A program made the position numbers and the translations under genes. Below, in pieces: positions 1 to 42,469 of a stretch of 42,469 nucleotides of DNA. The notes under the pieces were generated by a model. It searched no databases, was not told the origin of the DNA, and was given only the letters and a program-made list of their open reading frames with translations. This DNA is from Peptococcaceae bacterium (lineage in GTDB: Bacteria > Bacillota > Peptococcia > Peptococcales > Peptococcaceae). The DNA is taken from positions 1 to 42,469 of the forward strand of contig JAFYPD010000034.1 of NCBI GenBank assembly GCA_017547685.1, read 5' to 3'. The number at the start of each line of letters is the position of its first letter. Position 1 is the first letter of the stretch.

Positions 1-162
1 TGCCTGGTACAGCAGACTGTAATCGAGTTCCTCCAATTCATGGCTGAGCAGTCGGACAGACTCATCATTCGGAATTAGACCTTCCAGATTTAATGGCAAA
101 ACCAGTTGATAAACATCGCCAAATCCGGTATAATCTTTGTGGTATGTTTTGTATTTGTTCAT
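1..162 (-). CDS. IS1182-family transposase, N-terminal fragment (runs off the window)
   Basis: Reading from ATG at 162 towards the edge gives 54 residues, starting MNKYKTYHKDYTGFGDVYQL and containing a stretch around LIPNDESVRLLSHELEELDY. This matches the conserved N-terminus of IS1182-type DDE transposases, in which a short basic segment precedes a 'PxDSxxRLL...E.lD' motif. The catalytic core lies outside the window, so activity cannot be judged. No strong Shine-Dalgarno site precedes the ATG, which is common for transposases. Confidence 0.65.
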   Translation of the reverse strand, partial: MNKYKTYHKDYTGFGDVYQLVLPLNLEGLIPNDESVRLLSHELEELDYSLLYQA

Positions 163-275
163 ACTTAATAATACCACAGATTGCGGACTCTTCGGAGTCC
201 GTTTTCTGTTTTCCGGCATAAAAATGGAGCCGCTGCTCCATAGATGATTTCTCAATCTATTTTGCAACAGCCCCC
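1..275 (-). mobile_element. 5' end of an IS1182-like insertion sequence (cut by window edge)
   Basis: The left edge holds the first codons of a transposase (separate entry), a non-coding leader and a terminal inverted-repeat-like end at about 260-275, which reads inward as GGGGGCTGTTGCAAAA. Ends of the GGGGCTGTTGCAA type are known from IS1182-family elements. The leader has two perfect 7-bp hairpins with 4-nt loops (184-201, loop TTCG; 224-241, loop CGCT), as often seen near IS ends to shield the transposase from outside transcription. The element ends only about 25 bp beyond the stop codon of the aryl-sulfotransferase gene. The other end and any target duplication are outside the window. Confidence 0.6.
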
Positions 276-300
276 ATTACAACCAAACATAAACAGAAGA

Positions 301-1722
301 TTATTCTTCTTCAATTGCTAAGCAGAAACCTGCAACTTCACCAAAACCTTCAGTGCCTTCTACATTTACCAGACGCCGGAATTCTTTGCTCTTCGCGTTT
401 GGCAGACGAAAATCTGTGTTGTCTACTGGAGCAATTGCTTTTTCTTCCGGTTTCGCAGCCTGTGGGCAGTATTCATATGGATAACGATATGCACGATATG
501 TCATATTCGCCAGCTGTTTGCCGAAGTATGGGCTGTGATATTCCCAAACGATTTCATGATCTTCGGTGATTTCAATCATACGACCGTCAGAGCCTTCAAC
601 AATTAATGTGTTGCCGTTTGGCAGTCTCTGTGCACTGCTAATGTAGCAGCTGTAGAAATGGTCTGCAATGTGCGGCTGGCCATAGCCTAAATCTACCGGA
701 CGGCACTGCCATACGATTTCCATTTTTACTGGATCAATTTCGATAACACGAGAATAGTCACGCGTCGCATTGTTTACACCTGTCAGAGATGCAGGGTTTG
801 GAGCACCGTAACCTGCCCAGCCACCATTGTCATAAATCAAAATGTTACCTGCCCCCGGCAGACCCTGCGGAATCATATGTGCATGGTGCTGACCAACAAT
901 CTGACCAATTTCTTTCGCTTTTCCTTTGGTGTAATCCGGACCTAATTTCCAAACCAGTTTACCTGTCTGTTTGTCTATGATCGCGATTACGTTTGTCTGA
1001 CGGCCGTCGATGATGATGTTGTCCGGATGGAACCGTTCATCGCCTGCATCATACCATTTATTCGGACCCAATGTGCTCATGGAGTTAATGTGCATCCAGT
1101 CGCCATTGCCGTTGCCTACTTTGTTTGGATTACGGTAAATAACAGCTTTTGCGATTTCATCAAACTCCATTTCATCGAAATGTTTATGGCAGTTCCATTC
1201 CCATACGATGTTGCCTTCCCAGTCTACTTCGATGATGCGGTCATCACATAAAGTGTGCAGGGAGATGTTTGGATCTACTAAATCATTGTGAGTCAGAATC
1301 AGTGTGTTACCGCTGTCTACTTTGCATTCCATGCCTGGTACATAGTAACCAACCGGGTTGCCTTCACGCTGATAGTCATGGTGCTGACGCGCCATCCATT
1401 CCGGTTCATAACCAGGGTCTTCAATATACTGGTTTTTGTTGAATTTCCATACGATGTTGCCGTCCCAGTCAACCTGTACTAAGTCTTTCTGATCCTGCCA
1501 GCCATATTTGGTGTTCCGTTCGCCCAGAGAACCCATCATATAGCCGCCTGGCAGCAGTTTGTTCGGAAATCCCTGCAGATGATGCCAGTGATTTACTACC
1601 CCGCCGTTCATATCAATGATAGTAGCACCTTCATCTCTCGCCTGAAATACAGTATAGCCATTAAAGCATTTTTCCGGCTTGTAAATAATTGTCCCCATTG
1701 GGTGTACAGATGGTTTCCCCAT
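301..1722 (-). CDS. Aryl-sulfate sulfotransferase (ASST family), cytoplasmic type
   Basis: A 473-residue protein of the bacterial arylsulfotransferase family (PF05935), which moves sulfate from one phenolic ester to another without PAPS. Five or more propeller-like repeats end in a hydrophobic-Trp strand (DGNIVWKF near 88-94, EGNIVWEW 169-176, TGKLVWKLG 253-261, MEIVWQC and HEIVWEY later). Family histidine motifs are present: DWMH (His211) and GQHHAH (277-282), followed by IYDNG (296-300) and SRVIEID. There is no signal peptide, unlike periplasmic E. coli AssT. The start at 1722 is preferred because AAGGAGGA lies just upstream; the frame stays open to an ATG at 1815 without such a site. The LysR gene just upstream on the same strand may control it. 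Physiological acceptor unknown; gut phenol or polyphenol sulfate exchange is an inference. Confidence 0.88.
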   Translation of the reverse strand: MGKPSVHPMGTIIYKPEKCFNGYTVFQARDEGATIIDMNGGVVNHWHHLQGFPNKLLPGGYMMGSLGERNTKYGWQDQKDLVQVDWDGNIVWKFNKNQYIEDPGYEPEWMARQHHDYQREGNPVGYYVPGMECKVDSGNTLILTHNDLVDPNISLHTLCDDRIIEVDWEGNIVWEWNCHKHFDEMEFDEIAKAVIYRNPNKVGNGNGDWMHINSMSTLGPNKWYDAGDERFHPDNIIIDGRQTNVIAIIDKQTGKLVWKLGPDYTKGKAKEIGQIVGQHHAHMIPQGLPGAGNILIYDNGGWAGYGAPNPASLTGVNNATRDYSRVIEIDPVKMEIVWQCRPVDLGYGQPHIADHFYSCYISSAQRLPNGNTLIVEGSDGRMIEITEDHEIVWEYHSPYFGKQLANMTYRAYRYPYEYCPQAAKPEEKAIAPVDNTDFRLPNAKSKEFRRLVNVEGTEGFGEVAGFCLAIEEE

Positions 1723-1788
1723 AGTAAATTCCTCCTTGAAGTATGAATATAGATAAGCAGCAGCATCTCCTCTTGTATATATAGTATC

Positions 1789-1825
1789 ATCTTTTTTTAT
1801 GGATAGGATATCCATAAAAAAAGAT
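1789..1825. promoter_or_regulatory. 17-bp palindrome upstream of the sulfotransferase
   Basis: A perfect inverted repeat with 17-bp arms and a GGA spacer (1789-1805 and 1809-1825; core TATGGATA-GGA-TATCCATA) lies between the lysR terminator and the sulfotransferase start. It shares its A/T-rich right arm with the T-tract of the terminator hairpin at 1821-1856. It could be an operator for the adjacent LysR protein or an RNA hairpin in the leader. No binding evidence is available. Confidence 0.45.
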
Positions 1826-1856
1826 ACCCTATCACGAAATCACGATAGGGTATCTT
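1814..1856 (-). terminator. Rho-independent terminator of the lysR gene
   Basis: Perfect 13-bp stem (AAGATACCCTATC at 1821-1833 with GATAGGGTATCTT at 1844-1856), 10-nt loop. On the minus strand it is followed by seven T residues. It sits 15 bp after the lysR stop and before the sulfotransferase start. Confidence 0.8.
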
Positions 1857-1870
1857 TTCGTATATCATTT

Positions 1871-2782
1871 TTACAGCATAAAGTCCGTCAGAATCTCACG
1901 CAGCAGTTCCAGTGTTTTCTGCTCCAGCAGGGTCAGTACCCGTTTGCCGGAATAAATCAGATAATCCACACCCTGCGCAAAGTTTTCGCTGCCTTTAATG
2001 GGAATCAGCTTAATCATGCCGCGATCACAATACAGGTCATGCAATGCAAAGGTATCCGGCAGCAGCGCGATGGCCTGTCCGGTGCTGACCATCCGTTTGA
2101 GATTTTCCCGGTCGGTCATGATGAGTGCTTCTGTATCCGTCTGGAGCATTTTATTGGTTTCCGCCCAGAAGCTGGAAGAATAGGCAAGGAATTTTTCACC
2201 GAGCAGTTCCGATAATGCCACACTCTCATTTTCTGCAAACCGGTTATCCTGACTCACATACGCCATCATAGAGTGCTTGCCGAAGGTTTCAAACTTAAAC
2301 CCGGCATCCCTCAGCATTTTCGGCGTATATTCCGGAAACATTTCCCACAGTGTAACCGCGATATTCACACTGCCGTTTGTTAATTCCTTAATAACATTAT
2401 CAAATGTCACAACACGAATATTCAGGCTTGCTTTTGGATACTTTTCCTTAAACGCAACCATAATTTCAGAAAATAAAAACCCATAGGCCTGTGTCAACAG
2501 AATACTCACATCACCGTATAATTCCCGGTTCTGTTTTCCATAGGTTAAAATCTGCTGCTGACAGTCCATCATCTGTTTTGCAAGCTGCAGGATATCCTTT
2601 CCCTCCGGGGTAGCCACCACCCCGCTGGCATTGCGCTCAAACAGACGCACTCCGATTTCCTCCTCCAGACTGTTCAGGGCGCCGCTCAACGCAGGCTGCC
2701 CCATATACAAAGCCTTTGCCGCTTTTGAGATGGACTGCTGCTTTTCAATTTCAATAATCTGCTGTAACTGTTCCAGTTTCAT
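1871..2782 (-). CDS. LysR-family transcriptional regulator
   Basis: 303 residues with the standard LysR layout: an N-terminal winged helix-turn-helix (residues 1-60, with SISKAAKALYMGQPALSGAL and EEEIGVRLFER) and a C-terminal periplasmic-binding-protein-like effector domain from about residue 90. A GAGGTG ribosome-binding site precedes the ATG. The gene lies directly upstream of the aryl-sulfate sulfotransferase on the same strand, with its own terminator between, so it may regulate that gene, although LysR targets are more often divergent. Effector unknown; a sulfate ester or phenol would fit, by inference only. Confidence 0.88.
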   Translation of the reverse strand: MKLEQLQQIIEIEKQQSISKAAKALYMGQPALSGALNSLEEEIGVRLFERNASGVVATPEGKDILQLAKQMMDCQQQILTYGKQNRELYGDVSILLTQAYGFLFSEIMVAFKEKYPKASLNIRVVTFDNVIKELTNGSVNIAVTLWEMFPEYTPKMLRDAGFKFETFGKHSMMAYVSQDNRFAENESVALSELLGEKFLAYSSSFWAETNKMLQTDTEALIMTDRENLKRMVSTGQAIALLPDTFALHDLYCDRGMIKLIPIKGSENFAQGVDYLIYSGKRVLTLLEQKTLELLREILTDFML

Positions 2783-2980
2783 TGTCGCACCTCATTCATC
2801 AAAAACACAAACTCTGAAATCTTAAACAAACTGCTTTATAGTTACTCTTTACCTTTTCTTTATTGTTACTATATCAGTATTTTTATGGTTTGTCCATCCG
2901 GTTCTATCTATACCCCCCTATTGATACTGTATATGACCTGACATTCCTCTAAAAGGGCAACAGGCTGTCCTCATACAAAA
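2783..2980. other. Intergenic region upstream of lysR
   Basis: AT-rich stretch holding the presumed lysR promoter. No open frame with a ribosome-binding site and no clear operator was found. The rest of this 312-bp gap is the long hairpin at 2981-3079. Confidence 0.5.
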
Positions 2981-3079
2981 AGACTGCTTCTATGATATGT
3001 ACCCAGAAAACTTAATGACATTTCCCTTTTACTGGACACCCAGCAAAAGGAGGGACATATCACTATTCAGAAACAGTCT
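2981..3079 (-). repeat. Long imperfect hairpin, terminator or MITE-like element
   Basis: A 99-bp region of nested inverted repeats: ends AGACTG (2981-2986) and CAGTCT (3074-3079); inner arms GATATGT (2994-3000) and ACATATC (about 3055-3061); core arms CCTTTTACTGG and CCAGCAAAAGG (one mismatch) around 3025-3050. On the minus strand it is followed by TTTTT, so it can terminate the operon ending at 3095. A 15-nt block (3065-3079, minus AGACTGTTTCTGAAT) is repeated exactly in the metQ terminator at 33383-33397, suggesting a dispersed element. Confidence 0.6.
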
Positions 3080-3094
3080 CGTTTATCGAATCGT

Positions 3095-3688
3095 TTATTC
3101 ACCTTTCAGCACTGCCATCTGTTCGCGCACACTGGCTTCGCAGTCACGCATGGCCAGGATGGTTTTCGCGAACAGCTCGTTCAGTTCCCAGCCTAACCGC
3201 TCTGCACCAGTGCGAATCACGTCGCGGGAACAGCCTGCGGCAAAGTGTTTATCTTTGAATTTGCGTTTTACGCTGTCGGCCTCCATATCCATGACAGTTT
3301 TGGACGGACGCATCAATACACCGGCACCGATTAAACCAGTCAGTTCATCCACTGCAAACAGCACTTTCTCCATCTGATGTACCGGCTCCACATCGCTGCA
3401 GATGCCGTATGCATGACTGCAGATGGCATGTACCAGTTCGTCGCTGGCACCTAATTCCTGCAGCAGTTCCGGTGCTTTTTTGCAATGCTGATCCGGATAC
3501 ACTTCAAAATCAATATCATGCAGTAATCCGGCCATCCGCCAGAAGGTTTCGTCTTCACCATATCCCAGTTCACGGGCATACCAGCCCATTACCCCTTCCA
3601 GTGTATAGGCATGTTCCAGATGAAATGCTTCTTTGTTGTATTTGTGTAACAGTTCCAGTGCCTGTTCTCTTGTAAAATTAATTTCCAT
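3095..3688 (-). CDS. HD-domain hydrolase
   Basis: 197 residues of the HD superfamily of metal-dependent phosphohydrolases. Visible metal-ligand motifs: His in FHLEHAYTLEG (residues 22-27), HD in AGLLHDIDFE (about 57-58), CSHAYG (about 91-93) and the later Asp in AVDELTGLI. This fits the small stand-alone HDIG-type family found in many Firmicutes. It is the third gene of a tight minus-strand operon after an AssT-like protein and a thioredoxin (13-bp gap to the latter). Substrate unknown; nucleotides are typical for the superfamily. A long hairpin follows the stop. Confidence 0.85.
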   Translation of the reverse strand: MEINFTREQALELLHKYNKEAFHLEHAYTLEGVMGWYARELGYGEDETFWRMAGLLHDIDFEVYPDQHCKKAPELLQELGASDELVHAICSHAYGICSDVEPVHQMEKVLFAVDELTGLIGAGVLMRPSKTVMDMEADSVKRKFKDKHFAAGCSRDVIRTGAERLGWELNELFAKTILAMRDCEASVREQMAVLKGE

Positions 3689-3701
3689 TCCTAACGCCCT
3701 C

Positions 3702-4013
3702 TCATTCGTTGATGATTTCCAGCAGCATTGCTTTCTGCTGCATACCCAGCATCCGTTCTTTCACCTGTCCCTGTTCAAACAGAATCAGATACGGCACTGT
3801 ACCGATTTCATAATTTTTTGCAATCTCTGCACTCTGGCCCAGATTCACTGTCACGATGTCCAGATTCTCAGCGTTTTTGGCCATTTCTTTCAGAATCACT
3901 TTCTGCATTTTGCACGGCCCGCAGTTGTCCAGAAAGAAATCTGCCAGCACACGCTTTCCGCTGGCAACCAGTTCCTCCAGTTCAGCGCCGGTTACCTGCT
4001 TTACTTCCGTCAT
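3702..4013 (-). CDS. Thioredoxin-family protein
   Basis: 103 residues with the thioredoxin fold. The active site is CGPC at residues 31-34 (context FFLDNCGPCK), where classical thioredoxin has WCGPC, and the cis-proline loop is TVPYL near residue 74. No signal peptide, so it should act in the cytoplasm as a disulfide reductase. Good site GGAGGG before the ATG; 15 bp separate it from the AssT-like gene and 13 bp from the HD gene. In E. coli, assT is genetically linked to dsbL/dsbI, so the pairing of an AssT homologue with a thiol-disulfide protein here is notable. Confidence 0.9.
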   Translation of the reverse strand: MTEVKQVTGAELEELVASGKRVLADFFLDNCGPCKMQKVILKEMAKNAENLDIVTVNLGQSAEIAKNYEIGTVPYLILFEQGQVKERMLGMQQKAMLLEIINE

Positions 4014-4028
4014 GTCGTTCCCTCCTGT

Positions 4029-5876
4029 TTATACCGAAATCTGCATCCCGGTGTGATATTTTTTATCATCAATTCCAATACAGATTTCGTACTGGCCAGA
4101 TAATCCTTCCAGCGATACTGCGTAGGTGATTGGCCGGTCAGACCCTTTCGCCCAGGTCTGCACCCCTGCTGTGAGATACGGCGCTCTGGTGGTCTGCATA
4201 TACAGCTGCACGGTGCTGTCCCCTTCCAGCAGCAGAAGCACCATTTCCCCCTGCTGAAAATTGCCGGATAAAATCAGCTGTTCGCTGGTAAGCGTCGCTG
4301 TAATCTGATAGCTGTCATCAATGAGACCGCCATCCTCCCATTCCAGTTCCAGCTCATACACGTCATTTCCATGCCAGCGTCCCAGCACCTTGCCATCTGC
4401 CTGCCAGTCATGGGCTGCAAAATCTGCCACGGCAATGCATCGGGCATCGTAAGTGTTCATCGGCAGCTGCATACGGCAAATTGTCTGCCGGCCTTTCTGC
4501 AATAAGATGACCGTCTGCATTTCCACATCCGAAGCATCCTTCTGCAAAAAGAAGGCTGGCGGCTCTGCCACATTTCCCTGCAGCCATCCAATACCGCCGA
4601 AATTCATCAGGCAGCGTTCAGCTGTATCCATAAAGCAACTGCTCAGATACGGGGAATATAGCTGATTGCCGGCATCTTTGCCATAACTCCACACTTCTTC
4701 CACCGTTTTCTGCACAGCATCCACCGTATAACACACCACACGGGAATACCGCTGTTCTGCCGGAAGCGGTGTGCCGCCCCGTTTCGTACGCAGATGTCCG
4801 TTGTCAAAGCAGAGAATCTGATGATTCGGCAATACCTGCACACTGCCAGGCTCATAGCTCCACTCCATATCCGCCTGCACCGGCTGCAGAAAATACTGCT
4901 GTACCAGATCTTCCGGCCATCCGGTCGGGTCGCCCAGCATCCAGTTCAGCTGCCCGGATGTATAGCTGATATTCACAAGGATATCCTGATTGGTTCCTGT
5001 AATTGTAATGCTGTCTGTCTCTTTTTCATACCAGACACTGCTGGCATGAAGCCAGTCGCTGCCGTTCTGGCTGGTAGAACCGCCTTTAGTCATCGGCAAT
5101 AATTTGCGAAAATCCCATTCTTTTATGACAGCGCCTGTTACGCGATTTATCTGCACACACATATCGGCGGCTGTACCACGGTTGAAATGCTGATGCAACG
5201 CCAGTAAGTCACCGTTTTCCATCTCAAAAAATCCATTGCACACGCCGCCCGGCACCCGATATTCTCGATACAACCTGCCCAGTAGATCCAACTCTAAAAT
5301 AGCCGCTGCACTGTACGGCGGGCCAAGCAACGCAGGCCCGCATGTCAGGATACGGCCATTTCCAGAAAGAGAAATCTGAAAGGCCAGTTCTTCTGTGAGA
5401 TACCAGCGGCAGGCTCCTGTTCCATCGTAGGCGGCAGGAAGTGAACTACCGGAAACCGGTACAGTAAATACCCATTCGCCAGCAGGCAGGCTTCCTGTTA
5501 CAGTACAAGATGCCAGATCAGACGGAAGCGGATCAGTGACAATCTGCAGCATACAGCTCTGTCCATCATCCAGCTGCAGCTGCACCATATTGTTCTGCCC
5601 GGCATATAAACCATAGACAGGAACCCTGTGTTGCTTTTCTGATTTGCAGGTATATTTCAGTGCCGCATCGCCGCACCGTCCTGAAACTGTAACCCGCACA
5701 GCGGTTTCAACTTCTGTCTGAAACAATACCAGCGCTGTCAGCGGTGCAATCTCATAGGGATTTACAATCACCTGCGGATTTTGAAACGACGCGGTCTGGC
5801 ATTCCAATTCACGCAAATTTTGCTCTGTCTTCTTCTGGCGTTCCATCCAGGTTGGTTTTACTGGTAACTGACCCAT
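4029..5876 (-). CDS. AssT-like arylsulfotransferase homologue, possibly inactive
   Basis: 615 residues. The N-terminus (VNPYEIAPLTALVLF, 38-52) matches the small beta domain that precedes the propeller in E. coli-type AssT. The propeller region keeps GSDWLHASS (His277), ILCFDNG (354-360), YSRVV (377-381) and SYGKDAGNQLYSPY (397-410). Where active relatives carry a Gln-His pair before the FDNG strand, this protein has EWSYEPGSV (338-346). The C-terminal 180 residues form an extra beta-rich region. No signal peptide or secretion motif. First gene of an operon with thioredoxin and HD hydrolase; AAGGAG precedes the ATG. The fold is clear; catalytic competence is doubtful. Confidence 0.8.
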   Translation of the reverse strand: MGQLPVKPTWMERQKKTEQNLRELECQTASFQNPQVIVNPYEIAPLTALVLFQTEVETAVRVTVSGRCGDAALKYTCKSEKQHRVPVYGLYAGQNNMVQLQLDDGQSCMLQIVTDPLPSDLASCTVTGSLPAGEWVFTVPVSGSSLPAAYDGTGACRWYLTEELAFQISLSGNGRILTCGPALLGPPYSAAAILELDLLGRLYREYRVPGGVCNGFFEMENGDLLALHQHFNRGTAADMCVQINRVTGAVIKEWDFRKLLPMTKGGSTSQNGSDWLHASSVWYEKETDSITITGTNQDILVNISYTSGQLNWMLGDPTGWPEDLVQQYFLQPVQADMEWSYEPGSVQVLPNHQILCFDNGHLRTKRGGTPLPAEQRYSRVVCYTVDAVQKTVEEVWSYGKDAGNQLYSPYLSSCFMDTAERCLMNFGGIGWLQGNVAEPPAFFLQKDASDVEMQTVILLQKGRQTICRMQLPMNTYDARCIAVADFAAHDWQADGKVLGRWHGNDVYELELEWEDGGLIDDSYQITATLTSEQLILSGNFQQGEMVLLLLEGDSTVQLYMQTTRAPYLTAGVQTWAKGSDRPITYAVSLEGLSGQYEICIGIDDKKYHTGMQISV

Positions 5877-5931
5877 ATTTCTGCACTCCTTTTGCTTTCA
5901 TCTAGATTTATTATAGCAGAAGCCCTGTCAA

Positions 5932-5975
5932 TAAAAAAGACCTTGCGGAGGAGTTGATTTTCTCTACAAGGTCTT
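5932..5975 (-). terminator. Rho-independent terminator of guaA
   Basis: Stem AAGACCTTG (5937-5945) and CAAGGTCTT (5967-5975), followed on the minus strand by a T-tract. It lies about 100 bp after the guaA stop. The stretch 5976-6071 between stop and stem holds no recognised feature. Confidence 0.75.
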
Positions 5976-6071
5976 AAATTTCAATGGTTACAGTTCAGGC
6001 CAGTCGGCAGAAAACGATGAATGGTTTCGCACAAAACAGGAGGAACGGTGGTGGCACTGCGACAAAACTGA

Positions 6072-7613
6072 TTACTCAAATTCTATCGTCGCCGGCGGTT
6101 TACCAGTGCAATCGTACAGCACGCGGTTTACGCCTTTTACTTCGTTGACAATGCGGCTTGTCACTTTTTTCAGCACGTCCCACGGCAGTTCGAAGGCATC
6201 GGCTGTCATAAAGTCCGATGTTTCTACGGCACGCAGGGCTATGGCATAATCGTAGGTGCGGAAATCGCCCATAACACCCACAGAGCGCATATTGGTCAGT
6301 GCTGCAAAGTACTGACCGATGCTGCGGGATAACCCGGCTTTTTCCACTTCTTCACGGTAGATGGCATCGGCATCCTGCACCATACGCACTTTTTCTGCGG
6401 TTACTTCGCCCACAATGCGAACAGCTAAACCCGGCCCCGGGAATGGCTGCCGGTACACCAGATATTCAGGAATACCCAGTTCCAGCCCTGCTTTGCGAAC
6501 CTCATCCTTAAACAGAGAACGCAATGGCTCGATGATTTCTTTAAAATCCACACAATCAGGCAACCCGCCCACATTATGATGGGATTTGATAACTGCCGAT
6601 TTCCCCAGCCCGCTTTCAATCACATCGGGATAGATGGTGCCCTGCACCAGGAAATCCACAGCGCCGATTTTTTTTGCTTCTTCTTCAAACACGCGAATGA
6701 ATTCTTCGCCGATGATTTTCCGTTTTTCTTCCGGTTCTTCCACGCCAGCCAGTTTATCGTAAAACCGCTGCTGTGCATTCACACGGATAAAGTTTAAATC
6801 ATAGGCGCCGTTCGGGCCAAATACAGCCTCTACCTCGTCGCCTTCTTTTTTGCGCAGTAATCCATGGTCCACAAACACGCAGGTCAGCTGCCGGCCAACC
6901 GCTTTGGCCAGCAAAACAGCCGCCACCGACGAATCCACCCCGCCGGATAACGCGCACAGTACTTTACCGTCTCCCACTTTCTCACGAATCTGTGCGATGG
7001 TGCTTTCTACAAAGGAATCCATGTGCCAGTCACCGGAACAGCCGCATACCTTGTACACAAAGTTGGACAGCATTTTCATGCCTTCTCTGGAATGCATCAC
7101 TTCCGGATGAAACTGTACTGCATACAGCTTCCGCTCCGGCGCTTCCATAGCCGCTACCGGGCAGACCGGCGTATACCCTGTGATAACAAATCCCTCCGGA
7201 ACCTGTGCAATATAATCGGTATGGCTCATCCAGCACACCGTTTTCGCCGATACATCGCCAAACAATACCGAATCCTGGTGGATATCCACTTCTGTGTGAC
7301 CGTATTCGCTGGCAGGTGCCGTTTCCACGCGGCCGCCCAGCATATGTGCAATCAGCTGAGAGCCGTAGCAGATGCCAAGAATCGGAATGCCCAGTTCAAA
7401 AATTTCGGTGGAGCAGAGCGGCGCATCTTCGCCGTAAACACTGTTCGGACCGCCAGTGAAGATAATCCCTTTCGGGTTTAATGCTTTCAGCCTGTCCAGA
7501 GGCATGGTGTATGGATGTACCTCGCAATACACATTGCATTCTCTGACCCGTCTGGCAATCAGCTGGTTGTACTGACCGCCGAAATCTAACACAATGATTG
7601 TTTCATGTTTCAC
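6072..7613 (-). CDS. guaA: GMP synthase (glutamine-hydrolysing)
   Basis: Converts XMP, glutamine and ATP to GMP, the last step of de novo guanine nucleotide synthesis. Counting from a TTG at 7628, the class I glutamine amidotransferase domain has Cys87 in LGICYGSQ and His174/Glu176 in VQFHPEVMH; the ATP-pyrophosphatase P-loop is LSGGVDSS (227-234), and the C-terminal dimerisation domain contains [12 protein letters not shown] and the ending PPATIEFE. I prefer the GTG at 7613 because GGGGGAA lies 8 nt upstream and it gives the family start [15 protein letters not shown]; the TTG would overlap the ribosome-binding site. Length 513 is normal. It lies 91 bp downstream of hpt on the same strand, so the two probably form a purine operon. 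Confidence 0.96.
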
Positions 7614-7704
7614 AGATGTTTCCCCCAACCTGTTAAAATATATAAGTTATGTTCTGAAACATTTTATTTTACATTACAGTCTGGCCAATGGCAATGTATT
7701 TTTG

Positions 7705-8241
7705 TTATTTTATCGCTTCCGGCTTAATAACTCCCACATAAGGCAGTTCCCGATAACGCTCGTCGTAGTCCAGCCCATAGCCGATTACAAATGCGTCTGG
7801 AATATCATAACCGATGTAATCCGGATCATAGTCTACCTTACGACGCGCCGGTTTATTCAGAAATACACAGCTTTTTACCGATTTGGCGCCGCGGTCCTGC
7901 AGATTTTTCACCAGCAGACTCATAGTCAGACCGGAGTCAAATACATCATCCACCAGCAGTACATTGCGATCGGTCACGTTCTGTTTCATTTCTTTTTTGA
8001 TTTTCACTTCGCCGCTGCTTACTGTACCGCTACCATAACTGGATGCAATGATAGAATCCATCACAATATGCCCGTCCATTTTGCGCATCAGGTCACAGGT
8101 AAACGGCATCGCGCCGTTTAATACACAAACAACAATCACTTCTTCGCCAGCATAGTCTTTGCTGATTTCCGCACCTAATTCAGCGACACGGTCAGCAATC
8201 TGTTTTTCATCTAATAAAATCTCTTTTACGTCAGGATGCAC
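7705..8241 (-). CDS. hpt: Hypoxanthine phosphoribosyltransferase
   Basis: 178 residues. Salvages hypoxanthine (and usually guanine) with PRPP to IMP/GMP. The PRPP-binding motif is LLVDDVFDSGLTM (about 95-107), an acidic-pair variant of the family's EDIIDTG. Other family signs are LNGAMPFTCDLMR, IASSYGSGT and the C-terminal YRELPYVGVIKPE. The start is GTG at 8241, set by GGGGGAG immediately upstream. It precedes guaA and shares the promoter at 8291-8299. Confidence 0.95.
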   Translation of the reverse strand: MHPDVKEILLDEKQIADRVAELGAEISKDYAGEEVIVVCVLNGAMPFTCDLMRKMDGHIVMDSIIASSYGSGTVSSGEVKIKKEMKQNVTDRNVLLVDDVFDSGLTMSLLVKNLQDRGAKSVKSCVFLNKPARRKVDYDPDYIGYDIPDAFVIGYGLDYDERYRELPYVGVIKPEAIK

Positions 8242-8290
8242 CTGTACTCCCCCTTAAACACGACAAGGTGTTACAAAAATAGATATTAGA

Positions 8291-8299
8291 ATTATAGCA
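8291..8299 (-). promoter_or_regulatory. Extended -10 promoter for hpt-guaA
   Basis: On the minus strand TGC-TATAAT (8299-8291) gives an extended -10 box about 50 bp upstream of the hpt start. The -35 region (GTCCAA) is weak, as is usual with extended -10 promoters. No purine riboswitch signature was found between it and the start codon. Confidence 0.55.
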
Positions 8300-8362
8300 T
8301 ATCTATCACAACTTGGACAGTACAAAATGTCGGTATTGCAGATCGGAAAAAGAAATTGCACG

Positions 8363-8413
8363 AAAAAAGATTCTTCGGCGTCCGGCACTTTTCTGCAGGA
8401 CGTCAAAGAATCT
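8363..8413 (-). terminator. Rho-independent terminator after the 8420-9127 gene
   Basis: Stem with arms 8369-8384 and 8398-8413 (AGATTCTT outer part, GGACG inner part), followed on the minus strand by TTTTTT. Confidence 0.8.
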
Positions 8414-8419
8414 GCTTTG

Positions 8420-9127
8420 TTAAACTGGGGCCTGAATCTCTTCCACGGTGGTTTCCCAGTCGAACACTACATCCAGCTTCAGCTGTTCAGCGCGTGTCTC
8501 GTGGTCACCGGCAATGATTTCGGCCTGCTGTAACCGGTGCTTGCGGTCAATCCACACAGTGTAATAAAATTCATTCCACACCGATGTCATATAAATGCTT
8601 TCCCCGCTGCTGCGCACCTGAAATTTGCGGCACTTCACACCATTTATCTTTTCTTTGTCCAGTTCGGTGACTTCTGCATTGGCATTTAAAATCAGGCAGC
8701 CCAGCGGATTAATCTCCTGCAGCAAACGCTCTGTCGCCTCGGCATTCTGTCCGGTCATGGCCATCCAGCTGCCGCTGACAATATCCTGCCTGTAAAAAGT
8801 ATCGCCAATCTGATACACATCTACCTGACTGTCCACCGCATCCACACTGCCGAACAGATGTACATTCTCGCCGTTTTTCTGCCCTTCCAGACGGCTGATA
8901 ACCTGTTCCTGGCCATCCATAACCCGGCTGGCTTCACTGTCATACCGGTACATCGGTGCCTCCACGGCATACATCAGTGCTTCGCCCACAATCTGTTCCG
9001 GCGGTGTACGCCACTCCTTCCAGGCATCTCGGCCCAGCGACACGCCGCAGATACCCATCGCAAAAACAAGAATGGCCAGCAGCAGATATTTGATTCTGCC
9101 GCCCAGCAGCCGTTTGATTCCATCCAT
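8420..9127 (-). CDS. Membrane-anchored protein of unknown function, LolA-like fold suspected
   Basis: 235 residues. A short cytoplasmic start (MDGIKRLLGGRIK) is followed by one hydrophobic segment (about 14-32, YLLLAILVFAMGICGVSLG) with no clear cleavage site, so it is probably an N-terminal anchor. The outer part is rich in beta strands and has patterns such as DVYQIGDTFYRQD, SWMAMTG, INGVKCRKFQV and EFYYTVWIDRKHRLQQAEI, which recall LolA/LppX-type lipoprotein-binding folds. I did not recognise a named family. Its ribosome-binding site (GGGGAGG) lies inside the 3' arm of the hairpin at 9131-9185. Confidence 0.75.
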   Translation of the reverse strand: MDGIKRLLGGRIKYLLLAILVFAMGICGVSLGRDAWKEWRTPPEQIVGEALMYAVEAPMYRYDSEASRVMDGQEQVISRLEGQKNGENVHLFGSVDAVDSQVDVYQIGDTFYRQDIVSGSWMAMTGQNAEATERLLQEINPLGCLILNANAEVTELDKEKINGVKCRKFQVRSSGESIYMTSVWNEFYYTVWIDRKHRLQQAEIIAGDHETRAEQLKLDVVFDWETTVEEIQAPV

Positions 9128-9130
9128 AAT

Positions 9131-9185
9131 AAAAAACCTCCCCGCAGTTATCTTTTTCTATACTTACGACTGCAGAGAAGTTTTT
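9131..9185 (-). terminator. Terminator-like hairpin that includes a ribosome-binding site
   Basis: Arms at about 9170-9183 and 9137-9151 (minus: AACTTCTCTGCAGT and AACTGCGGGGAGGTT), then TTTTTT and the ATG of the gene ending at 8420. It can terminate transcription from the upstream amidohydrolase remnant, and the GGGGAGG in its 3' arm is the Shine-Dalgarno site of the next gene. Confidence 0.6.
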
Positions 9186-9197
9186 ATGTGTTTATTT

Positions 9198-9590
9198 TCA
9201 GATTTTACAGCCCGATGCCAGAGACCCCAGCATATCATCCAGCCCATACTGCCATACAGCATCGATAGTAACAGCTTTCAGCGCTGCATAAACCGGAATG
9301 CACTGGTCAGCGCTCAGTCCATCGCCGCTGGATGTTTTACGGGTTACCTTCCGCATCGCGATAAATTGTGGCTTTTCCGGAAGGAGCGCAGGACACATCC
9401 ACAAATACCTGACTGGCCAGCACGTTAATCAGAAAGTGTCCATGGGTGTCAATGAAGCCCGGCATCACTGTTTTGCCCTGCAAATCAACGCATTCCGTAT
9501 TCACCGTTTTGCGGCGCAGCACTTCCTCGTCTGTGCCTAACATTACAATGCGATCACCGCGGCAGGAAATATGGCTATACAGTATCTTTC
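9198..9590 (-). pseudogene. Remnant of a YtcJ-like amidohydrolase
   Basis: Two short fragments in different frames keep the two ends of one enzyme. The N-terminal piece (frame ending near 9337) reads MLGTDEEV...DLQGKTVMPGFIDTHGHF, the metal-binding start of amidohydrolase family 3. The C-terminal piece (9198 to about 9400) reads PVYAALKAVTIDAVWQYGLDD, the usual end. The roughly 400 residues between are deleted. A full paralogue lies at 34712-36361 (DLQGKTLMPSFIDGHGHI and SVYDALKGITINSAYAY). The fragment overlaps the 3' end of the radical SAM gene and has no start or ribosome-binding site. Confidence 0.75.
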
Positions 9591-11320
9591 CCGTTTTTCA
9601 GTTTCTCCAGCGGAAGAATGGTATAAGCGGCATTGCCCAGTAAATCCTTGTGGTCATAGTCAAACAGAATGGCCGTCGGGGTATCATCGCCGAACACTTC
9701 CAGATGGGTGACACGAGCCACCACTTTGTTCTCGATACCAGTATAATGGGGCAGATACATCTGAATCTGCTCTGCCGAACAGTAAAATGCAAAAATATGC
9801 TGATGCCAGATTTTATCATTGCTGACCGTGAGCCAGGCCGGCAGTTTCTTTGGCTTTTCATGCAGAGCCAGATCGAATTTCAGCAGCCACTGGAATTTAC
9901 GCAAATCCACGGAGTTATTCTGCTGTACAAAGCGCCACAGCAAATCACACAGCCCTGTTTTGGACTGCGACTGGTGATGACAGTTCTGCGCAATCCAATA
10001 CTGCGACAGCTGTTCAAAGAACGCAAACGGCGTGTCATACAGCGGAATCAGATAATCCAGCGTGTTCAGGAATTTTCCGCTGTTGTAATAGGTCTCCACC
10101 ATCTCTTCAATATATTTCAGCCGCAAAGTGTCAGCATAAGACAGTTTATGGGTGGTGAGTATCTCATAAGGTGCCGTATCGTGATACACAATATCAAACT
10201 CATGCTGCCGGTGATAAATCATAGAACCTTTCAGCACTTTCAGAAAACCCAGCTGCAGCTGTTCCGGTTTTAATGCATACACATCATCGAACGAACGCCC
10301 GAAAGACGCATAATCCTCGTAAGGCAGCCCTGCAATTAAATCCAGATGCTGGTGGATATTGCCGCCCTGCTTAATTTGTTTCACAATGCCAGACAGTTTT
10401 TCAAAATCCACATTGCGGTTGATGGCCGCAATGGTCTGCGGATTGGTGGACTGTACCCCGATTTCAAACTGGAACAGCCCTTTCCGCACCGTTTTCAGAA
10501 AATTGATGGTGTCCTGGTCTATCAAATCGGCAGTAATCTCAAAATGAAAATTGGTTACACCGTTATCGTGTTCGTGCAGATAACGCCAGATGCCCATGGC
10601 ATGGCTTTTCTTACAGTTGAACGTGCGGTCAATAAACTTAACCTGTTTCACATTATGGTCTAAAAATTTCTGCAAATCTGGCAGCACTTTCTCCAGCGGC
10701 ACAAAGCGCACGCCCTTCTCAATAGATGACAGGCAGTACCCGCAGCTGTACGGGCAGCCTCTGGACGATTCATAATAGATAATCTGGTTCTGTACGTCAC
10801 TGAAATCATCTTCATAGGGAAATGGCAGCAGTGCTAAATCCAGAGGCTCCTGCTGCGGAGTAGAGATAATGTTATCGCCGTCACGGAACGTCATACTTCT
10901 GATTTCATGCAGCGAAGCCGGTACCCCGGTATCCAGATAATCAAGATAATCGGTAAACACCAGCTCCCCTTCGCCGCGCATCACAAAATCCACCGACGGA
11001 TTCTCCCGCAGAAAGGTTTCGCTCTCATAGCTGACCTCCGGCCCGCCAAAGCCGATGGCAGCGTCCGGCATGATTTTTTTCAGCAATGGACACAACTGTT
11101 TCAGCATCTCCACATTCCAGATATAACAGGAAAACAGAATCACATCGGGCTGTTCCCGGAAAATCTCATCGGCAATATAATCCAGCCGTTGGTTGATGGT
11201 GAACTCCATGGTCTGAATATTATGTCTGTCTTTATTATCATTGAATCTGGTCAGATAGCGCAGCGCCAGACTGGAGTGAATAAACTTGGCACTCAGTGCC
11301 GCAAGCACAACTTTTTTCAT
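9575..11320 (-). CDS. B12-binding-type radical SAM protein (DUF4080-like)
   Basis: 581 residues. An N-terminal Rossmann-like B12-binding-type domain (1-140; ALSAKFIHSSLALRYL, ILFSCYIWNVE, GFGGPEVSYE, MRGEGE) precedes a radical SAM domain with the CxxxCxxC cluster at Cys189, Cys193 and Cys196 (RGCPYSCGYC). Then come KFIDRTFN, FEIGVQST and LIAGLPYEDY, typical of this class, and a C-terminal region resembling DUF4080. It likely performs a radical methylation or rearrangement on an unknown substrate. GAGGGG precedes the ATG. The stop is TAG, and the last codons overlap the amidohydrolase remnant, so the extreme C-terminus may have been altered by that junction. Confidence 0.87.
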   Translation of the reverse strand: MKKVVLAALSAKFIHSSLALRYLTRFNDNKDRHNIQTMEFTINQRLDYIADEIFREQPDVILFSCYIWNVEMLKQLCPLLKKIMPDAAIGFGGPEVSYESETFLRENPSVDFVMRGEGELVFTDYLDYLDTGVPASLHEIRSMTFRDGDNIISTPQQEPLDLALLPFPYEDDFSDVQNQIIYYESSRGCPYSCGYCLSSIEKGVRFVPLEKVLPDLQKFLDHNVKQVKFIDRTFNCKKSHAMGIWRYLHEHDNGVTNFHFEITADLIDQDTINFLKTVRKGLFQFEIGVQSTNPQTIAAINRNVDFEKLSGIVKQIKQGGNIHQHLDLIAGLPYEDYASFGRSFDDVYALKPEQLQLGFLKVLKGSMIYHRQHEFDIVYHDTAPYEILTTHKLSYADTLRLKYIEEMVETYYNSGKFLNTLDYLIPLYDTPFAFFEQLSQYWIAQNCHHQSQSKTGLCDLLWRFVQQNNSVDLRKFQWLLKFDLALHEKPKKLPAWLTVSNDKIWHQHIFAFYCSAEQIQMYLPHYTGIENKVVARVTHLEVFGDDTPTAILFDYDHKDLLGNAAYTILPLEKLKNGKDTV

Positions 11321-11482
11321 CAGCTAACCCCTCATTTGTCGTCACACATGGTTTCCCATGCCGCATATTCTCTGCCTATTATTATACAGGGTCTGCGACA
11401 GAAACACAAACACAACAAAAAAGGATTACCGTATTCACAAGCGATACAGCAATCCCGATTTTCTTATTTGATATTCCGAAAC

Positions 11483-11597
11483 GATGAAAAATTTTCGTAA
11501 TACAAGGCGGCTTTTGATTTTTGAGCGACGCGTACAGACGGTACGCAAGGCGAAAAAATCAAAAACAACGCAGTAATACGGAAAATTTGCGCGTTTC
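11483..11597 (-). repeat. Structured 3'-UTR repeat, copy A
   Basis: Nested inverted repeats right after the aminotransferase stop codon: outer arms around 11491-11503 and 11573-11587, middle arms TTTTGATTTTT (11512-11522) and AAAAATCAAAA (11554-11564), inner hairpin GCGTAC-N5-GTACGC (11530-11546). A related copy B lies at 20051-20180 after another gene. Shared minus-strand blocks include TTTCCGTAT, CTG(C/T)GTTG, TTGCGTACC and GCCTTG. The rest of the 11321-11598 gap (11321-11482) holds only the upstream region of the radical SAM gene. Confidence 0.65.
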
Positions 11598-11598
11598 C

Positions 11599-12783
11599 TT
11601 ACATGTTTTCGCGAATTACTTCCGCCAGCGCCTTTACCCCAATCACAATTTTATCCGGTGTGGCGTTAGAGAAATTGATACGCATCGCATTGTGCGGTTC
11701 CCCTGCTGCGTAGAAGGAATCACCTGCCACGTAGGCAACTTTCTTTTCAATGGCTTTGATGAACATATCGTTGGTGCTCATGTGTGCCGGTAATTCCAGC
11801 CACAGGAACAAACCGCCTTCCGGATGGGTCCAGGTAATGCCTTCCGGCATGGTTTCTTCCAGCGTCGCCAGCATCAGGTCGCGTTTGGCCATATATTCCG
11901 CATTGATTTTTTTCAGATGATCCGGCATCAGGCCGCGTTTCAGATATTCTGCCATGATAGCCTGCGTGAATACAGAAACGTTCAGGTCACAGGTCTGTTT
12001 CCCGATAATCATGCGGGATAAAACTTCTTCGGATGCTACAGAGTAGCCGATACGGAACCCTGGTGCCACTGTTTTGGAGAAACTGCCGAAATACAGTACC
12101 TGATTGGTGGTATCCATGGATTTCATGGATGGATATACAGCGTCTGTGTATTTTAAGTCTTCGTATGGTGCGTCTTCAATCAGAATCACATTATATTTCT
12201 GAATCACTTCCATGATTGCTTTTCTGCGTTCTGTTGTAACGGTACGGCCGCTCGGGTTCTGGAAGCTAGGAATCATATATACTAATTTTACGTTTTCTTC
12301 TGTGCTTAAGATACGGTCCAGTTCTTCTGCAATCACACCGTCAGCGTCAACCGGTGCTTCGATAAATTCAGCACCGTACATGCGGAATGTCTGCAGCGCT
12401 GCCAGATAAGTCGGGCTTTCCACCACAACTTTATCACCCGCGTTCAGGAATGCTTTTGCAACCAGATCCAGCCCCTGCTGGGAACCGGAGGTGATCAGCA
12501 CATTATCCATTGTAACGTTCACGTTTTTGGCTGCCATGAATTTTGCAACTTCTTCACGCAGTGGTCTATACCCTTCTGTCTCCCCGTACTGTAATAACGC
12601 TGGAGTCAGGTTTTCTGTAATATCATGCAGGATTTCTTTTAAATCTTCCATTGGGAAAGAATCGGCCGATGGTAAACCGCCACCAAAAGAAATCATGTCC
12701 GGCTGCTGTGTCAATTTCAAAATTTCACGAACGGCACTGCCCGAAGCGCCTGCCATTCTGTCTGCATAAGATGGGATACCCAT
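11599..12783 (-). CDS. PLP-dependent aminotransferase, class I/II (2-aminoadipate or aromatic type)
   Basis: 394 residues from the ATG at 12783, preceded by GGAAGGTG. A fold-type I aminotransferase: ISFGGGLPSADSFP near the N-terminus, LQYGETEGYRPLREEVA, SGSQQGLDLVAKAF, YMIPSFQNPSGRT, EDAPYEDLKY and the PLP-lysine motif FGSFSKTVAPGFRIGY, with the C-terminal MRINFS arginine. This pattern matches the LysN/kynurenine aminotransferase-like group (also the aminotransferase half of MocR proteins), acting on aminoadipate, aromatic or branched-chain amino acids. Exact substrate not deducible. Monocistronic; copy A of the structured repeat follows the stop. Confidence 0.92.
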   Translation of the reverse strand: MGIPSYADRMAGASGSAVREILKLTQQPDMISFGGGLPSADSFPMEDLKEILHDITENLTPALLQYGETEGYRPLREEVAKFMAAKNVNVTMDNVLITSGSQQGLDLVAKAFLNAGDKVVVESPTYLAALQTFRMYGAEFIEAPVDADGVIAEELDRILSTEENVKLVYMIPSFQNPSGRTVTTERRKAIMEVIQKYNVILIEDAPYEDLKYTDAVYPSMKSMDTTNQVLYFGSFSKTVAPGFRIGYSVASEEVLSRMIIGKQTCDLNVSVFTQAIMAEYLKRGLMPDHLKKINAEYMAKRDLMLATLEETMPEGITWTHPEGGLFLWLELPAHMSTNDMFIKAIEKKVAYVAGDSFYAAGEPHNAMRINFSNATPDKIVIGVKALAEVIRENM

Positions 12784-12830
12784 ATCTTTCACCTTCCGTT
12801 TAGTATAGAATGCGACAACATTATCGTCAT

Positions 12831-13748
12831 CTATATATAATAACAAGTTTTACCTGCCTTGTCCAGTACATAATGATGCATAAACATGCGCCAGTGCAGC
12901 GGACGGCTCCAGTGCCAGCCCTGCCCCTCTTCCACATTCAGGCTGCGCAGAAATGCCGCCTGTTCTGCCGTTTCCACACCTTCAGCAATCACTTTTACTT
13001 CTGCCGCCTGCAAAAGCTGTATAATTTTCAGAATATAATAATGCGTTCGCCTGTCGTCTAAATTCTTTTGCAAAAACCGTTTATCCAGCTTTACATAATC
13101 CACGGGCAGTTCCAGCAGCATGGATAAAGATGAACTGCCAGCGCCGAAATCATCAAGGCACACTGGAATCCCGGATGCGTTCAGCTGCTGTAATATCGGT
13201 ACAAGATCTGGCTGCTGCTCCATCAGGCAATGTTCCGTCAATTCCAGCTCAATCTGCCCCGTTTCCAGATGATACTGCCGCAGAATCGATGTGATTCGAT
13301 GCACAGCATCGGGCTGCAGCAACGTATCTGCAGAAAAATTCACCGACACAGGAATGATGCTGTCGCACTGGTGCAGCCACTGATGCTGGATACGTGCTGC
13401 CTGCTCCAGCATATAATAATCCAGTCCTGGCATCAGCCCTATCTGCCGCAGGGCAGGCAAGAACTCATCCGGCAAATGCCAGCTTCCGTCAGGCCAGTGC
13501 CAGCGAGCCAGTGCCTCTGCCGCACACACAGTCTCACGTTTCAGATTGACTCTGGGCTGCAGAAACACCTGAATCTGCTCTTCTTCCAGTGCTGTCTGCA
13601 GCTGCTCTGCGATACGCTCCTGCAGATAAGGATTCCTCTGCCGGGAATAACAGATGTATTTCGCTTCGTGAAACGCCAGCATCTGCGGTTCCCGCACCAT
13701 ACTGGCTCTGTCTTTTGCACATTGTGAATAAATATACGTTTTCATCAT
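12831..13748 (-). CDS. EAL-domain c-di-GMP phosphodiesterase
   Basis: 305 residues from the first of two adjacent ATGs (13748), preceded by GAAGGGAG. Hydrolyses c-di-GMP to pGpG. Catalytic motifs are intact: EAL (residues 78-80), SVNFS (Asn137), ELTEH (Glu172), LDDFGAG (198-204), KLDKRF (Lys220) and AEGVET (255-260). The first 50 residues are short and contain no recognised sensor or membrane segment. The C-terminal loop reads GQGWHWSRPL instead of the usual QGYYFSRP. With the diguanylate cyclase at 33549 it shows that c-di-GMP is both made and degraded here. Confidence 0.92.
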   Translation of the reverse strand: MMKTYIYSQCAKDRASMVREPQMLAFHEAKYICYSRQRNPYLQERIAEQLQTALEEEQIQVFLQPRVNLKRETVCAAEALARWHWPDGSWHLPDEFLPALRQIGLMPGLDYYMLEQAARIQHQWLHQCDSIIPVSVNFSADTLLQPDAVHRITSILRQYHLETGQIELELTEHCLMEQQPDLVPILQQLNASGIPVCLDDFGAGSSSLSMLLELPVDYVKLDKRFLQKNLDDRRTHYYILKIIQLLQAAEVKVIAEGVETAEQAAFLRSLNVEEGQGWHWSRPLHWRMFMHHYVLDKAGKTCYYI

Positions 13749-13811
13749 GCAACGCTCCCTTCTGCCTGACAACTGCTAGAAAAATCTGTAAACTGTCATT
13801 GTACTGTTATC

Positions 13812-14003
13812 TTACGCAGGTAGTGCCATTCTGTCAATCAAAAGCCTTCGACACCGAGAGAACGGTTCTGCTGTTCCTCGACAATGGCAGTTTTGTATGG
13901 TTCCACGCTTCGACAATAGAAGCGCCATTCCGGCAAAGAAAAATTTCGCGAAACACAGCTTCCATTGCCTGCAAACCCGTACAGAATACGGCTTCCACAG
14001 CAT
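13812..14003 (-). repeat. Structured intergenic element with a possible 63-residue leader ORF
   Basis: Most of the 408-bp gap between the EAL gene and the Uma2 gene. Ends GCAGGTAGTG (13816-13825) and CATTGCCTGC (13963-13972) can pair over 10 bp with two G-U pairs. Inside are GCCATT/AATGGC arms (13826-13831 and 13883-13888) and the hairpin CGCTTC-N7-GAAGCG (13906-13924). On the minus strand an ATG at 14003 follows GGAGGAG and opens 63 codons (MLWKPYSVRVCRQWKLCF...) ending at 13812, 63 bp before the EAL start. The peptide is Arg/Cys-rich and matches no family I know. It may be a leader peptide, an RNA, or a dispersed repeat. Confidence 0.4.
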
Positions 14004-14156
14004 TTTAACCGCTCCTCCGGATTTTCGTTTCTGCTGAATTATTTTTATCCATCAGCCTTAGATTTCTTTATCCCGTCTGCCTTTATCAATCCGCTGCAAT
14101 GTGGTAAAATAGAAACAGACAAGTCGGCGTGTTTAAAACAGAGGAGCGTGATACCC

Positions 14157-14669
14157 ATGAATGCAACAAAACCGCTGAAACTCTATACGCTGGAAGAATT
14201 TCAGGCAATGCCAAAAGAAGAAGGATGGAACTACGAACTGATTGATGGTTTTGTATTGATGTCGCCAAGCCCGTCCCGGGAGCATCAGAGAGTCGGTTCC
14301 CGAATTCTTATTAAAATTGGTAATCAACTGGAACATACCCCTTGTGAACCTTCCTATGAGCTTGATGTTATTTCTAATGGCTGTGTCTTTAAGCCGGATT
14401 TACTGGTGTTCTGCGATGAAGCTGCCGAACTGCCTGAGATTATCTTTGAAATTCTGAGCCCGTCCACCCGTCACCGCGATTTGCGGATTAAACTGGTGAA
14501 ATATGAACTGATGGGTGTAAAAGAATACTGGATTGTAGACCCCAAATCCAAAACCATTACCATTCACGATTTTATAAACAACACGGCTGAAATCTATTTA
14601 ATCAATGACATTGCCAAATCGCTGGCACAGCCTGAAATCCAGATTGCTCTGGCAGAAATTTTTGCATAA
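14157..14669 (+). CDS. Uma2 family (DUF820) endonuclease-like protein
   Basis: 170 residues of PF05685, a PD-(D/E)XK-fold family. Seen: YTLEEFQAMP and YELIDGFVLMSPSP (N-terminal Glu), FKPDLLVF (Pro-Asp), EIIFEILSPSTRHRDLRIKLVKYE (Glu...Lys) and VKEYWIVDPKSKTI. These are the conserved nuclease-like residues of the family. The ATG at 14157 follows GAGGAG; the frame is open further upstream but without a site. The family is greatly expanded in cyanobacteria and often mobile; function generally unknown. Isolated on the plus strand among minus-strand genes, which would fit acquisition by transfer. Confidence 0.87.
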   Translation: MNATKPLKLYTLEEFQAMPKEEGWNYELIDGFVLMSPSPSREHQRVGSRILIKIGNQLEHTPCEPSYELDVISNGCVFKPDLLVFCDEAAELPEIIFEILSPSTRHRDLRIKLVKYELMGVKEYWIVDPKSKTITIHDFINNTAEIYLINDIAKSLAQPEIQIALAEIFA

Positions 14670-14674
14670 CAAAC

Positions 14675-14728
14675 AAGCGACGAAAGGAAGCGGATGAAAC
14701 ACATCTTCCTCTCGTCGCTTTTATTTTT
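14675..14728 (+). terminator. Rho-independent terminator between Uma2 and queA
   Basis: Stem AAGCGACGA/TCGTCGCTT (14675-14683, 14712-14720) extended by AGGAAG/CTTCCT (14685-14690, 14705-14710), followed by TTTTATTTTTG. It serves the Uma2 gene and may also act for convergent queA. Confidence 0.8.
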
Positions 14729-14739
14729 GTTTTGATATG

Positions 14740-15780
14740 TTATGTTTCGTCTACATCGGCAATGAACATGGCGTCACCAAAGGAAAAGAAGCGGTAGCGC
14801 TCTTTTACAGCCTCTTCGTATGCGTGCAGAATGTGGTCTCTTCCTGCCAGGGCACTGACCAGCATCACCAGTGTGGATTTCGGCAGATGGAAATTGGTAA
14901 TCAGGCCGCTGATAATCTGGAACTGATACCCCGGATAAATAAAGATTTCTGTATCGCCTTCCCCGGCCGCTACACGGCCGTTTTTCGCCGCACTTTCCAG
15001 CGTACGGGTGGACGTGGTGCCAACGGAAATTACCCGGCGGCCTTCGTCCAGCGCCTTGTTAATCACAGCGGCAGCCTCCGGTGTGATGCGATAGTGTTCA
15101 CTGTGCATTTTATGGTTCAGCACATCATCCACCTGCACCGGGCGGAACGTGCCAAGCCCTACATGCAGCAGAACCTCCACAACCTCGATGCCCTTTGCTT
15201 TCACCTGTTCCAGCAGTTCTTTGGTAAAATGCAGACCAGCCGTTGGGGCAGCGGCAGAACCGCGCTCTTTGGCATAGACGGTCTGGTAACGCTCCTGGTC
15301 ATCCAGCTTAGCCTTGATATACGGAGGCAGGGGCATGGTGCCCAGTTCATCCAGAATCTCATTGAAAATACCGTCATATTCAAACTTCATAATCCTGCCT
15401 GTGTCGGTGTCCGCAATCACAGTGCCAGTCATCCGGCCTTCACCGAATACCACCTTCGCGCCGATTTTCACCCGTTTCCCCGGACGCACCAGCACTTCCC
15501 AGCAATCCGGCTGATTTTCTATCGGTTTCAGCAGCAGCACTTCAATATGAGCCGTGCCGCCCACTTTCATGCCAAACAGGCGGGCCGGAATCACCCGGGT
15601 GTTATTGACAACCAGCACATCACCGGGCACCAGATACTCCAGAATATTGTCAAATCGTTTATGAGCAATGCTGCCGCTGTGTTTATCCAGCACCAGAAGG
15701 CGGGAATGGTCACGCTGTTCCAGCGGATGCTGGGCAATCAGCTCCTCCGGCAAATCAAAATCAAAATCATCAGTACGCAT
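14740..15780 (-). CDS. queA: S-adenosylmethionine:tRNA ribosyltransferase-isomerase
   Basis: 346 residues. Transfers and isomerises the ribosyl part of SAM onto preQ1 in tRNA, giving epoxyqueuosine. Family signatures run the full length: [19 protein letters not shown] at the start, [84 protein letters not shown] and [10 protein letters not shown] at the end. TTGGAGA precedes the ATG. In many Firmicutes queA directly follows ruvAB; here about 4.6 kb of other genes and repeats lies between them. Confidence 0.97.
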
Positions 15781-15927
15781 ATGTATATCTCCAATCCATG
15801 ATTCGCTATATTTAACGATTTAGTATATCACATTTTGTTATGAATTACTATCTATGATTTCCAATATTCTATACCCGACACCAATACTTCAGATATACGC
15901 ACAGCAGCCGGTTATACATAATTATAA

Positions 15928-16103
15928 AAAGCAGAATCAGGCAGTATTGCGAGCGGCGCCTTCCGAATTGAGGCGGATATTGACGCCGGCTGTTCGACTG
16001 TGACGGATTGGCGGTTAGGCCAAATCCGGCAAAAGCGAACAGGCAAGGAAATGTCCGAGGAGCTGAGGGAAAGCCGTCGAGCAAACTGCCTGATTCTGTT
16101 TTT
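15928..16103 (+). repeat. ~170-nt structured element, copy 1
   Basis: Flanked by AAAAA and TTTTT, with a perfect 13-bp outer stem (AGAATCAGGCAGT 15933-15945, ACTGCCTGATTCT 16085-16097). Inside: conserved hairpin CGCCT-N9-AGGCG (from 15957), CTGTTCG/CGAACAG arms, conserved GACTGTGACG, an inner hairpin GGATTGG/CCAAATCC, and conserved GAGCTGAGGGAAAGCCGT near the end. The minus-strand copy at 19784-19952 shares the core but has different yet still complementary outer and inner helices. It fills most of the gap between the lipoprotein stop (16111) and queA. Either strand could act as a terminator. The remaining 15781-15927 is the queA upstream region. Confidence 0.75.
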
Positions 16104-16110
16104 CTAACGT

Positions 16111-16935
16111 CTACGATATCATTTCACTTTCTACATTGTAGCCGCTCCATATCCCCATTTCCGGCCACACTGCTGAACAGTCGGAGAAATAATATGCACC
16201 CAGCGGCGTGCGCCATTTCATGGCATTAAACTGGATAACGGGCAGCGAGTATTGTTCCGTCCCGCTGGTTCTGCCGGTAATAGAAAACAGGATACCGTTC
16301 TCCCATGCATAATATTTACGCTCTTCCGCATTGATACAGCAGCCGTTTCCAGTCAGTGGAAATTCCGTAAAATACCCTTGCTCTGCCAGTTCTTCATAGG
16401 CTAATGTCAACGGTTCTACATCATGTTTACCGGCAAATATCCACGCAACAGCTGCTTTCTCGCCCTCGGTCAGTTCGCCGGGAGCACTGTCTAAATCCAC
16501 ACTGACATACTCCGCGCCGCCATTCAACCCGGCATCTTTTTCCCACAAATCATCCAATACCTGCAGATACAGCCCGCACAAATCATACAAGCCGCCGCCC
16601 GGATTTTTCTCACTGCCCAGGCTGTACACATCAATCCACTGCACCTTGCCGAAGGTTGCAGGCCAGGTTTCCTGCATATCTCCGCTGTGCATAATCTCCG
16701 CCGTCATACCGTCCTCCAGTACCGATGCATCCGCTTTCTCACCGTCCAGATACACCATGACATCATCCGCAGAAAGCGTAAACACATCTCCTGCACCCTC
16801 ACCAGCCAGTACCAGATTGCCCGATTCGGCCCCATCCACAATACGCAGCGTTATCACTTCCCCCGCCGCCTTCTGCTGACAGCCGCACATCAGCAATAAA
16901 CTGAACAGCATTATCATCATCACAGATTTTTTCAT
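16111..16935 (-). CDS. Putative lipoprotein of unknown function
   Basis: 274 residues from the ATG at 16935, set by AAGGAGG. A typical lipoprotein signal (MKKSVMMIMLFSLLLMCGC, Cys at 19) precedes a domain with short beta strands (ITLRIVDGAESGNLVLAGEG, DVMVYLDGEKADASVLEDGM, EIMHSGD), an OB-like or DUF3221-like N-terminal part, and a C-terminal part with WTF-like aromatic residues. No family could be assigned with confidence. First member (by position) of a cluster of secreted or membrane proteins between queA and the 6S-like gene. Confidence 0.78.
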   Translation of the reverse strand: MKKSVMMIMLFSLLLMCGCQQKAAGEVITLRIVDGAESGNLVLAGEGAGDVFTLSADDVMVYLDGEKADASVLEDGMTAEIMHSGDMQETWPATFGKVQWIDVYSLGSEKNPGGGLYDLCGLYLQVLDDLWEKDAGLNGGAEYVSVDLDSAPGELTEGEKAAVAWIFAGKHDVEPLTLAYEELAEQGYFTEFPLTGNGCCINAEERKYYAWENGILFSITGRTSGTEQYSLPVIQFNAMKWRTPLGAYYFSDCSAVWPEMGIWSGYNVESEMIS

Positions 16936-17012
16936 CGCAAACGCCTCCTTCTGCCTGATACCTGTATAGACGAAAACTGCCGGAAATGGTTGCATGATTT
17001 TTCCACGGCATG

Positions 17013-17037
17013 AAAAAAGAGCCCGATAAACGAGCTC
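17013..17037 (-). terminator. Rho-independent terminator after the 17048-17242 gene
   Basis: Minus-strand stem GAGCTCG-TTTAT-CGGGCTC followed by TTTTTTC, directly after the stop of the small membrane protein gene. Confidence 0.8.
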
Positions 17038-17047
17038 GCTGGAAATT

Positions 17048-17242
17048 TTATTTTTCTCTTCTGATTCCTAAAAAATAAATCACACCGCCAACCATACCGC
17101 CTAAAAATGCAGTCAGAATCCGCACCGGAAGAGAACCCTTCTGTTTTGACGGACCTACCTTCATGGCCAGAGCACTGCCGGCTGCCACCCCGATGGCTGT
17201 CGGTACCGATTTTTTCAATACTTCTGTTACATCCTGTTTCAT
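17048..17242 (-). CDS. Small membrane protein of unknown function
   Basis: 64 residues with a good site (GAGGAGG) before the ATG. Two glycine-rich hydrophobic stretches, about 15-27 (TAIGVAAGSALAM) and 41-58 (ILTAFLGGMVGGVIYFLG), are separated by a basic linker, giving a probable two-helix inner-membrane protein with charged ends. No family recognised. It lies 13 bp after the 17256-17570 gene, so these two, and perhaps the next two upstream, are probably cotranscribed. Confidence 0.7.
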   Translation of the reverse strand: MKQDVTEVLKKSVPTAIGVAAGSALAMKVGPSKQKGSLPVRILTAFLGGMVGGVIYFLGIRREK

Positions 17243-17255
17243 TATAAATTCCTCC

Positions 17256-17570
17256 TCACTGTTTCACTGCATAGTTTGCCGGATTGTTCTTATCATAATA
17301 CACCGTCAGCTTCGCACCCTCCGCCGGACAGCGTGTATTCCAGTTCACATAAAACTTGCCGGTATAGGTTTTGCCATCTGCTTCATATTCAAACGAAACA
17401 ATATGCGGAAAAGCCACACCATCGGTACTGTACAGACGCACCGCCTTTTTGTTCACCTTCAGCCACCAGCACGGGTTGGCCGCTGTCACTCTGCCAACCG
17501 TTTTTTCACCGCCAGCAATAATCTTTTCCGCGCCAATGCCCAGCAATCCTATAATGTCATGCAATCCCAT
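17256..17570 (-). CDS. DUF3592-like small protein
   Basis: 104 residues, GAGGTG before the ATG. The central and C-terminal part (FEYEADGKTYTGKFYVNWN...GAKLTVYYDKNNPANY) resembles the beta core of DUF3592 proteins, which have a 'Y.Y..dGk.Ytg...vG..v.VyYdp.nP' pattern. The usual flanking membrane helices are missing; only a weakly hydrophobic N-terminus (HDIIGLLGIGAEKII) is seen. Function unknown. Part of the minus-strand cluster 17048-18035. Confidence 0.65.
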   Translation of the reverse strand: MGLHDIIGLLGIGAEKIIAGGEKTVGRVTAANPCWWLKVNKKAVRLYSTDGVAFPHIVSFEYEADGKTYTGKFYVNWNTRCPAEGAKLTVYYDKNNPANYAVKQ

Positions 17571-17597
17571 ACAAACACCTCACTTCAATCGCCAGCA

Positions 17598-18035
17598 TCA
17601 GAAACTTGCCTCGTAATAATACCAGTTATCCATGATTTTTTCGGTATATCCGTGATTATCACTCTCCGGCTCCTGCCATGCCCATCCATTGCCATCAGCA
17701 GTCAATTTCTGCATAACACCCTGAAACGGAATCGGCTCATCATTTTCAGAATAATAAAAACCTTTATATGTGCTGGACGGCACCAGCCCCCAGCTCCAGC
17801 ACCAAAATTCAACCATATCCGGCCGATTCACACTCTTTTGGATTTTAATCAATCCTTCACTTTGCCGCACATAACCGGCATCCTGTGCTATCTGTTCCAG
17901 TTCATCGGCATGGCTTTTCACATAGCCGGTAATCAGCGTCTGATTAAACAAAAACGGGCCGAACATATTCCACACAAGCCCGATCATCAGAACGATGACC
18001 AATATCGTTACTAGTATCTTATTTCGCGTTTTCAT
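17598..18035 (-). CDS. Membrane-anchored protein of unknown function
   Basis: 145 residues. A basic start (MKTRNK) and one hydrophobic helix (about 7-24, ILVTILVIVLMIGLVWNM) precede a Trp/Tyr-rich outer domain (EFWCWSWGLVPSSTYKGFYY, GNGWAWQEPESDN, IMDNWYYYEASF). The patterned C-terminus resembles small Firmicute proteins of unknown function, but I cannot name a family. It starts 15 bp after the stop of the lipoprotein gene at 18051 and is likely cotranscribed with it. Confidence 0.7.
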   Translation of the reverse strand: MKTRNKILVTILVIVLMIGLVWNMFGPFLFNQTLITGYVKSHADELEQIAQDAGYVRQSEGLIKIQKSVNRPDMVEFWCWSWGLVPSSTYKGFYYSENDEPIPFQGVMQKLTADGNGWAWQEPESDNHGYTEKIMDNWYYYEASF

Positions 18036-18050
18036 GGGTATCTCCTTCTG

Positions 18051-18866
18051 TCACTTTGCCAGAACTTCATCCAGCAGCTGATAGGTGATTTCTACTGTAC
18101 CGGTTCGCTGTTCGCCGGTTGCTTCATCCCGGATATAATATTCATTTGTCAGACTGTGACCGTCCTCTTTGTAACTCTGAATACTGTACGATACCAGATC
18201 ATCTTCCGTATAATCACCGCCGTCATAGTCTTTATAATCCCTGTTCTCTATCAATCTTCCCCGGTCATCATAATATCGCACCATATAATACACATAACCC
18301 AAACCCATGTCAGAGCGGCTTATGCTTTTCTTATCTTCATACATGTATGTTGTTTCCGAACGCTCTGTCTTTTCCCGAATCATCCGGTTCTCGTTATCGT
18401 ACTCTTCTGTCCATTCTTCCAGTACGTTTCCCTCTGCATCAGTGCTAATAACAGTGGCAAATGTTTTATCACTGCTCCAGTTCCAGACCTGCCTGAAAGT
18501 AACACCTTCCATTCTTTTTGACTCTTTCAAGAGCGGACGGCCATCGGCATCAAATTCGGAAATAGTCTGTCCAACCAGTCGGTCTGTTTCCATGTAACTC
18601 GATTTTACCGTTTTGCGTTCATCGCCCTCCTGTACCACATAGGCAATCAGTTCGCCAGACGCATTATAACTATCCACCCGATAATTATATTCGTCTTTCT
18701 CATACTGATAAACGACTCTGCTAAACAACTCTTTATTTTCATCATAAGTAACCTGTTCTGTTATCACCCATACAGGCTCTGTCTCCGTTTGCACATCATC
18801 TGCATGATTGCAGCCAGTTACCAGACACAAAACAAGAACACATAACAATATCCAAATTCGTTTCAT
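18051..18866 (-). CDS. Putative lipoprotein with RHS/YD-like repeats
   Basis: 271 residues from the ATG at 18866, after AGAGGGAG. A lipoprotein signal (MKRIWILLCVLVLCLVTGC, Cys at 19) is followed by degenerate repeats of the 'Y-D-x-x-G-x-L/R' type: SYNASGELIAYV, EFDADGRPLLKE, STDAEGNVLEEW, EYDNENRMIREK and YYDDRGRLIENRD. Such repeats build beta-hairpin sheets in RHS/YD and MORN-like cell-surface proteins. Function unknown. Likely first gene of the four-gene minus-strand cluster 17048-18866. Confidence 0.75.
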   Translation of the reverse strand: MKRIWILLCVLVLCLVTGCNHADDVQTETEPVWVITEQVTYDENKELFSRVVYQYEKDEYNYRVDSYNASGELIAYVVQEGDERKTVKSSYMETDRLVGQTISEFDADGRPLLKESKRMEGVTFRQVWNWSSDKTFATVISTDAEGNVLEEWTEEYDNENRMIREKTERSETTYMYEDKKSISRSDMGLGYVYYMVRYYDDRGRLIENRDYKDYDGGDYTEDDLVSYSIQSYKEDGHSLTNEYYIRDEATGEQRTGTVEITYQLLDEVLAK

Positions 18867-18960
18867 CAGCACTCCCTCTTTTCCCGACACGCAATATTTC
18901 CACTTGTTAAAATTAAGATACCACAACCTGAAACTGACTGTCAATCTGCAATAAGAATAC

Positions 18961-19350
18961 TGCTATCATTTCGTGTTTATTGATGCAGCGTAACTATGAT
19001 GATCTGCAGCATCCCATGACAAAACTATGACGACTTTATGACAGAAATTCCGCTCAACCATAGGATTTATGACAACATGACGATTTTCTCCGGAAACTTT
19101 TCTGAAAAAAATAAAAATATGAAAAGTTCAGAAATAACGTCATAGTTGTCATTCTGTCATATTATGCTGTATCGGTGCTGTATTTGATGCTGTTTTTTCG
19201 TGTCAACGAATATGGTTGTGCTGTATATGCTACATTTCTATACAAAAACTACTAAAAATAAATGATTCCAGAAAAAGTTTTGTAGAATGCAGCAGATTCA
19301 GCATCACAGCATCAGCGTTTCATTTTACGTGCATGGCTGTGTACCTCTTG
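18961..19350. repeat. Clustered short direct and inverted repeats in a long intergenic region
   Basis: No gene is seen from 18867 to 19400. ATGAC occurs at 19016, 19027 and 19038 (exact 11-bp spacing), again at 19069 and 19077, and inverted GTCAT at 19139, 19148 and 19156. Then GCTGTAT or GCTGT units occur at about 19165-19193 and 19219-19225, and inverted CAGCATCA units at about 19299-19314. A hairpin AACTTTTC/GAAAAGTT (19095-19102, 19121-19128) lies between. The helical spacing suggests protein binding sites. It lies just upstream of the 6S-like gene. Confidence 0.5.
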
Positions 19351-19393
19351 ATGCACCCATTTTTCTCTCAACCAATATACCGTGAATAGTATG

Positions 19394-19399
19394 TATACT
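19394..19399 (+). promoter_or_regulatory. -10 box of the 6S-like RNA gene
   Basis: TATACT ends 3-4 bp before the predicted 5' stem of the RNA (19403), about the right distance for initiation near 19402-19406. No consensus -35 is seen 17 bp upstream. Confidence 0.5.
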
Positions 19400-19401
19400 T
19401 T

Positions 19402-19575
19402 AGCTCTGGAGATTATAAAAATTCCCCGTCGCCGGATTCTCTGCAGCAGAGCGGAACCAGACCGTCAAGGGCCTTGTGCCGCAGGCATGCTGCGCACCCT
19501 TGACTGGCTGATTCCAGCTATGCTATCAGAAAAGCAAGCGACGGGGATTATATGATTCTCCAGAGCCGTTTTTTT
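19402..19575 (+). ncRNA. ssrS: Probable 6S RNA
   Basis: The region folds as one long hairpin. The closing stem pairs 19403-19433 with 19537-19566 (GCTCTGGAGA...CCCCGTCGC against GCGACGGGG...TCTCCAGAGC). A large two-sided internal bubble follows (about 19434-19458 and 19508-19536), each side with a small hairpin (CTCTG-CAG-CAGAG; CTGG-N6-CCAG). An apical arm comes next: GTCAAGGG (19464-19471) with CCCTTGAC (19497-19504), capped by a GCAG/CTGC hairpin. A T7 tract after 19568 acts as terminator. Length (~170 nt) and bubble architecture match 6S RNA, which mimics an open promoter and binds sigma70 RNA polymerase. In Bacillus subtilis a 6S gene lies in the same general neighbourhood as ruvAB and queA. 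No conserved primary sequence was checked. Confidence 0.65.
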
Positions 19576-19594
19576 GTTTTTATTCTTTCTACTT

Positions 19595-19714
19595 TTATTC
19601 TAATTCATGTCCGCATTCCGGATAGAAATTCGGCACCTTCCGTTTCCGCAACCCAAACCGCTGTTTGCAGTATGGACATTTGTAATAGGCCAGTTTCAAA
19701 ACTTGTTTTGTAAT
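19595..19714 (-). pseudogene. Small zinc-ribbon ORF without a normal start codon
   Basis: A 39-codon frame reads ITKQVLKLAYYKCPYCKQ, continues FGLRKRKVPNF and ends YPECGHELE: a zinc-ribbon pattern with a CPYC pair and a second knuckle in which the first Cys is Tyr. A fine site (AGGGAGG) lies upstream, but the ATG it serves (19718) opens a different frame that ends after 37 codons. In the ribbon frame the only nearby start would be ATT at 19714. It is therefore either frameshifted at its start, initiated at ATT, or a decayed gene. It converges on the 6S-like RNA. Confidence 0.5.
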
Positions 19715-19783
19715 CCATGACAGACCTCCCTTTATCCATGAGCATTTTCAACATCCACATAATCTTTCACGCATAATAACACC

Positions 19784-19952
19784 GGAAAAACGGAACAAAC
19801 AGTTTGCTCAACGGCTTTCCCTCAGCTCGTCTGATACAGCTTTGTTTTCTGTTCACCTTAGCCGAACCTGCGGTTCGTCACAGTCTGAACAGAAAACGCT
19901 GTATCCGCCTCAATTCGGAAGGCGCCGTTCGCAATTCTGTCTGTTCCGTTTT
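19784..19952 (-). repeat. ~170-nt structured element, copy 2
   Basis: Read on the minus strand: AAAAA, outer stem CGGAACAGACAG with CTGTTTGTTCCG, then TTTTT. The core TTGCGA-CGGCGCCTTCCG, hairpin CGCCT-N9-AGGCG, GACTGTGACG and GAGCTGAGGGAAAGCCGT are shared with copy 1 (15928-16103). Inner helices differ but pair: GATACAGC/GCTGTATC, TTTTCTGTTCA/TGAACAGAAAA and hairpin CGAACC-GCA-GGTTCG, where copy 1 has GGATTGG/CCAAATCC. It lies in the 472-bp gap between the zinc-ribbon frame and the DUF2905 gene. The flanks 19719-19783 and 19953-20050 show nothing else. Confidence 0.75.
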
Positions 19953-20050
19953 TATTTCTTTTCAGAAATCAATATAATAAATTATTGAACTGGCGTATCT
20001 TTTGCATAAGACGTTTGTATATTTATTTTCCACATGCCACCGCAGGCGCA

Positions 20051-20180
20051 GGAAAATTTTCCGAAGCGCGTTTTTCTGCGCAAGTGAGCAAGGCAGCTTT
20101 CAAATTTGTGCCGCGCCGTGTACAAATGGTACGCAAGCAAACAAATTTGGGAGCAACACAGCTATACGGAAATTTAACGT
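20051..20180 (-). repeat. Structured 3'-UTR repeat, copy B
   Basis: Follows the DUF2905 stop (20187) directly. Inner arms CAAATTTGT (20101-20109) and ACAAATTTG (about 20141-20149) enclose a hairpin of GTGTAC and GTACGC; outer arms carry GGAAAATTTTCC and CGGAAATTT. Copy A at 11483-11597 has different middle arms but the same shared blocks (TTTCCGTAT, TTGCGTACC, GCCTTG on the minus strand) and the same position, directly after a stop codon. It is longer than copy A by an extra hairpin (GCGCG...CTGCGC, about 20066-20081). Confidence 0.6.
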
Positions 20181-20186
20181 GTCTGC

Positions 20187-20408
20187 CTATCTGTTGAATA
20201 AGTTTAGGATAAAACTCAGTACCACACTCATCACAATACAGCTCACAATCGGGAAGTAAAAGCCTCCGCCGTTTTCTCCTTTGATGACAATATCGCCGGG
20301 CAGATTGCCCAGGCTGATGAAGCGGCTCAGAATGATAATCACCGAACCGATTAAAATGGCACCCAGGCCAAGCATAATCAGCATTTTTCCTAATTCGGTT
20401 CCGTTCAC
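20187..20408 (-). CDS. DUF2905 family membrane protein
   Basis: 73 residues from a GTG at 20408 that overlaps the ruvB stop (GTGA) and follows GGGGGA; a longer frame from an ATG at 20423 lies inside ruvB and lacks a site. Two transmembrane helices (about 9-30, [20 protein letters not shown], and 51-70) flank the conserved loop [21 protein letters not shown], the DUF2905 signature. In many Firmicutes this family sits directly after ruvB, as here. Function unknown. Confidence 0.9.
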
Positions 20409-21454
20409 AGGTCTTCCCCCCATAAGGTTTCAGATGGTGCTGCTGTTTTCTGCTGCATCGGAATTCCCAAATGCTGATAAGCCAACGGCGTACAGATACG
20501 GCCCCGCGGTGTACGGCTCAAAAAGCCTCGCTGCAGCAAATAGGGCTCGCATACATCCTCGATGGTGCCGCTGTCTTCATTAATGGTGGCAGCCAGTGTC
20601 TCCAGCCCTACAGGGCCGCCGTTAAACTGCCGGATAATGGTGGTCAGCACGCGGTGGTCGATTTTATCCAGCCCTTCGGCATCAATTTCCTGCATAGTTA
20701 AGGCTTTATCGGCAATCTCTTTTGTAATCAGGCCGTCGCCTTTCACCTGGGCGAAGTCACGCACACGGCGCAGAAGCCGGTTGGCAATACGCGGTGTCCC
20801 GCGGGAGCGGCGGGCAATTTCCAATGCGCCGTCTTCTTCAATCGGCACTGCTAAAATATCGGCGCTGCGGGTGACAATCTGTTTCAATTCCTCCACCGTG
20901 TAAAACTCTAACCGCTCGATAACACCAAACCGGTCACGCAGCGGTCCGGTCAGCATACCGGCTTTTGTGGTGGCTCCGATTAAGGTAAACGGCGGTAAAT
21001 CGATGCGCAGTGAGCGGGCAGCCGGGCCTTTGCCAATCATAATATCCAGCGCAAAATCCTCGATTGCCGGATACAGCACTTCCTCCACGGTGCGATTGAT
21101 ACGGTGAATCTCATCAATAAACAGCACATCATGCGGTTCCAGATTTGTTAAAATAGCGGCTAAATCCCCGGCCCGTTCGATAGCAGGGCCGGATGTGATT
21201 TTAATCTGCACATTCAACTCGTTTGCAATGATATTGGCCAGCGTGGTTTTGCCAAGCCCCGGCGGGCCGTACAGTAGCACATGATCCAGCGCTTCACCGC
21301 GGGCTTTGGCTGCCTCCACATAGATACTCATATTTTCTTTTACTTTGCTCTGCCCGATGTAATCGTTCAGCGTTTTCGGCCGAACTTTGTTGCCTTCCAT
21401 GTTGTCGTCAGACATCGCGTGTGGCGTAATCAGGCGTTCGTCTTCAAAATTCAC
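20405..21454 (-). CDS. ruvB: Holliday junction branch migration ATPase RuvB
   Basis: 349 residues, GTG start at 21454 with GAGGG upstream. The hexameric AAA+ motor drives branch migration with RuvA. Seen: N-terminal [12 protein letters not shown], Walker [13 protein letters not shown], Walker B LFIDEIHR, sensor [10 protein letters not shown] and arginine finger PLRDRFGV, then the winged-helix C-terminal domain ([40 protein letters not shown]). It follows ruvA by 31 bp and overlaps the DUF2905 gene. Confidence 0.98.
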
Positions 21455-21485
21455 ACTAATCCCTCATTCCGTTGCGAATGGCCGC

Positions 21486-22097
21486 CTAGATTCTGGCCAG
21501 CAGCTGCAGCGCTTTTTTGATAATGGTCTGTTCATCCGCGCCCTGCATCTTTTTCAGTTCCGGATAAATTTTGCGCACTTCGCTTTCATGATACCCCAGA
21601 CTCAGCAGTACATCGGTAATATCATCTTTCATCATAGCCGGTGCCGGCGTGATTTCCGGCAGTTCCATCCCGGCAGCCGCAAATTCTTCCAGAGCCGAGG
21701 CGGGCAGTTTATCTTTCAGCTCTAATACCAGACGCTGGGCGGTTTTCCTGCCGATGCCCGGCACTTTGGTTAAAAAGTCAACATTTTCACTGGAAATGGC
21801 CTGATACAATCCACTCAGAGTACTCTGCCCGATGATGGCAAGTGCCCCTTTCGGCCCGATGCCGGATACATTCAGCAGTGTCATGAAAAATTCCCGCTCT
21901 GCCCAGCTCTCAAAGCCAAACAGCTGCACGGCATCTTCCCGCTGATGATAATAAATGTAAAATTCACAGGTCTGCTGCTGGCTGTAACGCAGTAACCGGC
22001 TGGCCGGAATCTGCACCTCGTAGCCCACAGCACCACACAGCACCATGATGCTGTTTTGGGTTTTATGTATAATAGTTCCTTTCAGATAACTAATCAT
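21486..22097 (-). CDS. ruvA: Holliday junction-binding protein RuvA
   Basis: 203 residues. N-terminal OB domain (MISYLKGTIIHKTQNSIMVL, FGFESWAEREFF), central helix-hairpin-helix pair (NVSGIGPKGALAI and KVPGIGRKTAQRLVLELKDK) and a C-terminal domain (DVLLSLGYHESEVRKIYPEL) that contacts RuvB. The ATG overlaps the ruvC stop (ATGA), indicating translational coupling. The stop is TAG. Confidence 0.97.
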   Translation of the reverse strand: MISYLKGTIIHKTQNSIMVLCGAVGYEVQIPASRLLRYSQQQTCEFYIYYHQREDAVQLFGFESWAEREFFMTLLNVSGIGPKGALAIIGQSTLSGLYQAISSENVDFLTKVPGIGRKTAQRLVLELKDKLPASALEEFAAAGMELPEITPAPAMMKDDITDVLLSLGYHESEVRKIYPELKKMQGADEQTIIKKALQLLARI

Positions 22098-22588
22098 CGC
22101 TGCGTACTCCTTGTTCTGGTCTGATGATGATGGGTGTGGCAGATGGCAATGGCCAGCGCATCGGCGGCATCGTCCGGCTTTGGCACTTCCCGCAGGCCCA
22201 GAAAGGTTTTCACCATAAACTGCACCTGCTGTTTTTCGGCTCTGCCGTTGCCCACCAGCGCCTGTTTCACCTGAAGCGGCGTGTATTCATGCACCTGCAG
22301 CCCTTTCTGCGCGCAGGAAAGCAATAATACACCGCGTGCCTGTCCCACGGTAATGCCGGTTGTAATATTTTTATTGAAAAACAGTTCCTCGATGGCCACC
22401 TGCTCCGGCTTCCACCGGTCAATAATCTGATTCATCTGCTCATAAATCATAACCAGCCGCTGCTCCATCGGCACACCGGCCGGTGTGCTGATGACACCGT
22501 AATCCACCGGCTTGATAGAGTTTCCCGCCACACGGATAATCCCGAACCCGGTAGTGGCTGTGCCAGGGTCAATGCCCAGTATAATCAT
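22094..22588 (-). CDS. ruvC: Holliday junction resolvase RuvC
   Basis: 164 residues. Cleaves Holliday junctions. Acidic active-site residues are in ILGIDPGTATTGFG (Asp7), VAIEELFF (Glu) and KPDDAADALAIAICH (C-terminal Asp pair), with an RNase H-like fold and the family's QARGVLLL segment. AAGGAG precedes the ATG. First gene of ruvC-ruvA-ruvB-DUF2905. Confidence 0.97.
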   Translation of the reverse strand: MIILGIDPGTATTGFGIIRVAGNSIKPVDYGVISTPAGVPMEQRLVMIYEQMNQIIDRWKPEQVAIEELFFNKNITTGITVGQARGVLLLSCAQKGLQVHEYTPLQVKQALVGNGRAEKQQVQFMVKTFLGLREVPKPDDAADALAIAICHTHHHQTRTRSTQR

Positions 22589-22778
22589 AACGCGTTACTC
22601 CTTGTTCTTTCGCTTGCGGTACAATTTCCTCTGTTTTGTATCGAAACAGAAAGCATGTTTGCTTTTTATTATATAGTAAAACAGCCCGGAAGAAAAGGAA
22701 AAAGTCTCATTACAGCACATTCCTTTCTGCGAATTTTGTTATAACCTTCTTTAATCGTGTATACAGTATCTCTTATTA

Positions 22779-22850
22779 TGATAAATAATTCATATACATC
22801 ATTTCTTTTGATGTATCCCACTTGCGAAAATTCTGATTTTATGCTATCTT
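22779..22850 (+). promoter_or_regulatory. Promoter and putative operators of the amino acid ABC importer
   Basis: Within the 307-bp gap 22589-22895: TTGCGA (22822-22827), 17 bp, then TATCTT (22845-22850) preceded by TGC. Upstream lie an ArgR-like box TGATAAATAATTCA (22779-22792; 12 of 14 positions fit TGAATWWWWATTCA) and a palindrome ATACATCA-N7-TGATGTAT (22794-22816). An arginine- or amino-acid-responsive control is inferred only. The rest of the gap (22589-22778) shows nothing clear. Confidence 0.45.
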
Positions 22851-22895
22851 TCTGCTATCAGTATTAAAACTTGTATTTCAAGGGGGATTTTCAAA

Positions 22896-23732
22896 ATGAA
22901 AATGAAAAAAGTATTAGCTGCCGCATTAATCGGCGCTATGGCTCTGACCGCATTTGGCTGCGGTGGCGGCGATGCTGAACAGAACGCAGAAAGCAATGAA
23001 CTGCGCATCGGTATGGAATGCGGCTACGCTCCATTCAACTGGACCCAGCAGGATAATTCCAACGGCGCTGTGGCAATTGATGGCGGCAATGGCTATGCAA
23101 ACGGCTACGACGTTCAGATTGCAAAAAAAGTAGCGGAAGGTTTAGGCAAAGAATTAGTAATTGTGAAAACAGAATGGGATGGTCTGGTACCAGCTGTTCA
23201 GTCCGGCTCCATCGATGGTATCATCGCTGGTATGTCTCCAACGGAAGAACGCAAAAAAAGTATCGATTTCTCTGACAACTACTATGTATCCGACCTGGTA
23301 ATTGTAGTGCGTGCTGACAGCCCGTATGCAAGCGCTGCAAACATTCAGGATTTCGCCGGCGCTAACATCACCGGTCAGCTGAACACCTTCCACGACACTG
23401 TAATCGATCAGATTGAAGGCGTAAACCATGTAACCGCTATGACTGACTTCCCGTCCATGCGTGTAGCACTGGAAAGCGGTATCATTGACGGTTATGTTTC
23501 TGAACGTCCGGAAGGTATCTCCGCTGCTGCTGCAAACAGCAACTTCGTTTATGTAGATTTTGATGTTGAAAACGGTTTCCAGTACGAAATCAACGATGCA
23601 GCAATCGCTATGGGTATTGCAAAAGATTCCGAACTGACTGCACAGGTAAACGAAATTCTGGCCGGCATTTCTCAGGAAGAACGCAACCAGCTGATGGAAG
23701 AAGCTATCGCAAATCAGCCGACTGCTGAATAA
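22896..23732 (+). CDS. Amino acid ABC transporter, substrate-binding lipoprotein
   Basis: 278 residues. A lipoprotein signal (MKMKKVLAAALIGAMALTAF, then GCGGG with Cys at 22) precedes a family 3 solute-binding domain: LRIGMECGYAPFNW, ANGYDVQIAKKVAEGLG, VKTEWDGLVPAVQSGSIDGI, IAGMSPTEERKKSIDFSDNYY and SGIIDGYVSERPEG. This is the polar/basic amino acid type (glutamine, histidine, arginine or cystine). AAGGGGG precedes the ATG. First gene of a three-gene plus-strand importer; the intrinsic terminator at 23781-23815 lies between it and the permease and should raise its level over the membrane parts. Confidence 0.93.
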   Translation: MKMKKVLAAALIGAMALTAFGCGGGDAEQNAESNELRIGMECGYAPFNWTQQDNSNGAVAIDGGNGYANGYDVQIAKKVAEGLGKELVIVKTEWDGLVPAVQSGSIDGIIAGMSPTEERKKSIDFSDNYYVSDLVIVVRADSPYASAANIQDFAGANITGQLNTFHDTVIDQIEGVNHVTAMTDFPSMRVALESGIIDGYVSERPEGISAAAANSNFVYVDFDVENGFQYEINDAAIAMGIAKDSELTAQVNEILAGISQEERNQLMEEAIANQPTAE

Positions 23733-23780
23733 GTTCTGACAATAATTTATTTTGATACACAATTAAAAATAAAAATATGA

Positions 23781-23815
23781 AAAGAAATTGCCGATTTCGG
23801 CAATTTCTTTTTTTA
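23781..23815 (+). terminator. Intrinsic (partial) terminator after the binding-protein gene
   Basis: Perfect 12-bp stem AAGAAATTGCCG/CGGCAATTTCTT (23782-23793, 23798-23809) with an ATTT loop, followed by TTTTTTT. Confidence 0.85.
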
Positions 23816-23891
23816 TCCCTTGTAACAGCAGGGTTTTTTGTATTATAATAATATAACTATTGTTTGTATTTCCGAAAGGAGGACTATTGTC

Positions 23892-24662
23892 TTGGAATTT
23901 TTTCATTGGGTACAAGTAATTTTAGATAATTATGGTATCCTGCTGTTAAAAGGTACTGGCGTTACCGTATTACTGGCTCTTGTGGGTACAGGGGTCGGCT
24001 TTGTGATTGGTCTGTTAATCGGGGTATATAAAACCCTTCCGATTCGTCCGGAGGATCCTGCTGTCAAGCGGATTCTGTATAAAATTTTCAATTTCCTGTT
24101 ATCTGCCTATATCGAAGTATTCCGCAGCACACCAATGATGGTACAGGCTACCGTTATTTTCTACGGTGCGGCATTCCTCTTCAGCCTGCGGTTAGACCCT
24201 GTGATGGCCGGTATGTTCATTATCTCCATCAACACCGGTGCATATATGGCTGAAATCGTGCGCGGCGGTATTATTTCTGTGGACAAGGGGCAGTTTGAGG
24301 CAACCCACTCCATCGGGATGACCCATTTCCAGTCCATGCTGTATGTTATCCTGCCGCAGGCCATCCGCAACATTCTGCCGGCAACCGGGAACCAGTTTAT
24401 CATCAATATCAAAGACAGCTGCGTACTGAGTGTAATCAGTGTAACCGAACTGTTCTTCCAGACAAAATCAGCTGCAGGCGCAACCTTCCAGACATTCCCG
24501 GCTTATTTTATTGCCTGCGTGATTTACTTTGTACTGTGCTTCAGCATTACACAGCTGCTGCGCTATCTGGAAGAAAAAATGGACGGTTCCGACACCTACA
24601 CCATTTACGGCACCGAGCCGGTTATCAACGGTGCTGACACACTGAAACGGGGGGACAAATAA
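23892..24662 (+). CDS. Amino acid ABC transporter permease
   Basis: 256 residues. Inner-membrane permease of the HisM/GlnP family (PF00528) with several helices ([21 protein letters not shown] and others), the family segment [21 protein letters not shown] and the EAA loop [21 protein letters not shown] that docks with the ATPase. The frame has no upstream ATG; I chose TTG at 23892 because AAAGGAGG lies 9 nt before it. Stop and the ATG of the ATPase gene overlap (TAATG). Homologues near 220-260 residues are normal. Confidence 0.92.
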
Positions 24663-25399
24663 TGGACCAGCCGATTATTCAAATTAAAAATCTGAAAAAA
24701 GCATTCGGTACACGCGAAGTACTGAAAGATATCAATTTTGATGTACACAAAGGCGAAGTGGTAACCATCATCGGTTCTTCCGGTTCCGGGAAATCCACCC
24801 TGCTGCGCTGCATCAATCTGCTGGAAACGCCAACCGGCGGCAGTATCCTCTATCACGGGGAAAATATCATGACAACCGGCAAAGTGCATCAGTACTGCGC
24901 CAAAGTGGGCATGGTATTCCAGCAGTTTAACCTGTTCAATAACCTGAACGTACTGGAAAACTGTGTGGTTGGCCAGATGAAAGTGCTGAAATGTGAACGG
25001 CAGGAAGCAGAAGAACGGGCCAAAAAATATCTGGACCACGTAGGCATGCTGCAGTACATCAACGCCCGTCCGCGCCAGTTATCCGGCGGCCAGAAACAGC
25101 GTGTGGCCATTGCCCGCGCGTTATCCATGGAACCGGATGTTCTTCTGTTTGACGAACCTACCTCCGCACTGGACCCGGAAATGGTCGGCGAAGTATTAAA
25201 AGTTATGAAAGACCTGGCAGCCAGCGGTTTAACCATGATGGTTGTCACCCACGAAATGGGCTTCGCCCGCGATATTTCCGACCGTATCGTATTCATGGCA
25301 GACGGCATCATCCTGGAAGATTCCACCCCGGAAGAGCTGTTTAACAATCCAAAACACGAACGCACCAGAGCTTTCTTAAACAGAGCCATGGAAAAATAA
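24662..25399 (+). CDS. Amino acid ABC transporter ATP-binding protein
   Basis: 245 residues. Walker A GSSGSGKS (about 38-45), Q-loop VFQQFNLF, signature LSGGQKQR, Walker [15 protein letters not shown] and the switch His in VVTHEMGFA: the GlnQ/HisP group of polar amino acid importers. Energises the permease encoded just upstream, with which it overlaps by one base. A terminator follows at 25411. Confidence 0.96.
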
Positions 25400-25410
25400 G
25401 AAATTCTCTA

Positions 25411-25444
25411 CTCCGCAGACCACTTGCCTGCGGAGTATTTTTTG
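25411..25444 (+). terminator. Rho-independent terminator of the amino acid ABC operon
   Basis: CTCCGCAG (25411-25418) with CTGCGGAG (25428-25435), followed by TATTTTTT. Confidence 0.88.
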
Positions 25445-25483
25445 CTGTGAAACCTGCATAAACAATCCAGGATGCAGGAAATA

Positions 25484-26365
25484 TTAACGCTTCCTGATAT
25501 CAAATACCGCAATCTCCGGCGGAACCCCAAGCCGAAACCGCATATGAGAAGTGCCGAGGCCGGTGTTCACATACAGTTTTAAACCGGTCTCCTCGTTTAA
25601 CGTATAAAAATGCCGTATGTAGTGCTGGGCCAGCGCTGTCTGAAAGCCGGGACAGAATGGCAGCCGCACCTGCCCGCCATGGCTGTGCCCGGCCAGGATA
25701 AGCTGAAAAGATGAATGACTCCAGAGCTGTGCCGCATCAGGCTCATGCAGCAGCAGAATCCGATAGACATAATCGTCGGCATCATGCTGAAAGAATGCGG
25801 TGCCGTCCGGTTTTCCAAACAGGCTGTCATCCAGACCGCAAAGCAATATCTTCTGCCCGTTTTCCAGCGGGAGTTCCGCGCTTTCATTCCGCAGCAGTGT
25901 AAAACCTGCCTCTTTCATCACCCGCCGATATGCCTTCTCTGCTCCGCCGCCATAATCCCGGTTTCCCCAAACGGCATATTTGCCCAGAGGCACCTGCAAG
26001 TGGCTCAGGCATGCGGTTACTTTCGGTTCCATATCCGCACCGCATACCTTGTAATCCTCGAACAAATCACCGGTAAATACAATCACGTCAGGCTCTTCTT
26101 TCTGTATCATCCGCACAACCTTCTGCAATTGTCTGACGGAATAATGTTCTCCCAGCTGCAAATCAGAAATCTGTACCAGGCGAACTGATTTTGCAGGCTC
26201 TGTTTTTTTATCCGCAGCAGAATCGGGATCGGCCTCCAATGTATGATGTCGCACCACCAGCAGATCAGGCTCTACACAAAACCCGTACCAGAGCAATACT
26301 CCTGCCAGCAGAATCACAGCTGCACCAATCCGCAGACGATGTTTTCTCCGATTGTTCTTCATCAC
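25484..26365 (-). CDS. Membrane-anchored metallophosphoesterase
   Basis: 293 residues. A basic start and one hydrophobic helix (about 11-28) anchor a calcineurin-type phosphoesterase domain like YkuE/YaeI. Metal motifs: VQISDLQLG (a Gln where the usual D-x-H has His), VFTGDLFED, VWGNRDYGGG, LLLHEPDAA and LAGHSHGGQVRLP. The C-terminal LYVNTGLGTSHMRFRLGVPPEIAVF matches the family end, which in YaeI-type enzymes acts on lipid-linked phosphoesters such as lipid A precursors. Convergent with the amino acid ABC operon. Substrate unknown. Confidence 0.88.
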   Translation of the reverse strand: MMKNNRRKHRLRIGAAVILLAGVLLWYGFCVEPDLLVVRHHTLEADPDSAADKKTEPAKSVRLVQISDLQLGEHYSVRQLQKVVRMIQKEEPDVIVFTGDLFEDYKVCGADMEPKVTACLSHLQVPLGKYAVWGNRDYGGGAEKAYRRVMKEAGFTLLRNESAELPLENGQKILLCGLDDSLFGKPDGTAFFQHDADDYVYRILLLHEPDAAQLWSHSSFQLILAGHSHGGQVRLPFCPGFQTALAQHYIRHFYTLNEETGLKLYVNTGLGTSHMRFRLGVPPEIAVFDIRKR

Positions 26366-26442
26366 AGCATCTCCATTCTGTCTTCTCCATCAGAGTATGC
26401 ATTTTTTTGAAAAAACATGCGGCTTTCCCGGATTCACAGCAA

Positions 26443-26484
26443 AGAAAAAGAAGCCGCCATGCCCAATCAGAGCATGACAGCCTC
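26443..26484 (-). terminator. Rho-independent terminator of leuS
   Basis: Minus-strand stem GAGGCTGTCATGC with GCATGGCGGCTTC (some mismatches), followed by TTTTTC; it lies about 20 bp after the leuS stop. Confidence 0.8.
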
Positions 26485-26505
26485 TTAAAACTATTACTGT
26501 TTTGT

Positions 26506-28980
26506 TTAGCCTGCAACGATGTTCACCAGTTTGTTTGGCACAACAACGATTTTTTTGATATCTTTGCCTGCGATGGCTTCTGCAATTTTCGGCTGAGCCA
26601 GAGCCAGTTTTTCTGCTTCTGCTTTGTCCAGATTCATCGGCATTACCACTTTGTCTCTCACTTTGCCGTTAATCTGTACAATTACAGTTGCTTCTTCGGC
26701 AACCAGCGCTTTTTCATCCAGAACAGGCCAGTTCTGTTTGTGTACACTGCCTGCATGGCCCACTTCCTGCCACAGTTCTTCGGTGACATGCGGAATAAAC
26801 GGAGCCAGCAGCAGAATCAGCGTATCTACCGCTTCTGCCATAACCGCTTTGTTGTAGTCCTGTTCTTTGTACTGGTACATACCGTTTACCAGTTCCATAA
26901 TGGCACTGATAGCCGTATTGAAGTTGAACCGGTTCCCGGCATCATCGGTCACGCGCTTGATGGTGGTATGCGTCAGACGGCGCATATCTTTATCTTTGCC
27001 GTTCAGTTCGCCGAAGCTGCTGTAATCCATTACACGGTCATCGTTCTGTACATAGTCATATACAAAACGCCATACACGGTTAATGAAACGATAGCAGCCT
27101 TCCACAGCGGAATCGTTCCATTCCAGATCACGTTCCGGCGGAGCCGCAAACAGAATGAACAGGCGGGCAGTATCGGCACCGAATTTGCCAATGATGGTTT
27201 CCGGGCTTACAACGTTGCCTTTGGATTTGGACATTTTGCTGCCGTTCATCAGCACCATCCCCTGTGTCAGCAGGTTCTGGAACGGTTCATCCACACTTAC
27301 CAGACCCATATCGTACAGCACTTTGGTGAAGAAGCGGGCATACAGCAGATGCAGAATGGCATGTTCTACACCGCCGATGTACTGGTCTACATTCATCCAG
27401 TGGTCAACGTTTTCTTTCGCAAATGCTTCGTTTGCATTCAGCGCATCCGTATAACGCAGGAAATACTAGCTGGAGCACACGAAAGTATCCATGGTGTCGG
27501 TTTCACGGCGAGCCGGTCTGCCGCAAATCGGGCAGGTGGTGTTTACGAATTCGTCCATGTATTTCAGCGGAGATTCACCACTTGGCTTAAAGTCTACATC
27601 CTGCGGCAGCAGCACTGGCAGCTGATCTTCCGGTACCGGAACAGTACCGCAGTGGTCACAGTAGATAATCGGGATTGGAGCACCCCAGAAACGCTGGCGG
27701 GAGATCAGCCAGTCACGCAGACGGAAGTTTACTTTCAGTTCCCCGTTGCCTTTTTCGGCCAGATCATCCACGATAGCTCTCTTTGCATCGGTATTTTTCA
27801 TGCCGTCGAATCTGCCGGAGTTTACCATGATACCGCTTTCTGTATAAGCGGCTTCCATATCTTCCAGGCGCAGTTCTTTCTCTTCCGGCTGTACAACGAT
27901 GGTGATTGGCAAGTCATATTTTTTCGCAAAGAAGAAGTCACGTTCATCATGGGCAGGTACCCCCATAACAGCACCGGTACCATATTCATAGATAACATAG
28001 TTACCGATTAAGACTGGCACAGCCTGTCCGTTTGCCGGGTTGATGGCATGCGCGCCAATATACAGACCTTTTTTCTCCAGTTCGGTGGAGGAACGGTCCA
28101 CTTCACTCAGCTGCTGCACTTCTTTGATGAATGCATCTACATCCGCTTCATATGCGGTACCTGCAACCAGTTTCTGTACCAGCGGATGTTCCGGTGCCAG
28201 TACCAGATAGCTCACGCCGAAGACTGTGTCAGGACGAGTGGTGAATACTTCTACGGTATCACCGGTTTCCTGCACGTTAAAGCGAAGCAGAGCACCTTCA
28301 CTGCGGCCAATCCAGTTTTCCTGCATGATACGCACTTTGTTTGGCCAGCCGCCCAGTTTGTCTAAATCTTTCAGCAGACGATCTGCGTAATCAGTAATTT
28401 TAAAGAACCACTGTTCCAGAGATTTTTTCTCTACAACGCTGTCACAGCGTTCACACTGACCTTCCACAACCTGTTCGTTGGCCAGCACTGTCTGACAGCC
28501 AGGGCACCAGTTTACGGATGCGCCTTTTTTGTAAGCCAGACCTTTTTTATAGAACTGCAGGAAGAACCACTGGGTCCATTTGTAGTAATCCGGCAGACAG
28601 GTGGTTACTTCTCTGTCCCAGTCGTAGCTCAGCCCCATGGAATGCAGCTGACGGTTCATATTTGCAATATTTTCAACGGTCCACTTTGCAGGCGGCGTTT
28701 TGTGTTTAATGGCTGCGTTTTCCGCCGGCAGACCAAAGGAGTCCCAGCCGATTGGATGCAGCACATTGTAGCCGTGCATGGTTTTAAAACGGGCAACCAC
28801 GTCACCGATGGAGTAGTTCCGCACATGACCCATGTGTAAATTACCAGATGGATACGGGAACATTTCCAGACAATAATATTTTGGTTTTGTTTTGTCTTCT
28901 GTTACTTTGTAGGTTTTTTCTTCAGACCATTTTGTTTGCCATTTGCTTTCAATGCTGGCAAAATCGTAGCGTTCGTTCAT
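26506..28980 (-). pseudogene. leuS: Leucyl-tRNA synthetase interrupted by an in-frame TAG
   Basis: The full reading frame spans 824 codons from the ATG at 28980 (after GGGGGA) to the stop at 26506. HIGH appears as NLHMGHVRN (49-52), the CP1 editing domain and a zinc knuckle pair (CPGC, CERC; CDHCG, CPICG) follow, and KMSKS is at codons 582-586, with an intact anticodon-binding C-terminus. Codon 505 (27466-27468) is TAG: the context is FVCSS-stop-YFLRYTD, where the family has SSWYFLRY, so a Trp TGG has become TAG by one transition. No codon is lost on either side. Upstream half ends at codon 504; downstream half could restart only at Met529, without a ribosome-binding site. leuS is essential, so sequencing error, a recent mutation plus another leuS copy, or suppression must be considered. 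Confidence 0.9.
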
Positions 28981-29007
28981 GATATTTCCCCCTATCATAT
29001 AAAATTC

Positions 29008-29037
29008 ATTATAGTACAAAGTAATTTATCAAGTCAA
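29008..29037 (-). promoter_or_regulatory. Promoter of leuS
   Basis: On the minus strand TTGACT (29037-29032), 18 bp, TATAAT (29013-29008), about 28 bp before the leuS start. No T-box leader fits in the short 5' region. Confidence 0.75.
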
Positions 29038-29078
29038 ACAAAAAAGGCGAATTCCTAACGCAATTCGCCTCTTTTTTT
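29038..29078. terminator. Terminator between the DUF4085-like gene and leuS
   Basis: Perfect stem AGGCGAATT (29045-29053) with AATTCGCCT (29062-29070), A-tract before and T-tract after, so it could act on both strands. It ends the mntR-like/DUF4085-like operon on the minus strand. Confidence 0.8.
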
Positions 29079-29097
29079 GTAAGAATTTTTTTAGAAA

Positions 29098-29775
29098 TCA
29101 AAAGCCCGGCGAGTCATCCTGCTCCAGCACTTCCACCGCAGCAAAGGTGAACTGAATCTGGCCGACAAAATCGGCATTTCCAAACAGAACCTGCAGCACA
29201 TAACGGCCTTCCCGCTCTGCATCGGCAGTGATTTCATCCACCAGCCACCAGTTGGCATCATCCACATGCATGCGGCTCATCCAGCTGTCTTTTACCTGTG
29301 TGAATTTCAGCGTCACAATTTTGCTCATATCCCATGCAGGATACAGCTTCATGGTGACAGTATCCGTGTTCATACCGGATACTTTGCGGATTTCACTTTC
29401 CGCCAGATTCATGTTTAACAGCGTGCGCAAACCCGGCTCCGCCGTTTTCCAGAGCTGCTGTTTTGTCTGCTGTACTTTTGTGACAGCTTTCATCCACTCT
29501 TTTTCGGTTTCCGCACGGAATGCCGCGATTTCCTGCAGCAGTGTATCGTCGGTTTCCTGAAAACTGATTTCGCCTCGCCCGTCAAACAGACGACTGTGCA
29601 GCGGTTCCGGCAGATACTTATGATACCATTCCTCATGGGCCAGAAGCTCCTGCAGCAGAAATTCGTCCAAGTCCAGCTCAAGTTCCTCCGCCAGTTCCTC
29701 CAGCGTCATATTTCCTTCCATTGGAAAATGAAACAGCTGGGCTTTTTTATACAATTCCCCGGTCAGATAGTTCAT
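29098..29775 (-). CDS. DUF4085-like protein of unknown function
   Basis: 225 residues, no signal peptide or membrane helix. The N-terminus (MNYLTGELYKKAQLFHFPME) and the segment GRGEISFQETDDTLLQEIAAFR recall Firmicute DUF4085 proteins; the second half is beta-rich with many Trp (DSWMSRMHVDDANWWLVDEI). The ATG overlaps the stop of the MntR-like gene (ATGA), so the two are translationally coupled and may be functionally linked. Exact family assignment is tentative. Confidence 0.7.
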   Translation of the reverse strand: MNYLTGELYKKAQLFHFPMEGNMTLEELAEELELDLDEFLLQELLAHEEWYHKYLPEPLHSRLFDGRGEISFQETDDTLLQEIAAFRAETEKEWMKAVTKVQQTKQQLWKTAEPGLRTLLNMNLAESEIRKVSGMNTDTVTMKLYPAWDMSKIVTLKFTQVKDSWMSRMHVDDANWWLVDEITADAEREGRYVLQVLFGNADFVGQIQFTFAAVEVLEQDDSPGF

Positions 29776-30158
29776 TCCGCCTTCGCTTCTTTCGCTTCGC
29801 GCAGCAGACGTTTGATGCCTTCAAAGGTGCTGTCGCTCACCACATGTTCAATATGACAGGCATCATGGTCAGCCGTTTCTTCCTCCACATGCAGCACAAC
29901 CATCAGAAATTCACGGATGACTTCATGACGTTCATGGATTTCCAGCGCTTTCTTTTCCCCTTTTTCTGTGAGAAAAATCATTTTATTCTGGTCCATGTAA
30001 ATATAATCTTCTTCTTTTAAGATTTTCACCGCACGGCTGATGCTGGCCTTGGTGTAATTCATTGCATTGGCAACATCCGTAGAACGCACATAGCCCTGTT
30101 TGCGATACAGCAGCAGAATCGTTTCTAAATAATCTTCACCGGATTCATGGATTTTCAT
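29772..30158 (-). CDS. DtxR/MntR-family metal-dependent regulator
   Basis: 128 residues. N-terminal winged helix (HESGEDYLETILLLYRKQGY, RSTDVANAMNYTKASISRAV) and a metal-binding/dimerisation domain (KALEIHERHEVIREFL, ADHDACHIEHVVSDSTFEGI), in the short form without an SH3 domain, as in Bacillus MntR. The ligand pattern His-Glu/Cys-x-x-Glu-His fits Mn or Fe sensing. No metal transporter is adjacent; the coupled partner is the DUF4085-like gene. GGAGG precedes the ATG. Confidence 0.9.
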   Translation of the reverse strand: MKIHESGEDYLETILLLYRKQGYVRSTDVANAMNYTKASISRAVKILKEEDYIYMDQNKMIFLTEKGEKKALEIHERHEVIREFLMVVLHVEEETADHDACHIEHVVSDSTFEGIKRLLREAKEAKAE

Positions 30159-30426
30159 ATGGAGGTCCTCCTTATTTTATCTGCAGAAACCTGCAGTTGT
30201 TTGCATTTTATAATCAGACTGCAAAGCTATCATCAAAGCAACATCATTATAATCATTTTTTCAGAAAAAAACAAGATTTCATCATAAAAACTGCATTTCC
30301 ATTTCCAAACTTTTTCATAATGCCTGCTGTTTTTCTTATCATAGTATAATATTATTTTAATATTTTTACAAGATGTTAGTTGCCGCTATCTTTATGAAAA
30401 TTATTTTAAGATATGCACACTATGTA

Positions 30427-30455
30427 TTGACATCTCCCTCTAATCGTGCTATATT
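30427..30455 (+). promoter_or_regulatory. Promoter of the metNIQ operon
   Basis: TTGACA (30427-30432), 17 bp, TATATT (30450-30455), close to the sigma70/SigA consensus, some 30 bp before the SAM riboswitch. The gap 30159-30426 upstream is AT-rich with nothing else recognised. Confidence 0.85.
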
Positions 30456-30483
30456 CATTTAAATAAAAAACGATATTATTTGC

Positions 30484-30597
30484 TCTTATCCAGAGAGGTG
30501 GAGGGACTGGCCCGATGAAACCCGGCAACTGGCCTTGCAGGAATGTTCCTGAAGGCGCTGTGCTAAATCCTGCAGATTTAAATTCTGGCAGATAAGA
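30484..30597 (+). promoter_or_regulatory. SAM-I riboswitch (S-box)
   Basis: P1 pairs CTTATC (30485-30490) with GATAAG (30591-30596). Conserved S-box elements are in order: CCAGAGAGGTGGAGGGACTG, GGCCCGATGAAACCCGGCAAC, a P3 stem (GGCCTTGCAGGAATGTTCC region), GTGCTAAATCC-TGCAG and the 3' P1 strand. It binds S-adenosylmethionine and lets the downstream terminator form. It controls the methionine importer metNIQ that follows. Confidence 0.95.
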
Positions 30598-30617
30598 ATG
30601 GCTTACATGAACAACGT

Positions 30618-30653
30618 ACCCCTTCTGTCTGTCGGCAGCAGGGGTTCTTTTTA
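30618..30653 (+). terminator. Riboswitch-controlled terminator upstream of metN
   Basis: ACCCCT (30618-30623) with AGGGGT (30640-30645), inner CTG/CAG, followed by TCTTTTT. It is the expression platform of the SAM-I riboswitch: terminator on with bound SAM. Confidence 0.88.
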
Positions 30654-30728
30654 TCATCCTGTATCCTGCTCCAGCAGAGTCACCGTCTCATACCTTTGTA
30701 TATGGAACAAATGAGAAAGGAGTTCTCC

Positions 30729-31754
30729 ATGAATCAGCCTATTATACAGATTAAAGATCTCTATAAAAGCTACCCGGGTAAAAACGGACCGGCCGTGGCA
30801 CTGGAACATATCAATCTGGATATTTATCCAGGCGAAATTTTCGGCATCATCGGTTTGAGCGGCGCAGGGAAAAGCACCCTGGTGCGCTGCATCAACTTTT
30901 TAGAAAAACCGACCTCCGGCACTGTGATTTTCGATGGGCAGGATTTATCCGCGCTGTCTCACAAGGAGCTTTGCAAAGCGCGTCAGTCGATGGGTATGAT
31001 TTTCCAGCAGTTCAACCTGCTGATGCAGCGTACCGCATTGCAGAATATCTGTTTTCCAATGGAAATCGCCGGTATCAGAAAAGAAGAGGCGCAGGCTCGC
31101 GCCCGGGAACTGTTAAAAATTGTAGATATGGAAAACAAAGAAGATTCCTATCCATCTCAGTTATCCGGTGGTCAGAAGCAGCGTGTGGCAATCGCCCGCG
31201 CACTGGCAACCAATCCGAAAGTACTGCTGTGTGACGAAGCTACCAGTGCATTGGATCCGAAAACCACCCGTTCTATTTTAAATCTGCTGAAAGATATCAG
31301 CAAACGGCTGGGTATCACCGTCATCATCATCACACACGAGATGGCGGTTATCGAAGAAATCTGCCAGAAGGTAGCGATTATTGACAACCACGTGATTGCA
31401 GAAACCGGCAGTGTTTCCGAAGTTTTCTCCCGGCCAAAGCATGAAGCAACCCGCCGTCTGGTGTTCCCGGAAGACCACAAACTGCCGGATTTCTCTGCGG
31501 CTCACTGTTATCGCCTGATTTTCGACGGTACTGCTGCCATGGAACCGGTTATCGCCAATATGATTATGGAATGCAAAACACCAGTGAATATTCTGGCGGC
31601 CGACACCCGCGTGATGGAAGGACAAACCTTCGGTCAGATGATGATTCAGATTCCGGATGACGTGAACCAGGTAAATCTGGAGCGCATTCTGGTATATCTG
31701 GAAAATAAACATGTTACAGTAGAGGAGGTATCCGGATGCTCGAACTTATCGTAA
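30729..31754 (+). CDS. metN: Methionine ABC transporter ATP-binding protein
   Basis: 341 residues from the ATG at 30729, set by AAAGGAG (a longer frame from 30696 has no site). ATPase domain: Walker A GLSGAGKS (42-49), [29 protein letters not shown] and IITHEMAVIE. The C-terminal NIL domain (from about 260; CYRLIFDGTAAMEPVIANMI, MIQIPDDVNQVNLERIL) is the methionine-sensing domain of MetN that gives transinhibition. Overlaps metI by 19 bp. Confidence 0.96.
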   Translation: MNQPIIQIKDLYKSYPGKNGPAVALEHINLDIYPGEIFGIIGLSGAGKSTLVRCINFLEKPTSGTVIFDGQDLSALSHKELCKARQSMGMIFQQFNLLMQRTALQNICFPMEIAGIRKEEAQARARELLKIVDMENKEDSYPSQLSGGQKQRVAIARALATNPKVLLCDEATSALDPKTTRSILNLLKDISKRLGITVIIITHEMAVIEEICQKVAIIDNHVIAETGSVSEVFSRPKHEATRRLVFPEDHKLPDFSAAHCYRLIFDGTAAMEPVIANMIMECKTPVNILAADTRVMEGQTFGQMMIQIPDDVNQVNLERILVYLENKHVTVEEVSGCSNLS

Positions 31755-32425
31755 GTCTGTTCAATACCACAGTTGAAAACTGGCAGATGATCCTGAGCAA
31801 TACCGGCGTATCGCTCTACATCGTACTGGCCTCTACGCTTCTCTCCTACCTGTTCGGGATTCCAATCGGCATCATTCTGGTTATCACCTCCAAAGACGGG
31901 ATTCGCCCGATGCCGGTTCTGAACGCCGTGCTGGGTGTTATTGTGAACCTGTTGCGTTCCGTTCCGTTCCTGCTGATGATTTTTATGATTATGCCGATTA
32001 CCATGATGATTACCGGCACCAGCTTCGGGGCTAATGCAACCATCGTTCCGCTGGTATTCAGTGCAGCACCGTACATTGCCCGTTTAATCGAATCGTCCCT
32101 GCGTGAAATCGACTTTGGTGTCATCGAAGCCGCGCAGTCTATGGGGGCAAACAACTGGCAGATTATCACCAAAGTAATGCTGCCGGAATCCAAACCATCT
32201 CTGCTGGTGGGCGCAGCTATCGCAGCCACCACCATTTTAGGCTACTCGGCCATGGCCGGTGTGCTGGGCGGCGGCGGCCTGGGTGATATCGCCATTCGTT
32301 ACGGCTATTACCGCTACGAAAAACCGCTGATGTATGTATGTATCGTCCTGCTGGTTATTATCACACAGATTCTGCAGGAGGCAGGCCTGAAAATCGCAAC
32401 AAAAACCGATAAACGCCTGCACTAA
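31736..32425 (+). CDS. metI: Methionine ABC transporter permease
   Basis: 229 residues, five or so membrane helices, MetI-type permease with LLRSVPFLLMIFMIMPIT and the EAA loop EAAQSMGANNWQIITKVMLPE, followed by SAMAGVLGGGGLGDIAIRYGY, typical of MetI. GAGGAGG lies inside the end of metN before the ATG. Middle gene of metNIQ. Confidence 0.95.
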   Translation: MLELIVSLFNTTVENWQMILSNTGVSLYIVLASTLLSYLFGIPIGIILVITSKDGIRPMPVLNAVLGVIVNLLRSVPFLLMIFMIMPITMMITGTSFGANATIVPLVFSAAPYIARLIESSLREIDFGVIEAAQSMGANNWQIITKVMLPESKPSLLVGAAIAATTILGYSAMAGVLGGGGLGDIAIRYGYYRYEKPLMYVCIVLLVIITQILQEAGLKIATKTDKRLH

Positions 32426-32496
32426 TCAATTCTCGGCTTTCACAGGAGTTTTTCCTGTAAGCATATATCAATTTATTTTGAGGGGAGTCTTTCCAA

Positions 32497-33327
32497 ATGA
32501 AACTGAAAAAAGTTGTATCTATCGCTTTAGTGGCAGCTCTGTCCGCTGGTTTACTGGCAGGCTGCGGCGGCGGCAGCAGCGATGCTGACGCAGAAGCAAA
32601 AGTAATCACCGTGGCAGCTTCTCCATCTCCACATGCTGAAATTCTGGCAGTGGCCGGCGAAGTTCTGGCTGCAGAAGGCTATGAACTGCAGGTAACCGAA
32701 TTCACTGACTATGTACAGCCAAATATGGTTGTTGAAAACGATGAATTCGATGCAAACTACTTCCAGCATCAGCCTTACCTGACCGATTTCAACGCTGAAA
32801 ACGGCACCCACCTGGTATCCGTTGCTGCCATCCACTACGAACCATTCGGCATCTACTCCAGCAAACATGCATCTCTGGATGAAATCGCAGAAGGTGCAAT
32901 CATCACCGTACCAAACGATACCACCAACGAAGCACGTGCATTACAGCTGCTGCAGGCACAGGGCATCATCACATTAGCAGAAGGTGCCGGCCTGAATGCT
33001 ACCAAACAGGATATCGTTGAAAACCCATACAATGTAGATATCCAGGAAATCGAAGCTGCTGCTCTGCCTCCAACACTGGACAGCGCTGACTTCGCAGTAA
33101 TCAACGGGAACTATGCAATTCCAGCCGGCCTGAACGTGGCAAAAGACGCTCTGGCTTGTGAAGATGCTGCTTCCGAAGCAGCGCAGACTTTTGCTAACAT
33201 TCTGGTTGTAAAAGAAGGCAACGAAGAATCTGAAGAAGTTCAGGCATTAGTAAAAGCTCTGACCAGCGATGAAGTAAAAGCATTCATCGAAGAAAACTAT
33301 GAAGGCGCTGTTGTGCCGATTTTCTAA
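32497..33327 (+). CDS. metQ: Methionine ABC transporter substrate-binding lipoprotein
   Basis: 276 residues. Lipoprotein signal (MKLKKVVSIALVAALSAGLL, then AGC with Cys at 23) and an NlpA/MetQ domain: ITVAASPSPHAEIL, VTEFTDYVQPNMVVENDEFD, ANYFQHQPYLTDFN, PNDTTNEARALQLLQ and SADFAVINGNYAI. Binds L- or D-methionine in the periplasm and delivers it to MetNI. GAGGGGAG precedes the ATG. A strong terminator follows. Confidence 0.96.
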   Translation: MKLKKVVSIALVAALSAGLLAGCGGGSSDADAEAKVITVAASPSPHAEILAVAGEVLAAEGYELQVTEFTDYVQPNMVVENDEFDANYFQHQPYLTDFNAENGTHLVSVAAIHYEPFGIYSSKHASLDEIAEGAIITVPNDTTNEARALQLLQAQGIITLAEGAGLNATKQDIVENPYNVDIQEIEAAALPPTLDSADFAVINGNYAIPAGLNVAKDALACEDAASEAAQTFANILVVKEGNEESEEVQALVKALTSDEVKAFIEENYEGAVVPIF

Positions 33328-33363
33328 TCTGTAATAAAAAGCAGAATCCGTCATTACAATAAA

Positions 33364-33430
33364 AGAGAGGCCGGGACAAAACAGACTGTTTCTGAATTTC
33401 AGTAAAGCTTTGTCCCGCCTCTCTTTTTAT
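33364..33430 (+). terminator. Rho-independent terminator of metNIQ
   Basis: Long stem: AGAGAGG (33364-33370) and GGGACAAA (33373-33380) pair with TTTGTCCC (33409-33416) and CCTCTCT (33418-33424), then TTTTTATTT. Its loop side contains AGACTGTTTCTGAAT (33383-33397), which also occurs exactly in the hairpin at 2981-3079. Confidence 0.88.
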
Positions 33431-33476
33431 TTCATTAAACTAAAAGTTATATTTTTTTTGGTTTTCTGAAAATTTA

Positions 33477-33506
33477 TTGTAAAATGTTACCTGTTTCATG
33501 TATAAT
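33477..33506 (+). promoter_or_regulatory. Promoter of the diguanylate cyclase
   Basis: TTGTAA (33477-33482), 18 bp, TATAAT (33501-33506), about 40 bp upstream of the chosen start. Confidence 0.6.
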
Positions 33507-33548
33507 AATGAAAAGGCTGATTCCTGCAGGAAGGAGTGTGATACTGAT

Positions 33549-34664
33549 ATGAAAAAGATTTCCCGGTTTATACAGAACGAACTGCAGCAAAAACAGCTGT
33601 ATTTTCAGGATGCTGCCCAGGAAATTGCGGACAGTAATCTTCGCCTGCTGAAAACAATCAGCGTTGTCACCGCAGTGCTTCTGATCTGTCTGATGCTGAT
33701 TACACCGCTGGTGATTCCCGGCTGGCTTCCATCCTTACAGCATCTTTTGTTTCTGCCTGCTGCATTCCTGCTGATTTGTCTGATTTTCTTCTGCGAGAAA
33801 AAAAGCTGGAACAAACCCGGGCAGGTTATCGGGCTCTGCCTCCTGTTTGAAACTGTTCTGTTTCTCTTCCTGATTGCCATTGATGTGCTGCAGGCACCGG
33901 ATATCCCAGCCTCGTTCATGCCAATGCTGTGTGTATCGATGCCGACCCTGCTGATTCTGCCGTTTCATTTACATTATGGTATGATTCTCTTTTTTGAAGC
34001 AATCTATATCGCTGCGACAATCCAGTACAAAACACCGTTCATTGCGCAGTATGATATTTTCAATTCCATTGTCGGTATTGCCTTTTCTTTTTCCCTGGCT
34101 CTGATTACCATGCATTTGCGCATTCAGGATCATAAAACCCGTACCCGCTATCAGCAGCTCAGCCAGCAGGATGCCCTGTCCGGCCTTTTAAACAAAACCG
34201 CCTGTCAGGAAGCTGCCGCCCGGTATCTGCTGCACACCGCACCGGATACCACATGCGCTTTGCTGATTCTGGATTTAGACAATTTCAAACGCATCAACGA
34301 TGAACTGGGGCATTATACCGGCGATGCCATCCTGCAAAGTATCGGCACCACACTGGCCGCTACCTTCCGCTCCACCGATATTGTGGGCCGGTTCGGCGGC
34401 GATGAATTTCTGATTCTCGTAAAAGATACCGCAGACTACGCAACACTGGAGCAGAAATGCAGCCTGATTCACCAGAAGCTGCAGAATGCCCTGGAAACGG
34501 ATTGTTCCATCCCGGCCACATGCAGTATCGGCGGTGTGCTGGTAAACGGCCAGAATGCCGATTTTGACAGTCTGTTCAAACAGGCTGACCAGGCATTGTA
34601 CCAGGCAAAAGCTGCCGGAAAAAACAATTCCATACTGCACGATTACCAGCAGAACAGACCATAA
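33549..34664 (+). CDS. Membrane-bound diguanylate cyclase (GGDEF)
   Basis: 371 residues from the ATG at 33549, after AAGGAG; the longer frame starts inside the promoter -10 region. About six membrane helices (residues 35-190: SVVTAVLLICLMLITPLVI, LLFLPAAFLLICLIFF, GLCLLFETVLFLFLIAI and others) form a sensor of unknown type, followed by a GGDEF domain: DALSGLLNKTA, LDLDNFKRINDELGHYTGD and the active site GGDEF (283-287). An RxxD inhibitory site (RSTD, 274-277) sits five residues before it, so product inhibition is expected. Makes c-di-GMP from two GTP. Confidence 0.94.
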   Translation: MKKISRFIQNELQQKQLYFQDAAQEIADSNLRLLKTISVVTAVLLICLMLITPLVIPGWLPSLQHLLFLPAAFLLICLIFFCEKKSWNKPGQVIGLCLLFETVLFLFLIAIDVLQAPDIPASFMPMLCVSMPTLLILPFHLHYGMILFFEAIYIAATIQYKTPFIAQYDIFNSIVGIAFSFSLALITMHLRIQDHKTRTRYQQLSQQDALSGLLNKTACQEAAARYLLHTAPDTTCALLILDLDNFKRINDELGHYTGDAILQSIGTTLAATFRSTDIVGRFGGDEFLILVKDTADYATLEQKCSLIHQKLQNALETDCSIPATCSIGGVLVNGQNADFDSLFKQADQALYQAKAAGKNNSILHDYQQNRP

Positions 34665-34710
34665 AACCTCCTGCCCGCAATTCCAGGGACAGGAGGTTCT
34701 GTTGTCTTTT
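34661..34710. terminator. Terminator shared by the cyclase and amidohydrolase genes
   Basis: AACCTCCTGCCC (34665-34676) with GGGACAGGAGGTT (34686-34698), one-base bulge; T-rich on both sides (TCTGTTGTCTTTT plus, TTTTATGG minus), between convergent genes. Confidence 0.75.
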
Positions 34711-34711
34711 C

Positions 34712-36361
34712 TTATTCTGCTGTGTAAATAGTCTCCCCGTCTTTGATGGTTTCCAGCACTTTAATATCACGGATTGCCATCTTATCCACCTTCAGCGGAT
34801 TATCCGACAGAATCACCAGATCCGCCCGTTTGCCTGCTTTGATAGAGCCTTTGCTGTCTTCTTCAAAATAAGCGTAAGCCGAATTGATCGTAATCCCTTT
34901 CAGGGCATCATATACACTTACACGCTGTTCCGGCCCGATTTCGTTTCCGCCGCGAGTAATACGGTTTACCGCTGCCCATACACTGTGCAGCAGAACTGGA
35001 CGGGTAATCGGGGTATCGGTATGGAAGTTATAAACCAGCCCTCTGTCCAGTGCAGATTTTACCGGACTGACTCTGCGGCCTCTGCGGTCGCCGAAGTTTT
35101 TCAGATGTACGTCGCCCCAGTACCAGGTGTGTCCCACAAAAATCGATGGAATCATTTTGAGTGCCGCCATGCGGTCCAGCTGGTCATCACCGACTGTCTG
35201 GCAGTGAATCATAACAGGACGCAGGTTTTCTTTGTTTGGATTATCCGATGCAGCATATTCTGCCTCATAAACATCCAGCAGCTGCTGAGAAGCAGCATCA
35301 CCATTACAGTGTGTCAGTAACTGCTGGTTATCTGCCAGTGCTTTTTTAATGCATGCGTGTACCTGTTCATCATTCAGCCATGGATAACCGCAGTAATCGC
35401 CGGAATTTTCATACGGTTCCCGCATCCATGCCGTTTTTCCCTGCGGAGAACCATCCAGTAAAATCTTATAGCCGCCGATTTTTACGTGATCTATATAGTT
35501 GCCCACAATGTCAGCGTTCTCGGCCATAACAATATCAGCACCTTCCGGCGTCATCTGCGGCAGCGGGCTTGGATAAGTCACAATATCAAGTTTCAGGCGG
35601 CCAGCTTTCCCTGCGCGGCGCATCATTTTTAAACCGGCACCGGAAGTACCGCCATCCTGAACCGTTGTTACACCATAAGAAGCGTAAAAGTCCTGGATTC
35701 TCACAAGCAGTTCTTCCTGTTCTTCTTCTGTGGATCCGTCAACATTCATCAGATCCGCATCTTTTTTGCCCATGCTGGCAATGGCCATCAGTGCTGTTTC
35801 TTCCAGATAACCGGTTGGTTCCTTCGTGCCCGGGTAACGGTCAATCAGACCGCCGGGAATTTCTTCCGTGTTTTCATCAACACCCGCCATCTGCAATACC
35901 AGTGAGTTCACCGAACCCATATGCCCAGATGCATGGTTAATGACAATCGGATGCACGGTCGATACACGATCCAGTACTTTTTTATCCGGATGCGTCCCTT
36001 CTGCCAGATAGTTATGATCATACAGACAGCCAAATACCAGTTTTCCAGCCGGGATATTATTATCTGCAATATATTTTTTCAGAATCGCCACAATGTCATC
36101 AAAGCATTTTGCATCTTCCAGATTTGCTTTTGTCAGATACTGCGGCCCTGCCATGGTAATATGACCATGCCCATCAATAAACGACGGCATCAGTGTTTTG
36201 CCCTGCAGGTCACGCAGCCGACAGTCAGCGCTTTTCAGCGCCGCCACTTCATCATAAGTACCCGCTGCTTTGATTACCCCGTCAGCAACCAGCACTGCTT
36301 CCGCAAAATCTCCTTCCCCTTCCATTGTGATAATATCGCCGTTAAAATATAAAGTTTCCAT
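34712..36361 (-). CDS. YtcJ-like amidohydrolase
   Basis: 549 residues from the ATG at 36361, with AAGGAGAGGAAA upstream. Amidohydrolase family 3: N-terminal beta-sandwich (METLYFNGDIITMEGEGDF, GVIKAAGTYDEV), metal motif DLQGKTLMPSFIDGHGHI, NHASGHMGSVNS, VKIGGYKILLDGSPQGKTAW, LLTHCNGDAASQQLLD, VMIHCQT, NFHTDTPITRPVLLHSVWAAV and C-terminal GSIKAGKRADLVILSDNPL. Family members hydrolyse amides or related C-N bonds; the substrate here is unknown. No signal peptide. A deleted paralogue remains at 9198-9590. Confidence 0.92.
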   Translation of the reverse strand: METLYFNGDIITMEGEGDFAEAVLVADGVIKAAGTYDEVAALKSADCRLRDLQGKTLMPSFIDGHGHITMAGPQYLTKANLEDAKCFDDIVAILKKYIADNNIPAGKLVFGCLYDHNYLAEGTHPDKKVLDRVSTVHPIVINHASGHMGSVNSLVLQMAGVDENTEEIPGGLIDRYPGTKEPTGYLEETALMAIASMGKKDADLMNVDGSTEEEQEELLVRIQDFYASYGVTTVQDGGTSGAGLKMMRRAGKAGRLKLDIVTYPSPLPQMTPEGADIVMAENADIVGNYIDHVKIGGYKILLDGSPQGKTAWMREPYENSGDYCGYPWLNDEQVHACIKKALADNQQLLTHCNGDAASQQLLDVYEAEYAASDNPNKENLRPVMIHCQTVGDDQLDRMAALKMIPSIFVGHTWYWGDVHLKNFGDRRGRRVSPVKSALDRGLVYNFHTDTPITRPVLLHSVWAAVNRITRGGNEIGPEQRVSVYDALKGITINSAYAYFEEDSKGSIKAGKRADLVILSDNPLKVDKMAIRDIKVLETIKDGETIYTAE

Positions 36362-36601
36362 CGTTGCGTTTCCTCTCCTTTGGTAAATTATTTTTATACG
36401 TTTCATCTTTCCGATGTATTCATTATAGCATTGTGAATTGATAAGGAAAAATATATCTTTCTCAATATTGTTGTGCAATTATATTTATAAATCCTTATAC
36501 AGGCGATAACATCATTCTCTTTTCTGACAGCGTTCTATCATATTTATGCAATATACTGGAACATTCTTATTATAATCTGTGTGATTTTTCTAAATATTCA
36601 C

Positions 36602-36630
36602 TGGACTTTTCCAGCAAAAACAAGTATACT
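36602..36630 (+). promoter_or_regulatory. Promoter of the 36726 gene
   Basis: TGGACT (36602-36607), 17 bp, TATACT (36625-36630), about 95 bp before the start codon, in the 364-bp AT-rich gap 36362-36725. No further structure was recognised in that gap apart from the divergent amidohydrolase upstream region. Confidence 0.55.
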
Positions 36631-36725
36631 ATGAATGTAACTTTTTTGTTACTTTTAAAATTTAATTTTTTATATAACCCGCCCAAAATATTATTACTAC
36701 ATCAGAAAGGAGGAGGGTTTTCTTT

Positions 36726-38150
36726 ATGCGTTCCTGTCAACGGAACACGTTATTTGCTGTTGTTCTGCTGATTCTGTTCTGTTTTTCCTGTCCGGTTCTT
36801 GCAGCTAACGATACGCTGCAGGTTCATGTGAACGGTAAAGCCACGTCCATCGAAGCAAAGGCAACAAACAATCTGGTCTTTTTGCCGGCGCGTGATATGA
36901 CCGATCTATTCGATGCCAAATTAGCCTACGATACCACGAAAAAAGAACTGACCGTCAGCTCCGGTAAAACAACAGCTGTTCTCAGCATTGGCTCCAGCAA
37001 TATCAGCGTAAACGGTAAAAAGGTTTCTCTGGATGCGGCTCCAATGATTGTGGACAACACAACCTATATTCCGGTGAAAGCAGTGTCGGCCATCTGGGGT
37101 GCCAGCTACGGCAGCAACGAACAGGCGCTGTATATTCAAAAAGACGGCAGTGCAGTTCAGGTACCGGAAATAGAAAAAGTATTTGCAAAACGACAGGCTG
37201 TAACCATTGACGGTAAAAGCACACCGGTCAGTTATGTGATTGTTCCGAAATCCTCTAATCTGAGAGCTGATGTTGTGCTGGCGCAGAATGCAATCGGACA
37301 TACAGAATCACTCAAAAGTCTGGCGCAGCGCACTTCTGCCAAAGCAGCCATAAACGGAAGCTATTTCCAGAGTTACGACAGTTCCAAATCGCAGGATCCA
37401 TACGGGATTCTGATTAAAAACGGCAAGCTGATACATGCAGAAGGTACCGGAAGCGCTATCGGTTTCACCAGTGACGGCAGTGTCAGACTGGATATCGTAC
37501 GTTCCGCAGTCACTGCTGCTGTGGGCGGCACAAATTATACCGTTACACTGGTAAACCACACACCAGCAGCAAACAGCAGCACCGTTGCACTGTATACCAG
37601 TGCCTACGGAAAAACAACCGGTTATGCAGCCGGCACCTCCGTCATTGTTCAGAACGGCGAAGTGGTATCGGTACACAGCAAAACAGCGGTTGATATTCCA
37701 GGCAACGGATATGTATTACTGTTTACAGGCAATAAAGCTGCAGCGGCCAATGCACTGAAACAGGGAACCAAAGTTGCTTACAATGTCAGTTACACCAGCC
37801 AGGCTGGCACAAAACTGGACTGGTCTGATGTGAAAACAGCAGTAGGTGCAGGCCCGCTGCTTCTGAAAGACGGCAGCAATGTGATTAACCCTGCAAAAGA
37901 AGGCTTTACCGATTCCGCCGGATTTGATTTAGCCGTTGCGCGCAGTGCAGTAGGAATTACCAAAGGCGGTGACATCCTGCTGGTAGCCGGTGTAAAATGC
38001 ACCTTAAATCAGTTAGCGGATGTGATGGCGCAGCTGGGTTCTGTTCATGCCATCTGTATGGACAGCGGTTCGTCCTCCGGTTTATATGTACCGGGACATT
38101 CCCTGCCGGCTCCAGGCAAAGAAATCAGCAACGCTCTGGTATTCAAGTAA
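36726..38150 (+). CDS. Secreted phosphodiester glycosidase-like (NAGPA) protein with copper amine oxidase-like N-domain
   Basis: 474 residues. Signal peptide (about 1-26: LFAVVLLILFCFSCPVLA). Residues 27-140 carry the stalk-type copper amine oxidase N-terminal repeat (VHVNGKATSIEAKATNNLVF, LPARDMTDLFDAKLAYD, YIPVKAVSAIWGAS). The C-terminal half is a phosphodiester glycosidase (NAGPA) domain: AAINGSYFQSYDSSKSQDPYG, GPLLLKDGSNV, FDLAVARSAVGITKGGDILL and AICMDSGSSSGLYVPG. These act on cell-envelope or exopolysaccharide phosphodiesters. AGGAGG precedes the ATG by 11 nt. Monocistronic with its own terminator. Confidence 0.9.
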   Translation: MRSCQRNTLFAVVLLILFCFSCPVLAANDTLQVHVNGKATSIEAKATNNLVFLPARDMTDLFDAKLAYDTTKKELTVSSGKTTAVLSIGSSNISVNGKKVSLDAAPMIVDNTTYIPVKAVSAIWGASYGSNEQALYIQKDGSAVQVPEIEKVFAKRQAVTIDGKSTPVSYVIVPKSSNLRADVVLAQNAIGHTESLKSLAQRTSAKAAINGSYFQSYDSSKSQDPYGILIKNGKLIHAEGTGSAIGFTSDGSVRLDIVRSAVTAAVGGTNYTVTLVNHTPAANSSTVALYTSAYGKTTGYAAGTSVIVQNGEVVSVHSKTAVDIPGNGYVLLFTGNKAAAANALKQGTKVAYNVSYTSQAGTKLDWSDVKTAVGAGPLLLKDGSNVINPAKEGFTDSAGFDLAVARSAVGITKGGDILLVAGVKCTLNQLADVMAQLGSVHAICMDSGSSSGLYVPGHSLPAPGKEISNALVFK

Positions 38151-38169
38151 AAACCAACAGGATTTTTCA

Positions 38170-38200
38170 GAGTCACCCGGCAATCGGGTGGCTCTTTTTT
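38170..38200 (+). terminator. Rho-independent terminator of the NAGPA gene
   Basis: Perfect 10-bp stem GAGTCACCCG (38170-38179) with CGGGTGGCTC (38185-38194), loop GCAAT, T6 tract. Confidence 0.92.
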
Positions 38201-38225
38201 ATCTGAATGATACCCTGTTATACCT

Positions 38226-38254
38226 TTGACGCAAAACAGTTTAAGTGGGATAAT
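38226..38254 (+). promoter_or_regulatory. Promoter of the AAA ATPase gene
   Basis: TTGACG (38226-38231), 17 bp, GATAAT (38249-38254), about 30 bp before the start codon. Confidence 0.7.
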
Positions 38255-38283
38255 TGGGTATAATACCGATTAGAGGTGTTCTC

Positions 38284-40098
38284 ATGAACCAGTCTGAACT
38301 GATACAGCGTATTGATGAAATTGAACGGGAAATTGCACTTCTGCCGCCTGGCAGTATTGCACTAAAAAAAATAAAAGGAAAAGAATATTACTATCATCGT
38401 ATCATTCATAATAAAAAACGTACTGAGAACTACATTCCCTTTGACCAGATGGATGAACTCCGTACACAAATCGAAAGGCGAAAAACACTGGAAGCAGAAT
38501 TGAAGCAGTTGAAACGTTCTATTCCTGTTACGAAACCTTTGCCAGCAAAAAAAACAGACCACATATTCTCAGCCTACGTCCGGGTCGGTGAACAGCTCAA
38601 AAACTTTGCAGCTCCTGTAAAACAATATCAGAAACGCGAATGCTATTCCGTACTGTATGACTTTGTTTTCGGTGAACATCAGGATAAAGTGTTTATTCTT
38701 TACGGTCTGCGCCGAACCGGAAAAACTACTTTAATCCGGCAGATTCTCCTGGATATGGCGCCGGAGGAGTTACAGAAAGCAGCGTTTATTCAAATAAAAG
38801 CAGCAGATACATTATCAGAAATTAATTCCGACCTGAAATATCTGGAACAGCAGGGATATCAGTATATCTTCATTGACGAGGTTACCCTGATGGAAGACTT
38901 TATTGAAGGAGCAGCCCTTTTCTCTGATATATATGCCAGCAGCGGTATGAAAATTGTTCTTTCAGGAACAGATTCACTCGGCTTTATCTTCACCGAATAT
39001 GAGCAGCTTTATGACCGTTGTAACCTGCTGCACACCACATTTATTCCTTACAGGGAATTCGAATCAGTACTGCATATCAAAGGAATCGATGAATATATCC
39101 GTTACGGCGGTACTATGAGTATGGGCGGTATTTACTATAACGAAAAATCTTCATTCGCAGACAAAAAAAGCGCTGACGAATATATCGACAGCGCAATTGC
39201 GCGTAATATCCAGCACTCTTTGCGATATTATCAGGATGGCGGCCATTTCCGTCATCTCTATCATCTGTATGAACAAAATGAATTGACCAGCGTTATCAAC
39301 CGTGTTGTGGAAGATATGAATCATCGCTTCACAAAAGAAGTACTTACTAGAACATTCCATTCCAGCGACCTGACTATATCCGCAAGAAATCTTCTGCATG
39401 ACCGCACCAGCCCTGTTGATTTAAAGCAGAACATTGATGCAGATTCCGTTAATCAGCTTCTCCGAACAATGCTGGATATTCTCAACAAAGAAGAACCGTG
39501 CATTGAGATTGAACAAGTACATGCATCTGAAATTAAGGAATATCTGTTGTTACTTGACTTGATTATAGAAATTGATTTACTGCACCTTCCAAATCTCAGC
39601 CAGCGTGATAAAATTACCGTCATCAGCCAGCCCGGTATGCGTTACGCCCAGGCAGAAGCCCTTATAAAAAGTCTGCTTCTGGATGAAAAGTTCAACGGAC
39701 TCTCCGCGATTGAACGCAAGCAGATTATTGACCGTGTTCTCAGCGAAATCAAAGGCCGGATGATGGAAGATATTGTATTGCTGGAAACCAGATTTGCCAA
39801 CCCGCGCAAGGAAATTTTCAAACTTCAGTTTGCTGTTGGTGAGTTTGATATGGTCATCCACGACCCGGAAGCTCTCACCTGTGAGATTTACGAAATAAAA
39901 TACAATAAGAAGATTATTCCAAACCAGTACCGGCATCTTATCAATCAAGAAAAATGTGCAGAAACCGAACGTCAATTTGGTACAATTACTGGAAAATATG
40001 TTATTTACCGAGGCGAAACAACAGATACAGGGGAAATTCATTATCTCAATGTGGAAGAATATCTTAAAGCACTCAAACCTGATAAAAAAGAACTATAA
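38284..40098 (+). CDS. AAA_14/DUF4143-like ATPase with PD-(D/E)XK-like C-terminus
   Basis: 604 residues from the ATG at 38284 (AGAGGTG upstream; an in-frame upstream start lies in the promoter). Residues 1-85 form a helical/coiled segment with LPPGSIALKKIKGKEYYYHR, resembling the small domain of DUF6788-type proteins. The ATPase follows: Walker A YGLRRTGKTTLIRQ (140-153), Walker B YIFIDEVTLMED (194-205), sensor VLSGTDSLGF (225-234), FIPYREFESVL and EYIRYGG, as in AAA_14/DUF4143 proteins. Near the end DMVIHDPEALTCEIYEIKYN gives Asp522 and Glu537-x-Lys539, a nuclease-like PD-(D/E)XK pattern. Such stand-alone ATPases are widespread, mobile and mostly uncharacterised; a defence or DNA-transaction role is inferred. 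Confidence 0.82.
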   Translation: MNQSELIQRIDEIEREIALLPPGSIALKKIKGKEYYYHRIIHNKKRTENYIPFDQMDELRTQIERRKTLEAELKQLKRSIPVTKPLPAKKTDHIFSAYVRVGEQLKNFAAPVKQYQKRECYSVLYDFVFGEHQDKVFILYGLRRTGKTTLIRQILLDMAPEELQKAAFIQIKAADTLSEINSDLKYLEQQGYQYIFIDEVTLMEDFIEGAALFSDIYASSGMKIVLSGTDSLGFIFTEYEQLYDRCNLLHTTFIPYREFESVLHIKGIDEYIRYGGTMSMGGIYYNEKSSFADKKSADEYIDSAIARNIQHSLRYYQDGGHFRHLYHLYEQNELTSVINRVVEDMNHRFTKEVLTRTFHSSDLTISARNLLHDRTSPVDLKQNIDADSVNQLLRTMLDILNKEEPCIEIEQVHASEIKEYLLLLDLIIEIDLLHLPNLSQRDKITVISQPGMRYAQAEALIKSLLLDEKFNGLSAIERKQIIDRVLSEIKGRMMEDIVLLETRFANPRKEIFKLQFAVGEFDMVIHDPEALTCEIYEIKYNKKIIPNQYRHLINQEKCAETERQFGTITGKYVIYRGETTDTGEIHYLNVEEYLKALKPDKKEL

Positions 40099-40107
40099 AC
40101 CATAATG

Positions 40108-40152
40108 AAAAAAGGAGCCGTTGTCACAATGATGTCACAGCGGCTCCTTTTA
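40108..40152. terminator. Bidirectional terminator between the ATPase and ACT-like genes
   Basis: AAAGGAGCCG (40111-40120) with CGGCTCCTTT (40141-40150), enclosing GTCAC/GTCAC-type repeats; A- and T-tracts on the two sides serve the convergent genes. Confidence 0.85.
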
Positions 40153-40164
40153 CATTATCTTTCC

Positions 40165-40416
40165 TTACTCCAGTTCCATCGACTGTACTTTTACCAGATC
40201 CAGTGCAGCCAGATCATTCTGCAGCGCCTGAATTTTTTCATCAGCCCCGATTACCTGCAGCAAAATGCGGCCGTTTTCTTTTTTCTCCTCCGAATGCAGA
40301 TTGTGCATTCCCAGACGGAAATGAATCAATTCCCCATACTTTGTCAGCGTTTCCTGCAGCGCAGCAGCAGATGTGCTCCGTTTGTCAACACTGATTGCCA
40401 TAATTACCTCTTTCAT
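40165..40416 (-). CDS. Small ACT-like (TM1266-type) protein
   Basis: 83 residues with AGGAGG before the ATG. The pattern MAISVDKRSTSAAALQETL, KYGELIHFRLGMHNL, GRILLQVIGADEKIQALQND and LDLVKVQSMEL fits the beta-alpha-beta-beta-alpha-beta fold of TM1266-like proteins (annotated 'iron-only hydrogenase system regulator'), related to ACT and NikR C-domains. No DNA-binding part is present. It lies downstream of glnN on the same strand, so a nitrogen or amino-acid link is possible but unproven. The gap 40417-40563 shows only AT-rich upstream sequence. Confidence 0.7.
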   Translation of the reverse strand: MKEVIMAISVDKRSTSAAALQETLTKYGELIHFRLGMHNLHSEEKKENGRILLQVIGADEKIQALQNDLAALDLVKVQSMELE

Positions 40417-40563
40417 TGGAATAACCTCCTGTCAGAATACAGTTCAAGCCATGTACAATTTTAAACATATTAATATATACCCGTAAATCCTGATATTGAA
40501 ACACAAACTCAGGAAAAAGTTTTGAGGTCTTTCCCGTGCTCTATGGAAAATGAACGTGCCTTA

Positions 40564-42469
40564 TCAGATTTTGAATAATAAATCACCATACGTCGGGAAC
40601 GGCCAGTACGCCTCGCCCACCAGGGTTTCCAGTTCGTCGGCTACGGCACGCAGTTCCTGCATACCAGGGAAGATGTTGTTTTTGTAGTACTGTGCGCGGT
40701 CCTCGATGTTTTCCTCGTGGTCTCTAGTTGCCAGCACCACTGCATTCAATGCTTCTGTTTTCTTGTACAGAGAGCCAGCCAGCGCAGCCACTTTGCTGAT
40801 AATGCTTTCCTGCATAGAGCAGTCGGCATCCGGCACAACGGCTTTTACCGAAGCTGCTGTCGCGCTCATATCTTTCAGATAGGCAGATACGGCCGGAATA
40901 ATTTCTTTTTTGGACATTTCCAACATGGTTAATGCCTCAATGTGCAGCACTTTACAGTAGTTATCCAGCAGGATTTCACAGCGGGAATGCACTTCCTCAG
41001 CCGTGTAAATCCCATGTCTGGTAAACAGCGCAATATTTTTTTCATCTACCAGATGGGGAATGGCATCGGCCGTATTCTTCAGGTTCAGCAGGCCTCTGCT
41101 TTCGGCTTCCCGCACCCATTCGTCAGAATAGTTGTTGCCGTTAAAGATAATCCGTTTATGTTTTTTCATGATATCGCGGATGATTTCTTTTGCTTTTGCC
41201 GTTACATCTTCTGCGCCTTCCAGCTGATCGGCAATATAACCGATGGCATCGGCAGCAATGGTATTCATCACCGTGTTGGTATCGGAAATAGAAGAGGCCG
41301 AGCCCAGCATACGGAATTCAAATTTATTCCCGGTAAAGGCAAACGGCGAGGTGCGGTTGCGGTCGCTGGTATCTTTCTGGAAGCTTGGCACGGCAGCAAT
41401 CCCGGTTTCCATCTGCTGACGGGTAACAGGCACATATTCAATGCCGTTTTCGTAAGATTCCAGAATATCGCTCAGTTCTTCCCCCAGGAACATGGAAATA
41501 ATGGCCGGCGGTGCTTCGTTGGCACCTAAACGATGGTCATTACCGGCAGTCGCAACCGATACGCGCAGTAAATCCTGATATTCGTCTACCGCTTTCACAA
41601 TTGCCACCAGAAACAGCAGAAACTGAATATTCTCTTCCGGCTTTTTGCCCGGGCGCAGCAGGTTTTCCCCTGTATTGGTGGACATAGACCAGTTATTATG
41701 TTTCCCGGAGCCATTTACCCCGGCAAATGGTTTTTCGTGCAGCAGGCAGGATAAATCGTGCCGGCGGGCCACATCTTTCAGCGCTTCCATGGTCAGCTGG
41801 TTATGGTCGGTTGCTGTGTTGGTGCTGGAGAAGATTGGCGCCAGTTCATGCTGCGCCGGAGCCACTTCGTTATGCTCCGTTTTTGCCAGCACACCCAGTT
41901 TCCACAGTTCTTCATTCAGCTCTTCCATAAAAGCTGTGATTCTTGGCTTGATAGCGCCAAAGTAATGGTCTTCCAGCTCCTGCCCTTTTGGCGGTTTAGC
42001 ACCAAACAAGGTGCGGCCGGTAAACAGAATATCTTTTCGTTTGTAGGATAATGCGCGGTCAACCAGGAAATACTCCTGTTCCGGACCTACTGTTGTGGTA
42101 ACATGGGTAACATCAGTTTTGCCCAGAATGTTTAGCAGCCGTACTGCCTCTTTGTTAATCAGCTCCATAGAGCGCAGCAGCGGTGTTTTTTTGTCCAGCG
42201 CTTCACCGCTGTAAGACGCAAATACCGTTGGAATATACAAGGTATGGTTCTTGATGAAGGCGTAGGAAGTCGGATCCCATGCCGTGTATCCGCGCGCCTC
42301 GAACGTTGCCCGCAGACCGCCGGATGGAAAACTGGATGCATCCGATTCCCCTTTGATTAACTCTTTCCCGGAGAAGTCCATCATCACTTTTCCGCCCTGC
42401 ACCGGTGTGATAAAGCTGTCATGCTTTTCAGCGGTAATGCCTGTCATCGGCTGAAACCAGTGCGAAAAA
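40564..42469 (-). CDS. glnN: Glutamine synthetase type III, 5' end outside the window
   Basis: At least 635 residues; the frame continues past the window edge ([17 protein letters not shown] at the visible start), so about 60-90 N-terminal residues are missing. GSIII makes glutamine from glutamate, ammonia and ATP as a dodecamer. Seen: [44 protein letters not shown] (metal Glu), [38 protein letters not shown] (ammonium/nucleotide site), [20 protein letters not shown] and the long C-terminal helical region peculiar to type III (over 700 residues in total). Ends with TGA at 40564. Confidence 0.96.

Follow-up and report, generated by a model that had tools for sequence, protein, structure and literature searches.

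The window analysed here, the whole stretch of 42,469 nucleotides, carries two copies of a short element, one on each strand, whose parts are listed in Table 1 and whose ends were set by including the paired A5/T5. Each copy is predicted by RNA folding to form one long hairpin of nested stems, with energies of -89.2 kcal/mol (z -7.1) for copy 1 and -80.7 kcal/mol (z -8.3) for copy 2, and none of the dinucleotide shuffles of the two copies reaches the native folding energy. The internal loops are conserved between the copies, while the bases of the stems differ with the pairing kept, which confirms the nested hairpin with a shared core and sequence-changed, still-paired helices described in an earlier sequence-only reading of this DNA; all the blocks and helices quoted there were located in both copies. 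On the 5' side of the conserved internal loop of copy 1, a tandem G.A is possible beside the conserved T.G pair. Small zinc-ribbon-like reading frames, possibly pieces of one gene, were noticed by eye on both sides of copy 2 (window 19500-20250, minus strand).

Table 1. Coordinates in the window of the two element copies and of the parts of copy 1.
Feature	Position	Strand	Basis or remark
Element copy 1, whole nested hairpin	15926..16103	+	covariance-model core 15947-16085
Outer stem, 5' arm (AAAAAGCAGAATCAGGCAGT)	15926..15945	+	sequence; pairs with 16085-16103 in the RNA fold
Base stem, 5' side (TTGCGAGCGGC)	15947..15957	+	partner 16073-16084; family-wide covariation (helices 1-2)
Conserved internal loop, 5' side (GCCTTCCGAATTGAGG)	15958..15973	+	holds the conserved T.G pair
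Middle stem (CGGATATT)	15974..15981	+	partner 16050-16057 (AATGTCCG); fold and alignment
Inner stem (CTGTTCG)	15990..15996	+	partner 16036-16042 (CGAACAG); fold and alignment
Conserved apical-side internal loop (ACTGTGAC)	15997..16004	+	opposite 16028-16035 (GGCAAAAG)
Apical hairpin (GGATTGG...CCAAATCC)	16005..16027	+	exchangeable module
Conserved internal loop, 3' side (AGGAGCTGAGGGAAA)	16058..16072	+	family alignment
Outer stem, 3' arm (ACTGCCTGATTCTGTTTTT)	16085..16103	+	sequence and RNA fold
Element copy 2, whole nested hairpin	19786..19953	-	covariance-model core 19803-19934

A match to a known Rfam family had been named beforehand as something that would lower the novelty of the element, and no described RNA family was matched, either by copy 1, even at E<=10, or at seven other loci, where Rfam 15 gave no match above the curated cut-off overlapping a copy. 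A miRNA-family match over the copy at locus L046 was sub-threshold (E=0.08) and was taken as chance. Within the window, Rfam matches a single feature, a SAM riboswitch (30483-30598, plus strand, 78.7 bits) located upstream of the ORF 30696-31754.

The two copies belong to a much larger family of elements of about 130-180 bases, each a nested hairpin between genes. By blastn, about 13 near-complete copies, together with fragments and internally deleted copies, were found in the genome of origin (G000). A covariance model, as had been proposed, was built from 20 copies (R1) and then from 110 matches (R2), and at E<=0.01 it detected about 66 copies in this genome rather than two, 59 in G005, at least 145 in G004 (150 candidates scored) and 34, 19, 13, 13 and 9 in G001, G006, G002, G007 and G003, respectively, the number of places being possibly somewhat overstated by these counts as a near-palindromic hairpin can match both strands. 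The element is, thus, present in all eight genomes of one uncultured gut-bacterial genus, represented by draft metagenome-assembled genomes (MAGs) named Peptococcaceae from the ruminant gut. No match occurred in the other five genomes of the family, in any of the 38 class-sample genomes outside the genus, which include these five, or in a further 148 of the phylum sample; altogether, approximately 175 non-genus genomes were searched and gave none. The samples share some members, and because a larger search scores fewer candidates in each genome, weak relatives could escape. In 84,980 species genomes scanned by pattern, the sole matches were "Peptococcaceae bacterium" MAGs from the gut of goat, cattle and deer, and the viral contigs, phages and plasmids searched gave zero matches. 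Since the element-bearing relatives are named Peptococcaceae, placed by the NCBI lineage in Bacillota; Clostridia, the assumption of the sequence-only reading that the host is one of the Negativicutes was not supported.

The distribution of the copies is that of a dispersed repeat. More than 30 copies in G004 form one unit with a sharp right end (GATATTGTCCG; CTGCAACAGATATTGTCCG), at which it stops abruptly against unrelated flanks, and with a blurred left end, where the similarity fades over about 50-60 bases; a short non-coding unit is, as in ERIC-like MITEs, dispersed into unrelated flanks. Likewise, as in the REPIN type, the extragenic hairpins are dispersed as singles and inverted doublets, and tandem arrays occur as well, such as the three copies at L103:655-1171 with a period of 194 bases. 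Between the syntenic gene pairs of G000 and G005, the element is found in both genomes at L003/L010, L025/L014, L068/L082 and L069/L079, and in one genome only at L073, L078, L116, L138, L139 and other sites, at one of which a truncated half-element persists as a remnant. Base-exact empty sites were not obtainable between these two genomes because their flanks are too diverged. Direct repeats of at least 7 bases at the element ends showed no excess over mismatched-pair controls, a few tandem or local cases aside, a 2-base TA duplication being beyond the reach of this test owing to the uncertain left end. Terminal inverted ends are present, with a sequence that differs between the subfamilies, and in searches of G000 and G004 with the element, in which the partial matches were traced in part, none was identified as a parent transposon.

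Several further features accompany the copies. A gene for a DUF4143 ATPase lies between two inverted copies in G000, while the syntenic site of G005 holds a single copy and lacks the gene; it is one of two DUF4143/AAA_14 ATPase genes that adjoin element copies, at L069:2490-3881 and L026:718-1998. In G004, parS-like palindromes (TGTTTCACGTGAAACA) keep a nearly fixed spacing of 31-37 bases to one end of a doublet form of the element (for example at L087:3696, L089:3172, L091:3212, L096:3351 and L099:2957). The parS-like sites number 3-72 per genome of the genus, with 72 in G004, and are often clustered; as a part of the element they were rejected, their association being confined to the G004-specific doublet.

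The gene arrangement around the 101 placeable copies, with ORFs called crudely by length, was convergent for 30, tandem for 63 and divergent for 8, as compared with 30, 120 and 54, respectively, among the background gaps of 150-800 bp in the G000 and G005 stretches, so that divergent gaps are depleted of copies (convergent versus divergent, Fisher p=1e-5). In the tandem gaps the orientation is unbiased, 33 copies being co-directional with the genes and 30 opposed to them. The neighbours are ordinary unrelated genes (queA, ruvB, M3 peptidase, BacA, GTPase, RND pump), none of those identified being common to the surroundings of the copies, and no conserved promoter block was recognised upstream. 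It might be proposed from this placement that the elements are bidirectional terminators or stabilisers of 3'-UTRs, retained because of this function and duplicated along with their genes: the copies lie at the 3' sides of genes and avoid divergent gaps, copies 1 and 2 and several others in G000 end in an A-run, a stem and a T-run, and the internally deleted copies retain the outer stem and the T-run. However, a T-run of at least 4 at the predicted end of the outer stem was found in just 16 of 98 copies, a rough count as RNAfold stems often extend into the flanks, and this is too rare for a family-wide terminator role; some copies, such as that at L073, moreover, lack a T-run although they lie between closely spaced genes of the same direction, and the conserved internal loops would be unnecessary for a terminator, which makes this explanation rather unlikely. 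The A5/T5 boundaries that had been reported for copies 1 and 2 are, accordingly, true of these two but not of the family.

The pairing was assessed in 109 distinct rows at 33 pairs, with the structure taken from the first model. The alignment had been fitted to the model, a procedure that favours the structure, and among its rows are a few strong copies read on the opposite strand. Standard pairs occupy 92.9% of the pair cells, as against 73.2% in shuffled alignments and 35-47% with the partners slid; double-changed cells number 728 against a shuffled mean of 212, changes on both sides occur at 27 of the 33 pairs, and for covariation the rows score 0.496, the shuffled ones 0.176. Given the effect size and the slid controls, there is little doubt that the structure is preserved despite the model-fitted alignment, and the covarying helices proposed from two copies are strongly supported by the 109. 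RNAalifold recovered only 13 pairs from the 110-row alignment. Many near-identical copies lacking covariation had also been named beforehand as something that would lower the novelty; many copies were indeed found, but with the covariation present. Unpaired bases are conserved genus-wide as well, in the TTC(C)GAA / TGA(G)GGA loop, which holds a U.G pair in 76 of 101 cells and U-A in the rest, and in a second loop, CGTGNC / GNCWAAG, beneath the apical hairpin.

Part of the apparent covariation is, however, inherited in the form of pre-paired modules, because inner hairpins have been replaced whole between identical arms. Two different inner hairpins occur in G004 between arms that are 95% identical; both fold well, and they are 61% identical to each other (53% after shuffling). 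The sorting into two types was approximate and misclassed a few copies, which would, if anything, make the difference appear smaller than it is. The orthologues L003 and L010 of G000 and G005 are nearly identical save for a replaced apical hairpin. The covariation is real, but to take it alone as the hallmark of selection, the sense in which it was first put forward, claims too much, and what it says about selection on any single copy is weakened. The module exchange does not account for the conserved unpaired bases or for the strand bias described below.

A fold of a single strand tolerates G-U and not A-C, whereas a process acting on double-stranded DNA or treating both strands symmetrically would treat the two alike. 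Among 69 representatives at less than 80% identity, G-U was counted 113 times and A-C 30 times, or 72 against 30 with the fixed U.G column left out; the ungapped helices (alignment columns 1-4, 54-59 and 72-75) gave 29 against 6. An aligner symmetric towards mismatches yielded the same direction, which was plainest for the base stem and the inner stem (12 against 2), with counts near level in the middle stem (14 against 13), where the A.C cells are concentrated at one position of one subfamily. A whole-element count of 101 G-U against 68 A-C, in which loop mismatches were mixed with the stems, was superseded. The excess on the plus strand, roughly 2-5:1, is moderate evidence that this strand, as RNA or single-stranded DNA, is what folds.

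The strong plus-strand covariation with G-U over A-C and the genus-wide conservation of the internal-loop bases could also be expected of a multicopy trans-acting structured ncRNA, all or some copies of which would be expressed and whose product would bind a protein through the internal loops. Conservation in place points the same way at one orthologous locus, where the element is 96% conserved and the flanks 70-74%, near the shuffled level; this hints at constraint on the copy, but the pattern is not repeated by the other orthologous pairs. Since there are at least 145 copies in one genome, no orientation preference and no common neighbour, and since the presence at syntenic sites varies, a stand-alone ncRNA gene is unsupported, and with the truncated and internally deleted copies and no upstream promoter block recognised, the multicopy version appears unlikely too. 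Of the "undescribed ncRNA or RNA-like mobile hairpin" suggested at first, the mobile hairpin is, thus, the better reading. Covariation arising from DNA-level processes alone (quasi-palindrome template switching, gene conversion and module exchange), without selection, is very improbable, for although whole hairpins are replaced blockwise with the arms unchanged, the unpaired loop bases stay conserved instead of being corrected to pairs and the mismatches are biased by strand to G-U, unexpectedly for symmetric DNA correction.

Most likely, the family consists of mobile nested hairpins confined, among the genomes searched, to one genus and is a new kind of small mobile repeat, and both copies in the window are probably short non-autonomous hairpins of the ERIC/REPIN-like sort, recognised by their fold and mobilised in trans. 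The element spreads through the genomes of one genus, settling mostly in intergenic space and rarely between divergent genes. A trans-acting factor, probably a transposase or recombinase reading the folded single strand, would copy or move it through a single-stranded intermediate. The parts preserved are the fold and the loop bases of one strand, and not the terminal sequence, so that the outer arms and inner hairpins can be swapped as paired modules; such swaps were observed at one syntenic locus and within G004, and recombination between copies is their presumable cause. Some copies, when transcribed as part of a neighbouring mRNA, for example copies 1 and 2 with their A5/T5, would probably act incidentally as 3'-UTR hairpins or terminators, and not family-wide. 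As for the enzyme, the Y1/RAYT transposase (PF01797) was found in one of the eight genus genomes, G005, and in neither of the copy-rich G000 and G004, an absence that is not absolute in draft assemblies, and reverse transcriptase in three of the eight drafts; both were therefore rejected as a universal partner, neither route fitting the whole genus. A more specific version, tentative at best, is that the element moves as or via folded RNA or single-stranded DNA, that a new enzyme reads the internal loops and not the termini, and that evolution proceeds by the exchange of nested modules.

By analogy, the element would work like ERIC-type MITEs and REPINs. With the REPINs and REP-BIME mobilised by RAYT it shares the abundance of extragenic palindromic hairpins in each genome, their occurrence as inverted doublets and in clusters, compensatory stem changes, which have been described for these DNA-mobile hairpins, and the lack of an encoded protein; unlike them, it is longer, has no fixed termini comparable to the REP 16-mer, the conserved parts being the internal loops, and occurs where RAYT/Y1 is absent from seven of eight genus genomes (PMC3116915). 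The ERIC, NEMIS-Correia, RUP and RPE MITE-like repeats are likewise intergenic, non-autonomous units of 100-200 bp with RNA folding as a long stem-loop, but the present element lacks a detectable target-site duplication (at least 7 bases tested), and its terminal inverted repeats vary among copies, whereas the internal loops and nested modules are conserved (PMC2229807). No sequence relative was found. Intergenic structured repeats of Borrelia plasmids, proposed as RNA motifs, also show compensatory changes of base pairs, while the present element is much more numerous and occurs throughout the drafts of an entire genus (PMC2674063). The large multicopy bacterial ncRNAs of Rfam 15 are similarly structured and covarying, but the element has no Rfam match.

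Covariation among repeats, as this family cautions, can be inherited when entire hairpins are exchanged, and taken alone it does not prove that an ncRNA is functional. Bacteria commonly carry small palindromic repeats, and for most families of these, to our knowledge, the mover is not known. In the present family more than 350 copies have been detected, and with a fold at single-pair resolution, a strand polarity and natural module swaps, they offer rich data on what is recognised.
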